Shown: positions 1-64,000 of the stretch, piece after piece | How positions within the stretch are numbered: position 1 is the first letter of the stretch | Layout of the letters: every line of letters starts with the position of its first letter | Origin: Terriglobus roseus | GTDB lineage: Bacteria; Acidobacteriota; Terriglobia; Terriglobales; Acidobacteriaceae | Direction of reading: 5' to 3' | Assembly: GCF_900105625.1 (NCBI RefSeq) | Contig: NZ_FNSD01000001.1 | Span: forward strand, 1,860,001 to 1,924,000 | DNA length: 64,000 nt | Notes under the pieces: generated by a model | The model's input: the letters and a program-made list of their open reading frames with translations, nothing else | Databases searched by the model: none | What the model was told of the DNA's origin: nothing | Translations under genes and position numbers: made by a program

Positions 1-2656
1 CGGCGTGGGCCTTGTGTCGATCGCCGGCGGACAGAAGCCCGGCGTCCGTATCCAGGCCAATCCGACCGCGCTTGCCGGCTATGGCATGTCCCTTGAAGAC
101 CTGCGCACCGTGCTGGCTGCGGCGAACGTCGACCAGGCCAAGGGCAACCTGAACGGACCGAAGCAGGCCTTCACCGTGGGTGCGAATGACCAGTTGCTCT
201 CCGCTGCCGACTACAACAGTGTGATCGTCGCCTACCGCAACGGATCGCCCGTGCGCATGAGCGATGTCGCCACTGCGGTCGATGGCGCGGAAAACAGCTT
301 CCAGGCTGCCTGGATGGGCCGCCGCGACGAAAATGGCGAGACTTACACCAAGCCCGCCGTCATCATCAACGTGCAGCGCCAGCCCGGCGCCAACATCATC
401 GGCGTGGTTGACCGCATCGAAGCCTTGCTGCCGAAGCTACAGGCAACCCTGCCTGGATCCGTCAAGCTGGAGACTCTTACCGACCGTACCGGCACCATCC
501 GCGCCAGCGTTTCCGACGTGCAGTTTGAACTGATGCTGACGATCGTCCTCGTCATCGGCGTCATCTTCCTGTTCCTGCGCTCCTGGCGCGCGACGATCAT
601 TCCCGCAGTCGCCGTTCCGTTGTCCATCGTGGGTACCTTCGGCGTGATGTACATGCTGGGCTACTCGCTGGACAACCTGTCACTCATGGCGCTGACCATC
701 TCCACCGGCTTCGTGGTCGATGACGCTATCGTGATGGTCGAGAATATCGACCGCTACATTGAGGAAGGCCACTCGCCGCTGGACGCGGCGCTGATGGGTT
801 CGGAGCAGATCGGCTTCACCATCGTCTCGTTGACGGTCTCGCTGATCGCCGTGCTGATTCCGCTGCTCTTCATGGGCGATATCGTCGGCCGCCTCTTCCG
901 CGAATTCGCTGTGACGCTGTCCGTCACGATCCTCGTCTCCGCCGTAGTCTCGCTGACGCTTACGCCCATGATGGCGGCGAAGCTGCTGAAGCACACGCCC
1001 GAGAGCGCAAAGGGCAAGTTCTACAAGGTCACCGAGGGTTACTTCAACTGGGTCATCGACCGTTATGCCACTGGCGTCCGCTGGGTGCTGCGTCACCAGA
1101 CCCTCACGCTGCTGGTCACTCTCGCCACCTTTGCGCTGACACTGTTCATGTACATGGTTGTGCCGAAGGGCTTCTTCCCGGTGCAGGACACGGGTGTGAT
1201 CCTGGCGATTACCGATGCCGCACAGGACATCAGCTTCTCCTCCATGAGTCAGCGCCAGCAGGCACTGGCGCATGCGATGCTGCAGGATCCTGACGTGGAC
1301 TCACTCTCGTCCTTCATCGGTATCGACGCAACCAACAACACCCTGAACTCCGGCCGCATCCAGATCAACCTCAAGGATCGCGAAGATCGCAAGTCCAGCG
1401 CCGTGGAGATCATCCGCCGCCTGCAACCGAAGCTGGACAAGATCGACGGCATCAAGGCCTACATGCAGCCGCTGCAGGACCTTACCGTGGAAAACCGCGT
1501 CGCCCGTACGCAGTATCAGTATTCGGTGGAAGACGCGAACAGCCAGGAACTCGTCGAATGGTCTGACCGCATCCTGCAGAAGTTCAAGACGCTGCCTGCG
1601 CTCGCGGATATCGCGACAGACCAGACGACGCAGGGCCTGGAAGCGCAGCTGGTCATCGACCGGGACACCGCATCACGCCTCGGCATCACGCCGCAGAACA
1701 TTGACGACACGCTGGACGACGCCTTCGCGCAACGCCAGGTGTCCACCATGTTCACGCAGCAGAATCAGTACCACGTGATTCTCGAGGTAGCCCCGCAGTG
1801 GCAGAAGAGCGTGACCGCGCTCAATGACATTTACGTGAAGAGCTCCACCGGCACCCAGGTTCCGCTGTCTGCCTTTACACATCTGGTGCAGACGCCGGCG
1901 ACGCTGGCCATCTCGCATGAAGGCCAGTTCCCTGCTGTAAACCTGTCGTTCAACCTGGCGCCGGGCTACAGTATCGGCGACGCTGTAGACCAGGTGCGCA
2001 AGGCGGAGAAAGAGCTGAATATGCCTCTCTCCGTGAACGCCAACTTCCAGGGCACAGCGGCATCCTTCGAAGCATCGCTCTCCAACGAGCCCATCCTGAT
2101 CCTGGCCGCATTGGTGACCGTGTACATCGTTCTGGGTGTGCTCTATGAGAGCTACATCCACCCCATCACGATTCTCTCCACTCTGCCATCGGCGGGCGTT
2201 GGTGCCATCCTCGCGCTGCAGGTCACTGGCACCAACCTCTCGGTCATCGCGCTCATTGGCATCATTCTTCTCATAGGTATCGTGAAGAAAAACGCCATCA
2301 TGATGATCGACTTTGCGCTTGAGGCTGAGCGCGAGCATGGCAAGTCGCCGGAGGAGTCTATCTACGAGGCCTGCCTGCTGCGCTTCCGTCCCATCATGAT
2401 GACCACCATGGCGGCGCTGCTGGGCGGCGTGCCGCTGGCCTTCGGATCGGGCACGGGCAGCGAGCTTCGCAGGCCGCTGGGCATCACCATCATCGGCGGC
2501 CTGATCGTGTCGCAGGTACTGACGCTGTTCACCACGCCCGTCGTCTACCTATTCTTCGACCGCATCGGTCGCAAGTACCTTGGCACTGACAAGGCAGATG
2601 CAGAGATGCAGAAGCACCTGCACGAAGCCGAGCCGCAGTACGCACACGGCGACTAA
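1..2656 (+). CDS. RND efflux permease, MdtB/MdtC-like (5' end outside window)
   Basis: Inner-membrane proton-driven drug/metabolite exporter of the HAE-1 RND class, working with a periplasmic adaptor and an outer-membrane channel. The reading frame is already open at base 2; about 884 of the usual 1040-1080 residues are visible, so TM1 and the first part of the porter domain lie upstream. Counting from base 5, the TM4 proton-relay pair Asp239-Asp240 (GFVVDDAIVMVEN) and the TM10 lysines (IVKKNAIMMIDF, about residue 761) are intact, so the pump should be active. The C-terminal duplicated membrane block is complete. A second, paralogous permease follows 34 bp downstream, as in mdtB-mdtC where the two subunits form a heterotrimer. 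The adaptor is presumably upstream of the window. Confidence 0.93.
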   Translation, partial: GVGLVSIAGGQKPGVRIQANPTALAGYGMSLEDLRTVLAAANVDQAKGNLNGPKQAFTVGANDQLLSAADYNSVIVAYRNGSPVRMSDVATAVDGAENSFQAAWMGRRDENGETYTKPAVIINVQRQPGANIIGVVDRIEALLPKLQATLPGSVKLETLTDRTGTIRASVSDVQFELMLTIVLVIGVIFLFLRSWRATIIPAVAVPLSIVGTFGVMYMLGYSLDNLSLMALTISTGFVVDDAIVMVENIDRYIEEGHSPLDAALMGSEQIGFTIVSLTVSLIAVLIPLLFMGDIVGRLFREFAVTLSVTILVSAVVSLTLTPMMAAKLLKHTPESAKGKFYKVTEGYFNWVIDRYATGVRWVLRHQTLTLLVTLATFALTLFMYMVVPKGFFPVQDTGVILAITDAAQDISFSSMSQRQQALAHAMLQDPDVDSLSSFIGIDATNNTLNSGRIQINLKDREDRKSSAVEIIRRLQPKLDKIDGIKAYMQPLQDLTVENRVARTQYQYSVEDANSQELVEWSDRILQKFKTLPALADIATDQTTQGLEAQLVIDRDTASRLGITPQNIDDTLDDAFAQRQVSTMFTQQNQYHVILEVAPQWQKSVTALNDIYVKSSTGTQVPLSAFTHLVQTPATLAISHEGQFPAVNLSFNLAPGYSIGDAVDQVRKAEKELNMPLSVNANFQGTAASFEASLSNEPILILAALVTVYIVLGVLYESYIHPITILSTLPSAGVGAILALQVTGTNLSVIALIGIILLIGIVKKNAIMMIDFALEAEREHGKSPEESIYEACLLRFRPIMMTTMAALLGGVPLAFGSGTGSELRRPLGITIIGGLIVSQVLTLFTTPVVYLFFDRIGRKYLGTDKADAEMQKHLHEAEPQYAHGD

Positions 2657-2690
2657 CGCAGCTACGTCCAACATTCCAGACGAGATCCCG

Positions 2691-5600
2691 ATGAACACAG
2701 CACCTGAACCCGGCGACAAGGACCCTACGGACCACGCACACAGCGGCGATGCCGCGAAAGTGCATGGCACCGCCATTCGCGGAGGGGACGAGCACCCCAA
2801 CGATCGTGCCTCCGCGCGCGACGAACATCAGAATGCCGACCCGGCGGAAGGCGAGCACGCACCCGAAGGCGGCACCGTCAACGGGCCGCACTTCTCCGCG
2901 CCCTTCATTCAGCGCCCGATTGCGACCTTCCTGCTCTCATTCGCGATCCTTCTGGCTGGCGCCGTAGCGTACAAGCTCCTGCCCGTGGCGTCGCTGCCGA
3001 ATGTGGAGTTCCCTGTGATCTCCGTCGGCGCAAGTCTGCCGGGCGGCGATCCGGAGACGATGGCTTCGTCGGTGGCGACACCGCTGGAGCGGCAGTTCTC
3101 ACGCATCGCCGGCGTGAACCAGATGACGTCCACGTCTTCTCAGGGTTCCGCAAACATCAATCTTCAGTTCGATCTGAACCGCGACATTAATGGCGCAGCC
3201 CGTGACGTACAGGCCGCCATCAGCGCGGCGCGTGCACAATTGCCGGCCAACCTGCCAATGAACCCGACGTACCGCAAGATCAATCCGTCGGAAGCACCGA
3301 TCCTGATCCTTTCGCTAAGCAGCAAGACGCTCACAGTGCCGCAACTCTATGACGCCTCGGATTCCATCCTGGCGCAGAAGCTTGCAGCGGTTCCTGGCGT
3401 AGGGCAGACATTTACCGCAGGTTCAGCCAAGCCGGGCGTTCGTCTTGAGGTCAATCCAAACCAACTTACGGCAAACGGTCTGTCGCTGACGCAGTTTGCC
3501 GCAGCCGTTCAGACGATCAACGTCAATCAACCCAAGGGATACCTGAATGGTGACAAGCAGCGCATCGCGCTGTCCACGACGGATCAGCTCTTTGGTGCGG
3601 ACGCCTATCGTCCGCTGGTGATCGCGACCAGCCGCGGCGCCGTGAGCAATGCCCAGGCCGCAAACGGCCTCGCTTCCAGCGTTGCCAGTGCACTGTCCAC
3701 GGCGAGCACAGGAAACAGCGCCACGACCGTTGGCGGTGCAATCAGTGCCCAGGTATCCACGCAGCGGTCGAACGTACCGCAGCTTACGACCAGGCAGCTT
3801 GATAACACTGCAGGCTACACCTCGGCGGCGGTCAGTAATTACGGATCGAACACTGCGACGACCAGCACGAACGCGGCAGGAATCGTGCGCATTGGCGATG
3901 TTGCCCAGGTAGTCGACGCAACCGAGAACACATATACCTACGGCACGACGAACGGGGTTCCGTCGGTACTCGTGATCGTCTTCAAATCGCCGGGCGCGAA
4001 CGTCATTGAGACCGTTGATTCCGTTCTGAAACAACTGCCAACCCTGCAGGCGGCACTCCCGGCTGCCATTCACCTGGAGGTAGCTCTCGACCGCACGCAG
4101 ACCATTCGTGCCTCGGTTGAAGACATCACACGCACCATGGTCATCACTATCGTGCTGGTCATTCTGGTGGTCTTCCTGTTCCTGCGTGAGGTGCGCTCCA
4201 CGCTGATCCCCTCAGTCTCCGTGCCGCTGTCGATCATGGGCACTTTCGGGATCATGTACCTGCTGGGCTACACGCTGGACAATCTTTCGCTGATGGCGCT
4301 GACCATCTCCACCGGCTTCGTGGTGGACGATGCCATCGTCGTCATTGAAAACATCTCCCGGCATCTTGAAGAAGGCAAGAATCCCTACGAGGCGGCCATG
4401 ATCGGCTCCGCCGAGATCGGCTTCACCGTCATGAGCATGTCCATCTCGCTCATCGCTGTCTTCATCCCCATCCTGCTGATGGGCGGCATCGTCGGGCGTC
4501 TCTTCCGCGAATTTGCCGTCACGCTTTCGGTCGCCATCCTGGTATCTCTGGTGGTATCGCTCACCACGACGCCTATGCTGTCGGCGAAGTTCCTCGAGCC
4601 GCACAGCGCGCGCAAGCATGGAAAGCTGTACCGCCTGAGCGAGCGCTTCTTCGACTGGATGCGCGATGAGTACGACCACGGCCTGCGCTGGGTGCTGCGG
4701 CACCAGTGGCCGGTCATGATTATCTGGCTGATCACTTTCGCATTGAATATCTGGCTGTTCATCCTGGTTCCCAAGGGTTTCTTTCCGCTGCAGGACACGG
4801 GTCGCATGGGTGGAAGCATCCAGGGCCAGCAGGACGTCTCCTACGACGTCATGAAGCAGAAGGTCATCGACTCCGCTGCCGTTGTGAAGAGCGATCCGGA
4901 CATTGAAAACGTCATGGCATCCGTCGGCGGCGGAGGTCCCGGTGGCGGCGCCTCCAACCGCGGCCAGATGTTCGTCTCCCTGAAGGCGATCAGCGACCGC
5001 AAGGATCACGCAACCGTCGATGACATTATCAATCGGCTGCGACCAAAGCTGTCCCGCACACCGGGACTGCAGACGTTCTTGGTTTCGCAACAGGAGCTGA
5101 ACATCGGCGGACGTCAGTCCGCAACGCAATACCAGTACACGCTCACCGCGGACTCTGTCTCCGACCTGAACAAATGGGGTCCGCTGATGATGGCTGCCAT
5201 GCAGAAGATTTCCGCTCTGCGTGACGTCAACACCGACCAGCAAAGCAACGGCCTGGAAGCAAAGCTCGTCATCGACCGCGATACGGCGTATCGGCTCGGC
5301 GTGACCGCCCTCAACGTGGATCAGACCCTGTCTTCCGCTTTCGGCCAACGGCAGGTCTCTACCACCTACAAAACGTTGAACCAGTACCACGTCGTGATGG
5401 AAGTTGCGCCGCAATGGCAGCAGACACCCGAGGCGCTGCGCGACATTTACGTCAAGACGTCGAACGGCACGCAGGTGCCTCTCTCAGCCATCACACACTT
5501 TGAGATGCAGCGTATTCCCCTGCAGGTGAACCATCAGGGACTTTCGCCGGCCACAACCCTGTCGTTCAATCTTGCCCCCGGCGTCTCACTCTCGCAGGCT

Positions 5601-6275
5601 ACCGAACTCATCAACAACATGAGGGTCTCGATTGGCATGCCGGCCAGCATCACGGGCGGATTCCAGGGTTCCGCAGCAGCGTTCCAGGACTCGCTCTCTT
5701 CTGAGCCGATCCTTGTCCTGCTGGCGCTGACCGCCGTCTACATTGTGCTGGGCGTGCTCTATGAGAGCTTTATCCATCCGCTGACGATCCTGTCCACACT
5801 GCCCTCTGCAGGCGTGGGTGCAGTGCTGGCGCTGCTGTTGACCGGCACCGATATGTCCGTCATCGCCATGATCGGAATCGTTCTGCTCATCGGCATCGTA
5901 AAGAAGAACGCCATCATGATGATCGACTTCGCCATCGTTGCCGAACGGCAGCATGGCAAGACTCCTGAAGAGGCCATCTACGAAGCGTGCCTGCTGCGCT
6001 TCCGTCCCATCATGATGACCACGATGGCCGCAATGCTCGGCGGCGTGCCGCTCGCCTTCGGTACTGGATCCGGCAGCGAACTGCGACGTCCGCTGGGCAT
6101 CACGATCATCGGCGGCCTGATCGTCTCCCAGTGCCTCACACTGTTCACCACGCCGGTCGTCTACCTCTACTTCGATCGCTGGCGCCAGCGCGTGGAGCGC
6201 TGGAATAAGCGCTTCTCAAAGAAGAAGTCCGAGAGTCATGGGCACCTGGAACCGTCTCCGGCCACCGGGGATTAA
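2691..6275 (+). CDS. RND efflux permease, MdtC-like, with N-terminal extension and 80-residue insertion
   Basis: Second HAE-1 RND permease, 1194 residues from the ATG at 2691; an open frame continues upstream to 2580 but overlaps the preceding gene. The core matches the upstream paralog over the whole length (TM4 GFVVDDAIVVIEN, TM10 IVKKNAIMMIDF), so the proton relay is intact. Two departures stand out. About 70 hydrophilic, Asp/His/Glu-rich residues precede TM1 (FIQRPIATFLLSF), where the family normally has only a few. In the first porter half, residues about 318-397 are a Ser/Thr/Ala/Asn-rich segment inserted between the strands that in the paralog read AYRNGSPVRMSDVA. Probably the partner of the preceding permease. 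It ends just before a strong terminator. Confidence 0.93.
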   Translation: MNTAPEPGDKDPTDHAHSGDAAKVHGTAIRGGDEHPNDRASARDEHQNADPAEGEHAPEGGTVNGPHFSAPFIQRPIATFLLSFAILLAGAVAYKLLPVASLPNVEFPVISVGASLPGGDPETMASSVATPLERQFSRIAGVNQMTSTSSQGSANINLQFDLNRDINGAARDVQAAISAARAQLPANLPMNPTYRKINPSEAPILILSLSSKTLTVPQLYDASDSILAQKLAAVPGVGQTFTAGSAKPGVRLEVNPNQLTANGLSLTQFAAAVQTINVNQPKGYLNGDKQRIALSTTDQLFGADAYRPLVIATSRGAVSNAQAANGLASSVASALSTASTGNSATTVGGAISAQVSTQRSNVPQLTTRQLDNTAGYTSAAVSNYGSNTATTSTNAAGIVRIGDVAQVVDATENTYTYGTTNGVPSVLVIVFKSPGANVIETVDSVLKQLPTLQAALPAAIHLEVALDRTQTIRASVEDITRTMVITIVLVILVVFLFLREVRSTLIPSVSVPLSIMGTFGIMYLLGYTLDNLSLMALTISTGFVVDDAIVVIENISRHLEEGKNPYEAAMIGSAEIGFTVMSMSISLIAVFIPILLMGGIVGRLFREFAVTLSVAILVSLVVSLTTTPMLSAKFLEPHSARKHGKLYRLSERFFDWMRDEYDHGLRWVLRHQWPVMIIWLITFALNIWLFILVPKGFFPLQDTGRMGGSIQGQQDVSYDVMKQKVIDSAAVVKSDPDIENVMASVGGGGPGGGASNRGQMFVSLKAISDRKDHATVDDIINRLRPKLSRTPGLQTFLVSQQELNIGGRQSATQYQYTLTADSVSDLNKWGPLMMAAMQKISALRDVNTDQQSNGLEAKLVIDRDTAYRLGVTALNVDQTLSSAFGQRQVSTTYKTLNQYHVVMEVAPQWQQTPEALRDIYVKTSNGTQVPLSAITHFEMQRIPLQVNHQGLSPATTLSFNLAPGVSLSQATELINNMRVSIGMPASITGGFQGSAAAFQDSLSSEPILVLLALTAVYIVLGVLYESFIHPLTILSTLPSAGVGAVLALLLTGTDMSVIAMIGIVLLIGIVKKNAIMMIDFAIVAERQHGKTPEEAIYEACLLRFRPIMMTTMAAMLGGVPLAFGTGSGSELRRPLGITIIGGLIVSQCLTLFTTPVVYLYFDRWRQRVERWNKRFSKKKSESHGHLEPSPATGD

Positions 6276-6292
6276 CAAGCCCCAGGGACAAT

Positions 6293-6327
6293 AAAAAGGG
6301 GATGCGCAATCAGCGCATCCCCTTTTT
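6293..6327. terminator. Bidirectional Rho-independent terminator
   Basis: Perfect 15-bp inverted repeat (5' arm 6293-6307, loop AATCA, 3' arm 6313-6327) whose ends are A5 and T5, so it can terminate both the RND operon on the plus strand and the ABC pair on the minus strand. It sits exactly between the two convergent genes. Confidence 0.93.
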
Positions 6328-6341
6328 CTTGCATTTGATCC

Positions 6342-7121
6342 CTAAGCCTTCTGTGCGCTCCGACGGAAGAGCACGAGCGCTAGTGCCAAGCACACGGCCG
6401 AGAACGCTCCAAGCCACACCACATGCGCCGCTACGGACCAGCGGATCGGATAGCCGATGTTGTGAATTGCCAACTGGCCGAGGTGCCACGTCGGCCATAC
6501 CGGCGCAATCGCCTGAATCCAATACGGCAAGCCCTTCAAGGGAAACCACAGGCCGCTTAAAAACGACATGGGCAGGTAGATCAGGTTGACGAAACCGATA
6601 GAAGCATTGGGTGGTACCACTTGCGAGAGCAGTATGCCCAGGGATGCGAACGGGAAGACGCCCAGGATCACCGTCATCAGCAGCCTCGCGGTCTGCCCCG
6701 CGGTGAAATGCACATGCCCCAGCGTCGTACCGCACAATAGCAACACGCCGAAGATGATGACACCGAACGCAATCGCCGTGAGCAGCTTCGACATCAGGTA
6801 CGCCGCGGGCGGCATGGGACTTGCCTGTTTCAACTCCAGCCAGCCCTGCGCGCGCTCGTTCGAGATGGTGCTGCATAGCCCGAAGAGCGAAGACCCGACG
6901 AGACCGAAGACGGAGTACGTCGCCAGCAGATACGTCGCGCGCTCCGCACTCTCCGGCCCCGAACCGGCGGCGACCACGCCGAAGAGCAGGTAGAAGCTCA
7001 GCGGAAATCCGATCGTCGCAATGGAGAACGAACGCGCGCGCAGCAGGCGAAGGAACTCATACTTCGTCTCCTTCACGTAGGGAGTCAGGGGCGAATGGAC
7101 AGCAACGGCCGCAGTGCTCAT
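6342..7121 (-). CDS. ABC-2 type transporter permease
   Basis: 259-residue integral membrane subunit of an ABC-2 exporter. It has a cytosolic N-terminal stretch (YVKETKYEFLRLLRARSFS), then about six hydrophobic segments including the conserved GxPLSFYLLFG start of TM1 and the late LSGLWFPLKGLP motif typical of ABC-2 proteins. The ATG overlaps the stop of the ATPase gene by 4 bases (ATGA) and is preceded by AAGGAG with a 6-base gap inside the end of that gene, so translation is coupled. The substrate cannot be told from sequence; drug, lipid or antibiotic export are the usual roles of such two-gene units. Confidence 0.9.
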   Translation of the reverse strand: MSTAAVAVHSPLTPYVKETKYEFLRLLRARSFSIATIGFPLSFYLLFGVVAAGSGPESAERATYLLATYSVFGLVGSSLFGLCSTISNERAQGWLELKQASPMPPAAYLMSKLLTAIAFGVIIFGVLLLCGTTLGHVHFTAGQTARLLMTVILGVFPFASLGILLSQVVPPNASIGFVNLIYLPMSFLSGLWFPLKGLPYWIQAIAPVWPTWHLGQLAIHNIGYPIRWSVAAHVVWLGAFSAVCLALALVLFRRSAQKA

Positions 7122-8047
7122 GCGATCTCCTTTTTGGTCAGCGCGAGGAATGCATCCTCAAGTGCTGGACTGGACACTTCCAGGCTGTGCAGAGATGGGT
7201 CCGCGGCGAGCATGGTGCGCAGAACGTCTTCCGCCGCGTCGACTGTAAGCGTGATCCCCGCACCCGTCGCATCCACGCTGCGCACCCCCGGCAGGGAGAG
7301 CAGGAAGGCCTTCTGCAGGCGGGTGACACACTTGATCTTGCGACCCGTGACCCGGCTCTTGATCTCCGTGGGCGTGCCCTGCGCGACCACGGCGCCTTCC
7401 GCAATGACGAGAATGCGGTCCGCAAGCGTATCGGCCTCCTCAAGATAGTGCGTCGTCAGCAGAACGGTCTTCCCGCGGTCGGCCAAAGCGCGGACCTCGC
7501 GCCACAGGTTGTGCCGCGTCTCGATGTCCATGCCCAGCGTTGGCTCATCAAGGAAAACAAGATCCGGATCACCGCAGAGCGCCAAAGCAAACAGCATGCG
7601 CTGCTTCTGGCCTCCACTCAGATCCTTGAACTGCCGCTTTTCGATTCCCTCCAAGCCCGCCGATGCAATGATCTGCGCGGTAGGCAGTGGATGCGGATAA
7701 TAGCTGCGAAAGAGGTCCAGGTACTCGCCGACAGTCAGCGTCTCCGGCACACGGGCCACCTGCAACATGGCTCCAATACGCTGGCGGACGATGCGGTCCG
7801 TCGGACTCTTACCAAAGACTGTGACGGCGCCTTCACTCGGCTTCAACAGGCCGAGCAAGAGCTTTACCGCAGTTGTCTTGCCGGCACCATTGGGTCCCAG
7901 CAGTGCAACAACCTCGCCGGGGTGCAGTGTCAGCGACAGGTCACGTAGCGCAGTGTGGCTGCCATAACGATGTGTGACGTTTTGAAGAGCCGCGGCACTG
8001 GCGGCCGCGGCTTTTACTGGATTGGGAAGGACTGCCGTGGTGCTCAT
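7118..8047 (-). CDS. ABC transporter ATP-binding protein
   Basis: 309-residue nucleotide-binding subunit of the ABC-2 exporter. Walker A GPNGAGKTT at residues 51-59, Q-loop region, signature LSGGQKQRM, Walker B VFLDEPTLGMD and H-loop TTHYLEEAD are all present. The last 80 residues form the C-terminal extension seen in DrrA/YhiH-type ATPases. SD AGAGGTGA lies a few bases before the ATG. It is the first gene of the two-gene operon. The 145-bp leader contains an 11-bp palindrome, GAACACTGTTC (8147-8157), that may be an operator; no regulator gene is attached. Confidence 0.94.
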   Translation of the reverse strand: MSTTAVLPNPVKAAAASAAALQNVTHRYGSHTALRDLSLTLHPGEVVALLGPNGAGKTTAVKLLLGLLKPSEGAVTVFGKSPTDRIVRQRIGAMLQVARVPETLTVGEYLDLFRSYYPHPLPTAQIIASAGLEGIEKRQFKDLSGGQKQRMLFALALCGDPDLVFLDEPTLGMDIETRHNLWREVRALADRGKTVLLTTHYLEEADTLADRILVIAEGAVVAQGTPTEIKSRVTGRKIKCVTRLQKAFLLSLPGVRSVDATGAGITLTVDAAEDVLRTMLAADPSLHSLEVSSPALEDAFLALTKKEIA

Positions 8048-8192
8048 CGTGCGTCACCTCTTGGTGCGGGGGCCGCCTGCAGTTGACTTCGCTGCAGCGC
8101 TCGGACTCCCGCTCACAAGATCAAGCTTGCTCTCTCGACACTTCCTCGAACACTGTTCCTCGTCACGCTTGTCGCATGACGTTTGTCACCTT

Positions 8193-9425
8193 TCAGATGA
8201 CGCGGCTATGGCGGTACCCATTCTCGGTCAGCGCCAGCAGCAGTTCGTCCACCTGGTCGCGACCACGTGTCTCCATGGTGATATCGATCGTCGTATCGCC
8301 AAGGTTCACGCCGTAGTAAGCGCGGTTGTAGAGCGTGTCCACGATGTTAACGCCATGTTTCGCGATGATGCCCGTCAGATCCTGCAGAGCACCGGCGCGG
8401 TCCAGCAGGTGAATGCGCAGACGAATCAAACGTCCATCCTGCACCAGGCCTCGCTCGATGATGCGCGAAAGCAGCGTGACATCGATGTTGCCGCCGCACA
8501 CCAGCACCGCTGTCCGCGCGCCCTGCAGCGACGTCCGCTTCTGCAGCAGAGCCGCCAGAGCCGCGGCACCCGCGCCCTCGGCCAGCGTCTTCTCGCGTTC
8601 CAGCAGTACGAGAATTGCAGCGGCGATCTCGTCTTCATCGACCGTAACGATCTCGTCGACATACCGCTGCACCAGCGGCAGCGTCTTCTCACCACTACGG
8701 CGAACCGCAATGCCGTCGCCAATGGTGGTCGCCGCGTCGATGGTGACCGGATGCCCCGCAGCCATCGCCGCCTGCATGCTCGGCAGCCGGGACGTCTGCA
8801 CGCCAATCACGCGCACATCCGGCTTCAACGACTTCACCGCACACGCGATACCGCCGATCAGGCCACCGCCGCCGATGGGCACAATCACCGCCTCAAGGCC
8901 GTCGACCTGCTCCAGCATCTCGAGGCCAATGGTTCCCTGCCCCGCGATCACATCCGCGTCGTCGAAGGGGTGGATAAAGGTCGATCCATCGATGTCGCAA
9001 CGGCGCCGAGCCTCGGCATACGCCGCGTCGTAGTTCGCACCGTGCAGGATCACCTCCGCACCAAAGCGGCGGGTGGCATTCACCTTCACCATGGGCGTCG
9101 GTTCCGGCATCACGATGGTCGATCCGATGCCGTGGCGCGTCGCGTGGTACGCAACGCCCTGGGCATGGTTGCCGGCGCTGGCCGCAATCACTCCACGAGC
9201 CTTCTGCTCGTCGCTCAGCAGCAGGATCCGGTTCAGAGCTCCGCGCTCCTTGAAGGCGCCGGTCATCTGCAGGTTTTCCAGCTTCAGGTGAACCTGCTGG
9301 CCGGTCAGTTCGCTCAGCGTGCGCGAGTGAGCACACGGCGTCAGGTACACCGCGTCCCGCACGCGCTCACGCGCGGCCTGGACGTCGGCTAGGGTGATGG
9401 CTAAAGCTGTCTCTGTAGCAGGCAT
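8193..9425 (-). CDS. ilvA: Threonine ammonia-lyase (threonine deaminase)
   Basis: PLP-dependent deamination of L-threonine to 2-oxobutanoate, first step towards isoleucine or part of threonine catabolism. 410 residues. The PLP lysine is Lys59 in MTGAFKERGALNR, the phosphate-binding glycine loop is IGGGGLIGG, and an ACT-like domain fills about residues 330-410 (IRLRIHLLDRAGALQDLTGII). One ACT domain and 410 residues fit the short TdcB/IlvA2-like class rather than the 510-residue enterobacterial IlvA. SD AGAAGG stands 7 bases before the ATG. The gene begins 15 bp after the MarR gene on the same strand, suggesting co-transcription. Confidence 0.93.
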   Translation of the reverse strand: MPATETALAITLADVQAARERVRDAVYLTPCAHSRTLSELTGQQVHLKLENLQMTGAFKERGALNRILLLSDEQKARGVIAASAGNHAQGVAYHATRHGIGSTIVMPEPTPMVKVNATRRFGAEVILHGANYDAAYAEARRRCDIDGSTFIHPFDDADVIAGQGTIGLEMLEQVDGLEAVIVPIGGGGLIGGIACAVKSLKPDVRVIGVQTSRLPSMQAAMAAGHPVTIDAATTIGDGIAVRRSGEKTLPLVQRYVDEIVTVDEDEIAAAILVLLEREKTLAEGAGAAALAALLQKRTSLQGARTAVLVCGGNIDVTLLSRIIERGLVQDGRLIRLRIHLLDRAGALQDLTGIIAKHGVNIVDTLYNRAYYGVNLGDTTIDITMETRGRDQVDELLLALTENGYRHSRVI

Positions 9426-9440
9426 GATGTGCCTTCTAGA

Positions 9441-9938
9441 CTAAGCTGTTTTGCGGTGAGATGCGCTCTTGCCGTGCAGTGCGTCCAGATGTGGCTGCAA
9501 CCGGTCTACCGCTGCAGCCAACAGGGCATTGAGCATTTCCATCTCGGAGAGCTTCGCTCCATCCCACGTCTGGCGTGCAATCCCCGACCACAACTCCATG
9601 CCGCGCTCCAGAACGCGCCGTCCTTTGGGGGTGAGGGAAGCTGTCAGCACCCGGCGATTTTGCGGCGATGGCGTGCGAGTAATCCAACCCTCTTTTTCGG
9701 CCCGTTGCACCACGGCCTGCATGCTCTGCGGTGTGATGTAGCAGATGCGGGAGAGGTCGGCCGCCGAAGTCTCGGGTTGCTCCTGCAACGCATTCAACAT
9801 GCGCAACTGGGCAAGGGTGACACCCTCTTCTTCCAGGTCCGCCTCCAACAGAGAGCGATAACCGGTGATCAGGCGCTTCATACTGACGGCGATTCCCTTC
9901 GCCTGCGCATCCCGAATTTCCTGTTTCGATTTCCGCAT
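9441..9938 (-). CDS. MarR family transcriptional regulator
   Basis: 165-residue winged-helix repressor. The central part has the MarR fold: LTLAQLRMLNALQEQPETSAADLSR (helix-turn-helix lead-in), recognition helix around ITPQSMQAVVQRAEKEGW, then the wing ITRTPSPQNRRVLTASLTPKGR. Divergent from a DHA2 multidrug exporter with only 39 bp between the start codons, and that gap contains inverted repeats, so the likely role is drug-responsive repression of the exporter and of itself. The threonine deaminase gene follows 15 bp downstream in the same direction, which would put that enzyme under the same promoter. Confidence 0.92.
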   Translation of the reverse strand: MRKSKQEIRDAQAKGIAVSMKRLITGYRSLLEADLEEEGVTLAQLRMLNALQEQPETSAADLSRICYITPQSMQAVVQRAEKEGWITRTPSPQNRRVLTASLTPKGRRVLERGMELWSGIARQTWDGAKLSEMEMLNALLAAAVDRLQPHLDALHGKSASHRKTA

Positions 9939-9941
9939 CGT

Positions 9942-9978
9942 TATCAGCCTGCTGATACTCTATATCAGCATCCTGACA
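9942..9978. promoter_or_regulatory. Putative MarR operator pair in the divergent promoter
   Basis: TATCAGC-CT-GCTGATA (9942-9957) is a perfect 7-bp inverted repeat with a 2-bp spacer. A second, imperfect copy TATCAGCATCCTGACA (9963-9978) lies one helical turn further and runs into the first base of the exporter ATG. Spacing and size fit MarR-dimer sites. Binding here would block transcription both ways. Confidence 0.6.
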
Positions 9979-11561
9979 TGTCGACAATCGCACACCAAAT
10001 CGAATGGAAGCCGAAGCACAACCCCTGGTTGATCGCGCTGACCGTGACGCTGGCGACGTTCATGGAGGTTCTCGACACTTCCATCGCAAACGTCGCGCTG
10101 CCGCACATCGCCGGCTCCATGGGTGCTTCGCAGGAGGAGGCAACGTGGGTGCTGACCAGTTACCTGGTCGCGTCGGCGGTCATCCTGCCCATCTCCGGCT
10201 GGCTCTCCAATCGTTTCGGCCGCAAACGCTTTTACATGACCTGCGTCGTCCTGTTCACGCTGTCGTCGCTGCTGTGCGGCCTCGCGCCCACACTACCCTT
10301 CCTGATCCTCGCACGCATCCTGCAGGGCCTTGGCGGTGGCGGTCTCGCACCCAGTGAGCAGGCGATTCTCGCCGACACCTTCTCCGTGGAAGACCGCGGC
10401 AAAGCCTTTGCACTCTACGGCGCTGCCGTCGTCGTCGCGCCTGCCATCGGCCCTACGCTGGGCGGCTGGATTACCGACAACTACAACTGGCACTGGATCT
10501 TCTTCATCAACCTGCCCATCGGCCTGATCTCGCTCTTCCTGTCGAACCGCATGGTGGAAGATTCGCCGGAGATCATCGCGCGTACCAAGCGTCGCGACCC
10601 CGTCGACTTCATCGGCCTGCTCTCCGTCGCCTTCGGCGTCGCCATGCTGGAATTCACGCTGGATAAAGGACAGGAGAAGGACTGGTTTGGCTCTGGCGAA
10701 ATCCAACTCACGGCCCTGCTTGCGGTCATAACACTCATCTTCTTCGTCTACTGGGAATGGCATCACGTCGATCCCATCGTGGACTTGAAGCTGCTGAAGA
10801 ACCGAAACTTCGGCACCGCCGTCTTCCTGCAACTCGTCCTAGGCATGGTGCTCTTCGGCTCCACCGTACTCATCCCGCAATTCCTGCAGGGCCTGCTGGG
10901 TTACACAGCAGAGCGTGCCGGTATGGTGCTGTCGCCTGCGGGTATCGCGATGATGTTCGGCATGGTCATCGCCGGTCGAACCCTGGGCAAGGGCGACCCC
11001 CGGATGACCGTCATGCTCGGCTATCTCGCCACGGCAGCAGGCCTCTACAACCTGACGCGGCTTGACCTTGGTGCGGCCTTTGGCACCATCACCTGGTGGC
11101 GCATCGTGCAAGTGCTTGGACTGCCGTTCATCTTTATCCCGATCAGCACACTGAACTACGTTGGCGTGCCGCGCGAGAAGAGCAACCAGATCTCGTCCCT
11201 CTCGAACTTCGCGCGCAATATGGGCGGCTCTGCAGGAACGGCGCTGCTGACCACGTTCCTTGCACGGTCGGCACAGGTACACCAGATGCAGCTCGCGTCG
11301 AACATCACGCAGGGCGGGTACGCGATCTCGGCCTACACCAGCCGCTTCGCTGCGGCAACGGGTATGTCCTACGCTGCGGCGCAGAGTACAGCCATCGCCT
11401 CCGCCTACCAGCAGATGCTGCTGCAGGCGAACATGCTCGCATACAAAAACGCATTCGCACTGCTGGCTGCCGCAGTATTCTGCCTGGCGCCGCTGGTGTG
11501 GATCATGCGCCTGCCACCCAAGAACGTGAAGATCGATCCAGAACTTACCGCCGGTCACTAA
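9978..11561 (+). CDS. DHA2 family (EmrB/QacA-type) MFS multidrug exporter
   Basis: 527-residue 14-TM drug:H+ antiporter. Characteristic motifs: TM1 TFMEVLDTSIANVALPHIAG (motif D1), loop 2-3 GWLSNRFGRKRFY (motif A), TM4 ILARILQGLGGGGLAPS (motif B) and TM5 GPTLGGWITDNYNWHWIFFINLP (motif C and following). Start chosen at ATG 9978: it gives the short cytosolic N-terminus of the family and directly follows the operator region. No Shine-Dalgarno is visible and the next ATG lies inside TM1, so the message may be leaderless or nearly so. Probably works with an EmrA-like adaptor encoded elsewhere. Confidence 0.94.
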   Translation: MSTIAHQIEWKPKHNPWLIALTVTLATFMEVLDTSIANVALPHIAGSMGASQEEATWVLTSYLVASAVILPISGWLSNRFGRKRFYMTCVVLFTLSSLLCGLAPTLPFLILARILQGLGGGGLAPSEQAILADTFSVEDRGKAFALYGAAVVVAPAIGPTLGGWITDNYNWHWIFFINLPIGLISLFLSNRMVEDSPEIIARTKRRDPVDFIGLLSVAFGVAMLEFTLDKGQEKDWFGSGEIQLTALLAVITLIFFVYWEWHHVDPIVDLKLLKNRNFGTAVFLQLVLGMVLFGSTVLIPQFLQGLLGYTAERAGMVLSPAGIAMMFGMVIAGRTLGKGDPRMTVMLGYLATAAGLYNLTRLDLGAAFGTITWWRIVQVLGLPFIFIPISTLNYVGVPREKSNQISSLSNFARNMGGSAGTALLTTFLARSAQVHQMQLASNITQGGYAISAYTSRFAAATGMSYAAAQSTAIASAYQQMLLQANMLAYKNAFALLAAAVFCLAPLVWIMRLPPKNVKIDPELTAGH

Positions 11562-11836
11562 AGGCGCTGGTGGGCGTGTCACGATTGTTATCCTGAGCGG
11601 GGCGCAACCCCTCTCGTCTCCAAGAGATTTGTCGTCCCCTCAGAGACTTGTCATCCTGAGCGCAGCGGAGTCGAAGGACCTGCATTCTGCTTGTGCAGTC
11701 CCCAATGTGGTGAGGTTCGGCAGAGAAACGGCATCTTCGTAGCCGCCGAGATAGATAGCAATCGAGAGCGGCTTCAGCCGTCGAGGTCCGCATCCGGGCG
11801 GCTGAGCCAGAGCCCGTGCGCTCTGCAAGCAATCTG
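11562..11836. repeat. Intergenic interspersed repeat (TTATCCTGAGCG type), degenerate copies
   Basis: The 275-bp gap holds two related units: TTATCCTGAGCGGGGCG at 11588-11604 and TCATCCTGAGCGCAGCGGAG at 11651-11670, the latter continuing into GTCGAAGGACCTGCATT. From memory, this kind of sequence recurs between genes in acidobacterial genomes; only the two copies here are seen directly. The rest of the gap, including a GC-rich stretch 11740-11820, contains no gene I can support. It lies between the convergent exporter and tyrA genes. Confidence 0.55.
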
Positions 11837-12688
11837 TTAGCGCAGCGGATCGATCCGCTTGCGGAACTCATTCGCTCGCGCAAACTCTTCACGCAACTCG
11901 GCTGTCTTCAGGTTCTCGCGCATGTGTTGCAGGCGCTGCTCCAGCGTGTGCAGCGTCTCGGCGATCGGCTCCTCGTTCGTATGGGCGATATCCCGCCACA
12001 TGCTGTACGGGCTGGCGCCCAGCCGCGTCATCTCGCGCAGGGCGCGGCCACCGATGGCACGCAGCTCGGGCGAGTCGCCAAACTCGTCCTCAAGCATGGC
12101 AGACATCGCCGTAGACACCATCTGCGGCATGTGGCTCACCCACGCGCAGATGCGGTCGTGACGTTCCGGCGGCAGATCGATGATGTGCGCGCCGAAGCGC
12201 TCAACCCAGCCGCGCCATGCTGCTTCGACAGCCGTCGCAGTATGCAGCGGCGTGAAGATCCACGTCGCCCCGCGGAACAGAGCCGCCTCTGCAAGCGCGG
12301 CACCGCCACTCTCTTTGCCGGCCATGGGATGCCCCGGCAGGCAGCGGCCCGGCATCAACTCCTGGGCAAGCTCCGCGATGCGTGTCTTGGTCGAACCGAC
12401 GTCCGTCACAAGCTGGTGCGCACCCATGTGCGGTGCAATCTGCCGCATCCAGTTCAGGATGCCGAGCACCGGCACGGCCAGCACGATCACGTCAGCCGCT
12501 TCCAACGCCGCACGATGCTCGTCCGGCGCACGAGCCGCCTTGTCGATGGCGCCTGCGGTCAGCGCTGCCTTCAGCTCATCGCCGCTGGCGTCGATGCCGG
12601 TGATGCCGCCAGCAAAACCGGCCTCGCGCAGTGCGAGGCCGATGGATGCGCCGATGAGGCCCGTTCCGATGATGGTGACGTGGTTCAA
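11837..12688 (-). CDS. tyrA: Prephenate dehydrogenase (or arogenate dehydrogenase)
   Basis: NAD(P)-dependent oxidative decarboxylation of prephenate in tyrosine biosynthesis. From the TTG at 12688 it has 283 residues, normal for monofunctional TyrA. Rossmann motif VTIIGTGLIGASIGLAL is at the N-terminus; GHPMAGKESGG is the conserved substrate/NAD loop, and the helical dimerisation domain follows (AHTNEEPIAETLHTLEQRL). The frame is open upstream to 12886 but that part overlaps the hydrolase gene and is low-complexity Arg/Ser, so it is not used. The preceding gene stops with TAA at 12692-12690 and one base later comes TTG, so translation is almost certainly by re-initiation. Last gene of the aromatic block. 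Confidence 0.88.
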   Translation of the reverse strand: MNHVTIIGTGLIGASIGLALREAGFAGGITGIDASGDELKAALTAGAIDKAARAPDEHRAALEAADVIVLAVPVLGILNWMRQIAPHMGAHQLVTDVGSTKTRIAELAQELMPGRCLPGHPMAGKESGGAALAEAALFRGATWIFTPLHTATAVEAAWRGWVERFGAHIIDLPPERHDRICAWVSHMPQMVSTAMSAMLEDEFGDSPELRAIGGRALREMTRLGASPYSMWRDIAHTNEEPIAETLHTLEQRLQHMRENLKTAELREEFARANEFRKRIDPLR

Positions 12689-12689
12689 G

Positions 12690-13376
12690 TTAGAAGACCA
12701 GGTGTTGCTCGAAGAAGAGCACCGAACGCTTGGTAGCGAGGGTCGCCGCATCCGCAACGTAAGCGGTCGGATCGACCGAGCGAGCGAAGGCGTGGCCGGC
12801 GTTTTCATAGACGAAGATCGGCACTTCCGGATGAGCGACCTGGATCTTAGCGATCGTCTCTGCGGGGATGTGGTCGTCCTGTCCACCGAAGTGCAGCATC
12901 ACCGGGCATTGCGGCTTCTCCTGCGCGAACTTGACGATCGCGCCGCCGTAGAAACCTACGGTCGCGTCCACCTTCAAGCGGCAGGCCGCAAGCCAGGCCA
13001 TGGTGCCACCGAAGCAATAACCCACCACGCCAACCGGCGTCTCCACTTCGTTGCGCAGCCAGTCAATGGCTGCATCCACGTCGATGGTCTGCGGCTGCAT
13101 GTCCGGCGCGAACTGGCCCACCAGGCGCATCGCCTCGGCCCAGCCTGCCTTGTCATAGCCCAGGTCGACACCCTTTTCAAAGCGGTCAAACATCTGCGGC
13201 GCAATGACCAGGAAGCCGTGGCTCGCCCATTCTTCCGCCGCCAACTGGATGTTCTTGTTGACGCCGAAGATCTCCTGCACGACTACCAGCGCGGCCTTCG
13301 GCTCACCCTTCGGACGCACGACGTACGCGTCCATCTCGTTGCCATCACTCGCCGTAAGCTTGACCCACTCTGACAT
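12690..13376 (-). CDS. Dienelactone hydrolase family protein
   Basis: 228-residue alpha/beta hydrolase. Catalytic triad is visible: Cys121 in GYCFGGTMAW, Asp at about 167 in HFGGQDDHIP, His195 in ENAGHAFARS. Start at ATG 13376 because AGGGGA precedes it; the open frame upstream is poor. Cytosolic, no signal. It lies between aroF and tyrA and shares a 1-base junction with tyrA, so it is made together with the aromatic amino acid enzymes although no DLH step is known in that pathway. Whether it acts on a lactone derived from an aromatic intermediate or is a passenger cannot be told from sequence. Confidence 0.88.
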   Translation of the reverse strand: MSEWVKLTASDGNEMDAYVVRPKGEPKAALVVVQEIFGVNKNIQLAAEEWASHGFLVIAPQMFDRFEKGVDLGYDKAGWAEAMRLVGQFAPDMQPQTIDVDAAIDWLRNEVETPVGVVGYCFGGTMAWLAACRLKVDATVGFYGGAIVKFAQEKPQCPVMLHFGGQDDHIPAETIAKIQVAHPEVPIFVYENAGHAFARSVDPTAYVADAATLATKRSVLFFEQHLVF

Positions 13377-13466
13377 TGCTATCCCCTTGCACTTCGTGCC
13401 GTTCTCGCACGCGTTCTGTTCCTGCGTCCGAGAACTTGGATGCACGCAGAGCGGGCATCCGAAACC

Positions 13467-14486
13467 TTACGCGACCGTGCGACCCACAACCGGCGCAAGC
13501 TGGCGAAGCTGTTCGATCAGCTTGGTCAGTTGATCCGGGAAGAGTGACTGCGCGCCATCGCTCATGGCCTTGTCCGGATTCGGGTGCATCTCCATCAGCA
13601 GGCCATCGGCACCTGCTGCGACCGAAGCGAGTGCCATCGCCGGAACAAACTCGCGGATGCCAACACCGTGCGACGGATCGCCGAAGACCGGCAGGTGCGT
13701 CAGCTTCTTCAGCACCGGAATCGCAGAGATGTCCATGGTGTTGCGCGTCGCAGTCTCATACGTGCGAATGCCACGCTCGCAGAGCATCAGGTCATAGTTG
13801 CCGCCGCTCAGGATGTACTCCGCCGACAGCAGGACCTCTTCAATCGTCGCGGAGATACCGCGCTTCATCAGCACCGGCTTGCGCACGTGGCCAAGCTCAC
13901 GCAGCAGGTTGAAGTTCTGCATGTTGCGCGCACCAACCTGGAAGCAGTCAATGTACGGCAGCATGGGCTCAATCTGCGAGATCTCCATGACCTCTGTGAT
14001 GACAAGCAGGCCGGTGATATCGCCAACCTCACGCAGCAGCTTCAAGCCCTCAATGCCCATACCCTGGAAGCTGTATGGCGACGAGCGCGGCTTGTACGCA
14101 CCGCCACGCAGGAATTGCGCGCCGGCGGCCTTCACCTGCTGGGCGGCAAGAAGGATCTGCTCGCGCGATTCTACCGAGCATGGGCCCGCCATGATGGTGA
14201 CTTCCTTGCCGCCAACCTTCACGCCGTTGGGAAAGGTGATGACCGTGCCCTCGGGGCGGAAACCACGACCCGCAAGCTTGTACGGCGACGAGATACGATA
14301 GGCCGTCTGCACGCCTGGCAGAACGCTGAACTCCGCTACCTCAAAGGAGCCGGGGGTGCCGACGCCGGCAAGAATCATCTGCCCTTCGCCGCTGGTGCGG
14401 TGTACGTTGAAGCCGAGCTCGACCATCTGCTCGATCACCGCCTGAATGTTCGCCGGCGTGGCGTTGCCCTGCATGACCACAATCAT
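13467..14486 (-). CDS. aroF: 3-deoxy-7-phosphoheptulonate (DAHP) synthase, type I-beta
   Basis: First step of the shikimate pathway: condensation of PEP and erythrose 4-phosphate. 339 residues. An N-terminal ferredoxin-like regulatory domain (residues 1-70, [20 protein letters not shown]) precedes the barrel, as in the Thermotoga-type enzyme that is inhibited by Phe/Tyr. Metal ligands are Cys103 in MAGPCSVES, the His in DPSHGVG, the Glu of [12 protein letters not shown] and a late Asp. The [16 protein letters not shown] loop binds PEP. Sits 63 bp downstream of a stand-alone chorismate mutase, an arrangement often linked to shared feedback control. Confidence 0.96.
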
Positions 14487-14549
14487 CGCTACTGTCCTTC
14501 ACTTCCTGTAAATGTCGCGGCGCTCAGCACCGCGAGAATCCTTTGCTGC

Positions 14550-14810
14550 CTAAGCCCGTCGCTGCAGGCCACGCATCACGTCCATGATGCGTTCGTAGAT
14601 AACCGTCAACTGTGCCGGGGGCAGTTCGCCTGTATTGCAGGACTGCACATGTGCCAGCACATTCTGTTCACGCTCCGGCTCATAGATGTTGCCGCCGGTC
14701 TTCGACTTCAGCTCACCGATCGCGGCAGCCGCAGCCGCCCGTTCACACAGCAGCTTGACGATCTGTTCGTCCAGCCCATCGATCTTTGCCCGCCAGTCTG
14801 CAATCTCCAT
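14550..14810 (-). CDS. Chorismate mutase, AroQ class
   Basis: 86-residue all-helical enzyme converting chorismate to prephenate. The motif order is typical: WRAKIDGLDEQIVKLLCERA (helix 1, catalytic Arg), AIGELKSKTG (Lys), then PEREQNVLAHVQ and the C-terminal helix PPAQLTVIYERIMDVMRGLQ. It is free-standing, not fused to prephenate dehydratase or dehydrogenase. It lies between trpA and aroF; its product is used by the tyrA enzyme at the end of the same gene row. Free-standing AroQ proteins commonly form a complex with the DAHP synthase, which fits the adjacent aroF. Confidence 0.93.
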   Translation of the reverse strand: MEIADWRAKIDGLDEQIVKLLCERAAAAAAIGELKSKTGGNIYEPEREQNVLAHVQSCNTGELPPAQLTVIYERIMDVMRGLQRRA

Positions 14811-14868
14811 CGTTTCCTACCCTCTGCGTGTTCGTTTGGTGTCCCTGTTCATTCTAAGTTGCAGCCGG

Positions 14869-15633
14869 TCAGACGGCGCGCAGATCGCGCACAAACTGGC
14901 CCACATTCTTCGCCTCTTCACCCGGCTTCGACGTCTCGATCAGCGCAACAATGGCGCTGCCGACAATCGCCGCATCCGCGTAAGCGCTCACGCTCCGCAC
15001 ATGTTCCGCATTCGAGATCCCAAAACCCACCGCCACCGGCAGCGAAGTGAACTGCTTGATCCGCCCCACCAGCGATTCCGCGTCGGAGGCAATCTTGTCC
15101 TGCGTACCGGTGATACCAACCCGGGAAATTGCGTAGACAAACCCCTGGCTATGCTCCGCAATAGCCTTCAGCCGGTTGTCCGGAGATGTCGGTGCGGCGA
15201 GAAAGACAGGCGCGAGGCCCTGCTTCTTCATCTCCGCGAGATAATCACCAGCCTCTTCGACGATCATGTCGGTCAGCAGCACGCCGTCCGCGCCGTTAGC
15301 CTTCGCAGCCTCGCAAAACGCCGGCAGTCCCATGCGAACGACCGGATTGAGATAGCTGAACAGAATGATGCCGGCCTGCGGCCTCGCCTCGCGAATCTTC
15401 TTCGAAAGCTTCAACACATCGTCGAGGCGCGTCCCACGAGCCACCGCCCGTTCACTCGCCCGCTGAATCACCGGCCCATCCGCCAGCGGATCGCTGAACG
15501 GCACACCCAGTTCAATCACCTGCGCGCCGTTGTCGATCGCGGCAAGCGCAATGTCGTACGTCGCGTCGAGCGAAGGATCGCCTGCAGTCAGGTACACCAC
15601 GAGTCCCGGTTTATTACTGAAATCGATCGCCAC
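14869..15633 (-). CDS. trpA: Tryptophan synthase alpha chain
   Basis: 254-residue TIM barrel cleaving indole-3-glycerol phosphate to indole and glyceraldehyde 3-phosphate. Catalytic Glu and Asp are in IELGVPFSDPLADGP; the phosphate loop is AVGFGISNAEHV. Start is GTG at 15633, directly after the trpB stop (TAA GTG, no gap), with GGAAGAG upstream inside trpB; translation is coupled to trpB, as expected for a complex with 1:1 stoichiometry. Confidence 0.97.
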   Translation of the reverse strand: MAIDFSNKPGLVVYLTAGDPSLDATYDIALAAIDNGAQVIELGVPFSDPLADGPVIQRASERAVARGTRLDDVLKLSKKIREARPQAGIILFSYLNPVVRMGLPAFCEAAKANGADGVLLTDMIVEEAGDYLAEMKKQGLAPVFLAAPTSPDNRLKAIAEHSQGFVYAISRVGITGTQDKIASDAESLVGRIKQFTSLPVAVGFGISNAEHVRSVSAYADAAIVGSAIVALIETSKPGEEAKNVGQFVRDLRAV

Positions 15634-16869
15634 TTAGAGACTCTTCCCTTCTGCACCGTTCAGGTCCATCTCGCGCGCGAGGATGCCCATATCTTTGTCG
15701 CCACGGCCTGACACGTTGATCATGATGACCTTGTCCTTGCCCAGCGTGGGAGCCAGCTTGATTGCGTGTGCCACGGCATGTGCAGATTCCAGCGCGGGCA
15801 GAATGCCTTCGGTCTGCGCCAGCACCTTCACTGCATTCAACGCCTCGTCATCGGTCGCGCTCACATACTCGGCACGCTTGCTGTCATGCAGCATCGCGTG
15901 CTCCGGTCCGACGCTGGCATAGTCGAGACCCGCACTCACAGAATGTGTCGTAGCCACCTGCCCCGCATCATTCTGCAGGACGTAGCTGTAGGTGCCCTGC
16001 AACACGCCGGGCAGGCCACCACTGAAGCGCGCCGCATGATCGCCTAGCGCCGAACCACGGCCACCCGCCTCAACGCCAATCAGTCGAACCTTGTCATCCG
16101 GAATGAACTCGTAGAAGGCGCCGATCGCGTTCGATCCGCCGCCAACACAAGCGATCACAACATCCGGGTTCCGGCCCACCTGCTCTGCAAACTGCTTCTT
16201 CGCTTCAATCGAAATCACGCGATGGAAATCGCGCACCATCGTCGGATAAGGGTGCGATCCAAGCGCCGAGCCAAGAATGTAAAACGTATCGCGAACGTTC
16301 GTGACCCAGTCGCGCATGGCCTCGTTGATGGCATCCTTCAGCGTTGCCGAACCGCTGTTGACGCCACGCACCTCCGCACCCAGCAGGCGCATGCGCAGCA
16401 CGTTCAACTCCTGCCGGCGCATGTCCTCTTCACCCATGTAGATCACGCAGTCCAGACCCAGCAGGGCGCACACGGTCGCCGTAGCAACCCCATGCTGCCC
16501 AGCGCCTGTCTCTGCGATGATGCGCTGCTTGCCCATCCGTTTCGCCAACAAACCCTGGCCCAGCGCATTGTTGATCTTGTGCGCGCCGGTGTGCAGCAGG
16601 TCCTCGCGCTTCAGCCAGATCTGCGCGCCGTCCAACTGCTCGGTCATGCGTTTCGCAAAGTACAGCGGCGTGGGACGGCCGACGTAGTGCTTCAGCAGGC
16701 CATCCAGTTCCATCTGAAATGCCGCGTCTTCCCGTGCCGCCATGTAGGCCTGCTCCAGCTCGAGCAGGGCGGCCATCAGCGTCTCCGGCACATACCGTCC
16801 GCCGTACGCACCAAAGCGGCCGTTGCCCATGGACCGCGCTACTTCCGTGACTGATTCCAATACCGGCAT
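15634..16869 (-). CDS. trpB: Tryptophan synthase beta chain
   Basis: 411-residue PLP enzyme condensing indole with serine. PLP lysine Lys98 in [16 protein letters not shown]; phosphate loop [10 protein letters not shown]; conserved [15 protein letters not shown] at the N-terminus. ATG at 16869 is preferred over the in-frame TTG nine bases upstream, because AAAGG lies 9 bases before the ATG and MPVLESVTE is a normal start. It is the first gene of a six-gene minus-strand row (trpB-trpA-chorismate mutase-aroF-hydrolase-tyrA). The leader contains two stem-loops, one directly abutting the ribosome site. Confidence 0.97.
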
Positions 16870-16884
16870 TGCTTTCAACCTTTC

Positions 16885-16943
16885 GGCACTTCGTGAAAAG
16901 TGCCCTAACGCAGGAACCGCGGCCCTAGTGGGACCGCGGCTCC
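16885..16943 (-). promoter_or_regulatory. Stem-loops in the trpB leader (possible translational or attenuation control)
   Basis: Two hairpins lie 16-75 bases upstream of trpB. The distal one (16913-16943) pairs two CCGCGG-containing arms with one mismatch and one bulge over about 13 bp. The proximal one (16885-16904) pairs GGCACTT with AAGTGCC around a 6-base loop and ends directly at the GAAAGG ribosome site. No obvious U-run follows either, and no Trp-rich leader peptide is visible, so classical attenuation is not supported; masking of the ribosome site is possible. Confidence 0.35.
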
Positions 16944-17178
16944 GGGAATCTTTGATCTCTGTGATTGCTGCACTGATGCAGCGTGGTGCTTAGAGAGCGT
17001 GTTCCTTTGGCGCCGCGGAGGTTGCTCCGTAACGGGTGGTAAATCGCCAAAAGTTCACAGCGCGTGTCATGACAGTCAGGCTACCGCAAATTCGGCAGAT
17101 TGGGAAGGAAACCGCTCACGAACATGCGCCATCCATGCAGAGGCAAGTGTTGGCAAGGCCACACAAGGAGCCGGACGA

Positions 17179-17478
17179 ATGAATTTCAAGCAGGTGGCAG
17201 CAGGATTGATTCTGGCGGGCGTACTCGCCCCCATGGCAGCGATAGCGCAGGAATCGCACGCCGATGCAAAGGCCCAGGTTGAGGCAAAGGACAAGCGCCA
17301 TCACAACAAGGCAAAGATCGTCGGCGGCTCCGCAGCGGGTGGCGCGGCAACCGGTGCGCTGGTCGGCGGCCCCGTGGGCGCTGTAGTTGGCGCGGGTGTC
17401 GGCGCAACCGGCGGCGTCGTCGCCAACAAGATCCGCAAGCACCACTCCATCAAGAAGCGCGAGAACGGCGAGCAGTAG
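17179..17478 (+). CDS. Secreted glycine-zipper small protein, copy 1
   Basis: 99 residues. Signal peptide MNFKQVAAGLILAGVLAPMA with AIAQ cleavage site, a charged linker rich in His/Lys/Ala (DAKAQVEAKDKRHHNKAKI), then a glycine zipper of about 35 residues (GGSAAGGAATGALVGGPVGA and on) that can form a membrane-embedding helical hairpin, and a basic tail (NKIRKHH). ATG at 17179 has AAGGAG eight bases upstream; the longer open frame is not used. The second copy follows 70 bp downstream. YMGG-type Gly-zipper proteins are envelope proteins of unknown role. The pair sits between trpF and trpB on the opposite strand. Confidence 0.85.
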   Translation: MNFKQVAAGLILAGVLAPMAAIAQESHADAKAQVEAKDKRHHNKAKIVGGSAAGGAATGALVGGPVGAVVGAGVGATGGVVANKIRKHHSIKKRENGEQ

Positions 17479-17548
17479 TCCCGACTGGTTCCCCCACTAG
17501 GCGGCAACCGCAAAGTCGCCGCTCACTCAATACAGGACGAGAGGAACC

Positions 17549-17866
17549 ATGAAACAACTGAAGCACTGGAAGCGGATTGCAGCATCGGTAGCACTCGCAG
17601 GCGCGTTGGTGTCGCCGATGGCGCTGGTTGGGCAGAGTGTTCACGATCGCGCGAAGGCGCAGCAAGAAGCACACGACCGTCGCCATCACACCAAGGCCAA
17701 GATCGTCGGCGGTAGTGCTGCTGGCGGTGCCGTAACAGGCGCACTGGTGGGTGGACCCATCGGAGCAGTTGTCGGCGCCGGCGTTGGCGCGGGCGGCGGT
17801 CTCATCGCGAACAAGATCCGCAAGCACCACGGGATCCATAAGAAAATGCACCGCATGACCCGGTAA
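17549..17866 (+). CDS. Secreted glycine-zipper small protein, copy 2
   Basis: 105 residues, clearly a tandem duplicate of the preceding gene: the stretch from HHTKAKIVGGSAAGGA to IANKIRKHHGI is nearly identical. The N-terminus carries a signal peptide (RIAASVALAGALVSPMALVG) with a twin of the charged linker (DRAKAQQEAHDRRHH). GAGGAACC precedes the ATG. The C-terminal tail is shorter on acid residues and more basic (HKKMHRMTR). A terminator lies 90 bp downstream. Function unknown; probable envelope or outer-membrane associated protein. Confidence 0.84.
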   Translation: MKQLKHWKRIAASVALAGALVSPMALVGQSVHDRAKAQQEAHDRRHHTKAKIVGGSAAGGAVTGALVGGPIGAVVGAGVGAGGGLIANKIRKHHGIHKKMHRMTR

Positions 17867-17958
17867 TGTTTTCCGGCTGTGACGGTAATCTTTCCTCTAG
17901 ACCAGAGAACCGATCCGTTACTAAACTCTTGAGACGTCCTTTGGCGAGGACCGGGCAG

Positions 17959-17987
17959 GGGCAGGCAGCGACGGCTGCTTGCCCTTT
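17959..17987 (+). terminator. Rho-independent terminator after the glycine-zipper pair
   Basis: 11-bp stem (17959-17969 with 17974-17984, one G-T pair), GACG tetraloop, followed by TTTCTC. It separates the plus-strand pair from the minus-strand trpF stop at 18014. Confidence 0.75.
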
Positions 17988-18013
17988 CTCATTGCGCGGA
18001 TGTCAATAGACGT

Positions 18014-18712
18014 TCACGAACCCTGGGATGCAGCAGTATCGAACAGTCGAGCAGCCGTGATCAGCGCCTGCATCTTCTCGTGGTCCTTTATGCCGGGTGA
18101 TACTTCCACGCCGCTCGAGGTATCGATCCCGTCCGGATGCAGCGCTTCGATAGCAGCGGCAACGTTGTCAGGACGCAGGCCACCTGCAACGATCACCGGC
18201 AACGCAAGGCCCCGCAAGGCTGGCGCAGCAGCAGACCAGTCGAACGAAATTCCGGTCCCGCCGCTTGCTTCCTTTGTGCGGGAATCCACCAGCAATGCAT
18301 CCACCAGTCCGCTCGCCGAGATGCGTTCGCAATGAGCACGGAAAGATTCCATCTGCTGATCGGCGTCAACATCCGTGAACCAGTGCACCACCTGCAGCAA
18401 ACGCATGCGTCCCCTGGTCTTGGAGAAGTGGCGTCGAATGATCCGGGCACGTCCCGGATCGAATTCGCTGTGGAGCTGTATCCCGGTGATGCCGGCAGAC
18501 GCAGCCGTCGCCAGGATCTGTGCCGCGTTGGTCTGGGTGAAGACACCGATGGTGTCCAATGTCTCCGGCAGTTCCGAAGTGATGGCGCGCGCATGCTCTG
18601 CAGTGATCAGCCGTTTGCCGGATGCAAAGATGAATCCGACGGCGTCCGCACCAAGTTCAGCTGCGCGCTGGCAGTCTTCAAGGCGCGTGTTCCCACAGAT
18701 CTTGATCCACAC
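18014..18712 (-). CDS. trpF: Phosphoribosylanthranilate isomerase
   Basis: 232-residue TIM barrel catalysing the Amadori rearrangement of N-(5'-phosphoribosyl)anthranilate. Catalytic Cys in MWIKICGNTRLED near residue 7, catalytic Asp in DALLVDSRTKEASGGTG, phosphate loop IVAGGLRPDNV and DTSSGVE near the C-terminus. Follows trpC by 7 bp on the same strand, so the two are one transcript. trpB, normally the next gene, is 1.1 kb further on and separated by the glycine-zipper pair. Confidence 0.96.
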   Translation of the reverse strand: MWIKICGNTRLEDCQRAAELGADAVGFIFASGKRLITAEHARAITSELPETLDTIGVFTQTNAAQILATAASAGITGIQLHSEFDPGRARIIRRHFSKTRGRMRLLQVVHWFTDVDADQQMESFRAHCERISASGLVDALLVDSRTKEASGGTGISFDWSAAAPALRGLALPVIVAGGLRPDNVAAAIEALHPDGIDTSSGVEVSPGIKDHEKMQALITAARLFDTAASQGS

Positions 18713-18719
18713 GGCCGCG

Positions 18720-19556
18720 CTACTCCGTCAGCGAAGCGGATGCGATCTCTTCCGCTTCGGGCTGCAGCAGCGCCAGCAGCGCATCTCCGGGATTCGGCGC
18801 GCGCATCAGCGTCTCGCCGACCAGGAAGGCGTTGTAGCCAACGGCGGTCATGCGGCGGATGTCCGCTGCCGATCCGATGCCGCTCTCCGCAACGCGGATC
18901 ACCTCTGCCGGCAGCAGGTGTGCCAGCTTCTCCGCTTCGGCAGTGTTCACCTCAAACGTGCGCAGATTGCGGCTATTCACGCCCACCATCTCGCAGTCGA
19001 GCGGTAGCGCGCGATCCAGTTCGGCACGGTCATGGACTTCGCACAGAACGTCCAGGCCCATAGCACGCGCGGCACCGCGCAGATGCTTCAACTCTGCGTC
19101 GGTAAGTGCTGCGACGATCAGCAGGATTGCGTCCGCACCATAGGCGCGTGCTTCCAGAATCTGGAACTCATCGACGATAAAGTCCTTCCGAAGGCAAGGC
19201 AGCAGCGTATTTGCCGAGGCCGTCTGCAGGTACTCCAGGCTGCCCTGGAAGAACGGTTCGTCTGTCAGCACGGAGAGGCAGGCAGCGCCGCCCAGTTCTA
19301 ACTGTGCGGCAAGTTCTGCGGGATGAAAAACTGGCCGGATCAGGCCCTTCGAGGGCGATGCCTTCTTCAGTTCTGCAATCACCGCGGGACGGGTGACTGC
19401 GGCGTTACGTAGCGACGCGGCGAACCCGCGCGGCTGGTGCGATCCGGCCATGGACTCCATCCGCCGGTCGCGTTCGGGATTGCGCCGCAGCGGCAGGTCA
19501 GTACGGGTCTGTGCCAGGATGCGGTCGAGGTGTGTTTCCGTGCTCATCTCGTCCAT
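18720..19556 (-). CDS. trpC: Indole-3-glycerol phosphate synthase
   Basis: 278 residues from ATG 19556; closes the indole ring in tryptophan biosynthesis. Conserved blocks: VIAELKKASPSKGLI (substrate loop, catalytic Lys), SVLTDEPFFQGSLEYL, LPCLRKDFIVDEFQI (catalytic Lys), VGVNSRNLRTFEV, VIRVAESGIGS, FLVGETLMRA. The open frame runs on to 19703 but that part is the complement of a tRNA gene and is not coding. ATG at 19547 (behind GGACGAG) is an alternative start that would shorten the protein by 3 residues. Confidence 0.96.
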   Translation of the reverse strand: MDEMSTETHLDRILAQTRTDLPLRRNPERDRRMESMAGSHQPRGFAASLRNAAVTRPAVIAELKKASPSKGLIRPVFHPAELAAQLELGGAACLSVLTDEPFFQGSLEYLQTASANTLLPCLRKDFIVDEFQILEARAYGADAILLIVAALTDAELKHLRGAARAMGLDVLCEVHDRAELDRALPLDCEMVGVNSRNLRTFEVNTAEAEKLAHLLPAEVIRVAESGIGSAADIRRMTAVGYNAFLVGETLMRAPNPGDALLALLQPEAEEIASASLTE

Positions 19557-19576
19557 GCTAAACCCGACGCAAAAGC

Positions 19577-19606
19577 AAAGGCGCGATGCAGAAGCATCGC
19601 GCCTTT
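19577..19606 (-). terminator. Terminator after tRNA-Leu
   Basis: 13-bp perfect stem (19577-19589 with 19594-19606) with a 4-base loop; on the minus strand it ends in TTTGCTTTTG. It ends the tRNA transcript and stands before trpC, which therefore needs its own start signal or reads through. Confidence 0.85.
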
Positions 19607-19614
19607 GAGATGTA

Positions 19615-19701
19615 TGGTGCCGAAAAGAGGACTCGAACCTCCACACCCTTGCGAGTACGTGGACCTGAACCACGCGCGTCTGCCAATTCCGCCATTTCGG
19701 C
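19615..19701 (-). tRNA. tRNA-Leu(CAG)
   Basis: 87 nt including an encoded CCA. Acceptor GCCGAAA pairs with TTTCGGC, discriminator A. D-arm GCGGAATTGGCAGACGC is the type II leucine form. Anticodon stem CGTGG/CCACG with loop TTCAGGT gives CAG. A long variable arm (TACTCGCAAGGGTG) and T-loop GGTTCGAGTCC follow. Reads CUG codons, the commonest Leu codon at this GC. Confidence 0.97.
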
Positions 19702-19961
19702 ACGGTAGCGAGCGTCTGGTGTTTCAGACCTTCAACTTCGCTTGCAGCTTGATCAGTGTCCCAAAGTGTTGCGACGATGTCAAACGGAGCGTCCGTTTAC
19801 TGGAGTGCCGCCTGGCTTAGAAGAACCACCTTCATCCAATGGCCCAATCTGGGAATCGAGGCGATTGGTTCGAAATCAACCGATTGGCAGTAAGCTGCAT
19901 CCAAGTGGCAACGTCTTAATCCATGCGGCACGCCGCACTTCCGTCTAAAGGGAACCAAGCT

Positions 19962-20222
19962 ATGTCTGAGCAAAACCCGTTGCCGACCTCCCCCGCGACG
20001 GATGTCGTAATTCCGGAGGACCTGGCGCTCGAGATCCGCAAGTTGGCGCACGATCTGAGCAACGCGCTTGAGATCATTGTGCAGACGGGCTACTTGCTGA
20101 GCACTGCCGATCTGAAGTCCCCCGCCAGCGACTGGCTGCGTATGCTGGACAGCGGCACCACGAAGGCTCTTGAGATCAACCTGGCCCTGCGCAGCTACAT
20201 CAAGGCGCACAGCCCCCACTAG
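19962..20222 (+). CDS. Small protein with a histidine-kinase DHp-like H-box
   Basis: 86 residues from ATG 19962 with AAAGGGA about 10 bases upstream. The only recognisable feature is LAHDLSNALEIIVQTGYLL at about residues 28-46, which resembles the H-box helix of HisKA domains of the HDxxN subgroup (for example AHDFNNLLTVI). The rest is helical (SDWLRMLDSGTTKALEINLALRSYI), enough for a two-helix dimerisation module, but no ATPase domain is present. Could be a phosphotransfer or decoy partner of the convergent receiver protein at 20301-20945. Upstream 19704-19961 contains a 7-bp inverted repeat AAACGGA-GCG-TCCGTTT (19782-19798) and nothing else I can name. Confidence 0.7.
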   Translation: MSEQNPLPTSPATDVVIPEDLALEIRKLAHDLSNALEIIVQTGYLLSTADLKSPASDWLRMLDSGTTKALEINLALRSYIKAHSPH

Positions 20223-20260
20223 AAGTAGGGGCCGTCGTTTCAATTCGTAACAAACAGAAA

Positions 20261-20283
20261 GAGGCGCCCATCGCGGGCGCCTC
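20261..20283 (-). terminator. Terminator of the receiver-H1 gene
   Basis: 9-bp stem GAGGCGCCC/GGGCGCCTC with a 5-base loop. On the minus strand it is followed by TTTCTGTTTGTT, placing it 17 bp after the stop of the receiver gene. Confidence 0.75.
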
Positions 20284-20300
20284 GTTCGTGCCTGCTGTAA

Positions 20301-20945
20301 TTACTTCTTCGCGACAGTCTTCTTTGCGACCTTCGCAGGTGCAGCCTTTTTGACGGCCGCCGCCGTCTTCTTTGCAACAGCTTTTTTCGCGGGTGCAGTC
20401 TTCTTGGCCGCAGCCTTTGCAGGAACAGCCTTCTTCGCAACCGTCTTCAACGGAGCCTTAACGGGCGAGGCCTTTTTCGCGGGTGCAGACTTCTTAGCGG
20501 GAGCCGACTTCTTCACCACGGCTGCCGACTTCTTTGCTGCGGACTTCACGGGAGCTTTGCCGGTTGCCTTCTCCTTCGCGGCCGTGTGGCGCGCGAAGAG
20601 CGATTCAAGCTGCTGCAGCAGGATGCGTGTGTGCATCGGCTTCACCAGCATCTTGTCGGCGCCCATGTTGTTCAAGCTCTCGTCGTCAACGGGGAATGCC
20701 GTCAGCAGGGCGATCGCCGGCTTGTAAGGAACTTCTTTCGCCGCGGCAATCACTTCCGCGCCGGCATGCTCGTCTTCCATGCGCATGTCGGTGATAACCA
20801 TCTCGTATTCGCGATGGCGAAGACGGCTCTTGCCTTCGCGTGCAGAGGTGGCGGTGTCCACATCAAAGCCGCTGATTTCCAGCACGGCTTTCAGGGTCAG
20901 CAGAACGGCGACTTCATCATCGACCAGCAGAATGCGACGCTTCAT
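20301..20945 (-). CDS. Response regulator receiver domain with histone H1-like Lys/Ala/Pro tail
   Basis: 214 residues in two parts. Residues 1-118 are a receiver: acidic pocket LLVDDE (Asp9-Asp10-Glu11), phospho-acceptor Asp53 in VITDMRMED, Thr82 switch residue (ALLTAF), Lys102 in KMLVKPMH. Residues about 121-214 consist almost only of Lys, Ala, Pro, Val and Thr in AAKK/PAKK/AVAKK-type repeats, like the C-terminus of histone H1 or of bacterial H1-like proteins. There is no ordinary helix-turn-helix output. The tail predicts non-specific DNA or nucleoid binding, perhaps with phosphorylation-dependent behaviour. Monocistronic with its own terminator. Confidence 0.9.
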   Translation of the reverse strand: MKRRILLVDDEVAVLLTLKAVLEISGFDVDTATSAREGKSRLRHREYEMVITDMRMEDEHAGAEVIAAAKEVPYKPAIALLTAFPVDDESLNNMGADKMLVKPMHTRILLQQLESLFARHTAAKEKATGKAPVKSAAKKSAAVVKKSAPAKKSAPAKKASPVKAPLKTVAKKAVPAKAAAKKTAPAKKAVAKKTAAAVKKAAPAKVAKKTVAKK

Positions 20946-21134
20946 GGATCTCTGTGTCTCCTAAAATCTTCGGCGCCAGCGCGTGAATTGGCCGTGGCGC
21001 ACCGATGGCAAGCATACTCTCTTGTAAAAATCTTCAACGCCAAAGTTACTGTGCCACATAGCGCTCGGCAAGCGTCGTAACGCGCGGGAACGCTCCGCCT
21101 CACAGCGAACACAATGCGGCCTGACTGCCCAATG

Positions 21135-21140
21135 TATACT
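21135..21140 (+). promoter_or_regulatory. infC: Candidate -10 element of infC
   Basis: TATACT, preceded by TG, lies 79 bases before the infC start codon. No good -35 is visible 16-18 bases upstream. Would give a leader of about 70 bases. Confidence 0.3.
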
Positions 21141-21218
21141 CAAGGATGCAGCGCCGCAGAACCTGCGAGCCCCCACTCGGGAGTCGCCGGTCAGAAACGA
21201 GCGCTGCGGAGGCGCACT

Positions 21219-21827
21219 ATTCCACCGTTTACTGACAAGCGAGCCATCAAGTCGTTCATCCGCACCAACGAAAAGATTCGCGCGCGCGAAATCCGCGTCA
21301 TCGACGAAAATGGCGAACAGCTTGGCATCATGGCACCGTTTGATGCGCTGAAGATTGCACGCGAGCGCTCACTGGACCTGGTCGAGATCTCTCCCAACGC
21401 TGCGCCCCCCGTGTGCCGCATCCAGGATTACGGCAAGTACCTGTACGAGAAGGACAAGAGCGACCGCGCTGCACGTAAGAAGCAGAAGGTCATCGTCATT
21501 AAGGAAGTGAAGTTCTCGGTCACCGTCGACGAGCACGATTACCAGACGAAGAAGAATCAGGCTGTCCGCTTCCTTGGCGAGGGCGACAAGGTCAAGGCTT
21601 CCCTCCGTTTCCGTGGCCGCCAGATGGCGCACCGCGACCTGGGCTATAAGATTGTCAATCGCCTGATCATGGACATTGGCGCAGCGGGCATCGTCGAATT
21701 CATGCCGCGCATGGAAGGCACCACGCTCCACGCCATCATCGCGCCCAGCAAGAAGGCTGAGCCGGCACCCGTGAAGAAAACCGCTGCCGATACTTCGGCA
21801 GACGAGTCATCGGCTACCGAAGCATAA
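21219..21827 (+). CDS. infC: Translation initiation factor IF-3 with ATT start codon
   Basis: 202 residues. IF-3 N-domain begins at FIRTNEKIRAREIRVIDENG; conserved YGKYLYEKDK and the linker KKQKVIVIKEVKFSVTVDEHDY follow, then the C-domain with GDKVKASLRFRGRQMAH and a Lys/Pro/Ala tail. No ATG, GTG or TTG is suitably placed before the conserved region. An in-frame ATT at 21219 is preceded by GGAGG (21208-21212) with a 6-base gap, exactly the rare start codon used for IF-3 autoregulation in E. coli and many other bacteria: IF-3 rejects non-standard start codons and so represses its own mRNA. The usual rpmI-rplT partners do not follow; a terminator does. Confidence 0.92.
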   Translation: MPPFTDKRAIKSFIRTNEKIRAREIRVIDENGEQLGIMAPFDALKIARERSLDLVEISPNAAPPVCRIQDYGKYLYEKDKSDRAARKKQKVIVIKEVKFSVTVDEHDYQTKKNQAVRFLGEGDKVKASLRFRGRQMAHRDLGYKIVNRLIMDIGAAGIVEFMPRMEGTTLHAIIAPSKKAEPAPVKKTAADTSADESSATEA

Positions 21828-21849
21828 GGGTCCTGGGATCCGAAGTTGA

Positions 21850-21878
21850 GAAGGGGCGCGCCAGTGGCGCGCCCCTTC
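21850..21878 (+). terminator. Terminator of infC
   Basis: Perfect 13-bp GC-rich stem (21850-21862 and 21866-21878) around a 3-base loop, followed by TTTCGTTT. Confidence 0.9.
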
Positions 21879-21977
21879 TTTCGTTTCCCGCGACGGTCGC
21901 CTTCTGGGTACCGCCGGAGCTACCCCATCCCTTTTGCACCGGGGCCGGGGTTTGCGCCTCGGTAAACTGAGGTCGGT

Positions 21978-24320
21978 TTGGCCCTCTCTCTTCCATCCCG
22001 GGGCGCGCGACTCGTGCTGCTTGCGGCGCTGCTGCCGCTCGCCGCGTCGTGCGTACTGGCACAGGCTCCTCGATCCGCTCGATCGACGCCGAAGTCCGCT
22101 GCCAGGAAGCCGGTCGAGTTGACACCGTGGCAGATCGCAGAAGCCGCGCGTCAGCAACTGCTGGAAATGACCCCGGAACAACGCACACGCGACGACTACA
22201 GCACCGTTATGGACGCGTACCGGCTCATCTATCACGGCAATCCTGCAGACCTTCACGCTCCGGAGTCCATCTACAACGTCGGCCTGCTGCTCGCCGACGA
22301 AGGAACGACGCTGCATGACACGCGCATGCTGACCGCGGCCATCGGCCAGTTTGAATTCCTGCGCACGCAATATCCACGATCGTCCTTCCGGATCGCCGCT
22401 CTGCTGGAAGAAGCTCATGTCGCCGCGGATCGCATGCGCGATGTGAAGCTGGCTCGAACAAAGTACGGCGCCTTCGTCGAGGAATATCCTCAGTCCTCTC
22501 ACATCGACGAAGCGCAAACCGCGCTCAAGAGCCTTCGTGCGGGCGTGCTGCCTCCGCCGCTTACAACGGCTGCGCCGGTGCAGACTACGACCTCGCAACT
22601 TCCAGTCATGCCAGCGACCACGCGCGGTGCCTCAAACTCCAGCGGAATTAATGCAAACACTGTGCCGCCCGAGGTTCATGCCGAAGCGAGTCTTGCGGCG
22701 TCGCAGGGCAGCGTCTCGCAACCGGTTGCCGTCGCATCGCCGGTTGCCCAGTCGACAAAGCATGCCGGAACTCCCGTGCAGGACGCGAGCGCCAACGTCC
22801 CCGCACATACAAAAAATGGCCTCGCCACCGTATCCGCGATTCGTCACTGGTCCACGCCCACCTACACGCGCGTCGCCATCGACCTTGGCGATGAAGTGCA
22901 GTATGAAGCAGCAAGAGTCCCCAGCCCGGACCGCATCTACTTCGACCTGCACGGGACGCACCTGGCCCAGGAGCTAAGCGGCAAGAGTTTTACCGTGACT
23001 GATGATGGCTTCCTGAAGCGCATCCGGGCAGCGCAGTATTCGAATGACATGACTCGCATCGTGCTCGATGTCAATGACGTCACAGAGTACTCAGCCTTCC
23101 TGCTGCCAAATCCCTACCGGCTCATCATCGACATTCACGGCGGCGCGAAGAGCTCCACGCCCGACGCAGCCGCTGCCAGTCATCCTGCGACGCCCTCACG
23201 GCTCAGCGGGAACGATCTGCTCAAGCAGCCATCTGCCGTGCAGGGTTCGGTCGATCGCATGGGCAACGGCGCGGTCATGTCGTCCACCGGTACCTCTCTA
23301 CCGCCAGCGCCCTACCCGCAGGACACTTCGGCAGTTCCCAGCACCGTCGCATCGCGCACCACCAGCGGTAGAGAGGTTGCCGCGCTGAGCAATCAACCGG
23401 ACAACCAACGCGCCACCGCACAGCCCACATCGCAGCCCATCGCGGTCATCTCGGACACACCTCGCTCTCCTTCCGCACCGTCGATTCCGGCGAAGAAGGG
23501 CAAGCACAGCGAGGTACCCCTGATCGCTGCGACGCCGGGTCACGTCGCCGCGCCGACCTCCGAAGGCGAGCGAACACTGCAGCGTGCCCTTGGTCTCAAG
23601 ATCGGCCGGATCGTCATCGATGCAGGCCACGGCGGCCACGACAGCGGCACGCTGGGTGCAGGCGGCATCATGGAGAAGGATGTCGTGCTCGACGTCGCTC
23701 TGCGCCTCGGCAAGCTGCTGCAGGACAAGCTGGGCGCGCAGGTGATCTACACGCGCAGCGATGACACCTTTATCCCGCTCGAAACGCGCACCGCCATCGC
23801 CAACAAGGCGGAGGCAGACCTTTTCATCAGCGTCCACGCCAACAGCAGCCAGGACGAGACGGCACGCGGGGTTGAGACCTACTACCTGAACTTCACCTCG
23901 CAGCCGGACGCGCTCGATGTAGCAGCCCGCGAGAATGCGGTCAGCGACCAATCCGTCCACCAACTGGCCGACCTGGTGAAAAAGATCACGCTGAAGGATA
24001 AGATCGACGAGTCCCGCGAATTCGCCTCCGATGTGGAACAGTCGCTCTACGACGGCCTGCACAAAGGCAACGAGGGATTGAAGAATCGCGGCGTGAAGAA
24101 GGCGCCATTCGTCGTGCTGATCGGCGCGAACATGCCGTCGATTCTCACGGAGATCAGCTTCGTCACCAACGGGAAAGACGCCGCCCAACTGCGCACGCCG
24201 GAATACCGCGAACGCGTGGCCCAGTCGATCTTCAAAGGCGTCGCACAGTACACAAGCGGCCTGAGCGGTGGCGGGGTGCGCGTCGCAAGTGCCGCCAAGC
24301 AGGATTCGCGCGGCTATTAG
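21978..24320 (+). CDS. N-acetylmuramoyl-L-alanine amidase with TPR-like and AMIN domains
   Basis: 780-residue periplasmic peptidoglycan hydrolase that cuts the amide bond between MurNAc and the stem peptide, normally in daughter-cell separation. Order: signal peptide (LVLLAALLPLAASCVLAQA), TPR-like region about 45-190 with two YPRSS/YPQSS tetratricopeptide-type repeats as in YbgF/BamD, low-complexity linker, AMIN domain about 280-390 (HWSTPTYTRVAIDLG...RLIIDIHG), second linker, Amidase_3 domain. Zinc ligands and catalytic residues are present: His551 (DAGHGGHDSG), Glu566, His620 (SVHAN) and Glu725 (TEISFVTN). TTG at 21978 is preferred because GAGG lies 5 bases upstream. It ends in a shared TTAG with the convergent nitrilase gene. 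Confidence 0.9.
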   Translation: MALSLPSRGARLVLLAALLPLAASCVLAQAPRSARSTPKSAARKPVELTPWQIAEAARQQLLEMTPEQRTRDDYSTVMDAYRLIYHGNPADLHAPESIYNVGLLLADEGTTLHDTRMLTAAIGQFEFLRTQYPRSSFRIAALLEEAHVAADRMRDVKLARTKYGAFVEEYPQSSHIDEAQTALKSLRAGVLPPPLTTAAPVQTTTSQLPVMPATTRGASNSSGINANTVPPEVHAEASLAASQGSVSQPVAVASPVAQSTKHAGTPVQDASANVPAHTKNGLATVSAIRHWSTPTYTRVAIDLGDEVQYEAARVPSPDRIYFDLHGTHLAQELSGKSFTVTDDGFLKRIRAAQYSNDMTRIVLDVNDVTEYSAFLLPNPYRLIIDIHGGAKSSTPDAAAASHPATPSRLSGNDLLKQPSAVQGSVDRMGNGAVMSSTGTSLPPAPYPQDTSAVPSTVASRTTSGREVAALSNQPDNQRATAQPTSQPIAVISDTPRSPSAPSIPAKKGKHSEVPLIAATPGHVAAPTSEGERTLQRALGLKIGRIVIDAGHGGHDSGTLGAGGIMEKDVVLDVALRLGKLLQDKLGAQVIYTRSDDTFIPLETRTAIANKAEADLFISVHANSSQDETARGVETYYLNFTSQPDALDVAARENAVSDQSVHQLADLVKKITLKDKIDESREFASDVEQSLYDGLHKGNEGLKNRGVKKAPFVVLIGANMPSILTEISFVTNGKDAAQLRTPEYRERVAQSIFKGVAQYTSGLSGGGVRVASAAKQDSRGY

Positions 24321-25189
24321 CGCGTGCGTACCTGCAGGTCGAAGACATCCGGCCTGCTGTAGTGTCCGGCCACATCCAGGTCGAACTTGCCGCGCGGTAC
24401 CTGATCGAGGTCGATCTCTGCGAAGAGCAAGCCTTCTCGCTTCAGCGGTCCGGCAATCACCTCGCCCGTCGGCGCGATGATGACACTGCCGCCATCGATC
24501 GTTCCACCCTCTTCCCGAAGGTCCTCAGGCCAGTCATCTTTGGTCAGCCAATGGCAGGCGCTCAATACGAAGCAGCGGCCTTCATAGGCAATATGCCGCA
24601 TGCTGATCTGCCACATCTCGCGGCTGTCGACCGTCGGCGCACACCACAGCTCCACGCCCTGCGCATAGAGGTGCTGGCGATAGAGCGGCATGTAGTTCTC
24701 CCAGCAGATGGCCGTGCCGACACGCCCGACGCCCGTGGCAACAACCTGCATGGTCGTTCCGTCACCCTGGCCCCACAGCAGACGTTCACTCGCCGTCGGC
24801 ATGAGCTTGCGGTGTTTCGCGGCGAGTCCCATCTCCGGCGTGAACAGCAGACTGCTGCAGTAAAGCGTGCCTAAATCGCGTTCGATCACGCCGATCACGA
24901 TATGCATCTGCAACTCGCGCGAAAGCTCTGCCAGGCGTACCGTCTCCACACCCGGGCAATCGATAGCCGCGCGGAAGTAGCGCAGGAACAGATCGCGCCC
25001 TGCCTCCGTCCTCTGGCCAAGCGTCGCGCCGAAGGTCTGCAGTTTGGGATAGCCACCCAGCAGTGCCTCCGGGAAGACGAGCAGCTCCGCCCCCTGATCC
25101 GCGGCAGTGCGGCACCATTGCTCCACACGCTCCATTGTTGCAGCGGGATCAAACAATACGGAACCAATCTGTGCGACGGCTGATTTCAT
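24317..25189 (-). CDS. Nitrilase / carbon-nitrogen hydrolase
   Basis: 290-residue cytosolic enzyme of the CN hydrolase superfamily. Catalytic Glu41 (VFPEALLGGYPK), Lys128 (KHRKLMPT) and Cys162 (AICWENYMPLYR) are visible; CWEN and KHRKLMPT are the signature of true nitrilases (branch 1), which turn nitriles into acids and ammonia, rather than amidases. The C-terminus (GHYSRPDVFDL) also fits that branch. The gene is single and convergent with the amidase; no aldoxime dehydratase or transporter neighbours it, so the substrate is unknown. Confidence 0.88.
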   Translation of the reverse strand: MKSAVAQIGSVLFDPAATMERVEQWCRTAADQGAELLVFPEALLGGYPKLQTFGATLGQRTEAGRDLFLRYFRAAIDCPGVETVRLAELSRELQMHIVIGVIERDLGTLYCSSLLFTPEMGLAAKHRKLMPTASERLLWGQGDGTTMQVVATGVGRVGTAICWENYMPLYRQHLYAQGVELWCAPTVDSREMWQISMRHIAYEGRCFVLSACHWLTKDDWPEDLREEGGTIDGGSVIIAPTGEVIAGPLKREGLLFAEIDLDQVPRGKFDLDVAGHYSRPDVFDLQVRTR

Positions 25190-25262
25190 GCCTACCAGTC
25201 TATGGCGGCCATCGCATGCCGCCTGCTACCGCAAGCCAAGCGGTGGTAGTCTCACCCTTGTT

Positions 25263-26426
25263 ATGGTTCGTTTCCCTGCAAAACTCGCTTTGCTGGCCAT
25301 TCTGGCCGCCCCCCTGTCGCTGATGGCGCAGGCACCTGCCGCGCCCACCCCGGCGCAGACCTCCTCGGCGACGACCGTTGTTACGCCACCAACGCCGTTG
25401 CTGCCGGACAAGTTCGGCGAGTGGCAGGCGAGTGGTCCCGCGGACACCAGCATCCATCTGCCCGACAATATCGCCGCAGAGCTCATCGTCAAGCGGAGTG
25501 ATGCGAAGAAGTACGCTGCAGAAGGCAATGCCTCAATCGTTTCTGCGACCGAGTTTGCCGATGCGACAGGAGCCTATAGCGCTTACACCCTCCTGCGCAC
25601 GCCAGAGATGCATCGCTGCGCCGGCGGCAACAGCCTGGGTGTCGACTGCTCCATCTCTTCCGGCACCATGATCTTCTGGCAGGGCGACACACTGGTGCAG
25701 ATCGCTCCCGCGGGCAACAAGGCGATCTCCGCCAGCAGCTTCAACGAGCTTGTCGGTATGTTGCCCAAGCCCAGGGGAGCAAAGGGCGCACACCCGCTGC
25801 TGCCTTCGCGCCTGCCACAGGATGGCCTGGAGAAGGAAAGCCTGCGCTACGCCGTTGGAGCGCTGACCTATGCGGCCGAGGGAGGCAGCCTGCCGGCGAA
25901 CGTCATCGACTTCAGCAAGAGCCCGGAAATCATCACCGCGCGCTATCACGGCGGCAAGTCCGGCAATGGTCTGCTGACCATGATCTTCTATCCGACGCCA
26001 ACCATTGCAGGAGACCGCCTGCGCGCGATCGAAAAGGCCATCGACGACAAGTCACTGCCCGCTTCGTTCCTCACAGGCGATCCAAAGTCTGCCCGGTCCG
26101 GCCCCATCGTCGCAATTGCAGCCGGCGGCTTCACAGCACGCCAGGCTTCGCGCATGGTCGGCGGTATCAAGTACGAGGCGAACATCAGCTGGAACAAGCC
26201 GGAAGGCTACATGGAGCAGTTCAAGGTCTCCCAAGCCGCGAGCGTCATGGTGCAGATCATGATCTTCGTCATCGTGATGGTCGGAGCGGCACTGGCGCTG
26301 GGCATCGTCTTCGGTGGAGGACGAGCGGCGATCCGTAAGGCGCGTGGCAAACCACTCTCCACGATGAATGACATTGAAGTCATCAGCCTGGGACTTCGAG
26401 GCCCCGCAAATCGCAAGTTGCAGTGA
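25263..26426 (+). CDS. Secreted or membrane-anchored protein of unknown function (DUF6599-like)
   Basis: 387 residues from ATG 25263. Signal peptide KLALLAILAAPLSLMAQA, Pro/Ala/Thr linker, a periplasmic domain beginning LLPDKFGEWQASGP and carrying only two cysteines (RCAGGNSLGVDC), and one transmembrane helix near residue 335 (VMVQIMIFVIVMVGAALALG) followed by a short basic cytosolic tail. The opening motif recalls acidobacterial proteins labelled DUF6599; I am not certain of the family. The start of the frame lacks a clear Shine-Dalgarno. It is a single gene, with a 434-bp gap behind. Confidence 0.75.
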   Translation: MVRFPAKLALLAILAAPLSLMAQAPAAPTPAQTSSATTVVTPPTPLLPDKFGEWQASGPADTSIHLPDNIAAELIVKRSDAKKYAAEGNASIVSATEFADATGAYSAYTLLRTPEMHRCAGGNSLGVDCSISSGTMIFWQGDTLVQIAPAGNKAISASSFNELVGMLPKPRGAKGAHPLLPSRLPQDGLEKESLRYAVGALTYAAEGGSLPANVIDFSKSPEIITARYHGGKSGNGLLTMIFYPTPTIAGDRLRAIEKAIDDKSLPASFLTGDPKSARSGPIVAIAAGGFTARQASRMVGGIKYEANISWNKPEGYMEQFKVSQAASVMVQIMIFVIVMVGAALALGIVFGGGRAAIRKARGKPLSTMNDIEVISLGLRGPANRKLQ

Positions 26427-26530
26427 CTCAGCCCCCTAATGGTAAAGCGAATATAAAGCGAAATAAATACCCGTGGGCAACACTCTAACGCTTGTACAAG
26501 TTGCTCATTTGCAAGGATTTGCGATTATTC

Positions 26531-26559
26531 TTGACACTGCCCGAGGGTGAGCCATAGAC
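26531..26559 (+). promoter_or_regulatory. Candidate sigma-70 promoter of an intergenic transcript
   Basis: Consensus -35 TTGACA (26531-26536), 16-17 base spacer and a weak -10 (CATAGA or ATAGAC, 26553-26559). Predicted start near 26566. Confidence 0.45.
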
Positions 26560-26565
26560 TTTCGC

Positions 26566-26645
26566 CAGAAAGTTCAGATGGCTTTGCCTCCGTCCGGACT
26601 ATTCTCCCTGAAGAAAAGGCCACCCGTTTCGCGGGTGGCTTTTTC
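26566..26645 (+). ncRNA. Putative small RNA (promoter-terminator unit)
   Basis: About 80 nt between a candidate promoter and a strong terminator, in a 434-bp gap without an ORF I believe. The body includes CCTCC near 26587, complementary to a Shine-Dalgarno, as seen in many trans-acting sRNAs. The terminator arm begins close after TCCCTGAAG. No family recognised. The rest of the gap (26427-26530 and 26646-26860) shows only AT-richer sequence (AATATAAAGCGAAATAAATA) and the tRNA promoter area. Confidence 0.4.
26614..26645 (+). terminator. Intrinsic terminator
   Basis: GCCACCCG (26619-26626) pairs with CGGGTGGC (26632-26639), 5-base loop, flanked by AAAA and TTTTT. It lies about 190 bp after the stop of the preceding gene, too far for a usual gene terminator, hence the sRNA idea. 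Confidence 0.85.
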
Positions 26646-26860
26646 GTATTTGGAGTCGAGCGTCCTCTGGACAAACGGGCGCCTGAAGTCTCACGTTTCA
26701 AGGCCTGGATCGTGTTGGCATCGATGGGATTCGCAGTGCCTCACATGCTCATGAAGCTGAGGAAAACTCGCCGCTTAGAAGTAGCACTTGTGGTGCCCAG
26801 CCAGCATCGTCGCCACCACTTTTGCAACCTCGGCCAACGCCAGTTAGAATCAACCTCGAG

Positions 26861-26936
26861 GCCGACGTAGCTCAGTTGGTAGAGCAGCTGATTCGTAATC
26901 AGCAGGTCAACGGTTCAAGTCCGTTCGTCGGCTCCA
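26861..26936 (+). tRNA. tRNA-Thr(CGT)
   Basis: 76 nt with encoded CCA. Acceptor GCCGACG/CGTCGGC with discriminator T, D-arm GCTCAGTTGGTAGAGC, anticodon stem CTGAT/ATCAG with loop TCGTA giving CGT, T-arm ACGGTTCAAGTCCGT. The frame that runs through it (LVEQLIRNQQVNGSSPF) is a typical false protein from a tRNA. Confidence 0.97.
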
Positions 26937-27251
26937 TTCAGGCCTTGCACCATCGCAGCGCAAACGGTTCATCCCGCAGCGCGCAATCTCGACAGCAAGC
27001 CGATTTCCGCTTCACTTCCCAGTCCACATCCTTCCCATTGACGCGGCCTCTGCGCGGCAAGGCACCGTGGAAAACGCGGCTCGTAACTCTGGCACAACAA
27101 AAAGTATCGATTCAGGTACAAGTTATCCACGAGATTCTGCTTTCTGTGCTTATGAACGTCTTGCAAGCAGGCTGGCGCCGCATCATACTCGGCACATGGT
27201 TGCAGCCCGCGGGGATTTCCCTCGCGGCGCAGGCCTCCAGGAGCACAGACG
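26937..27251. other. Intergenic region before the MerR-TPR gene
   Basis: 315 bp without a supportable gene. It contains one DnaA-box-like TTATCCACG (27123-27131) and the Shine-Dalgarno AGGAG (27239-27243) of the next gene. I see no clear promoter or repeat. Confidence 0.5.
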
Positions 27252-28178
27252 ATGCCGGCAATGACAGCGCCTGTTTCCCTCTACTCGCGGCAGGACGCGG
27301 CGCGCATCCTGCGCGTCCCTGAGAAGCAGATCGCGGCGTGGCAGCGCGCCGGTCTGATCCCTGCCGCCTCAAACAAATTCAGCATCCGCGACCTGGCCGG
27401 CATGCGCAGCCTGCGGGACCTTCGTGAGCAGCGCCTCTCCGTCCGTTCCATACGCTCTTCGGTCGAGGCCATGCAGCGCATCGCGGGCATGGAAGACCCC
27501 TTGCGTGAGGCCGCTCATGTCTCCCGCGGCGCACGGCTGGTCTTCCGCCACAGTGGCGCCCTGCTGGACCCGCTGACGCAACAGCTTGCTTTCGACTTCG
27601 ACGCGCCCCCGCGCCGGGAACTCTCCCTGCTGAAGCGCGAGCCTCCCCGCGAACAGGTTCTGCGCGATCAGGCACAGGCGCAGGAGATCTTTCAGCGCGC
27701 CGTGCAGCTTGAGGAGAAGCCGGAGACACTGGCCGAGGCCGCCGCGCTCTACCTGCAGGTCTTGGAGTTGTGTCCGCGACACGCGCCCGCCTCCATCAAT
27801 CTGGGAACGATCCTTTACAACGACCGCCGCTACACCGAGGCAGAGAAGCGCTACCGCACCGCAGCAGAGATTGACCCGGACTACGCCCTGGCCTTCTTCG
27901 ACCTGGGCAATGTGCTGGACGAGCTACGTCGTCTGCCGGAAGCCATCGCTGCCTATACGCGCGCAATCCAGCTGGTACCGCAATATGCTGATGCGCACTA
28001 CAACCTGGCGCTGGCCTATGAACGCACCGGCGAACGCCGTCGAGCTCTGCGCCATTGGCTCTGCTACGTCCGTCTGGACCCGGTGGGACCCTGGGCGACC
28101 CACGCCCGCATGCAGGCACGCCGAACGCTCGCGACGGAACGCCTGAGCATCGTGACACGCGGCGGCAAACTGGCTTAG
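27252..28178 (+). CDS. MerR-type HTH fused to tetratricopeptide repeats
   Basis: 308 residues. Residues about 10-75 are a MerR-like DNA-binding domain (SLYSRQDAARILRVPEKQIAAW, NKFSIRDLAGMRSLRDLREQR), the usual place for a winged HTH. A linker with PPRRE is followed by about four TPRs at 140-280 (AAALYLQVLELCPRHAPASI, YTEAEKRYRTAAEIDPDYALA, PEAIAAYTRAIQLVPQYADA, ERRRALRHWLCYVRLDP). AGGAG lies 8 bases before the ATG. No metal-binding cysteines of classical MerR sensors are visible, so the TPR part may be the input, sensing a partner protein. Single gene. Confidence 0.88.
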   Translation: MPAMTAPVSLYSRQDAARILRVPEKQIAAWQRAGLIPAASNKFSIRDLAGMRSLRDLREQRLSVRSIRSSVEAMQRIAGMEDPLREAAHVSRGARLVFRHSGALLDPLTQQLAFDFDAPPRRELSLLKREPPREQVLRDQAQAQEIFQRAVQLEEKPETLAEAAALYLQVLELCPRHAPASINLGTILYNDRRYTEAEKRYRTAAEIDPDYALAFFDLGNVLDELRRLPEAIAAYTRAIQLVPQYADAHYNLALAYERTGERRRALRHWLCYVRLDPVGPWATHARMQARRTLATERLSIVTRGGKLA

Positions 28179-28352
28179 CGCGCACCCGTTCCATCCCCAG
28201 CTGGACCGATGCTCAACCTCTTGGTTCCGAGGTGTCTGTTCTGCAGACATTCCGCTCTGCAAGACCGCTCCACGCTGACTTGCCAACACTCCTTCGGTGG
28301 GAATAGAACATCCTCGCAAGTGCAGTCGCAGCGCCGATGGAGGGCGCGCGGT

Positions 28353-28610
28353 ATGTGGCGAGCATCTTCCCTCTTTGGACATACGACCACCGCTGACCAT
28401 CACGCAGCCATGCACATCCAGACCCACGAGCCGACCGACGAGCAGTCCGGCATGTTGGGCGATCACGTCGGACACGGCCTGTGGGGCGAGGCGACGGCCC
28501 TGTGCCATGTCTGCCACGCAGAGTTGCTACCGCACGAGGCAGCAAGCGGGTGCTGCGAAGACAAGGACGCCTGTTGCTGGCGCGCGCTGAGTGAGCGCTG
28601 CTGCTGGTAG
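28353..28610 (+). CDS. Cysteine-rich small protein, copy A
   Basis: 85 residues from ATG 28353, preceded by GGAGGG with an 8-base gap. The second half shows the motif CHVCHAEL-x7-GCC-x5-CC and ends ERCCW, with the last residue Trp. The N-terminal SLFGHTTT matches SLFKHTQP of the next gene, supporting the start. Contains one GDHVGHGLWG segment. Not recognised as any known family; the C-x2-C ... C-C ... C arrangement suggests a zinc- or iron-binding ribbon. Function unknown. Confidence 0.65.
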   Translation: MWRASSLFGHTTTADHHAAMHIQTHEPTDEQSGMLGDHVGHGLWGEATALCHVCHAELLPHEAASGCCEDKDACCWRALSERCCW

Positions 28611-28699
28611 TCGCGGGCAGCAAAAATCTCTGGTCAGTCGATACAAAGCGGCGTTACAACAATGCTCAACGTGTCGGTCACGCCCCGGAGGACGTACCC

Positions 28700-28981
28700 A
28701 TGTCACTCTTCAAGCACACACAGCCTTCGCAACCACGCGGAACGCCGCTGCCGCAGAAGCTGCGCCACTTCGGCCACAGCGTTGGAGACACGGTGCTTCA
28801 TCCGCACATGCCGCAATCTCTGAAGCATCTCGGCCACCAGGTCAGTGAGAGCCTTCTGCATCCGAAACGAACCCGATGCCGCGCCTGCTTTGCAGAACTG
28901 TCACCCGAGGATGTGCCGCTCGGCTGCTGCTCCGACAGCGTGGCCTGCGGTTGCCGGGCGTCATCGGCTCGCTGCTGGTAG
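28700..28981 (+). CDS. Cysteine-rich small protein, copy B
   Basis: 93 residues, ATG with GGAGG upstream. Paralog of the preceding gene: C-terminus CRACFAEL-x7-GCC-x5-CGC ending SARCW. The middle has an internal duplication, GHSVGDTVLHP and GHQVSESLLHP, about 25 residues apart, each a likely amphipathic helix; copy A has only one such unit. No signal peptide. It ends 5 bp before the stop of the convergent SIMPL gene. I do not recognise the family; the conserved cysteine pattern and terminal CW in two copies make it very likely a real gene. Confidence 0.7.
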   Translation: MSLFKHTQPSQPRGTPLPQKLRHFGHSVGDTVLHPHMPQSLKHLGHQVSESLLHPKRTRCRACFAELSPEDVPLGCCSDSVACGCRASSARCW

Positions 28982-28986
28982 ACGGT

Positions 28987-29760
28987 TTACTGCAGGTAGT
29001 AGTCGACTGTCGTGACGACGCGGACCTGCTTCATCACGGTGGAGTCGGCAGATGGGCCACCGCCACCTTCTTCACCGCTCCCAGTGCTCGCAGCCGGCCC
29101 GGCAGCCGAGATGGAAAAGACGCCCTGGTTGGCCGTGCGGATAGCGCCGACGTGGCTGCCCGAGTCCGCGGCAAACCGATCAGCCGATGCTCGCGCATTG
29201 CGCGTGGCTTCCGTGATCATGTCTGGCTTCAAAGCGTTCAGCCCCGTCCACCTGTAGGAAATGCCGGATCCACCGCCGAACTGGTTCCCGCCGACCACAA
29301 TGCCGGCCTGCACCAGGTCTGCCGTGTTCTGGCCCGCGCGCTGCAGCTTGTCGACGTCATGCGTCGTCAGCGTGACAGTCTGCTGCACGATGTAGCGATT
29401 TCTCGCCTGGTTGCCGCCATACTCGTTCGCCTGCGTGTCTGTGACCTGGATCTGGCCGACGGAGACTTCGCTGCCTGAGAAGCCTTGCTTCGCGAAGAAG
29501 TCGACAATCGCCTGCTTGTCGGCCTGGCTCTTCGCGAAGACCGGCGGAAGATCGTTTCCGGCCTCCTTGAAGGCCACATTCCAGATGCCGGTATCAGACT
29601 TCACCGTGCGTTCGACGAGGCCCTTCACGGTGACGTAGCGATCACTGAGCTTGGTCGCCTTAATCTGCGAACCCATGACCCAACCGGCAATGACGAGGCT
29701 GACACCCAGAGTGCCACCAAGCGCAAGTGCCGTCGTTACCAGTGACTTCCGATCGTCCAC
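28987..29760 (-). CDS. SIMPL domain (DUF541) periplasmic protein
   Basis: 257 residues. Uncleaved-type N-terminal membrane helix (SLVTTALALGGTLGVSLVIAGWVMG), then the SIMPL domain from about residue 40 (RYVTVKGLVERTVKSDTGIW ... LKPDMITEATRNARASADRF, SHVGAIRTANQGVFSI). Proteins of this family (for example E. coli YggE) are linked to oxidative-stress and membrane homeostasis, mechanism unclear. A Gly/Ser linker (SGEEGGGGP) precedes the last strand. The gene follows alaS by 20 bp on the same strand, so the two may share a transcript. Confidence 0.87.
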   Translation of the reverse strand: MDDRKSLVTTALALGGTLGVSLVIAGWVMGSQIKATKLSDRYVTVKGLVERTVKSDTGIWNVAFKEAGNDLPPVFAKSQADKQAIVDFFAKQGFSGSEVSVGQIQVTDTQANEYGGNQARNRYIVQQTVTLTTHDVDKLQRAGQNTADLVQAGIVVGGNQFGGGSGISYRWTGLNALKPDMITEATRNARASADRFAADSGSHVGAIRTANQGVFSISAAGPAASTGSGEEGGGGPSADSTVMKQVRVVTTVDYYLQ

Positions 29761-29780
29761 GTCATCTCTCCGAAAGGGTC

Positions 29781-32477
29781 CTAGCCGATTAGGTCTCCCA
29801 CTGTAGCACCGGCGCTTGCGAGGGCTGCATCAAGTTGTGAAGGATCGGTGCCGCCTGCCTCTGCGAGGTCTGGTCGTCCACCGCCCTTACCGCCGACCTT
29901 CACTGCGAGCGCACCAACGATCTTGCCTGCCTGCACCGTACCCACAAGATCCTTGGTGACTGCGGCGATCAGTGCAACCTTGCCATCTTCCGTGGCCGCG
30001 CCCAGCACAACGACACCAGAACCGAGGCGGCTACGCAGCGTGTCCGCGAGCGTGCGCATCTGGTTGCGATCAAGACCGATGACCTTCTGCGCAAGCACCT
30101 TGATGCCCTTCACTTCGACGGCCGACTCGGCAGCGTTCTCGCTGGCTGCGGAAGCCGACTTCATGCGGGCCTGGTCCAGCTCGCGGCGCAGCTTCTTGAG
30201 TTCTTCATCCTGCGCATTCAGCTTCGCCTGCAATGCGACTGCCGGATACTCCGTGCTGCCACCGATCAGCGTACCGGCAACCTTGGCAAGATCGAAGTCA
30301 CGACGGAACTCCGCGAGCGAGCCGGTACCGCTTACGGCCTCAACACGCCGGATGCCGCTCGACACCGACGATTCACCGGTCAGCTTGATGAGACCAATCT
30401 CGCCCGTAGCGCCGGTGTGGATACCGCCGCAAAGTTCTGTGGAGAAGTCGCCGATCTTCACGACGCGAACCTTGTCCCCGTACTTCTCACCGAAGAGAGC
30501 GGTTGCCTTGAACTCATTCACTGCCACGTCAATGGGCACATCTACAAAGGTCTCGACCTTCGTGTTGCCCATGACCTCGCGGTTGATGATGTCCTCGATG
30601 TCTTGCAGCTCTTCATCCGCGACCTGCGTGAAGTGCGAGAAGTCGAAGCGGAGGCGCGAACGATTGTTCAACGATCCCGCCTGCTTCACATGCGTGCCCA
30701 GCACCTCGCGCAGCGCGGCATGCAACAGGTGCGTCCCGGTGTGATTCCGGATGGTCGCAGCGCGTTCGGTGCCATCCACTACAGCGTCCAGCGTGTCGCC
30801 GACAGCGATGGGACGGCGTACCGTGACCTTGTGCGCGAAGACGCCCTGCACCGGCTTCGTGCAGCCATGCACGTCAGCCAGCGCGCCGGTGTGGTCGGTC
30901 GGATACAGCCAGCCGGTATCGCCCACCTGGCCGCCCGAGTCCGCGTAGAAGCTGGTGCGATCGAGCACGACCTCGCCCTCATCGCCCGGCATCAGCACAT
31001 TCACGCCTTCGCCGTTCTTCACAAGTGCGAGAACAACCGCATCATCCGCACGCAGCCCGCCGTACCCGAGGAACTGTGTCTTCTCAAGCTCGCGATAGAC
31101 GGGGCTCGCTGTCTTCTGCGAGCCGCCTTTCCACGACGAACGGGCACGAGCCTGCTCCTCTTCCTTGGCACGCTCAAAGCCGACCATGTCGAACTCAACG
31201 CCCGCATCGCGGGCCGCGTCCGTCATGAAGTCCAGCGGCATACCGAAGGTCTCGTACAACGAGAACGCCTGGGCGCCATCCTGCAGGACTTCGTTGGTCA
31301 TGCGAACGAGACCAAGCTGCAGCGTCCGAGCGAACTGCTGCTCTTCCTGCAGCACAACCTTCGCAACGCGATCCGCAACATCCGCGAGCTCGGGATATGC
31401 AACCTGCATCTCATCGCGAACGGCGTAGACCATCTGGTGCATGAAGGGCTGTTCCTGCCCAAGCAGACGTCCATGACGGATGCCGCGACGGATGATCTTG
31501 CGCAGAACATACTCCCGCTGACCGTTCCCCGGAACAACACCATCGGCGATCAGGAAGGTCGCGGCGCGTGCATGGTCAGCAATGATGCGCAGGCTGGCCG
31601 CCCCCTTCAGATCGACAACCGCACCCTCTTCGGCGGTGAGCGCCTGGAAGCCGGTCAACTCGATCGCCTTCGCGATCAGCGGCACGAACAGATCGCTCTG
31701 GTAGTTCGACAGCTTGCCCTGCAGTACGCAGGCAATACGCTCCAGGCCCATGCCGGTGTCGATGCTGGGCTTCGGCAGCGGCAGCAACTCCACCGCGCCA
31801 CCCGCACTTACCTGCCGGTCAAATTGCATGAAGACGAGGTTCCAGATCTCCATGTAGCGCTGGTCGTCTTCGCCGAAGGGCTTGTCTTCGCCGGTCTCGC
31901 TCGCCTCAAGGCCCAGATCGAAGTAGATCTCGGAGCACGGGCCGCAGGGGCCGGTCTCGCCCATCTGCCAGAAGTTGTCCTTCGCACCCAATTCGTAGAT
32001 GCGATCCTTCGGCACGCCCGCGGCCAGCCAGTACTGCTCGGCCTCGTCGTCGCGCGGGGTCTGCGCGTCGCCTTCGAAGATGGTGACGTAAAGCCGATCC
32101 TTGTCGATCCCGAACCAGTCCGGCGACGTCAGCAATTCCCACGCGAAGGCGATGGCATCCTGCTTGAAGTAATCGCCAAAGCTGAAGTTTCCCAGCATCT
32201 CGAAGAAGGTGTGGTGGCGACGGGTGAAGCCAACGTTTTCCAGATCGTTGTGCTTGCCGCCCGCGCGGACGCACTTCTGCGAGGTGGTGGCGCGGTTATA
32301 GGCACGCTGCTCCGCTCCCAGGAAGACGTCCTTGAACTGGTTCATGCCGGCGTTGGCGAACAGCAGCGTTGGATCGTTGTGAGGGACGAGCGATGACGAG
32401 TGGACACGGCGGTGTCCCTTCTCCTCAAAAAACCGCAGAAAATCTTCGCGAATCTGGCTTCCAGTTAAGTGGCGCAT
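29781..32477 (-). CDS. alaS: Alanyl-tRNA synthetase
   Basis: Charges tRNA-Ala and edits Ser/Gly mischarging. 898 residues, full length. N-terminal class II core begins [18 protein letters not shown] with the [15 protein letters not shown] motif 2 region; the tRNA-recognition and anticodon-free helical part follows. The editing domain carries HTGTH (His579, His583) and [14 protein letters not shown] (Cys and His zinc ligands). The DHHA1/C-Ala domain ends the protein ([16 protein letters not shown]). Its start is not preceded by a strong Shine-Dalgarno; TTTATAGGCC precedes the ATG. Confidence 0.98.
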
Positions 32478-32826
32478 GGCCTATAAAGTCTAGCAGCGCG
32501 GCTCACTGTCCATCTGCGATGCCCTGACCCGCCTTGCTGCTGTTGGCTGCTGCAGCGGCGCGTGTGGAGGCATCCCTGTGGCGTGCGGGATGTCACTCAG
32601 ATCCATGGGCGTTCTCATAGTGATTCGATTCCACTTCGAGTCGATAAGGCAAGTAGGGTCTGTTCCACAGCCTATCGACGCTTGAAGATCAACACACGAA
32701 GTTGCTCGCCACCCTTTGAATCCAGTTGGATAACAACGAAAGTGCCATTGCAGTGCACCGCGCCTTAGTAGAGTTTGATAGATAGTTCTTCGCCGAATCA
32801 TTTCTCTTTCTGACAAGGACCCTCCA
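32478..32826. other. Divergent promoter region between alaS and the first diguanylate cyclase gene
   Basis: 349 bp. I see no gene here; small open frames on the minus strand lack start signals. It must hold promoters for both directions. Only the ribosome site AAGGA at 32815-32819 for the downstream gene is clear. Confidence 0.5.
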
Positions 32827-34008
32827 TTGTTGGAGCACAGGACAGTTTTCGTGATGCAAGCGGCTCTGCTCATCTTGTTGAGCGGTGTGATCCTGCTCGC
32901 GTTTCGGGACTATCGTCGGCAGCGTGGCGATCGAAGCGCGCCGTGGCTGGTGGCGGCTTACCTGACCAACGGCGTCGCACTTGCCCTGCTGGCCCTGGAA
33001 CAGACGCCACATCCTCGACTGACGATCGTTTTGGGCAACGTCCTGCTGCTCGCATTTCCAGGCCTTGCCTGTCGCGCACTCTCTGAGGCGACCGGTCAGC
33101 CACGCAGTCGAGCATGGATCACTCTGCTTGCGCTGGACGTTGTGACAGTCGCTGCCTTCTCCTTCTTCACCTTCGTGCATCCGAGCTGGATGCTGCGGAG
33201 CTGGGCGGCCGGCATCGTGACCGCGGCGATGTACGGCTGGCTCATCTTGCTGGTGCTGCGGTCAGAGGAAGAGGTGATTCAGCCCGCAGTCAAGACCATG
33301 GCGTGGCTGTTTGCATTGCATATCGCGGTGAATGCTGCACGGTTGATCGTGTGGCGCTATACCGGCACGCAGCTCTGGTTCAGCGGCATGAATATACTCA
33401 CCATCGGCGGCGTCGCCCTGTGTCCCGCCTGGATGGACAGCCTTCGGAAGCACGAAAGCATGGAGCGCACGGCCATGTCCGATCCATTGACGGGGCTCTA
33501 TAACCGTCGTGCGCTGGACGCTGTTGGTGTCTCCGAGTTACGCCTGGCGACGGCGGCCGGCCAGCCATCGTCCGCACTGATGTTGGACGTGGACAACTTC
33601 AAGGAGATCAACGATACCCAGGGCCATGGTGCTGGCGACGCCGCGCTGCGCGCCATCAGCGGCATTCTGCGGAGCGTTTGCCCCATAAGCATGCGCATTG
33701 GCGGCGATGAGTTTCTTGCCCTGCTGCCTGGGGCGGATGAACACGCAGCAGGCATCGTGGAATCGCAGGTCCGAATGGCGCTTGCCGCGCTTGCGCTGCA
33801 AACACCATGGGGCGAACCTTATATCTTGACTGTGAGCATCGGCTCAGCGACGCTACGCGGCGCCACCACGACCCTCCCCAACCTGATGCACGCCAGCGAT
33901 GTCCTGCTGTACCAGGAAAAACAAGCGAGAGCGATGCGCGGGAACCATGGATCCGATTCCTGGCTGACCCGGCAGGACCGTCAGAGTGTTATTACTTCGG
34001 CCCACTAG
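32827..34008 (+). CDS. Membrane diguanylate cyclase (GGDEF), copy 1
   Basis: 393 residues. N-terminal half has about six hydrophobic helices (VMQAALLILLSGVILLAF to TIGGVALCPAWMD) as an uncharacterised membrane input domain. The C-terminal GGDEF domain starts at MSDPLTGLYNRRALD; active site GGDEF at 292-296. The RxxD inhibitory site expected 5 residues before it is missing (SVCPISMRI), so product inhibition may be lost. TTG start at 32827 with AAGGA 7 bases upstream; an adjacent TTG at 32830 is also possible. Tandem paralog of the next gene. Confidence 0.92.
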   Translation: MLEHRTVFVMQAALLILLSGVILLAFRDYRRQRGDRSAPWLVAAYLTNGVALALLALEQTPHPRLTIVLGNVLLLAFPGLACRALSEATGQPRSRAWITLLALDVVTVAAFSFFTFVHPSWMLRSWAAGIVTAAMYGWLILLVLRSEEEVIQPAVKTMAWLFALHIAVNAARLIVWRYTGTQLWFSGMNILTIGGVALCPAWMDSLRKHESMERTAMSDPLTGLYNRRALDAVGVSELRLATAAGQPSSALMLDVDNFKEINDTQGHGAGDAALRAISGILRSVCPISMRIGGDEFLALLPGADEHAAGIVESQVRMALAALALQTPWGEPYILTVSIGSATLRGATTTLPNLMHASDVLLYQEKQARAMRGNHGSDSWLTRQDRQSVITSAH

Positions 34009-34076
34009 TCGCTCAGGATGGTACCGGCTGATATTTTGTTTCTTAACCGTCCGACGCAGGACAGGCAGCCGAACGT

Positions 34077-35255
34077 ATGGACCGTCGAACCCTTTTTTCA
34101 ATGCAGGCCGGCCTGTTGCTCTTTCTGGGCGGCGTGATTCTGCTCGCTTTTCACCGTCAACGCGGCCAGAAACGCGACAAGGGATCCGTATGGTTTGCCG
34201 CCGCTTACCTTTGCTCGGGCCTGGGACTTGCGCTGCAATCGGAACGGGATGTCATTCCGCCTTTCTTCGCGATCGTCCTTGGAAACTTCTTCTTCCTGCT
34301 CTTCGGTGTTCTCGCGAACTACGCCGTGTGCGCAACCACGCGCCAGCGGAGCCGGACCTGGACGTACCTGCTTGCACTGAACTTCGCTACCGTCGCGAAC
34401 TTCACCTACTACACCTACTGGCAGCCGAACCTGTTTCTGCGTGTGATGGAAGCGGGCGCCGTGATTGTGCTGATGCACCTGGCACTGATCGTCGCGCTGC
34501 TGCGGGTCCGTGAGCGCGTCATTCAACCAGCGATGCGCAGCATGGCACTGCTGCTGGGGCTGCACTCCTTCTTTGCCCTTGCACGAATGTCGATGGTCGT
34601 GCAGCGACGCAACGCCGATGTTCTGCTTTCCTGGATCGGCGTGATCACCATCGCAGGCCTGGCGCTCTGCTACCTGTGGATGGACAGCCTGCGGGTCCAC
34701 GCGGAGTTGGAACAGAGCGCCATGACGGACCCGTTAACCGGGCTCTACAATCGGCGAATCCTGGAAGTGACTGCTATCCATGAAATTCAGCGGGCGGCCC
34801 GCAGAGGACTGCCCTGCTCCGCGATAATGCTGGACGTCGATCGCTTCAAGGTCATCAACGACGAACTGGGGCACGCCGCCGGCGACTCATCCCTGAGTGC
34901 GGTCGCTGGGGCTCTGCAGGCAAGCCTGCGGGCGTCCGACATCGCAACGCGCCTGGGTGGCGACGAGTTTTTTGTCCTGCTGCCGGGCGCTGATGAGGCC
35001 TCCGCCGGGCTGGTTGTAGCGCGTATCCGAGCTGCCATCGCCGCCCTGAGGTTGCAGACGATGGGCGGAGAGAGTTTCTCCGTCTCAGTCAGTGTGGGCC
35101 AGGTAACGCAGCGCGGCACAAAGATGACCGTGGAAGATCTGCTGCATGCCAGCGACATCATGTTGTACCGCGAGAAGCAGCTCAGCCGCTCCCGGGGCTT
35201 TGGTAGCGGGACACGTCAGGCGGGCGGAGCCCAGGTCCACCCCTCCAACGCGTAG
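34077..35255 (+). CDS. Membrane diguanylate cyclase (GGDEF), copy 2
   Basis: 392 residues, same architecture as the preceding gene: aligned from the first residues (FSMQAGLLLFLGGVILLAF) through MTDPLTGLYNRR. Active site GGDEF at 294-298. The inhibitory site RxxD is present (RASD, Arg285 and Asp288), unlike in the paralog. Makes c-di-GMP from 2 GTP at the membrane. It starts 68 bp after copy 1, and its last 40 bases overlap the 3' end of the convergent DUF429-like gene. Confidence 0.92.
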   Translation: MDRRTLFSMQAGLLLFLGGVILLAFHRQRGQKRDKGSVWFAAAYLCSGLGLALQSERDVIPPFFAIVLGNFFFLLFGVLANYAVCATTRQRSRTWTYLLALNFATVANFTYYTYWQPNLFLRVMEAGAVIVLMHLALIVALLRVRERVIQPAMRSMALLLGLHSFFALARMSMVVQRRNADVLLSWIGVITIAGLALCYLWMDSLRVHAELEQSAMTDPLTGLYNRRILEVTAIHEIQRAARRGLPCSAIMLDVDRFKVINDELGHAAGDSSLSAVAGALQASLRASDIATRLGGDEFFVLLPGADEASAGLVVARIRAAIAALRLQTMGGESFSVSVSVGQVTQRGTKMTVEDLLHASDIMLYREKQLSRSRGFGSGTRQAGGAQVHPSNA

Positions 35256-36157
35256 GCAGGATCACGTGGATCCGGCAGCCGGTAAAATCCATCGCGATGC
35301 TGCGCCATCACCATGCAGCTGACCAAGGCGTCAAAAGCATCCTCGCCATCCCGCGCCTTCGCCATCGCGGTGCGGCTCAACGCCGCATAGGCGGGATCCG
35401 TGCGGCGCTTCTGCTGCAGGTAAGCCGCACGCTTCTCGGGGTTGGACTTGTGCACCGGGCCGGTATTCAGCCGCGAATACATCTCGACCATAAGAGGTTT
35501 GCCTGGCTTCGGCCTGTCGAAGGGCCACGCAAGAAAGCCCGCACTGTGCAGCCGCTGCAGCGTCTTCATGCCACGCAGAGATGCCGTGCCCACGGAACCC
35601 GAGCCGCCGATCTGAAAGACCGACTTGGGCGTAATGCCCTTCACGCGCAGCGCGCGCTCTTCCTCAGGAATGTGCGCAATCAGCTTGCAGTCGATGTCCG
35701 TTGCACGCAGCATTCGATGCAGCATCGGTCCGCTGAACTCCGCAGGACGCTTATGTGGCTTGCCCCAGAAGCGACGATCCTCGCTCTCGCGTGACAGCCA
35801 CCGCTCGCCGTGCTCCGCGACTGTCTGCCAAAACTGCGGTGCAGACTTTGCGCCGACTTCGTGTAAAAACCACGCGGGAAAGCTGAAGCAGAAATCGAAA
35901 CCAACGACGAGCGCCGGATCCTTTTTCGCGAGCGCGATCAGCCACTCGCCAACCTCGTCCCGCGTGCGACCGTTCTCAACGCGCACCTTGCCCTGCTGCC
36001 ACACCGCCGCAACAATGTGGCGACGCTGCCCGGCGATGTCGATACGGCCGGACCAGTCAATGGCAATGACGGTCGTCGGTGCGGGAATCGGAGAAGGAAG
36101 CACCCTCGTTGGATGCGGCGGATGCGCGTTAGTCGTCGCTGCTCTCAGCCTCGGCAC
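35216..36157 (-). CDS. DUF429-like protein (predicted RNase H-fold)
   Basis: 313 residues. VIAIDWSGRIDIAGQRRH near residue 30 and DPALVVGFDFCFSFP resemble the acidic first strands of DUF429 proteins, predicted RNase H-like nucleases; a late Asp-rich helix (AKARDGEDAFDALVSCMV) gives further acidic residues. GTG start at 36157 overlaps recX by 29 bases; GTG at 36103 is an alternative that would remove the unlikely Pro-rich N-terminus. The first about 28 residues are therefore uncertain. It overlaps the 3' end of the convergent GGDEF gene by 40 bases. Confidence 0.72.
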   Translation of the reverse strand: MPRLRAATTNAHPPHPTRVLPSPIPAPTTVIAIDWSGRIDIAGQRRHIVAAVWQQGKVRVENGRTRDEVGEWLIALAKKDPALVVGFDFCFSFPAWFLHEVGAKSAPQFWQTVAEHGERWLSRESEDRRFWGKPHKRPAEFSGPMLHRMLRATDIDCKLIAHIPEEERALRVKGITPKSVFQIGGSGSVGTASLRGMKTLQRLHSAGFLAWPFDRPKPGKPLMVEMYSRLNTGPVHKSNPEKRAAYLQQKRRTDPAYAALSRTAMAKARDGEDAFDALVSCMVMAQHRDGFYRLPDPRDPAYALEGWTWAPPA

Positions 36158-36698
36158 GATCCAGCGCGGTCTCCCCCGCCTTCAACGACCGCAGCACTGT
36201 AACGATTGACTTGGATGAGAAACCAGCGGAAGTCAGCCGGCGCAGCACGCGCGCGGTGCTCTTGTCGTCCGTCGGTGGCGGAATGCGCTTGCGCTCCATG
36301 TGCGTGCGGACCAGCATGAGTTCATCCACGCCGTCGTACGCCTCAGAGAGTGCGGACGAGATGAGATCGCCGGCGATGCCCTTCTGCTGCAGATCCTGCT
36401 GGACTCGCCGTCGTCCCAGGCTCCGGTTTTCCTGCCGCAGTCTCGTGAAGTCAGCCGCGAAGCGCTCATCGCTGAGATAGCGCATCTCCTTCAGCTTCTC
36501 CAGGATGCGGTCCATCATCGCCTCGCCCTCGTCTCCCGGCGCGACGCGGTCCTTCATCTTGCGGCGCAGGTCACGCACAGACTGCATGCGCGCGCCCAGC
36601 GACTTACAGGCGTAGTCGAACAACTCCAGTTCAGTCAGTGGTTCCTTCGACTTGCGCTTGGCGAACGGCATGAACATAAGATTACTCGCGCCATGCAA
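36129..36698 (-). CDS. recX: Regulatory protein RecX
   Basis: 189 residues of mostly helical repeats: LELFDYACKSLGARMQSVRDLRRKM, MRYLSDERFAADFTRLRQENRSLGRRRVQQDLQQKGI and a third three-helix unit at the end. RecX modulates RecA filaments. The start may be at an internal Met (MPFAKRK, 36671). The recA gene is not adjacent. Its 3' end overlaps the DUF429-like gene. Confidence 0.88.
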   Translation of the reverse strand: MHGASNLMFMPFAKRKSKEPLTELELFDYACKSLGARMQSVRDLRRKMKDRVAPGDEGEAMMDRILEKLKEMRYLSDERFAADFTRLRQENRSLGRRRVQQDLQQKGIAGDLISSALSEAYDGVDELMLVRTHMERKRIPPPTDDKSTARVLRRLTSAGFSSKSIVTVLRSLKAGETALDRAEAESSDD

Positions 36699-36747
36699 GC
36701 CAGCATTCGCGCGGAGTGTTTAGAATTGCCACCGCAAGGAGATATAC

Positions 36748-38082
36748 ATGCTGACGCGCCGCGAATTTTCCAAGACCATTGCTGCATCTGCCGCAGGCCT
36801 GGCCATGAGCACGACCGCAAAGAGCTACGCCCGGGTAATGGGCTCCAACGAGCGCGTGCACTGCGCCGTCATCGGCCTCAACAGCCGCGCCTACGCACAC
36901 CTCAGCAGCCTTCGCGCCAATCGCAATGCTGCGGCCATCACGCATGTGGTCGACGTCGATTCGACCATCCTGGCAAAGTTCGCTGCCTCCACCGAAAAGC
37001 AGATGGGCACCGCGCCCAAGACCGAAGGCGACTTCCGCAAGGTCCTTGAGAACAAGGACGTCGACGTGATCACCATTGCCACCCCGGACTTCTGGCACAC
37101 GCCCATGGCCATCATGGGCATGCAGGCGGGCAAGGATGTCTATGTCGAAAAGCCCTGCAGCCACAACCTGCATGAGGCAGAGCTGATCGTCGCTGCGCAG
37201 AAGAAGTACGGCAAGGTTCTGCAGATGGGCAATCAACAGCGCTCGTCACCGCACACCAAGGAGATCGTGGGCCAGATCCACAGTGGCCTCATTGGTCGCG
37301 CATACTACGCGAAGGCCTGGTACACCAACAATCGCGGCACCATGGGAACAGGCAAGCTCGCTCCCACGCCCGCCACGCTCAATTGGGATCTGTGGCAGGG
37401 GCCCGCGCCACGCCGCGCTTACAAAGACAACGTACATCCCTATAACTGGCACTGGCTGAAGATCTACGGCACCGGCGAGACGCTAAATAACGGCACGCAT
37501 GAAGTCGACGTCTGCCGCTGGGCTCTCGAAGTGCCCGGCTATCCCAGCCGCGTCACCGCTTCGGGTGGCCGCTACCACTTCAAGGACGACTGGGAGTTCT
37601 ACGACACGCTGAACACCAGCTTCGAGTACGACGGCAAGCTCATCGAGTGGGAGGGCCGCTGCTGCAACGACATGCCCATCTACAACCGCGAGCGCGGTCT
37701 GGCCGTCTACGGCACTACTGGCGCCGTCATCATCGATCGCGACGGCTACGAGATCCATGACCTGAAGGGCAAGATGGTCAAGGAATATAAAATCCCGAAG
37801 GAAGGTAAGACCTCGAGCAGTGACACAGTCGGTGCTGACTCCATGACGGATCTGCACTTCGCCAACCTCCTCGACGCCATCAAGACGCCAGGCACCAAGC
37901 TGGACTCACCGATCGATGACGCATCGAAGTCGGTCGCCATCCTGCTGATGTCCAACATCGCCTACGAACTGAAGCGCGACCTGAAGGTGCATCCCGAGAA
38001 CGGTACCTTCGTCAACGACCCCGCGGCAACCGCACTGCGCGGACGCCTTTACGAGAAGGGCTGGGAGCCAAAGCTCACCTAA
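36748..38082 (+). CDS. Tat-exported Gfo/Idh/MocA family oxidoreductase
   Basis: 444 residues, ATG preceded by AAGGAG. Twin-arginine signal TRREFSKTIAASAAGLAMS sends the folded, cofactor-loaded enzyme to the periplasm. Rossmann domain VHCAVIGLNSRAYAHL; the family motif is DVYVEKPCSHNLHEAE; the C-terminal alpha/beta domain binds the substrate. These NAD(P)-dependent sugar, inositol or deoxysugar dehydrogenases are numerous in acidobacteria. Substrate unknown. It is divergent from recX. Confidence 0.9.
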   Translation: MLTRREFSKTIAASAAGLAMSTTAKSYARVMGSNERVHCAVIGLNSRAYAHLSSLRANRNAAAITHVVDVDSTILAKFAASTEKQMGTAPKTEGDFRKVLENKDVDVITIATPDFWHTPMAIMGMQAGKDVYVEKPCSHNLHEAELIVAAQKKYGKVLQMGNQQRSSPHTKEIVGQIHSGLIGRAYYAKAWYTNNRGTMGTGKLAPTPATLNWDLWQGPAPRRAYKDNVHPYNWHWLKIYGTGETLNNGTHEVDVCRWALEVPGYPSRVTASGGRYHFKDDWEFYDTLNTSFEYDGKLIEWEGRCCNDMPIYNRERGLAVYGTTGAVIIDRDGYEIHDLKGKMVKEYKIPKEGKTSSSDTVGADSMTDLHFANLLDAIKTPGTKLDSPIDDASKSVAILLMSNIAYELKRDLKVHPENGTFVNDPAATALRGRLYEKGWEPKLT

Positions 38083-38126
38083 ACCAGCATTTGTACGAAC
38101 GCAACATCACAGATAGGATCGGCGGC

Positions 38127-39170
38127 ATGAGACTCAGCATTCTTACTCTTGCCGCCGTTTCTCTTTGCACCGCCGCCCACCTGCAGGCGCAGGACCAGAC
38201 GGACCGGTCCGACGAAAACTGGAAGGCCGTTTGCAAGTCCGCACAGGCAACGCCTTTGCTCATCGAGCCTCCTGCAGGTCCCCTCTCCGCCAGCCAACTG
38301 CCATCCTGCGACGAACAGGCGCTGTACTATGGCCCGGGCGGCAAGCCGAACTATGCCGCAGCCTTGCAATGCGGCTGGTGGCAACGCGCCCATCCACGCC
38401 CAACCGTCGGCGATATGTTTTATGGGCCGGGCGTATTGACCATGCTCTACGCCAACGGTCGAGGCGTCGAACGCAACTACGATCTCGCAATCCGCTTCGC
38501 CTGCGAAAACGACTGGGCCGCCCCGGCGGAACAGGCCTCCCGCATTGGCCACATCGAGTACTTGCGCACCACTCACGCCGACAGCGGCAACTTCGACCTA
38601 TGCGACGACATCACCAGCGGACTCAGCATGGGCGCCTGCCAGGCAGTGACCTCGGACAAGGTAAAGACCGCTCGCGATCGCAAAATTGCAGTTGAAGTCT
38701 CCACACTGCCCGCTGCGGCTAAGCTGCTGCTTCCAAGCCTGCAGAAAGCAGAACAGGCCTTCGAACAAAGCCGAACCCGCAACGAGATCGATCTCTCGGG
38801 CACGGCAAGAGGCATGTTCGCGCAGCAGGAGGAAGACAAACTGTCCGATCAGTTCCTGATCAACTTGCAACGCTTCCACAAACGCGACGTCCCGGCGACA
38901 TCCGCAGCAGAACTCGCAAAGCTCGACACGAAGCTGAACGCCACCTACCAGCAATTGCAACATGCGCCAGCCAAGAGCTGGGAGTTCGGCACCATCAAGC
39001 CCGAGGGCATCCGCGACACAGAGCGTGCATGGCTCAAGCTAGCGGATGCCTGGGTCAGCTTCTCCCGCGCCGCGTACCCGGACCTGCCACAAACAACAGT
39101 GCGTGCGCAGCTCATTCGGCTGCGCACGCACCAGTTGCAATCACTGCTAAGTCTTTCGAAAGGATGCTAG
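38127..39170 (+). CDS. LprI-like (DUF1311) secreted protein
   Basis: 347 residues from ATG 38127 (AGGA 8 bases upstream; an earlier frame start at 38091 is not preferred). Signal peptide LTLAAVSLCTAAHLQA. Two parts: N-terminal Cys-containing Sel1-like region (YANGRGVERNYDLAIRFACE) and a C-terminal LprI-type region with the Lys-Leu-Asp-rich helix LDTKLNATYQQLQHA and DTERAWLKLADAWVSFSRAAYP. LprI proteins are periplasmic lysozyme inhibitors; the role here is uncertain. Overlaps the convergent next gene by 4 bases. Confidence 0.75.
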   Translation: MRLSILTLAAVSLCTAAHLQAQDQTDRSDENWKAVCKSAQATPLLIEPPAGPLSASQLPSCDEQALYYGPGGKPNYAAALQCGWWQRAHPRPTVGDMFYGPGVLTMLYANGRGVERNYDLAIRFACENDWAAPAEQASRIGHIEYLRTTHADSGNFDLCDDITSGLSMGACQAVTSDKVKTARDRKIAVEVSTLPAAAKLLLPSLQKAEQAFEQSRTRNEIDLSGTARGMFAQQEEDKLSDQFLINLQRFHKRDVPATSAAELAKLDTKLNATYQQLQHAPAKSWEFGTIKPEGIRDTERAWLKLADAWVSFSRAAYPDLPQTTVRAQLIRLRTHQLQSLLSLSKGC

Positions 39171-40015
39171 GCGCTGTAACCCATCTCCGCCAGCGTCTTA
39201 CGCATCGACGCAAAGCTCTTCATCACGCCCGGCATCGGATCGTCACCGTGAATCTCATACTCCAGGTCAACCACACCCGGATACTTGAGTTCGACCAGCG
39301 TCTCGAAGATCTTGCGGACAGGCATAACACCCTCGCCCACGGCGACCTGGCTCTCCTTACTCTTAGGATCGGCAAGATCCTTGATGTGCATCGCCAGCAG
39401 GCGCGGCCCCACCTCACGCAGCGTCGCCGGAATGTCGTCGCCCGCGCGCATCGCGTGGCCCACATCCACACAGCAGCCCATCCGCTTGTCCATCTTCCCG
39501 ATCAGCTTCAGGATGTCGTGCGGCGAAGGCCACTCCTTATCCTCGGGGCCGTGATTGTGGATGGCCAGCTTGATGTCGTACTTCTTCACGAAGCTCTCCA
39601 CGCGGCCTAGCGCCTCGTGCGAAGGCGATCCGACGATCATTGGAATGCCCGCCGACTTCACGTACTCAAACTTCTGACGAATGTCCTCGTCCTCATCCTT
39701 CGGGAAGTAGATGGTACCAGCGGCCGTGAGGGTAAGGCCCGCAGCCCGGTACTCCGCCGCCTGCTTCGGCGCAGCATCCGGCGGCGTCATGGGCAGGTGC
39801 ACATCCTTCAGGTTCAGATACGGCGTCTTCAGCTGGTGCATGTAGTCAATCAACTGAGGCGGTTTGAAGTTACGGAAGGTGTAGCTTGCAATGCCCAGGC
39901 GAATGGGCGACGGCTTCAACGCATAACCGAACGAGAAGCGCGGCGCCGCTGCAGCTGCGGATGCCATCAGCATCGTCTTCAGAGCAGAGCGGCGCGACAA
40001 CGGATGATTCAACAT
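39167..40015 (-). CDS. Sugar phosphate isomerase/epimerase family protein, Tat-type signal
   Basis: 282-residue TIM barrel. Start has SRRSALKTMLMASAAAAAP, a twin-arginine-like signal, so it may be exported. Metal-site motifs: IHNHGPEDK, CVDVGHAMRAG, LLAMHIKDL and DLEYEIHGDD. Related to xylose isomerase-like and IolE/IolI-type enzymes. It follows the Gfo/Idh gene at 40040-41245 by 24 bp on the same strand; the two are probably one sugar or inositol-like catabolic unit. Confidence 0.87.
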   Translation of the reverse strand: MLNHPLSRRSALKTMLMASAAAAAPRFSFGYALKPSPIRLGIASYTFRNFKPPQLIDYMHQLKTPYLNLKDVHLPMTPPDAAPKQAAEYRAAGLTLTAAGTIYFPKDEDEDIRQKFEYVKSAGIPMIVGSPSHEALGRVESFVKKYDIKLAIHNHGPEDKEWPSPHDILKLIGKMDKRMGCCVDVGHAMRAGDDIPATLREVGPRLLAMHIKDLADPKSKESQVAVGEGVMPVRKIFETLVELKYPGVVDLEYEIHGDDPMPGVMKSFASMRKTLAEMGYSA

Positions 40016-40039
40016 GAGCTAGTCTCCTTACGATCCGAC

Positions 40040-41245
40040 TTACGCTTCGTCCAGCTTGACCCACTTAGCCTTCATCTGTGCCTCGATGACGAGTTCGGCT
40101 GCGAGCAACGTTTGTACCTGGTCCTGAGCGGTATGCGTGCGATGCACGATGTCTGAGACGAACTGGCGGCCGAAGGGCAGATCGACATTGTTGCAATCGA
40201 TATAGCGCTGCTGCTTGCCGTCGACAAGGAAGAGGTTGTTCCCGGTCTTGTTCACGCCGACATTCGTGTACTTGCGCGCTTCAATGTAGCCCTTGGTGCC
40301 AAGGATGAACAAGCGTCCGTCACCCCACGTGCCAAGACCATCCGGCGTAAACCAGTCAAGCCGCACATAGCCAAAGCCACGATCGCCGCGCAACACCATG
40401 TCGCCGAAGTCCTGGAACTTCGGATGGTCGGGATGGCCAACATTCGAGATCTGCGACTCGACGATCTCTGCTGACTTGCTGCCCGTGTAGTACAGGAATT
40501 GATCCACCTGGTGTGAACCAATGTCGCAGAGGATGCCGCCATACTGCTCCGGCACGTAGAACCAATCCGGACGCGGATCCGCACCACCGCCATTACCGCC
40601 ACCCTGCACAATCTGGTGCGGGGCGATGTTGATGGTCTGGATCACACGACCGATCGCGCCGGAGTGCACCAGTTCGCCTGCCTTCACGGCAGCCTTCACT
40701 TCGAGCCGTTCACTGTACAGGATGCCGTAGATGCGGCCCGTCTCTGCGATCGTCTTGCGGATTGCCTCAACCTGCTCCAGCGTCGTGGCGCCCGGCTTAT
40801 CGCTCAGAAAGTCCTTGCCGCGCTTCATGGCGCGCACACCCAGCGGCGCACGCTCATTCGCAATGGTTGAGCTCAGGACAAGCTGGATGTTCTTGTCATC
40901 CAGGATCGCCTCTTCGCTCATCACCTGCTTTGCGTTGGGGTAACGCTTGCGGAACTTCTCAACCTTGATCGGCTCGGTGCCATACCAGGCGACCAGCTTG
41001 CCGCCGCCACGGATGATGCTGTCCGTCATGCCGTAGATGTGGTCATGGCTCATGCCGCAGACGGCGAAGTTCACCGTGTCGGTCGGTTTGATCTCCGGCC
41101 CCGGTGCAATGACCTCATGCGTGATGTTGGTCTGGTCGAAACCGCCTGCGTAAGCCATCAGTTCCGGCATTGCTGCTCCCATCACGCCCGCGGCGCCCGC
41201 GCGCCGAAAAAACTCACGCCGATTGACGCTATCCTGCATACCCAT
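40040..41245 (-). CDS. Tat-exported Gfo/Idh/MocA family oxidoreductase
   Basis: 401 residues from ATG 41245, with GGAG 8 bases upstream; GTG 41254 and ATG 41239 are the alternatives. Signal SVNRREFFRRAGAAGVMGAAM. Rossmann part VNFAVCGMSHDHIYGM, family motif DKPGATTLEQVEAI (Asp replaces the usual Glu of EKP). Substrate domain includes GGILCDIGSHQVDQFLYY. Belongs to a different subfamily from the one at 36748. Probably works with the following isomerase-like protein on an exogenous sugar derivative. Confidence 0.89.
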   Translation of the reverse strand: MGMQDSVNRREFFRRAGAAGVMGAAMPELMAYAGGFDQTNITHEVIAPGPEIKPTDTVNFAVCGMSHDHIYGMTDSIIRGGGKLVAWYGTEPIKVEKFRKRYPNAKQVMSEEAILDDKNIQLVLSSTIANERAPLGVRAMKRGKDFLSDKPGATTLEQVEAIRKTIAETGRIYGILYSERLEVKAAVKAGELVHSGAIGRVIQTINIAPHQIVQGGGNGGGADPRPDWFYVPEQYGGILCDIGSHQVDQFLYYTGSKSAEIVESQISNVGHPDHPKFQDFGDMVLRGDRGFGYVRLDWFTPDGLGTWGDGRLFILGTKGYIEARKYTNVGVNKTGNNLFLVDGKQQRYIDCNNVDLPFGRQFVSDIVHRTHTAQDQVQTLLAAELVIEAQMKAKWVKLDEA

Positions 41246-41356
41246 GTCTTTCACTCCGGCGGCAATATGCCACGCTGAAACGTATCCACGTTACACGATG
41301 CCGTGCGCTGCGCCAACGCGCCACAATCTGCGTCTAACTGCGGGGGAGAGGTGTGC

Positions 41357-42211
41357 ATGCGGCGTGTCGTGTTTGGCCTGGTTTTGGTGATGATGGCGGC
41401 GCTGCCGGCCATGGCGCAGGATGGCCTTGGGAAGCTCGACCCGTCGCAGCCAGACGGAAAGACGCCGGAGCAGATCGTCACGGAGATGGGCAAGCACGAA
41501 TCTGCCTTTGCGAAGGCACGTGAGAACTACACCTTCCGCCAGACAGTCGTCATGCAGACCATCAATGATGACAACGGCAAGCCGGACGGTGAGTACCGCC
41601 AGATCACCGACGTCGGCTTCAACCGCGACGGCACCCGCAACGAAACCGTCGTCTTCGCGCCACAGAACACCATGGAGCGCGTCATCATCGACCAGTACGA
41701 CTTCGAGGATCTGCGCCTGCGCATCCCCCTGGTGCTGACCACGGAAGATCTGCCCAACTATGACGTGAAGTACCTGGGGAAGCAGCGCGTGGACGAGCTG
41801 GATACCTACGTCTTCCAGGCCACGCCGCTGCACGCCGACCTGAAGCACCGCTTCTTCGAAGGCAAGGTGTGGGTCGACCAGAAGGATCTGGAGATCGTGA
41901 TGATCAACGGCAAGAACACGCCGGATGACCTGAAGAACGGTCACTTCTCCATCCCGTTCACCACCTATTACGAGCAGGTCGACACCGTGAACTGGTTCCC
42001 GACCTACACGCGCGCGGATGGTACGGTACACTTTGCGGCCAGCAGCCGGAACGGCCCGGCCAGCGACATCCACATGCGTAACACGGTCAAGTACACGGAC
42101 TATCGCCGCTTCCGTTCGACGTCGCGCATCTTCTACAACGGCCAGGAGATTCCGAACGACACGGCGCCGGATGCGAAGAAGCCCGATTCGACCGCGCCTC
42201 CGCAGAAGTAA
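41357..42211 (+). CDS. Secreted LolA-like outer-membrane lipoprotein-sorting fold protein
   Basis: 284 residues from ATG 41357 (GGGGGAGAGG upstream). Signal peptide RRVVFGLVLVMMAALPAMAQ. The body is a series of beta strands (YTFRQTVVMQTIND, FEGKVWVDQKDLEIVMINGK) as in LolA/LppX-fold proteins, which hold lipid in a half barrel. Acidobacteria carry many such paralogs; the lipid or client is unknown. A Pro/Ala/Asp tail ends it. A terminator follows. Confidence 0.75.
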   Translation: MRRVVFGLVLVMMAALPAMAQDGLGKLDPSQPDGKTPEQIVTEMGKHESAFAKARENYTFRQTVVMQTINDDNGKPDGEYRQITDVGFNRDGTRNETVVFAPQNTMERVIIDQYDFEDLRLRIPLVLTTEDLPNYDVKYLGKQRVDELDTYVFQATPLHADLKHRFFEGKVWVDQKDLEIVMINGKNTPDDLKNGHFSIPFTTYYEQVDTVNWFPTYTRADGTVHFAASSRNGPASDIHMRNTVKYTDYRRFRSTSRIFYNGQEIPNDTAPDAKKPDSTAPPQK

Positions 42212-42230
42212 CTCAGCGCCCCAAAAAAAG

Positions 42231-42268
42231 AAAGCGCGGTCGAAGGTCTTCACCTTTGCCCGCGCTTT
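42231..42268. terminator. Bidirectional terminator with an internal hairpin
   Basis: Outer stem AAAGCGCGG (42231-42239) with CCGCGCTTT (42260-42268), inner stem AAGGT-CTTC-ACCTT. It has A-rich and T-rich ends and lies between the convergent LolA-like and CHAD genes. Confidence 0.8.
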
Positions 42269-42285
42269 TCCTTTGTTGCAAAGAG

Positions 42286-43221
42286 TTACTCCGCTACGGT
42301 CGGCAGCAACTCCGATAACCGCAGGTGGTAGTCCGCCAAGGCCGAGTCCCGATGCTTCGCATAGCGCTCGGTCAGTTCCGCGCCCTTGCCGTGGAAGTGA
42401 TGGGCAAGCTGTTCCAGCAGCAGCCAGTCGTGCCAACGACCGCCGGCCTCCTGCATGCTCTCGAAGCGTTCTGCCAGCCCACGCACCGCGGTCCCTTCCG
42501 GCGCGCTCTCTGCCATGTAGCGGCAAAGCTTCGCGGCTTTGCGGACGGCGTGCAGACCATCTTCATCCAGCCCTTCAATCGCTATGCGCAATGAGTCTTT
42601 GGCTGTCTCGCCCTTCTTCTTCGCCCGCTTCAGCAACAGGGCCGTCTGCAGCGCGAACCAATGCTGCACGTGCGACGAAAGCGCCGTCGGAGGTGCCGTC
42701 GACGACTCCGCAGGCTTCAGGACCTTCTCCAGTGCGCGCAGATTCGCTGCAAGCTTGTGCTCTTCGGCCTGCAAAATGATCTGCAGCTTCTGAGCCTCGT
42801 GCTCGCGCGCTTCATCCAGATGCTTGCGCAACTGCTTTGCCTGCCGGCGCATGGTGTCTCCCGGCGATCCCTTGTGAACTGTCGACTTCAGCGGCGCATC
42901 CATGCGGATGATGGTGGTCTGGACGTCCAGGTCGCGCACCACACCCGCTGCGCGACGAACCTTCCTGAGCCGGCTGCGAACGGCCTTCGCCTCTGCCGCG
43001 TAGTCCGGCAGTCGCAGTCGCTTACTTCCCGTCGCCATCAACTCCAAAAGGCGCATCTGCGCCTCGACCCGTCGTGTGGTCGTGCGCAGCTTGTGGACTG
43101 CGCCCACTTCCGTAGCCGTTACCGCCACCAGCATCGCCGCATCCAGCGCCACGACCTGCTGCTCCAGCGCCGCCAACGGTGAGACACGCGGTCGCTTACT
43201 TCCCTTTACTGCAATTGTCAT
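42286..43221 (-). CDS. CHAD domain protein
   Basis: 311-residue helical protein. Typical CHAD features: VHKLRTTTRRVEAQMRLLEL, RLRKVRRAAGVVRDLDV and LHAVRKAAKLCRYMAE, rich in conserved His, Lys and Arg along one face. CHAD proteins bind polyphosphate granules and often sit beside a CYTH triphosphatase or polyphosphate kinase; neither is nearby, so this is a stand-alone copy. Confidence 0.9.
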   Translation of the reverse strand: MTIAVKGSKRPRVSPLAALEQQVVALDAAMLVAVTATEVGAVHKLRTTTRRVEAQMRLLELMATGSKRLRLPDYAAEAKAVRSRLRKVRRAAGVVRDLDVQTTIIRMDAPLKSTVHKGSPGDTMRRQAKQLRKHLDEAREHEAQKLQIILQAEEHKLAANLRALEKVLKPAESSTAPPTALSSHVQHWFALQTALLLKRAKKKGETAKDSLRIAIEGLDEDGLHAVRKAAKLCRYMAESAPEGTAVRGLAERFESMQEAGGRWHDWLLLEQLAHHFHGKGAELTERYAKHRDSALADYHLRLSELLPTVAE

Positions 43222-43370
43222 AGTTCATTCGATGCACGACGGACCCGACGGACTTATCGCAACGTCGATTCGCGCTGTGATGTATTACCCCGCCAGCTAA
43301 CTGGCGGCTGCGGGCCACACGGCGGGAGGAGTCACGGTGTGCATCCAACCACATCAGAGGACTCATCTGC

Positions 43371-43880
43371 ATGGCGAGGCAGCACGTACAGGAACATATC
43401 GACCTGATCGCGAAGCAGGAGCAGGACTTCTTCGAAAACCGCACCGCTACGGAACGCGCTGGCGATGCCATCGCAGCTTTTGCAGGCAGTCTGCGCTTTG
43501 TTGCGCTGCATCTCGCAGGCTTTGCTGCGTGGTTCCTGTTGAACTCCTTGCCCGCGCTACGGCATTGGCGCTTCGATCCTTACCCGTATCCCATGCTGGA
43601 CACGCTTGTGGCGATCGAGGCGATTCTGCTGGCCAGCTTCATCCTCATGCGTCAGTCACGGACCAGCCGCCGGTCCGATGAGCGCGATCACCTGATTCTG
43701 CAGGTGCTGCTGCTGACGGAGAAGGAAGTCACCGCGGTCCTACAGGTGAGCCGAAAGATCGCAGCGCACCACGGCATGGAGCATGTCACTCGCGACCGTG
43801 ACCTGGCAGCACTGGCGCGCGAAACGCCGATCGATGAAGTCGCGGAGAACATCAAGGAAAGTCTGCCGCAGGAACAGTAG
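43371..43880 (+). CDS. DUF1003 membrane protein
   Basis: 169 residues. Two transmembrane helices (RFVALHLAGFAAWFLLNSL, LDTLVAIEAILLASFILMRQ) flanked by the DUF1003 signature FDPYPYPMLD and SRTSRRSDERDHL, with a cytosolic C-terminus. Function unknown; such proteins are often induced by stress. The 149-bp leader after the CHAD gene contains nothing I can name. Confidence 0.9.
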   Translation: MARQHVQEHIDLIAKQEQDFFENRTATERAGDAIAAFAGSLRFVALHLAGFAAWFLLNSLPALRHWRFDPYPYPMLDTLVAIEAILLASFILMRQSRTSRRSDERDHLILQVLLLTEKEVTAVLQVSRKIAAHHGMEHVTRDRDLAALARETPIDEVAENIKESLPQEQ

Positions 43881-43886
43881 AAATTT

Positions 43887-43920
43887 CGCGAGGCATCTCC
43901 AAACGCACGAATGCCTCGCG
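43887..43920. terminator. Possible bidirectional terminator
   Basis: 10-bp stem CGCGAGGCAT/ATGCCTCGCG with a 14-base loop, ending in AAATTTC on one side. No strong U-run, so efficiency is uncertain. Lies between convergent DUF1003 and DUF3309-like genes. Confidence 0.5.
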
Positions 43921-43960
43921 CTTCCATCGGAAGACGCGAGGCGATTCGAAGACGTCAGGG

Positions 43961-44116
43961 CTAGATGCTGCTGCCGCGACCGAAGAGCAGCCAAAGGATG
44001 ACAAGTAGCACGATCAGGCTCAGACCGCCGCCGCCGTAGTAGCCGACACCGGGTCCCATGTAATAGCCGCCACCACCAAATACGAGCAACAGAACGATCA
44101 GCAGTACTAGAAGCAT
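43961..44116 (-). CDS. Small glycine-rich membrane protein (DUF3309-like)
   Basis: 51 residues. Two hydrophobic helices (MLLVLLIVLLLVFGG and LSLIVLLVILWLLFG) joined by a Gly/Tyr-rich turn. GAGGG stands 7 bases before the ATG. Two-helix, Gly-rich DUF3309 proteins are widespread and uncharacterised. Too short for most gene callers. Confidence 0.7.
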   Translation of the reverse strand: MLLVLLIVLLLVFGGGGYYMGPGVGYYGGGGLSLIVLLVILWLLFGRGSSI

Positions 44117-44213
44117 TTTCGTACCCTCAGAAGAAGTTCGCTCGACAAGCACTGCCGATCGCGATAGTGGTACGAGTCTGCCGGACGCCAAAGGGATGTC
44201 TCGCATTTTCGTT

Positions 44214-44912
44214 TCATGCAGTTGCCGTCGGTTTCTCGCTCCGCACCTTACGAATGAAGTCTTCCAACCGCTGGCCGCGCCTGCTGGCAAAGACCTCGTC
44301 GCTGACCGCAACTTCTCGCATTCGATCCAGCCGAAAGTGCCGGAAGTCATCGCGCCGGCGGCACCACGCGACCAGCGTCCATCGGTTGCCCCAGAAGAAC
44401 AGGCCCAGTGGATGAACGGCTCGTTCTGTCTCACGACCTGCCTCGTCGGCATAGCCGAAGCGGAGCACGTAGTTCTCCGCGCAGGCATTATGCAATCGAT
44501 CCAGCAGCTTGCGTGTGCGTGCTGGGTGCGGGAAGGGTGGCGCGAAAAGCAACACACGATCGACACGACTGCGATGCTCGGCTGGCAGCGCTGCCTCGAT
44601 CTTCAGAAGCGCATCATTGGCCGCGATCTGTGTCGACTCACTGCCCCACGCACCCGCCATACGCGCACCCAGCACCAGCGCTGTCAGTTCTTCCGGCGTG
44701 AAGTGCATGGGAGGCAGATGATCGTCTTTGCGCAGGGTGTAGCCGACACCCGCCTCGCCGATGATGGGCGTGCCGGTACGCTGCAGATCTGCCACATCGC
44801 GGTAAAGCGTGCGCGGCGAGATCTGCAGGCGCTCCGCCAGTTGCGCACCGGTCAACATGCGGCCGGAACGCAGCAGGCTGACGATTCGAAAGAGCCGGTC
44901 TGCGCGTCTCAT
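44214..44912 (-). CDS. YafY/WYL-domain transcriptional regulator
   Basis: 232 residues. N-terminal winged HTH (RLFRIVSLLRSGRMLTGAQL ... SPRTLYRDVADLQRTGTPI) of the DeoR-like type, then a WYL domain around residues 140-215 (AENYVLRFGYADEAGRE, VHPLGLFFWGNRWTLVAWCR). The signature Trp-Tyr-Leu is degenerate (WTLVAWC). These regulators sense small ligands or nucleic acids. It follows the VOC gene by 31 bp on the same strand, as is common for YafY/VOC pairs. Confidence 0.9.
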   Translation of the reverse strand: MRRADRLFRIVSLLRSGRMLTGAQLAERLQISPRTLYRDVADLQRTGTPIIGEAGVGYTLRKDDHLPPMHFTPEELTALVLGARMAGAWGSESTQIAANDALLKIEAALPAEHRSRVDRVLLFAPPFPHPARTRKLLDRLHNACAENYVLRFGYADEAGRETERAVHPLGLFFWGNRWTLVAWCRRRDDFRHFRLDRMREVAVSDEVFASRRGQRLEDFIRKVRSEKPTATA

Positions 44913-44943
44913 GCTGCTGCCATCCTACTGCCATTGCCGCGGT

Positions 44944-45336
44944 TTAGTGGGAGGCATGGAGGCCGATGTGATTGCCTTCCGTGTCAGCAATGACGCAGAA
45001 CGTGCCGCCAACATTGGGCACGACCATGGCGCCTGTCACCAGCGATCCGCCTGCTGGCTCGACCTTTGCCATGGCATCGCGCAGGGCTCCACCGATGTGC
45101 AGGTAGACGAGCGTGCCGTCAGCCGATGCACCCCGGCCCGGTCGCTGCACCAGCGCCCCTGTGACTTCGCCATTCTGCATTGGAAACATGAACATCGCCT
45201 CATCGCGGCTGACGTCGATCAGTGGTTCCGGCAACACCGCGTTGTAGAAGGTTTTCGCGCGCGTGATGTCTGCAGTGGAGACTTCAAACCAGGTGATGCC
45301 ACCCTTCGGCAACGGCTTCGTTTCGATATCGCTCAT
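44944..45336 (-). CDS. VOC superfamily (glyoxalase-like) protein
   Basis: 130 residues from ATG 45336 (GAGGAG 9 bases upstream). Paired beta-alpha-beta-beta-beta modules: GGITWFEVSTADITRAKTFY begins the first, LVYLHIGGALRDAMAKVEPA the second. Related to 27-kDa antigen/Cfp30B and YafY-linked VOC proteins, metal-dependent lyases or small-molecule binding proteins. The function is not predictable; it probably is regulated by the neighbouring WYL protein. Confidence 0.87.
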   Translation of the reverse strand: MSDIETKPLPKGGITWFEVSTADITRAKTFYNAVLPEPLIDVSRDEAMFMFPMQNGEVTGALVQRPGRGASADGTLVYLHIGGALRDAMAKVEPAGGSLVTGAMVVPNVGGTFCVIADTEGNHIGLHASH

Positions 45337-45432
45337 GGGTCTTGCTCCTCGGCGGTCGTTACCGCACAGAGCCAAACTACTGACACGCTGCTGACAGCAT
45401 GGTGTCAGTAGACTTCGCGCGCAAACAGAAAA

Positions 45433-45450
45433 GCACGGCGCGAGCCGTGC
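45433..45450 (-). terminator. Terminator of the sigma/anti-sigma/Spy-like operon
   Basis: GCACGGC-GCGA-GCCGTGC, 7-bp stem; on the minus strand followed by TTTTCTGTTT. Confidence 0.75.
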
Positions 45451-45475
45451 AGAATGAATCGATTCAATCTAAGCC

Positions 45476-46030
45476 TCAGTGACGTTCGTCGAGCTTCCCG
45501 ATCTGATCCGCGGTCATTTCGCCACGCAGTTGCAGTTGCATGTGCGTGTAGGCCTGCTCAAGCTCCGCACGCGCCTGCGCCGCGCGATCGATCTCGCTGA
45601 ACAGCGCGGTCTCTGAGGCATTGCCGTTCTGCTTCAGAGCGTCGAGTCGGGCCTGCGCCTTGGTAAAGGCGTCGTAGCGCTGCTGCAGCGTGTCGCGGTT
45701 CTGCTGGAAGATGTTGTCCATCCGCTTCTGCTGGTCGCCATTCAGGCCCAGAGACTTCGCAAATTTGTGATCGTCCCACCAGCGGCCCGTGGGGCCAAGG
45801 CTGCTGTGCGTCGTGCCGCTGGACATCTTCCCGCGCCCGGGGGAGGCCATGCCCCCGCTTGTGAGGCCATTCCGTTCAGCGCCACCCATGCGACCGCCGC
45901 CGCCCGGCATCCCCATGCCGCCGCGCATCCCTCCCGGCCCACCGCCAGGTCCCTGCGCCGCAGTGCAAAGGGCACTTGCGGCAACTACCGCAGTCAGGCA
46001 GAGCATGCGAATTGTATTTCCCGACTTCAA
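45476..46030 (-). CDS. Spy/CpxP-like periplasmic protein
   Basis: 184 residues. Signal peptide (MLCLTAVVAASALCTAAQG), a 50-residue Gly/Met/Pro-rich segment (GPGGGPGGMRGGMGMPGG), then a helical domain with WWDDHKFAKSLGLNGDQQKRM and AELEQAYTHMQLQLRGEMTA, similar to the LTxxQ helices of Spy and CpxP chaperones. It is downstream of an anti-sigma/ECF sigma pair on the same strand, so it may be a regulon target or feedback partner for envelope stress. Confidence 0.75.
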   Translation of the reverse strand: MKSGNTIRMLCLTAVVAASALCTAAQGPGGGPGGMRGGMGMPGGGGRMGGAERNGLTSGGMASPGRGKMSSGTTHSSLGPTGRWWDDHKFAKSLGLNGDQQKRMDNIFQQNRDTLQQRYDAFTKAQARLDALKQNGNASETALFSEIDRAAQARAELEQAYTHMQLQLRGEMTADQIGKLDERH

Positions 46031-46113
46031 AGGCCTTGCTCCTGAATCCTCTACTTGCGCTTGCGCTCTTCTTAGTTGAGAGCTTCTGCGCCAATCTCTC
46101 CCACGCTGCGACG

Positions 46114-46629
46114 CTATTCCACGTTGCGGCGCTGGGCGCCGGCGTCCTGTGCCGACTTCAGACCCAGGCCGTCTACGGGCGACGCGCCAGCATAACTGAG
46201 CGCAGCATCGATTGACGTCAATAATTCATTGTCTGATGCGAAGTCTCTCTCCGGCAATGCGCTTGCGGACAAGGTACTGGATGTTGCGATGGTTGGTGTG
46301 CTGGCAACCGCATCGTTCGCATTGCTGCCGGAGAAATGCCCAATGCCAACCGCAACTGCCGCCACTGCAACCGCTGCCAAAGACCACTGCGGAACAGCCA
46401 TCCACCGCGCGCGGCGACGCGCTGCCGGTGCCAGCGAAGGCGCCGAGGCGGAACGGCGTTCTGCCCACACCAGGCTCTCCGCACGATAGCTGTGCAGCGC
46501 AGACTTCAATGCCACCAGTTCTGCCGCGGCATCCGCATCACCCTGCAGGTCAGCGAGTGTCTCCGACGTCGGCCGACCGGCCAGCAGGTCGGCAAACTGC
46601 TCGTCAGTGAGTGCGTGGTGCTTCGTCAT
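46114..46629 (-). CDS. Probable anti-sigma factor
   Basis: 171 residues. N-terminal cytosolic part (LTDEQFADLLAGRPTSETLADLQ), one transmembrane helix (WSLAAVAVAAVAVGIGHFSG), then a Ser/Thr-rich periplasmic tail. It overlaps the ECF sigma gene by 4 bases (ATGA) and follows it, the usual position. A zinc-binding HxxxCxxC motif is absent, so it is not a ZAS-type anti-sigma factor. Assignment rests on context and topology. Confidence 0.75.
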   Translation of the reverse strand: MTKHHALTDEQFADLLAGRPTSETLADLQGDADAAAELVALKSALHSYRAESLVWAERRSASAPSLAPAARRRARWMAVPQWSLAAVAVAAVAVGIGHFSGSNANDAVASTPTIATSSTLSASALPERDFASDNELLTSIDAALSYAGASPVDGLGLKSAQDAGAQRRNVE

Positions 46630-47207
46630 ACTCTGCCCCCTCCGACCCGGGTCCGTACGGATTTTACCGCGCGATGCAGGTGCGTCTTCACGGTATTCAC
46701 CGGCATATTCATGGCTGCCGCAATCTCCGCAAGCTCCATCTCTTCGATGAAGCGCATCAGGAAGACGGTGCGCTGATTTGGCGACAGGTCCTCCATCGCT
46801 GCATGCACCTGCAGCGCCTGTTCCCGCGCCAGCAGCGATCCCTCCGGGGACGATCCGCTGCTGCGCAGGTGATTCGCCATGTCCGTCGCATCGACGGCTG
46901 TAGCGTGCGCCTTACGCCAGAACTTGAACTTCTGGGTGCGCGCATGATCGCGGATCAGGTTAACGGCAATACCGGTCAGCCAGGTATTCACACTGCAGTC
47001 GCCCCGAAAACCGGAACGATTGCGGTAGGCCTTGAGGAGCGTGTCCTGCACGATCGTGTCAGCCAGATCCTCGTCACGCACCGAGGCCACAACAAAGCGC
47101 AACAGCCGCGGTCGGTACGTCCGCGCCAGCGCGTCAATGTCGTCGAGCTCAGAGAGCGTCTTTTCCTGCACGAAATTCAGCACACCAGCGTGGAGAGTAT
47201 AGGCCAT
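46626..47207 (-). CDS. ECF-type RNA polymerase sigma factor
   Basis: 193 residues. Region 2: YRPRLLRFVVASVRDEDLAD ... DTLLKAYRNRSGFRGDCSVNTWLTGIAVNLIRDH; region 4: LSPNQRTVFLMRFIEEMELAEIAAAMNMPVNTVKTHLHRA. Regions 1 and 3 are absent, so it belongs to group IV. First gene of the three-gene minus-strand operon; the 220-bp leader (47208-47427) separates it from the large secreted protein gene and should carry its promoter. I see no clear autoregulated promoter motif. Confidence 0.93.
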   Translation of the reverse strand: MAYTLHAGVLNFVQEKTLSELDDIDALARTYRPRLLRFVVASVRDEDLADTIVQDTLLKAYRNRSGFRGDCSVNTWLTGIAVNLIRDHARTQKFKFWRKAHATAVDATDMANHLRSSGSSPEGSLLAREQALQVHAAMEDLSPNQRTVFLMRFIEEMELAEIAAAMNMPVNTVKTHLHRAVKSVRTRVGGGRV

Positions 47208-47427
47208 CGGTCATATCCTGCGGTTTCGGCACCGGGCAGCGATGCGGGTCGGGTTTCATACCGGCGCATGCCGCCCGGCCAAAGCGTGGAGTGTCTGCAG
47301 AATTTGGGACGAGCGGGCCGCCTCGGAGAGTACATCGGGGCAAAGATTTCCCGCTTCCCAAAGCCCGGCTGGCGCGTCGTGACCGCCTCTGTCTATGACC
47401 GACGACCCCGGGGAGATCACGTCTCTC

Positions 47428-50400
47428 CTATTTCGCCGTTACCGTCAGTGAGAGCGTCGCGGTGTGCGATAGCTGGCCATCCGTAACAGTGAAGACATAA
47501 TCGTAGGTTCCCGGCTCCGTGTAGGGCGAGTTCAGTGCCGGCAGCTTGCCGCTGCAGCCCGACATCGCCCCTGCCGCGAGCCCCAGGAAAACCAGAGTCA
47601 GCAGTAGCCGCGCTGCCTGCCTGCCACGGCCACGCGCCATGCATAGCGCGGTTGCGCTCAACAGGCCCAGCAGTGTCATCCACCGACCGCGGCCCGACTG
47701 GAAGAGCAGCGCTCCGTAGCCGATTACCGTGTACTTGCTGGTGGTTGTGATCGTCGCGGCAGAGACCGTAGTGCCCGACAACGTGAAGCCGGATGGGGCC
47801 AGCGAACAGGCGGAACCAAGCGCCTTCGTGGTGCAGGTCAGCGTGACGGGGGCGCTGAAACCACCGATGGCGGTCACGGTAACCTTCGCGTCCGTGTAGT
47901 TGTACCCTGCGATCGTGCTGCCCGTGGTGGGTGTCACACGAACGGAGAAATCAACGCCATTGCCCGTGAGCGCAACGATGATCACCGGGTACCTCGTGTC
48001 ATTTGTCGTAACAACCAGCGCGCCGGTCCGCACACCGGTTGTGGTTGGCGTAAAGATGATGGAGACGGCGCAACTGGCGCCACCGCTCAGCGTGCCGCCG
48101 CAGGTGGTCGTCTCCCGGTAATCGCCGCTGATGCTGACGCCGGTCAGCGCGATGGCGGTCGTGGTGTAGTTGGTGATGGTGACCGTCTGCGCGGCGGAAC
48201 TGAAGCCGACATCGACATTGCCGAAGTTCAACGCATCCACATCCGCCTGCACATCTGCGATCCCGTTGCCGGTAAGCGATGCCGTGAGTGTGCCGTTGGC
48301 AGACGAATCCGACACGACCGTGAGGACGCCGGTCCGGGTCTTCAACACCGTCGGCTTGAAGACGACGCTCACGCTGCAGACTGTGCCGGCAGCAACGGCA
48401 CCGCTGCAGGTAGTAGCGCTGATCGAATAATCGCCCGTGACCGTGACGGAAGAAACGGTCAGCGGCACCGTCGAAGTGTTCATCCAGACAAAGGTCTGCG
48501 CAGCGGAGGTACTTCCCAGTACCACGTTGCCAAAGTTCGCGGCCGCGGGCGTCAGCGTTGCGGTCGTCGCAAGGCCGTTGCCGGAAAGCGCAACAGTCAG
48601 GGTGGCGTTGCTGGTGGAATCCGTCGTTACGGTCAGTGTTGCCGTTCGCGTGCCGGTTGCCGTCGGCTTGAAGGTGACTGTTACTGTGCAGGTGGATCCC
48701 ATGCTAAGTGACGTGCAGGTGCTGGTCTGTGAAAAGTCTGTCGCGCTGGCGCCGGAGATCGCGATGTTCGTAATGTTGACCGTGCTGGTGAACGTCGTGG
48801 TGTTGGTCACGGTGGCCGTGAGTGACTTGCTCGCACCAAGGACGACGTCCCCGAAGTTCAGGCTGGAGGGCGTGATGGATGCGGTAGTGGGCACGGGCGG
48901 AATCGCGAAGTTCACCAGGAAGCCGTCATGCGGCGTGAGGCCGGCGGGCGTGGTGGCGTCGTTCGCGCTGACCGCGCTGTAGTCCGTGGAGAAGTGCGGC
49001 TGCGTCACGGTGTTGACATAGCTGGCGAGCGACGCCGATGCGGTACTGGAATCCGTTACCGTCGCCGAGGCAAAAATATGTTCCAGCGCAGCGGCATTGC
49101 CTCGCTCGATGATGTTGTAACGAGTGTTCGCCGTAACATCGGTCGTAAAGTCATGCAGTGGCGCGGTGGTATTGCTGGCCTGGTAGAGCGTCACAGCAGT
49201 CGCTGCAGCGGGCGCGCCGTCGATGATGCCCGTCACGTCCACATAGCCGTCGTTGTACTCGTAACCGTTGAGATTACCTGCCACAATCACATTTGCCCCG
49301 GCGCTTTGATACTGCTGCACCAGCGTGCTGATCGCGGATGCCTGGGCCGCGCGATGGGCACGCACATCCGGCCCCAACGTGGCATCGTCAATGTTTTCCC
49401 GCGGTGTCATGTGTACGTCAAGGACAGTGACCGGATAGTTCTTGCCCACACGCACAAACTCGCCCTGCAGCACCAGCGGCGGATGCTCCCACAGCGTGGC
49501 CGTTCCACCCGACGACGTTGCATAGGTGACACCACGGCCGACCTCCGTGTAACTGGAACTCTTCAGCGTGTTGGTGTTCACCAGAAAGCCGGAGTTGATG
49601 GTGTCCGTGCCGAGAACGGTTGCGACGTAGTTGGTCGACCCGCCGTTGACCGTGTTGGCTGCAGCCGCCAGGTACTGCAGCGTACTTTGGTCTCCGACCT
49701 CCTGGAGTGCAAGGATGTCCGGCGATCCAAACACATTCGTCACAGCGAGCGTGGCCTTCGCAAGCGCCGTCTGGAAGACGGAGGCGCTGCCCAGGAAGGT
49801 GTTCACGTCCAGCGTGCCCACCTTGAAGTGCGTGGTGTCTGCAGCGGCGGAGACCGAAGTCGGCACCGATCCGCTCACAGTGCATGTCACCGTGTTGAAG
49901 ATCAAAATGCGCGCGTAGCCAAGCGTATAGTCGACGACACCAATGCCGTTCGTAGCGCCGAGCCCGCTGGTGTTGTGGTTGGTGCAGGTAACGGCCTGAC
50001 CCACGGTGATGTCGACGGGCGATCCGCCAAAGCTGGCGGTATCGATCAGCACACGCTGGGGATTGCCGCTCCACGTGGGCACGCCTGCAGGTGCGGTCGT
50101 TGGCCTGTACTCGTCCCCACCAATGCCCGCGCTGCGGAAAAGATGGTTATTGGTACCGGAGTTCGTGTTGAGTGTCGCCCAGAACTGCCCCGTACTGGTT
50201 ACCGCGTTTGCGCCGCTGGCGAGTGTTCCGGTGGTCGGCTGTACCGCATAAAAACTCGTGTTTGACACGGCCATGCCGGTGTACTTCAACGCATCGCCGA
50301 AGGTGGTAAGCACGCCACTGACGCTGATGGTCTGCGTCATCGAGCTGGTACCGCTGGTGGAACATGCGGTTGGAGCGATGTAAGTGCCCGGTGTGTTCGC

Positions 50401-50790
50401 GGCTGTGAGATTCGGTGCAACAGAGTTCGTCACGATGCCCGTAACCGTCGCGACCTGACCCACCGTCACGGTGTTGCATGCGGCCACGGCGGACGCAGCA
50501 ACGAAGATGCCCTCGGCCGTATTGACGTCGCTATCGTAAGTTGCGAGGCTGATGTAGAAACCTCCGTTCGTTCCTGTCGTCGCCGACGTCATGACACCAA
50601 CCACGATCCCGCTGGTCGTCACGTTCTGCCCCAGCAGCGGCGAGTTCGGCAGGCTCGTCATGATCTGGTGGATGGTCACTGCCGTCTGTGCCGGGGTCGA
50701 TCGCGGAGCAAGCAGGCATAGAAGAAAACCGAAGAAAGACACCGCGCGAAGACCGACACAACAGGTGAAGCGAGGGGAGGAACTGGGCAT
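47428..50790 (-). CDS. Large secreted EEP-fold plus choice-of-anchor D repeat protein with degenerate catalytic motifs
   Basis: 1120 residues from ATG 50790 (AGGAG 11 bases upstream). Order: signal peptide (VSFFGFLLCLLAPRSTPAQ); nucleic-acid-binding-like region (VTIHQIMTSLPNSPLLGQNV); endonuclease/exonuclease/phosphatase fold about 340-630 (SPDILALQEVGD with Glu364); three choice-of-anchor D (ASH/Ig-like) repeats from about 635, each with ...NFG(D/N)VV(L/D)VG; then hydrophobic segments near 1030-1070 (LLGLLSATALCMA, LLLTLVFLGLAAGAMSGC) and a final Ig-like part. The Mg-binding GDxN motif reads GNLN (Asn506), and SDH reads TPHD (His621). An enzyme that has lost part of its catalytic set, or an adhesin; see findings. 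Confidence 0.82.
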   Translation of the reverse strand: MPSSSPRFTCCVGLRAVSFFGFLLCLLAPRSTPAQTAVTIHQIMTSLPNSPLLGQNVTTSGIVVGVMTSATTGTNGGFYISLATYDSDVNTAEGIFVAASAVAACNTVTVGQVATVTGIVTNSVAPNLTAANTPGTYIAPTACSTSGTSSMTQTISVSGVLTTFGDALKYTGMAVSNTSFYAVQPTTGTLASGANAVTSTGQFWATLNTNSGTNNHLFRSAGIGGDEYRPTTAPAGVPTWSGNPQRVLIDTASFGGSPVDITVGQAVTCTNHNTSGLGATNGIGVVDYTLGYARILIFNTVTCTVSGSVPTSVSAAADTTHFKVGTLDVNTFLGSASVFQTALAKATLAVTNVFGSPDILALQEVGDQSTLQYLAAAANTVNGGSTNYVATVLGTDTINSGFLVNTNTLKSSSYTEVGRGVTYATSSGGTATLWEHPPLVLQGEFVRVGKNYPVTVLDVHMTPRENIDDATLGPDVRAHRAAQASAISTLVQQYQSAGANVIVAGNLNGYEYNDGYVDVTGIIDGAPAAATAVTLYQASNTTAPLHDFTTDVTANTRYNIIERGNAAALEHIFASATVTDSSTASASLASYVNTVTQPHFSTDYSAVSANDATTPAGLTPHDGFLVNFAIPPVPTTASITPSSLNFGDVVLGASKSLTATVTNTTTFTSTVNITNIAISGASATDFSQTSTCTSLSMGSTCTVTVTFKPTATGTRTATLTVTTDSTSNATLTVALSGNGLATTATLTPAAANFGNVVLGSTSAAQTFVWMNTSTVPLTVSSVTVTGDYSISATTCSGAVAAGTVCSVSVVFKPTVLKTRTGVLTVVSDSSANGTLTASLTGNGIADVQADVDALNFGNVDVGFSSAAQTVTITNYTTTAIALTGVSISGDYRETTTCGGTLSGGASCAVSIIFTPTTTGVRTGALVVTTNDTRYPVIIVALTGNGVDFSVRVTPTTGSTIAGYNYTDAKVTVTAIGGFSAPVTLTCTTKALGSACSLAPSGFTLSGTTVSAATITTTSKYTVIGYGALLFQSGRGRWMTLLGLLSATALCMARGRGRQAARLLLTLVFLGLAAGAMSGCSGKLPALNSPYTEPGTYDYVFTVTDGQLSHTATLSLTVTAK

Positions 50791-50993
50791 CGGGAACGGG
50801 TCTCCTGGACGCCGTGGGGTGCGGCGGCTGAGCGCTAAATAGTAAGGAATACGGCATATACGACGTCTCTTTCGGTAATCGCGATTACAGCGAATGATCT
50901 GCGTCTTCAACAGAGAGCGGCGCTCACTCCGATCCGCAGAGCCGCACAGGTTTTTGTGCAGGCCGCACTGAGCGGTACGATGAAGCTGCAACT

Positions 50994-51599
50994 ATGGATA
51001 CCCTTCGACTTCGCCAGGCCACCGCATCCGACCACGCAGGCACGGAAGATACCGTACCGCTGATGAGCCCAGCGCTCACGCGCGAACAATATGTGGATGT
51101 GCTGGGTCGCTTTTATCGCATCGTCCGCGCCTGGGACGCATGGGCCGACACCCACGCACCGGAAGACCTGCGCGCCATGGTTGCGGGACGCCGCCGCGCA
51201 TCGTTGCTGGCCGACGATCTGAAGACGATGGGCGCATCCTCTCCCGTCTCCGACGATGAAGTGCCGCACGAGAGCATGGCGACAACAGCGGTAGCGGGCG
51301 ATCCGCGCGCCGTGTTCCTGGGCCGCATGTATGTGATGGAGGGTTCCACGCTGGGCGGCCAGTTACTCGCACGCCATGTGGAACAGCAGCTCGGATTGGA
51401 GCCCGGCCTGGGCGACAGTTACTTCGCGGGCTATGGCGATCACACCGGCCAGCGTTGGAAAGAGTTCAAAGCGCTGCTGGAAGTGTTACCCGAAGAAGAC
51501 GCAGACACAGTGATCGCAAGTGCCAAGAACATGTTCTTTCTGTTTGGGGAGAGCATGCGAAATTCCATCACGCCAAAAAATTCCTTGAGTGCCCGTTAA
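50994..51599 (+). CDS. bphO: Biliverdin-producing heme oxygenase
   Basis: 201 residues. Opens heme to biliverdin IX-alpha, CO and iron. Heme-ligand His14 lies in ASDHAGTED; the distal helix has VAGDPRAVFLGRMYVMEGSTLGGQ, with the Gly residues that kink over the heme. It starts the two-gene plus-strand unit with the phytochrome gene that uses its product. Small BphO proteins next to bacteriophytochromes are common. Confidence 0.93.
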   Translation: MDTLRLRQATASDHAGTEDTVPLMSPALTREQYVDVLGRFYRIVRAWDAWADTHAPEDLRAMVAGRRRASLLADDLKTMGASSPVSDDEVPHESMATTAVAGDPRAVFLGRMYVMEGSTLGGQLLARHVEQQLGLEPGLGDSYFAGYGDHTGQRWKEFKALLEVLPEEDADTVIASAKNMFFLFGESMRNSITPKNSLSAR

Positions 51600-51666
51600 C
51601 CGCTGAGAGAACCGGCGCGTTTTGCAAGGGCGGCTGCGCTGCACGACGCATCTCAACACAATAGAG

Positions 51667-54312
51667 ATGAGTTCAGACCTGGCAAACCCTGCTGCAAATT
51701 CGACTCCTGCCTCTCCGGCTGCTGCCGAGCCCATTACGCTGGACAATTGCGCCTCGGAGCCGATTCGCATCCCCGGCTCCATCCAGCGGCACGGCTTCCT
51801 GCTTGGCCTGGATGAAGCCCAGGAACGCGTCGTACTGGCTAGCGAAAACACCGAAGAATTTCTGCGTACGCCTTTAAAGCTCATTCTTGGCGCGCCCTAC
51901 GTCCACCTGTTTGAACGCGAGCTTTCCGCCGTTATCTATCGCCAAAGCTGCATGTCGGACCCGGACGGTATGGTCAGCTATCTGGGCGCGTTCCGCATCC
52001 ACAACGACCTGTTTTCCGTGGTGACGCACTGCGTTGAGGGCAAGCGACTGCTGGAGTTTGAGCTGCAGGACAGGCTGGTTGGATCGGAGATGATGAATAC
52101 CGTCATCACCAACTTCGTCGCGACACTCTCCAAGCTCGAGACGGAGATCGAGTTGGCAGACGCCGTCACCCAGCAAGTGGCAGCGCTGACAGGCTTCGAC
52201 CGCGTCATGCTGTACTGCTTCGACGAAGAGGGCAACGGCACCGTGCTGTCTGAAGCCAACAGTGGCCTGCTGCCGAGCTATCTGAATCTGCACTTCCCCG
52301 CCTCGGACATTCCTCAACAGGCGCGCGAACTCTATGTCCTGAACACCGTTCGCATCATCCCGAACGGGAGTTACGAACCGTCTCCCCTGCGCTCTCTTGA
52401 TGGTGCTCCGCACATCGTGGATCTTTCGCTTTCGGTCCTGCGGTCGGTTTCGCCGATCCACCTGGAATACATGCGCAACATGGGCACAGCGTCGTCCATG
52501 TCCATCTCCATCCTGAGTGAGGGCCGTCTTTGGGGCTTGATCAGCGGACACCATGCGGAGCCGCGGATGGTGCCGTTCCTGGTTCGATCCGCATGCGACA
52601 TGCTTTCCAAGCTGGTGGGCACGCAATTAACCACCTTCCGCACCGCGGCACGTCTGCAGACGCTGACCAATTTTCATGCGGTCCAACGGGAACTGCTGAC
52701 CCACATCGCGGCACAGTTTGACTACATTGGTGGCCTCTCGTCGCAGATGGATCTGACGCGCCAGGTGACCGACGCAAGCGGAGCCGTGCTGTGGGTCGAT
52801 GGTGATTTCCAGCAGATCGGCATCACGCCCGACAAGGCATCCGTAGCGCGCATCGTGGAGTGGCTCGACAGCCAGCCCAATATGGAGCTGTACGAGACGC
52901 GCTACCTCGGCGGTGTGCTGCCGTGGACCTCTGAGATTGCCGATGTCGCAGCCGGCATGCTCGCGATCCGTGTCTCGGATATCCGGCAGAAATACATCCT
53001 GTGGTTCCGTCCGGAACTCGTCCACACCGTCGATTGGGCTGGCGAGCCGGTCAAGCTGAGCGGACCGAATGACAGGCTGAATCCACGCAAGTCTTTCGAA
53101 AGCTGGAGCCAGACCTTCCGTGGTCAGGCGAAGCGATGGTCCACTGCTGAGATCGAGTCGGCGCGAGAGTTCCGCGCAGCCATCACCACGGTCAGCCTGC
53201 GACGCGCCGAGGAAGAGGCAGAGCTCTCCACCGCTCGTTTTGAGCAGTTGACTCATGCGCTGCCCGAGAAGATCTTTACTGCCGACGATGATGGTCGCAT
53301 TCAATACGTGAACGACCGCTGGCGCGAGGCCGGCCTGTCCGAAGGCGGCTGCTGGTACAGCGAGGGCCGTCTGGCCGCCGAAGACGAAGAACGCATCAAG
53401 ACGCTGTGGCGCGAACATGTGCAAAGTGGCCAACTCTTCGAAGAGGAAGTGCGGCTGCTGACCGGCAAGGACCACGCGCCACGCTGGAATTTAGTACGTG
53501 CCGTTCCCTTCATGCGTCGCGGAGCCGCCCGTGCCGGCTGGGTCGGCTCAATGATCGACCTGACTGAGCGCCGCGAGCGCGAGACCGCCCTTCGCATGAC
53601 GGAAAAGCTGGCACTCACGGGCCGAATGACCTCCGTCATTGCACATGAAATCAACAATCCTCTGGAGTCCATCACCAACCTGCTCTACCTGATCCGGCAC
53701 GACCTGCCGACCACTTCCGATGCCATGCAATACATCGGCCAGGCAGAGAGTGAACTCGAACGCATCTCCGGCATCACCAAGCAGACGTTGCGCTGGAGCC
53801 GTGAAAACTCCGGCGGTGCTGAGAGCTTCACCGCGGACGCCGTCTTCAACGATGTGCTGCGCCTCTTCCATGGCAAGATCCGTAACCGCCACGTGACGGC
53901 CGAAGTCCGTGGAGGCGAGGGGATCGAGATCCAGGGGATCCAGGGGCAGATCCGCCAGGTGATCGCCAACCTTGTCGCAAACGCGATCGACGCTGCGCGC
54001 GTCGGCGGCAAAGTCTGGATGGACGCACGCTTCCTTACGGACGACATCGTGGAAATTCGCGTGGGCGACGACGGCGTCGGCATGACACCCGAGACCGTCC
54101 GCCAGCTCTTTCAGCCGTTCTTCTCCACCAAGGGCGACCTGGGGAATGGCCTTGGGCTCTACATTTCGCACGAGATCGTGGAACGCCACGGCGGAGAATT
54201 GCACGTGGATACTGAACCGGGCAGAGGAACCGTGATGCGGATTCTGTTGCCGCGTGTGACGAAGGTCCGCACGGAGAGCGGTGCAGACGGTTTGCCCGGA
54301 AAGTCCGCCTAA
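51667..54312 (+). CDS. bphP: Bacteriophytochrome histidine kinase
   Basis: 881 residues from ATG 51667. PAS-GAF-PHY photosensor: chromophore Cys28 in LDNCASEPIRIPGSIQRHG, PASDIP motif (Asp214) in the GAF pocket, HLEYMRNMGTASSMSIS for chromophore contacts, PHY tongue with PRKSFESWSQTFRGQAKRW. A further PAS with DDDGRIQYVNDRW follows, then a HisKA (His660 in IAHEINNPLESITNLL) and HATPase (NLVANAIDAAR, DDGVGMTPE, GNGLGLYISHEIVERHGG). Red/far-red light sensor kinase bound to biliverdin. No receiver domain is fused and no response regulator is adjacent; its partner must be elsewhere. Confidence 0.96.
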   Translation: MSSDLANPAANSTPASPAAAEPITLDNCASEPIRIPGSIQRHGFLLGLDEAQERVVLASENTEEFLRTPLKLILGAPYVHLFERELSAVIYRQSCMSDPDGMVSYLGAFRIHNDLFSVVTHCVEGKRLLEFELQDRLVGSEMMNTVITNFVATLSKLETEIELADAVTQQVAALTGFDRVMLYCFDEEGNGTVLSEANSGLLPSYLNLHFPASDIPQQARELYVLNTVRIIPNGSYEPSPLRSLDGAPHIVDLSLSVLRSVSPIHLEYMRNMGTASSMSISILSEGRLWGLISGHHAEPRMVPFLVRSACDMLSKLVGTQLTTFRTAARLQTLTNFHAVQRELLTHIAAQFDYIGGLSSQMDLTRQVTDASGAVLWVDGDFQQIGITPDKASVARIVEWLDSQPNMELYETRYLGGVLPWTSEIADVAAGMLAIRVSDIRQKYILWFRPELVHTVDWAGEPVKLSGPNDRLNPRKSFESWSQTFRGQAKRWSTAEIESAREFRAAITTVSLRRAEEEAELSTARFEQLTHALPEKIFTADDDGRIQYVNDRWREAGLSEGGCWYSEGRLAAEDEERIKTLWREHVQSGQLFEEEVRLLTGKDHAPRWNLVRAVPFMRRGAARAGWVGSMIDLTERRERETALRMTEKLALTGRMTSVIAHEINNPLESITNLLYLIRHDLPTTSDAMQYIGQAESELERISGITKQTLRWSRENSGGAESFTADAVFNDVLRLFHGKIRNRHVTAEVRGGEGIEIQGIQGQIRQVIANLVANAIDAARVGGKVWMDARFLTDDIVEIRVGDDGVGMTPETVRQLFQPFFSTKGDLGNGLGLYISHEIVERHGGELHVDTEPGRGTVMRILLPRVTKVRTESGADGLPGKSA

Positions 54313-54562
54313 GTACGCATCCACCTTGCCTCGGGCTGCTGTGAGTCGACGCGCTGAGGAAATGCAGGACAAGCGCGTCCACTCGCGGCTCGACATCGGG
54401 TACGGAAAGCTGGCATCCTGTGATCACGCGACTGCGGTGCCGGTTCCCCACCCTCCAATGCCTCGCACTGGATCTCCCCGCAAGTCCGATCCAGTCCGGC
54501 TACGCTTCGTGACTACAACAGAAACTGGAAGGACGGCGCGCGCCTTGAAACGCGCGTCCTAT

Positions 54563-55159
54563 ATGCCCATGAGACGTGAATTTGCCTTGGCTGCCGCTGC
54601 CATTGCCGGACTGCTTCTTCCTGTCGCATCGCGGGCGCAGGCCACGGAGACGGCCACCGAGAGGATGCACCTGAACGTCTTCGCCGTGGGATCCTACGAC
54701 CGTCCTGATTTCGGTCTCTACGTGGGCGCCGGCGGTTTTGCAGTGGGCGGCGGCGTGGGCTTCACCGTGCCCCATCTCCACCGCATTGAGCCATCCATCG
54801 ATCTCCGTTACAACTACGGCACGAACCAGGCCATGACGCAGACAGCCTTTTCCGGCGGCCTGCGGGTCGCTTACAACGTGGCACGCTTTCATCCCTACGG
54901 TGACCTGCTTGTGGGAGCCGGCAACATCCACTTCGTGCAGACCAACCCCGCCTACCCCGACTACACGCACGACAATTCTCTCGTGTACACCTACGGGGGC
55001 GGCGTAGACGTGGATGTGACACGAAGCGTCGCCCTGCGCTTCGACCTGCAGGAACAGCACTGGCGCTTCAGCGAGATCAGCCCGTCGTTTTATCCCAAAC
55101 AGGCCAGCGCGGGCATCCGCTACCAGTTCCACTTCCGCAATCCCCATGGCATGGACTAA
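54563..55159 (+). CDS. Small outer-membrane beta-barrel protein (OmpA/OmpW-like)
   Basis: 198 residues from ATG 54563 (54569 is an alternative). Signal peptide RREFALAAAAIAGLLLPVASRA. Then alternating hydrophobic/polar strands (LNVFAVGSYDRPDFGLYVG, RIEPSIDLRYNYGTN, FSGGLRVAYNVARFHPYGDL, DVDVTRSVALRFDLQEQHW) ending AGIRYQFHFRN, an eight-stranded barrel signature. Lies 250 bp downstream of the phytochrome gene; that gap shows nothing else I can support. No Shine-Dalgarno is obvious. Confidence 0.75.
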   Translation: MPMRREFALAAAAIAGLLLPVASRAQATETATERMHLNVFAVGSYDRPDFGLYVGAGGFAVGGGVGFTVPHLHRIEPSIDLRYNYGTNQAMTQTAFSGGLRVAYNVARFHPYGDLLVGAGNIHFVQTNPAYPDYTHDNSLVYTYGGGVDVDVTRSVALRFDLQEQHWRFSEISPSFYPKQASAGIRYQFHFRNPHGMD

Positions 55160-55280
55160 CAAGCCGCAGCACGCCCGCGAACCCGTGGTCGCGTGTACAC
55201 TGAATAGGACGCAGGCGGGAACCCCGTGCAGCCCCAACCGGGCAGCGCAGCCTGTGCCAACGAGACGAAAGTCTCCCGGT

Positions 55281-55357
55281 CGGGACGTGGCTCAGCCTGG
55301 TAGAGCGCACCCTTGGGGTGGGTGAGGTCGCTAGTTCGAATCTAGTCGTCCCGACCA
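55281..55357 (+). tRNA. tRNA-Pro(GGG)
   Basis: 77 nt with encoded CCA. Acceptor CGGGACG/CGTCCCG with discriminator A, D-arm GCTCAGCCTGGTAGAGC, anticodon arm CACCC-TTGGGGT-GGGTG giving GGG, T-arm CTAGTTCGAATCTAG. Confidence 0.97.
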
Positions 55358-55648
55358 TTTAAACCTCTTAATCCTCACCACATGAAGCAGGCTGGACCGG
55401 CCTCTCGGCTTGTGTCTGCCTGTGACGGTCATGGCAGGAATGAACTTCTTTGCCAACCTGCCGCCCTTCGCGTGGAGCGCAGGCATTGTTCCAGAGGTGG
55501 ATCTTTCCACTGGCAAGGACAACAACACGCAGTTTTTATCTGCTGCAACTTCTCTTGCAGCACACTGCGCATTCGGTATTTCCAATACATCTCTTGCATG
55601 GGAATTTCGACATCTAATGGAGCGCTTATCAGGAGCTCTTGTTAGGGC

Positions 55649-56929
55649 ATGCAGACCCGAGAACGATCCTTTTTAAGACGAGCCGGCGCACGCCTCGGAC
55701 AGACAGAGAATCTTCAAAGCATTCGAGCATTGGAGTGGACCAACTTCTTCCTGGCTGATGTCCAGGCCGGGCTGGGTCCCTTTGTGGCTGCATACCTGGC
55801 CAGCATCGGTTGGCAGGCGGGCGCAGTAGGTCGGGCGTTGACCTTCGGCGGCATCATCACCGTCCTGCTGCAGACGCCTGCCGGCTGGGTGGTGGATCGC
55901 GTTGCATGGAAGCGCCTTATCCTCGTCGCAGGCAGCGCTGTCCTTGCCGTAGGTGCTTTGCTGCTGGCCTTCTCCGGCAGGGCCTCCGTCGTGTACACCG
56001 CTCAGGGACTTATCGGCCTCGCAGGTCCTTTCCTTGGACCAACCATTGCCGCCATCACTATGGGGCTGGTGGGTATGCGCCTGTTTGACTGTCAGTTCGG
56101 ACGGAATCAGGGGTTCAATGCTGCCGGAAATCTATTTGCAGCGGCAGTTATCGCGGTCACAAGCCACTTCCTGGGGAACCGCGCGATCTTCTACGCGATC
56201 GCCCTTCTCGTTCTGCCAACCATCGTGGCAGCCATGGCGATCCGGCGCGACGATATCGACCAGGAACTTGCGCGGGGCGGATGCGACGACAAGGGGTTTG
56301 AGGGCGGAAGCAAGGCTGTCCTGCTGAAGCTTGTAAAGGATCGTGTGCTGCTTGTCTTCCTCGCCTGCGCGTTTCTCTTTCACTTCGCAAACGCGGCGAT
56401 GCTGCCGCAGCTTGGGGAACTGCTGGCGCATGGTTCGGTGAAGGCCGCCGCACCCTTCATGGGAGCGTGCGTTGCGATCACTCAGATCGTCATGCTGTGC
56501 ACTGCGGTATCTATCGGCCGCTATGCCAACCAGCACGGACGCAAAAGGCTTCTGCTGCTGGGCTTCGGCGTCCTCCCCATCCGTGCGGTCTTGTATACCG
56601 TCTTCCACTCAGTCGCGGCGCTCCTAGCAGTGCAGATACTGGATGGCGTCGCGAACTCCATCTTCGGTGTTGTTTCCATCCTTGTCATCGCTGATCGGAC
56701 ACGCGGTACGGGACGCTTCAATCTGGCACAGGGCGCGCTCGCGACGGCGGTTGGAATGGGGGCTGCGTTGAGTAACGGCTTTGGCGGGATGCTGATGGAA
56801 AAGGCCGGCTACCGTATCTCATTTCTCGCGCTGGGTGGCATGGCCTGCCTGGCTTTCTTGCTGCTTTTGTTCACAATTCCCGAGACAGCACAGGGAAAAA
56901 GTGAATCCAACCAACCTGCAAAAGGATAA
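55649..56929 (+). CDS. MFS transporter (12 TM)
   Basis: 426 residues with about twelve membrane helices; loop 2-3 motif A-like PAGWVVDRVAWKR and a second-half copy IGRYANQHGRKR. N-terminus has a conserved cytosolic lead (SIRALEWTNFFLADVQAGLGPF), a feature of proteins grouped with ArsJ-like and unknown MFS families. First gene of a four-gene operon: 8 bp to the metallophosphoesterase, then 7-base overlap to ArsB-like, 16 bp to YdcZ-like. The 291-bp leader (55358-55648) follows tRNA-Pro; a short open frame there is not convincing. Confidence 0.88.
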   Translation: MQTRERSFLRRAGARLGQTENLQSIRALEWTNFFLADVQAGLGPFVAAYLASIGWQAGAVGRALTFGGIITVLLQTPAGWVVDRVAWKRLILVAGSAVLAVGALLLAFSGRASVVYTAQGLIGLAGPFLGPTIAAITMGLVGMRLFDCQFGRNQGFNAAGNLFAAAVIAVTSHFLGNRAIFYAIALLVLPTIVAAMAIRRDDIDQELARGGCDDKGFEGGSKAVLLKLVKDRVLLVFLACAFLFHFANAAMLPQLGELLAHGSVKAAAPFMGACVAITQIVMLCTAVSIGRYANQHGRKRLLLLGFGVLPIRAVLYTVFHSVAALLAVQILDGVANSIFGVVSILVIADRTRGTGRFNLAQGALATAVGMGAALSNGFGGMLMEKAGYRISFLALGGMACLAFLLLLFTIPETAQGKSESNQPAKG

Positions 56930-56937
56930 GTACTCGA

Positions 56938-58080
56938 ATGCCCGCACCGATCACCGATTCCCTGCCTTTCTCCGCCTCAGGAACCGTCAGCTGGATCCAC
57001 CTTGGCGATCTGCACATGACCCGTCCCGGTGAGCAGAATGAGATCGACCTTGGCCGTATCGTCGATGAAATCAACGCTGTCTATGCCAGGGGCGGCATCG
57101 ACTTTGTTTACCTGCCCGGGGACATTGCAGACGATGGCAGTGTTGTCGCTTATGAAGCAGTGCGGAGACACCTGGACCGTCTGAAAATACCGTGGTGTGG
57201 GATTGTTGGCGATCATGACGTGCATGAAAAGAGCTTCGATAACTTCCGTCGCTACATCTCGGAGGAGTTATACGGCCGATTCTCCATCGGCCCGTACTGC
57301 TTCCTGCGACTGAACGCCTTCTCATCGCCCAGGCCGGACGCATTCACACTTAGTGAAGAACAACTGCGCTGGCTGGAAGAAGAACTGCGGCAGTGCGACG
57401 AGGCCGGCGAGCGTGCAATCCTTCTGCTTCACTGCTATCCCAGTGATCTGAAACAGGGCGGCGAAGAACTGAAGAGGATTTTGCAACGGTACCCCGTGCT
57501 GCTGGTGGACATGGGCCACACGCACTACAACGAATTAAGCAACGACGGCCGCGTCCTCTACAGCGCGACTCGTTCGACAGGACAGATCGAGGAAGGGCCC
57601 GTTGGTTACTCGGTGACAACGATCGACAAGGATGCGGTGAGCTGGCATTTCGTTGAACTTGGATCTCGTGGTCTGGTCGCCATCACGCAACCGCAGGACG
57701 ATCGCCTTATGACGCAGCGAAGCGCGACGTCAAAACGGCCCGATGAAGTTCTTGTCTCCGTGAAGACGTGGTCCGATGCAGATGTCCGTGACGTTGTTGT
57801 TCAAACCAACAATGTCCGCACGTCGCTTTCCTCGACCGATGGCCTCCTCTGGAGAGGCAAGCTCGACACGCATCATCTTATCGACGGAACCCATGAGTTG
57901 ATAGCCACGGCGACGACCATCACGAACAAGGAAATCTCCTCTTCCCTTCAATTGCGGATCGGTCCGCATCCTGACCGCACATTCTCTGATGTGGACTACG
58001 AGAACGCAATCGGTGAATGGTGTGACCGCGGACTCCTCGGCACGCAGTTGGGCCCTAACAAGAATGGAAAGAAGTGGTAA
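56938..58080 (+). CDS. Metallophosphoesterase (calcineurin-like)
   Basis: 380 residues. Two-metal motifs in order: Asp24-x-His26 (HLGDLHM), Asp62 (PGDIADDGS), GDHD at 91-94 where most relatives have GNHD, His165 (LLLHCYPSD) and GHTH at 193-196. The C-terminal 150 residues (from LVSVKTWSDADVRDVVVQ) look like an all-beta accessory domain. No signal peptide, so cytosolic. Could hydrolyse a phosphodiester, phosphomonoester or sugar phosphate; no substrate is evident. Placed between two exporters in one operon. Confidence 0.87.
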   Translation: MPAPITDSLPFSASGTVSWIHLGDLHMTRPGEQNEIDLGRIVDEINAVYARGGIDFVYLPGDIADDGSVVAYEAVRRHLDRLKIPWCGIVGDHDVHEKSFDNFRRYISEELYGRFSIGPYCFLRLNAFSSPRPDAFTLSEEQLRWLEEELRQCDEAGERAILLLHCYPSDLKQGGEELKRILQRYPVLLVDMGHTHYNELSNDGRVLYSATRSTGQIEEGPVGYSVTTIDKDAVSWHFVELGSRGLVAITQPQDDRLMTQRSATSKRPDEVLVSVKTWSDADVRDVVVQTNNVRTSLSSTDGLLWRGKLDTHHLIDGTHELIATATTITNKEISSSLQLRIGPHPDRTFSDVDYENAIGEWCDRGLLGTQLGPNKNGKKW

Positions 58081-59360
58081 CGGTGTCTCAACCAACAGCG
58101 ACGATCCTCATCCTCATCATCTCGGCGTTGAGCATCCTGCTGATGCTGATCCGTCCGAAAAACCTGCCGGAAGTCTACTGGGTGGGTGCAGGTGCCACCC
58201 TGCTCGTAGTGTTGCGCCTGATACCTGTACGTCTCGCAGGCAAAGCCATCGCAGAAGGCAGCGACGTCTACTTTTTCCTGATCGGCATGATGCTGCTCTC
58301 CGCCCTTGCAAGGGACAACGGCGTCTTCGATTGGGTTGCAGCAAGGTCGATCCAGGCAGCGAGAGGATCCTGCGGAAAGCTGTTCGCCATCATCTACGGC
58401 GTCGGTACGATCGTGACAATCTGCATGTCGAATGACGCGACTGCGGTTGTCCTGACACCTGCCGTGCTGGCAGCTGTGCGTAAGTCAAAGGCACAGCCTC
58501 TTCCGTTTCTCTTTGCCTGCGCCATGATCGCTAACGCCGCATCCTTCGTGCTGCCAATCTCCAACCCGGCGAACCTGGTTGTCTTCCATGAAGGCATGCC
58601 ACCACTCGGCCGATGGCTTGCCTCGTTCCTGCTGCCGTCTCTGCTTTCCATCGGAGCCACTTTTCTTGTGCTTCGTTGGTACTTTCGCGAAGATGTCTGC
58701 TTCGACTTCACGGGTGACAGCGAGACAGTCGAGTTGAAGCCGGAAGGCAGAATGGTGCTGTATGGCCTGGCTCTCGTCGTCGTCGTTCTACTGGTAATGT
58801 CGTCCCTGAACAAGGACCTCGGCCTGCCAACCTGCATCGCGGCCCTGTGCGTCACCGCTGCTGTCTGCTTCAGAAACAAGAGCAATCCGCTGCCGCTTGC
58901 GAAGGAGATCAGCTGGGCCACGCTTGGGCTCGTCGCTGCGCTCTTTGTCATTGTGGATGCAGTGGAGAACATCGGCGCGCTGCGTGTCATGGAAGCGGCC
59001 CTGCATCGCGCCGAGGCAATGGGCCCGTATCTTGGCTCGCTGGTGACATCGTTCGTTGTTGCAGTCGGTAACAACCTTCTCAACAATCTGCCGTTGGGAC
59101 TGCTCGCCGGCGGAACACTCACGGCGACCCACACCCACGGCCTGATGGCGAATGCCGTACTCATCGGTGTCGATCTTGGACCGAATCTTTCGGTCACCGG
59201 ATCACTTGCAACGATCCTCTGGCTACTTGCATTGCGTAAGGAAAACATCGAAGTCAGTGCGATGGACTTTTTGAAGGTCGGTGCAATCGCCATGCCCGTC
59301 GCACTGGTCGCGAGCATGGCTGGGGTCTTCGCCATGCATGCGATCTTCCCGACACTTTAA
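58074..59360 (+). CDS. ArsB/NhaD-type anion or arsenite transporter
   Basis: 428 residues, about 11-12 TM helices. Conserved ArsB/SLC13-like half-helix motifs: MSNDATAVVLTPAVLAAV and its symmetry mate FVVAVGNNLLNNLPLGL; FVLPISNPANLVVFHEGMPP is the substrate region. GTG start at 58074 overlaps the phosphoesterase stop by 7 bases. Likely exports arsenite/antimonite or an organic anion; no arsR, arsC or arsA is nearby, so arsenic is not established. Confidence 0.85.
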   Translation: MVTVSQPTATILILIISALSILLMLIRPKNLPEVYWVGAGATLLVVLRLIPVRLAGKAIAEGSDVYFFLIGMMLLSALARDNGVFDWVAARSIQAARGSCGKLFAIIYGVGTIVTICMSNDATAVVLTPAVLAAVRKSKAQPLPFLFACAMIANAASFVLPISNPANLVVFHEGMPPLGRWLASFLLPSLLSIGATFLVLRWYFREDVCFDFTGDSETVELKPEGRMVLYGLALVVVVLLVMSSLNKDLGLPTCIAALCVTAAVCFRNKSNPLPLAKEISWATLGLVAALFVIVDAVENIGALRVMEAALHRAEAMGPYLGSLVTSFVVAVGNNLLNNLPLGLLAGGTLTATHTHGLMANAVLIGVDLGPNLSVTGSLATILWLLALRKENIEVSAMDFLKVGAIAMPVALVASMAGVFAMHAIFPTL

Positions 59361-59376
59361 TTCCCAAGGAGAAACG

Positions 59377-59823
59377 ATGAACGCCTCTTGGATCATTCCC
59401 TTCATCATTTTGGGCGGTGCGCTGCAGACCTGTGGCGCCGCCATGAATGGGCAACTGAATAAGTCGCTCGTGAATCCCTATCTGGCCTCCGCTGCTTCGT
59501 TCCTCATCATTACGTTCTTCTTCCTCGCGCTGTTCTTCGCGATGCCGCATCCGCTGCCGACCCTGCATGATCTTCGCGAGATGCCGTGGTGGGCGGTCTT
59601 TGGCGGACTGGTCGGAGCGGTGCAGGTCTTCGCCGGCCTGACGCTGGTCCAGCGAGTTGGCGCCGGTCCCTTCATGGCACTTACCGTCTCTTCCGCGCTC
59701 ATTGCATCGCTCGTCGTCGACCACTTCGGATGGTTTCGTATGGCGGTCCACACGGTAACGCCATCGCGTATCGTCGGCGCAATCTTGCTCGTCGGCGGAG
59801 TGGTATTGATTTCGAAGAAGTAA
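59377..59823 (+). CDS. DMT superfamily transporter (YdcZ/DUF606)
   Basis: 148 residues from ATG 59377 (AAGGAG upstream). Four to five TM helices (IIPFIILGGALQTCGAAMNG, SFLIITFFFLALFFAMP, TPSRIVGAILLVGGVVL), the size of the half-length YdcZ family, which acts as a dimer. Last gene of the operon; a hairpin follows. Confidence 0.85.
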   Translation: MNASWIIPFIILGGALQTCGAAMNGQLNKSLVNPYLASAASFLIITFFFLALFFAMPHPLPTLHDLREMPWWAVFGGLVGAVQVFAGLTLVQRVGAGPFMALTVSSALIASLVVDHFGWFRMAVHTVTPSRIVGAILLVGGVVLISKK

Positions 59824-59849
59824 TAACACGCATGACAGGTCTGAGTGCC

Positions 59850-59875
59850 GGGCTCAGTGAGTCTGCCCTGAGCCC
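59850..59875. terminator. Weak hairpin between convergent genes
   Basis: GGGCTCAG/CTGAGCCC, 8-bp stem with a 10-base loop, no U-run. Between YdcZ-like and the third RND permease gene. Confidence 0.4.
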
Positions 59876-59895
59876 AGCGCTCTCATACCCATCTC

Positions 59896-62800
59896 TCAGT
59901 GTTGCCTCGATGCTTGCTTCTGGTATGCGAGGTAGAAGCCGGCCGGCACCAGGAAGATCGTAAGCGCCACCGACAATGTCAGCCCCCCGATGAGTGCCTG
60001 CGCCAGTGGGGCATACGATTCGCTGCCTTCACCAAGCTTCAGCGCCATGGGCAACAGACCGATCAACGTTGCGAGCGACGTCATCAGGATAGGTCGCAGA
60101 CGGACTCGGCACGACGTGGTAATCGCCTCGCGCACGCTGTGTCCAAGTCCCAACAAGTGATGCGCAAACTCAACAATAAGAATGCTGTTGGAGAGTGCAA
60201 TGCCCGCAAGCATGACGACACCCATCAACGACATCACGTTGAGTGTTGTGCCCCACAGCAGCAGTGCCACGATCACACCCGTGATGCCCGGCGGCAGCGC
60301 CAGCAGAATGATGAATGGATCGACAAACGAGCGGAACTGCGCAACAAGAATGAGGAAGAGCAGAACGATCGAGAGCGTAAGACCGATGGCGAAGCTGCGG
60401 AACGATTCGTTCATCGACTTGACGCTGCCAGTCAGTGCAACGCTGATGCCATGCGGCGGATTGGACTGATCCACAATCGCCTGGATCTGCTTGGTCAGCG
60501 TGCCCAGGTCTTCCTCTTGCGGACGCACATAGACATCGAGATTGCGGCGGATCTGCGTGTGATCGAGCTCGGTCGGCGCGTTGAACTGTTCAATCTTTGC
60601 GACCATGTCCAGGCGCGTGGGCTGCGTGATGTTCGCACCATGCAACGGAATGGCCTTCAGGTCCTCAATCGACTTCACCTGGCCTTCCTTGTACATCACG
60701 GTCAGGAAGTAGTTGTTGCCACTCTTGGGATCAATCCAGATGGAGGGCGCGATCATCTGGTTTGAAGTCAGCGCCGTGATGATGTTGGAGACAACCTCCT
60801 TCTCGGTCAGGCCAAGCTGGCTGGCCCGTGTGCGATCGACCGAGATGCGCAGTGAGGGATAGTCGATGTCCTGTGGGATGTAGACATCGGCGACGCCATG
60901 CACGCCGCGGATCTTGCTCGCGATCTTCTGTGCGAGTGCATAGTCTGCGTTGACGTCGTTGCCGGTGATGCGCACATCGATAGGAGCAGGAGCGCCCATG
61001 TTCAACACGCCGTCGACAAGGCTGCCGGAGGAGTAGAACGTCTGTATCTCCGGAATCTCTTTCGCTATGGCAGCTTTCACTTCATCGATGTAGTGAAAGC
61101 TGCTCGCCTTGTGATCTTCACTGAGTGCGACCTGCGTGAAGCCTGTGTGCATGGCGGCATTCGGCGAGAAGAGCGCGGAGAAGCCAGGGTCGACGCCGAT
61201 GTTCGTGACGACGATGCCGAGATCATGCTTCGACACAACGCGTTTGACGATGGCTTCGATCCTTGTCGCTTCACCTTCCGTTGCCTGCAGGTTGGTACCG
61301 GAGGGCGCTTTGAAGCTGATGACAAACTGGCCGGCATCGGTACGCGGGAAGAACGACAGCCCCATGAATGGGGAGAGCAGCAGCGACATAGCAAACAAAG
61401 CGCCTGCGGCACCGAGTGTCTGCCAGGGACGGACGAGCACCCACGCGACAGCCCGGTCGTAGCGATGCAGCAGACCATCGAAGCCACGCGTAAAGCCGGC
61501 ATTGAATCGCGCCCACAGACCGTGGTGCGTGCTGGCCGGGTCGGCAGCTACTGCCAGTTCCTCTTCAGCAGATTCATGGAGAACTTCACCGTGCGGACTC
61601 TTGATGAAGCGTGCGCAGAAGAGCGGCACCACGGTGAGCGCAACAAAGTAAGAGGCGAAGAGCGAGATGACAACCGCAAGTGCAAGCGCGGAGAAGAGAA
61701 ACTTACTGACGCCATAGAGCATCGTCACGGGAAAGAAGACGACCACAGTGGTGAGCGTCCCGGCCAGCACGGGCAGCGCGACTTCCTTGCCGCCGTTCTC
61801 GGCAGCAACGACCGGCGACTCCCCTTCTTCCATGTGCCGGAAGATGTTCTCAAGCACGACGACGGAGTTATCGATCAGGCGCGAGAGCGCGAGTGCCAGG
61901 CCGCCCAGCACCATGCTGTTGATGGAACTGCCCGTCATCTTCAAGACGAAGAAGGTTGCGAGCAGCGAGAGCGGGATCGAGAAGAAGACCGCAACGGTGG
62001 CGCGCATGCTACCCAGAAAGATCAGGATCATCAGGCAGGTAAGGAAGAGGCCAACACCTCCTTCATGCACCAGCGTTGTGATGGCGACCTTCACGAAGCG
62101 CGATTGATCGAACTCCACGTCGGTCTTCAAAGAGCTGGGAACGTCCACCAGCGTATTCAGCGTGTCCTTGACGCCGTTCACAATGGCGATGGTGTTGGAG
62201 TCGCCGCCCTGCTTGAAGATCGGCAGGTACACACCACGCTGGCCGTTCACGCGGACGATGTTGTACTGCAGGCCGAAGGAGTCCTGCGGCGTTGCGACAT
62301 CACCCACGCGCACGGGCGACTGGCCCACCATCTTCAGCGGTACCTGCGCGATATCCGCTGCGCCGCCCAGCATGGAGTTGGTATAGATGTTGTAGTCGTA
62401 GCGGCCGATCTGCACATCGCCCGCAGGCAGGATCACGTTGGCGTCGTTGACCGCACGCACCACATCCATGGGACTTAGCTGATTCGCCTCAAGCTTGTAC
62501 GGGTCGGCATACAGCATGATCTGCCGCCAGCGACCACCGAAGGGCTGCGTGACGGAAGCTCCCTGCACGCTTGCAAGCTGGTTGCGGACGAAGTTCTGTC
62601 CCACGTCCTTCAAGGTACTTTCGTTCAGTCCAGAGCCACTGAGAGTAACGAGCGCCACCGGCGTGCTCGCGGCATCCTGCTTCAACACGATGGGCGGATA
62701 GGTGCCCGGCGGCATGTCACGAAGATCACTGCTGGCAAGCGAAGAGATGCTCGCAGCATCCGCATCGGGATCCGTGCCCGCACGGAAGTAGACCTTGATC

Positions 62801-63063
62801 AGCGACACACCCGGCAGCGATCGGGACTCCATGTGATCGATGCCGGCGGCCAGTGTGAACTGCCGCTCCAGGTGATAGGTGATGTTGGTTTCAATCTGCT
62901 GCGGCGGCATACCGGAGTAGAACGTAGCGACAGCGACCACCGGCAGGTTCACGGGCGGAAACATATCGACAGGCATGCTGCCAACGCTGACCGTGCCAAG
63001 GATCATCACGACCAGGCACAGCACCACGATCAGATAGGGGTTGCGGATGGAAAATCCCGACAT
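59896..63063 (-). CDS. RND efflux permease, HAE-1-like with an altered proton relay
   Basis: 1055 residues, full length, starting MSGFSIRNPYLIVVLCLVVM at ATG 63063. Two porter halves and 12 TM helices (VNDANVILPAGDVQIGRYDYN, LTTLVHEGG...). TM4 reads LSRLIDNSVVVLEN (Asp398-Asn399) where AcrB has two Asp. TM10 reads GIALSNSILIVEF, with Ser958 at the place of the AcrB lysine. This is a known divergent RND branch; the counterion and substrate may differ from drug pumps. It follows the adaptor gene by 32 bp; the outer-membrane channel is probably upstream of the adaptor, outside the window. Confidence 0.93.
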   Translation of the reverse strand: MSGFSIRNPYLIVVLCLVVMILGTVSVGSMPVDMFPPVNLPVVAVATFYSGMPPQQIETNITYHLERQFTLAAGIDHMESRSLPGVSLIKVYFRAGTDPDADAASISSLASSDLRDMPPGTYPPIVLKQDAASTPVALVTLSGSGLNESTLKDVGQNFVRNQLASVQGASVTQPFGGRWRQIMLYADPYKLEANQLSPMDVVRAVNDANVILPAGDVQIGRYDYNIYTNSMLGGAADIAQVPLKMVGQSPVRVGDVATPQDSFGLQYNIVRVNGQRGVYLPIFKQGGDSNTIAIVNGVKDTLNTLVDVPSSLKTDVEFDQSRFVKVAITTLVHEGGVGLFLTCLMILIFLGSMRATVAVFFSIPLSLLATFFVLKMTGSSINSMVLGGLALALSRLIDNSVVVLENIFRHMEEGESPVVAAENGGKEVALPVLAGTLTTVVVFFPVTMLYGVSKFLFSALALAVVISLFASYFVALTVVPLFCARFIKSPHGEVLHESAEEELAVAADPASTHHGLWARFNAGFTRGFDGLLHRYDRAVAWVLVRPWQTLGAAGALFAMSLLLSPFMGLSFFPRTDAGQFVISFKAPSGTNLQATEGEATRIEAIVKRVVSKHDLGIVVTNIGVDPGFSALFSPNAAMHTGFTQVALSEDHKASSFHYIDEVKAAIAKEIPEIQTFYSSGSLVDGVLNMGAPAPIDVRITGNDVNADYALAQKIASKIRGVHGVADVYIPQDIDYPSLRISVDRTRASQLGLTEKEVVSNIITALTSNQMIAPSIWIDPKSGNNYFLTVMYKEGQVKSIEDLKAIPLHGANITQPTRLDMVAKIEQFNAPTELDHTQIRRNLDVYVRPQEEDLGTLTKQIQAIVDQSNPPHGISVALTGSVKSMNESFRSFAIGLTLSIVLLFLILVAQFRSFVDPFIILLALPPGITGVIVALLLWGTTLNVMSLMGVVMLAGIALSNSILIVEFAHHLLGLGHSVREAITTSCRVRLRPILMTSLATLIGLLPMALKLGEGSESYAPLAQALIGGLTLSVALTIFLVPAGFYLAYQKQASRQH

Positions 63064-63095
63064 GCTTTGAGCGTTTCCTCTCTGGGCTGTGGTGC

Positions 63096-64000
63096 TTAAT
63101 GACTTATTGCGGACTCGTAGGCAGCCGGCTGCGGATCGACCTTCTGTCCGTCGGACATACCGGTATGGCGACCCACGATGACCTTGTCGCCGGTGTTGAG
63201 GCCGGAGAGGATCTCGACGCGATTCGCCGTCTGCAGGCCCACCTTCACGGTCACCTGGTGGATCACGCCATCGCGTACCGTGTAGGCCTGCTGCACGCTC
63301 GTGCCAAGGCCGTCCACTGCATCCAGCGGAACGCTAAGGGCCGCAGGTCGATTTGCAAGATGCAGATGCACCTCGGCATACATGCCGGGCACCAGAGAGC
63401 CATCGGGATTGGGCACGTCGACTTCAGTGTTCATGGTGCGCGTTGCCATCTGGATGGAGTCGGCGGTGCGCGAGACCTTGCCCTGCAACGTGCGATGCAG
63501 GCTGCTTACCTCGACGTCCACAGTCTGTCCGTCCCGCACGTCGGAGACGGCGTTAACGGGGATCGGCAATGTCAGACGCAGCCGGTCGTTCTGCGCCAGT
63601 GTGACCACAGGCATGGCCTGTGTCTGCGACGATGTTCCGGCCTGGATCATGGATCCGGTATTCGCGAAGCGCTTGGTGACAACGCCAGTAAACGGCGCAC
63701 GGATCGTGGCGTACTGCATCATCGTGACGGTGCGTGCATACTCCGATTCGGCCTGCAACTTCTGCTGCTCCGCGGCCCTCAGCGATGAGTTTGCACTGGC
63801 GAGTTGGGCCGATGCTTCCAGCTGCTTGGACTGCGCGACATCGATCTCCTGCCGTGGCACCAGTCCCTGGTCGCGAGCGGCCACGTCCTTGATGCGCTGG
63901 AACGACAGCGACGCAATGTTGGCTCCAGCTTGAGCCCGTTGAATCGCGGCCTGGGCGGTGATCACGTTGGCCTCAGCGGCGGCAACGCCTGCCTTGGCCT
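63096..64000 (-). CDS. RND periplasmic adaptor (membrane fusion protein), 5' end outside window
   Basis: At least 300 residues visible; the frame stays open to the window end (last whole codon begins at 63998). Coiled-coil hairpin (KQLEASAQLASANSSLRAAEQQKLQAESEYARTV is shown only in part; positions about 63740-63870), lipoyl-type ATIRAPFTGVVTKRF, then beta-barrel (LRLTLPIPVNAVSDVRDGQ) and membrane-proximal domain (AYTVRDGVIHQVTVKVGLQ). Links the permease to an outer-membrane channel. The N-terminal signal is not in the window; an internal GTG at 63965 is not the real start. Confidence 0.93.
   Translation of the reverse strand, partial: AKAGVAAAEANVITAQAAIQRAQAGANIASLSFQRIKDVAARDQGLVPRQEIDVAQSKQLEASAQLASANSSLRAAEQQKLQAESEYARTVTMMQYATIRAPFTGVVTKRFANTGSMIQAGTSSQTQAMPVVTLAQNDRLRLTLPIPVNAVSDVRDGQTVDVEVSSLHRTLQGKVSRTADSIQMATRTMNTEVDVPNPDGSLVPGMYAEVHLHLANRPAALSVPLDAVDGLGTSVQQAYTVRDGVIHQVTVKVGLQTANRVEILSGLNTGDKVIVGRHTGMSDGQKVDPQPAAYESAISH

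Follow-up and report, generated by a model that had tools for sequence, protein, structure and literature searches.

The described systems closest to the cysteine-rich microproteins reported here are the treble-clef zinc finger, the bacterial metallothioneins, the YHS/TRASH domain, and a CPxCGMxLEP segment carried by long YHS-bearing Terriglobus proteins. The helix of a treble clef usually bears a close pair of cysteines, and the metallothionein SmtA has a Cys-Cys pair downstream of a CxxC motif, as does the family described below. The treble-clef finger consists of a zinc knuckle, a loop, a hairpin, and a helix; the knuckle and the start of the helix each provide two ligands (PMC4999995). Pseudomonas metallothioneins are likewise His-rich and have a disordered tail (PMC7387436).

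Two adjacent genes, A and B, lie in a 64,000-nucleotide stretch of Terriglobus roseus DNA, which in its whole length we call the window. The family analyzed here comprises eight members: A and B of the window, A and B of T. roseus DSM 18391, and one protein each from genomes G031, G095, G125, and G130. We placed this family in none of the YHS, CPxCGM, and metallothionein groups because no model matched and because controls reached the alignment scores. Like a treble clef, the family has a CxxC near short strands and then a helix with a further Cys, as predicted by low-confidence models; unlike a treble clef, it gave no fold match, and it has 13 residues between the CxxC and the next invariant Cys and five between the ensuing two core cysteines. 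By eye, it shares with YHS/TRASH (PF04945) a Cys knuckle followed by a hydrophobic residue and a proline, downstream of which come C-C or C-S and one more Cys, but PF04945 was not listed for any of the eight members at E values up to 10, and hhalign against 15 YHS copies from the genus scored 13.69 over 13 columns, not clearly above controls (11 of 120 fully permuted controls and 1 of 120 with Cys fixed scored at least as high). YHS matches themselves occurred in 14 of 19 genus genomes, in open frames of 566-931 amino acids. The CPxCGMxLEP segment has C-x2-C-x3-L-x-P in common with the family, but only 11 columns aligned, with a score of 15.12 that 3 of 120 controls in one set and 8 of 120 in the other matched or exceeded. 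Alignment to a mixed target (mostly the CPxCGM segment plus its downstream sequence) scored 17.79, a value that none of 150 controls attained in either of two sets; this leaned toward a knuckle likeness, and the target being a mixture, the result was not used.

Bacterial metallothioneins (PF02069; SmtA and Pseudomonas metallothionein) resemble the family in being small and rich in Cys and His, but the family has a long arm and many invariant non-Cys residues, and PF02069 was not listed for any of the eight members at E values up to 10, where HMMER filters drop most matches above about 0.1. The same model matched 0 of 19 Terriglobus genomes at E values up to 0.001; as a positive control, it picked out one of 14 well-known genomes, that of Synechococcus elongatus. 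The earlier note on this DNA, made from the letters alone, knew of no family with this pattern; the libraries bear it out, with nothing meaningful in Pfam, NCBIfam, PHROGs, PADLOC, or the PDB. The first four had no hit to A or B; across the eight members, each hit involved a single member and was no stronger than E 0.053. PDB sequence matches to apolipophorin III (E 0.17 and 0.36; helical arm), a phage hub protein (0.33), ribosomal eL40 (1.2), and antibody chains (0.74 to 1.4) were judged to be chance. The titles and abstract openings of the literature searched made no mention of the family.

Genes A and B

Genes A and B are arranged head to tail on the plus strand with 89 nt between them (Table 1), at exactly the coordinates first proposed. 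Small genes such as these are easily overlooked in annotation. Searching the whole genome of origin with B recovered A at E 1.4e-4, and on this similarity the two are diverged paralogues. Both copies contain the C-terminal pattern C-x2-C-x-A-E-L-x7-G-C-C-x5-C, the RC(C)W ends, and the N-terminal SLF[GK]HT reported in the earlier note; widening the pattern to [AV]EL and G[CY]C was needed by relatives only. The ribosome sites described there as good are likewise present, and GGAGG precedes all eight family genes. A longer in-frame open reading frame for A opens at 28209 and is not favored over the ATG at 28353.

Table 1. Features of the A/B locus, in window positions
Feature	Coordinates	Strand	Remarks
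MerR-TPR gene	27252-28178		Upstream of A
Promoter-like element of A	28282..28309	+	GCCAA-N17-TAGAAC; form resembles that before other members; tentative
GGAGG ribosome site of A	28339..28343	+	9 nt 5' of ATG
Gene A	28353..28610	+	85 aa, C terminus RCCW; start ATG 28353; the T. roseus DSM 18391 copy agrees in start, length, and ribosome site
Conserved C-terminal Cys module of A	28494..28607	+	From the C-terminal profile alignment (A3)
Promoter-like element of B	28633..28660	+	GTCAG-N17-TACAAC; weak in the window, exact in T. roseus DSM 18391 B; tentative
GGAGG ribosome site of B	28687..28691	+	8 nt 5' of ATG
Gene B	28700..28981	+	93 aa, C terminus RCW; two GHxVxxxxLHP units within the His-rich arm
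Conserved C-terminal Cys module of B	28868..28978	+	From the A3 alignment; best-modelled portion of B
SIMPL gene	28987-29760		Convergent to B; B ends 5 nt away
alaS	29781-32477		Beyond the SIMPL gene

The GHxVxxxxLHP units had been counted as two in B and one in A. B indeed has two, but the unit claimed for A is absent, only a degenerate GDHVGHGLWG being found there. From these comparisons the repeat is a labile trait of B and not a signature common to both copies, because A lacks the unit, the strict form is absent from the remaining seven of the eight members, and in B of T. roseus DSM 18391 one loose unit survives while an in-frame gap of 12 bases falls at the second.

Both genes are present in unchanged order in the soil strain T. 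roseus DSM 18391 (NC_018014.1), where the B orthologue is 75% identical. Between the two genomes, A has a dN of 0.109, a dS of 0.983, and a dN/dS of 0.11, and B has a dN of 0.134, a dS of 1.070, and a dN/dS of 0.13; the single-copy genes of G031 and G095 give a dN/dS of 0.17. Differences at codon positions 1, 2, and 3 number 11, 9, and 30 in A and 12, 9, and 40 in B. A has no indel and B a single one of 12 bases, while gaps in the flanking DNA have other lengths. Tested as protein-coding genes, both show purifying selection in frame. That they are chance open reading frames, a reading favored only by their small size and the lack of a known family, can be practically dismissed: third-position bias, the frame-preserving gap, and matches in six genomes refute it at the sequence level. 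Judged in this way, A and B are real genes that encode conserved proteins and evolve under purifying selection. A run of about 54 bases at the start of A (window 28328-28381), synonymous sites included, is identical to that of T. roseus DSM 18391. Within the first 11 codons 6 of 7 fourfold sites are conserved, compared with 13 of 24 in the remainder; a constraint on initiation at the RNA level may account for this, although the counts are low.

Occurrence and ancestry of the family

The earlier note proposed a homology search and considered that the pattern might have no homologs. Relatives were found in T. roseus DSM 18391 and four more Terriglobus genomes; an absence of homologs is excluded. 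Profile A1, built from six rows (window, T. roseus DSM 18391, G031, and G095; G125 and G130 were left out), matched 6 of the 19 Terriglobus genomes searched, with two proteins each in the window genome (G000) and T. roseus DSM 18391 (taken to be G123) and one each in the other four. Among these, G125 (E 2.9e-34) and G130 (E 9.9e-27) were thus detected with a profile that did not contain them. A single-sequence scan of genome contigs, which reaches close relatives only, also found T. roseus DSM 18391.

We extended the searches to wider samples of the family, phylum, and class, which overlap. Across 398 family genomes, the known six stood out with A1 (E 9.9e-27 or better). The other five of the 11 matching genomes were rejected as weak (E 9.3e-4 to 0.0091); three of these five matches had internal stops, and none extended past position 81 of 86. 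The 37-position C-terminal profile A3 recovered four known carriers among 396 phylum genomes, plus one weak partial match (one of five matching genomes) that spanned only 25 of the 37 positions. The same profile matched 15 of 399 class genomes: four were known carriers, and the other eleven gave weak partial matches, at E 1.2e-4 to 0.0089 over 17 to 30 of the 37 positions, with internal stops in four (G896, G780, G025, and G856). A 120-genome scan likewise gave weak matches outside the genus in 6 of 9 matching genomes (E 2.7e-4 to 0.0096); internal stops interrupt four of these six matches. At most 13 candidates per genome were scored in the 398-genome scan and at most 19 in the 396- and 399-genome scans, and very weak relatives could escape. 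Six-frame profile searches within 1.5 kb of alaS, at 19 loci of 18 genomes, gave beyond the known carriers only matches of E 0.41 or weaker with A3 and 0.12 or weaker with profile A2; the T. roseus DSM 18391 flank was too short to reach its genes. Viral contigs gave no family match in two scans (one with B, one with A3), plasmids gave none to the G031 protein, and phages searched with B gave only two records of one phage at E 0.6. Together, these searches suggest that the family is so far confined to some Terriglobus species.

The carriers are neighbors in trees of the alanyl-tRNA synthetase AlaS. In a midpoint-rooted tree of 17 genomes, the six carriers and G134 formed one group (support 0.993). 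With G133 added (18 genomes), the carriers, G134, and G133 split from the other ten with support of 0.985, and G133 paired with G134 (0.949); the midpoint root fell inside the eight and no outgroup was included, so this split is compatible both with the eight as a clade and with the ten as losers of the gene. G128 gave no AlaS match and stands outside both trees. These placements fit one origin followed by loss in the G133/G134 line. G133 and G134 are drafts, 98% and 93% complete, and an assembly gap is a possible explanation for the missing family gene. In G133, alaS itself was matched as two pieces in separate open pieces (G133:C89:6235-7220; L052 and L053), as a frameshift or an assembly error would produce. 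In the tree of the family, a long branch with support of 100 leads to A, and the closest neighbor of B is the G130 protein; with eight short sequences, this tree gives no date for the A/B duplication.

A more far-reaching proposal is that the family was born within the genus: a new small metal-binding fold (a CxxC hairpin, a G-x-C-x-D-x2-A-C helix, and a Cys-aromatic end) would have arisen near the 3' end of alaS in Terriglobus, come under strong selection, and been duplicated into two specialized copies, each with its own promoter. We regard this full scenario as rather unlikely.

The cysteine core and its possible roles

All eight proteins share the core C-x2-C-x2-E-L-x-P-x5-G-x-C-x-D-x2-A-C-x2-R-A-x-S-x2-C, followed by a terminal Trp (A and B proteins) or Phe (the other four). 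In B numbering, the residues invariant in 8 of 8 are M1, T7, C60, C63, E66, L67, P69, G75, C77, D79, A82, C83, R86, A87, S89, and C92; the module thus combines five cysteines (C-x2-C-x13-C-x5-C-x8-C) with nine non-Cys residues (E, L, P, G, D, A, R, A, and S). Position 76 is Cys except for Tyr in G031, position 85 is Cys except for Trp in A, and A has one further Cys before its aromatic end. The N-terminal arm is His-rich and variable, including in length. The proteins, of 85-96 amino acids, have 8-13 His and 6-8 Cys each, with no Cys before residue 51. Hydropathy revealed no hydrophobic stretch in the eight proteins (maximum 19-residue mean of 0.40-0.86); nothing in it points to export, and the proteins are probably cytosolic. 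The best 18-residue helical moment was 0.46-0.50 in six of the eight proteins and 0.26 and 0.29 in the two A proteins; because it is low in both of these, an amphipathic arm does not appear to be general.

AlphaFold2 models built from the eight family sequences were weak and unlike each other (mean pLDDT 56 for B and 55 for the G095 protein; pTM 0.32 and 0.26). In the B model, the arm fell below a pLDDT of 50, while residues 51-60, 61-70, 71-80, and 81-90 reached 68, 84, 82, and 71, with bridge residues at 59 and 66 and a helix at 80-87. The G095 model placed strands at 52-53 and 60-61 around the CxxC and helices at 63-68 and 74-81 at a pLDDT of 55-70, and an arm helix at 17-30 under 50. Foldseek with the G095 model gave 0 hits, and comparison of the B model with three chains gave 0 of 3 at Z 2 or more. 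A helical protein, as the earlier note supposed, fits at most the arm and the C-terminal helix of these low-confidence models.

Metal binding by the family is plausible, because the five cysteines are invariant in 8 of 8 and because the CxxC lies between short strands ahead of a helix in the low-confidence models; our own estimate is about two in three. The reading we favor, with a probability of about 0.5, is that A and B arose by duplication and divergence within a small-protein family of Terriglobus, probably cytosolic, whose Cys module holds one metal ion, most likely zinc, in a buffering or handover role or as an adaptor. The CxxC and two cysteines just before and within the next helix (C60, C63, C77, and C83) would hold the ion in an arrangement akin to a knuckle-plus-helix zinc finger, while C92, C76, C85, and the His arm would supply additional ligands or a surface for contacts. 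With less confidence, we propose that the protein buffers or hands over the metal, or that the metal-stabilized module links to a partner as an adaptor, with the role divided between A and B. Against this reading stand the weak and differing models, the lack of a fold match, YHS and CPxCGM alignments not above controls, and nine neighbor proteins scanned (seven in the window, two in G095) with no metal transporter or metal sensor among them; in addition, the last two cysteines of the putative four-Cys site are six apart, unlike the close pair usual in a treble-clef helix.

The same evidence bears on other roles. Were the module a binder of protein or nucleic acid, with a purely structural metal and an arm that contacts a membrane surface or a partner, the invariant non-Cys residues and the helical moment of the arm, which reaches 0.50 among six proteins, would be expected; yet the A proteins have a low moment, and the only constantly adjacent gene is alaS, in convergent orientation. 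We consider such an adaptor or regulator possible but lean against it. A metallothionein-like store, in which Cys and His form a multimetal cluster that detoxifies zinc, cadmium, or copper, would suit the small size, the 6-8 Cys, and the 8-13 His, as well as the likeness to the Pseudomonas proteins, also His-rich and with a disordered tail (PMC7387436); with PF02069 found in none of the 19 genus genomes at E values up to 0.001, replacement is conceivable. The nine equally invariant non-Cys residues are nevertheless more typical of a fold or binding surface, no PF02069 match was listed for the eight members at E values up to 10 within the HMMER filters, and the family occurs in only six of the 19 genomes; we judge a store of this kind improbable. 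The variable front, conserved Cys-rich end, and fixed aromatic last residue also recall a peptide precursor, its arm a leader and its end a modified or oxidized core (RiPP-like or a secreted disulfide peptide), but the nine neighbor proteins scanned included no modification enzyme, protease, or exporter, and the proteins lack a signal-like hydrophobic stretch, which leaves this origin very unlikely.

The family adds a conserved group of microproteins that is restricted to one genus, has a defined invariant Cys core, and went unmatched in the libraries searched. Should it bind metal, it would be a compact metalloprotein that arose and duplicated within one genus; should it not, the invariant core points to a partner.

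Neighboring genes and upstream elements

All six carriers have the family gene (B in the two-copy genomes) on the 3' side of alaS in convergent orientation, at a distance from the alaS stop of about 0.3 kb in G125 and G130, 0.7 kb in G031 and G095, 0.8 kb in the window, and 1.6 kb in T. roseus DSM 18391. alaS is the constant neighbor of the family, as judged from these maps, yet convergence gives no functional link. In G095, a DUF1508 gene (L025:7420-7752) lies between alaS and the microprotein gene, and a similar open reading frame occurs near the gene of G031. On the far side, the next gene found in G031 and G130 is a divergent AMIN-amidase gene; another open reading frame intervenes in G095 and G125, and in the window and T. 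roseus DSM 18391 the AMIN-amidase gene is about 4 kb off with other genes between.

A conserved linkage to the MerR-TPR or SIMPL genes, which the first reading of the sequence had raised, did not hold up. Comparing 15-16 kb stretches with simple gene picking, we found MerR-TPR beside A only in the window and T. roseus DSM 18391 and 4-5 kb off in G031 and G125; SIMPL was not matched in the stretches of the other four carriers and outside the window occurs only in T. roseus DSM 18391. The MerR-TPR, SIMPL, and AlaS proteins of that strain are 94%, 97%, and 96% identical to those of the window. Its open reading frame between the DUF6599 and MerR-TPR genes (L028:9631-9939) opens with direct repeats of about 19 residues (EPTNGLEPFALRVCEALM).

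An element close to GCCAA-N17-TACAAC, with a spacing of exactly 17, lies 35 to 63 nt 5' of the start in all eight family genes. Of its 11 positions, none is mismatched in G031, G095, G125, and T. roseus DSM 18391 B, one in both A genes, and two in window B and G130. In 5,000 composition-preserving shuffles per region, p was at most 0.0004 for the six genes with 0-1 mismatches and 0.011 and 0.014 for window B and G130, values that flatter the motif, which was picked after viewing all eight regions, several of them kin by descent. As background, 9 of 914 window tiles of 140 nt had at most two mismatches and 75 had at most three. A sigma-70 scan of 28100-29100 returned no promoter. The element tentatively fits a promoter for each copy. 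GCCAA-N17-TASAAC as the mark of a genome-wide regulon was rejected, with 7 exact matches in the genome of origin against 3 for the reversed control; of the six other exact matches, the one inspected was inside a long open frame.

Two further features of the window lie outside the A/B locus. Upstream, a tRNA gene occupies 26861-26933 on the plus strand (Rfam, 74.2 bits), and the open reading frame spanning it (26822-27322) is probably a spurious reading of the tRNA. Downstream of alaS, 32827-34008 and 34077-35255 (plus strand) encode adjacent related proteins, the first of which, the only one scanned, has a GGDEF domain. The two have separate best matches in T. roseus DSM 18391 and one common open reading frame as match in the other four carriers, which, on best matches only, suggests a tandem duplication.
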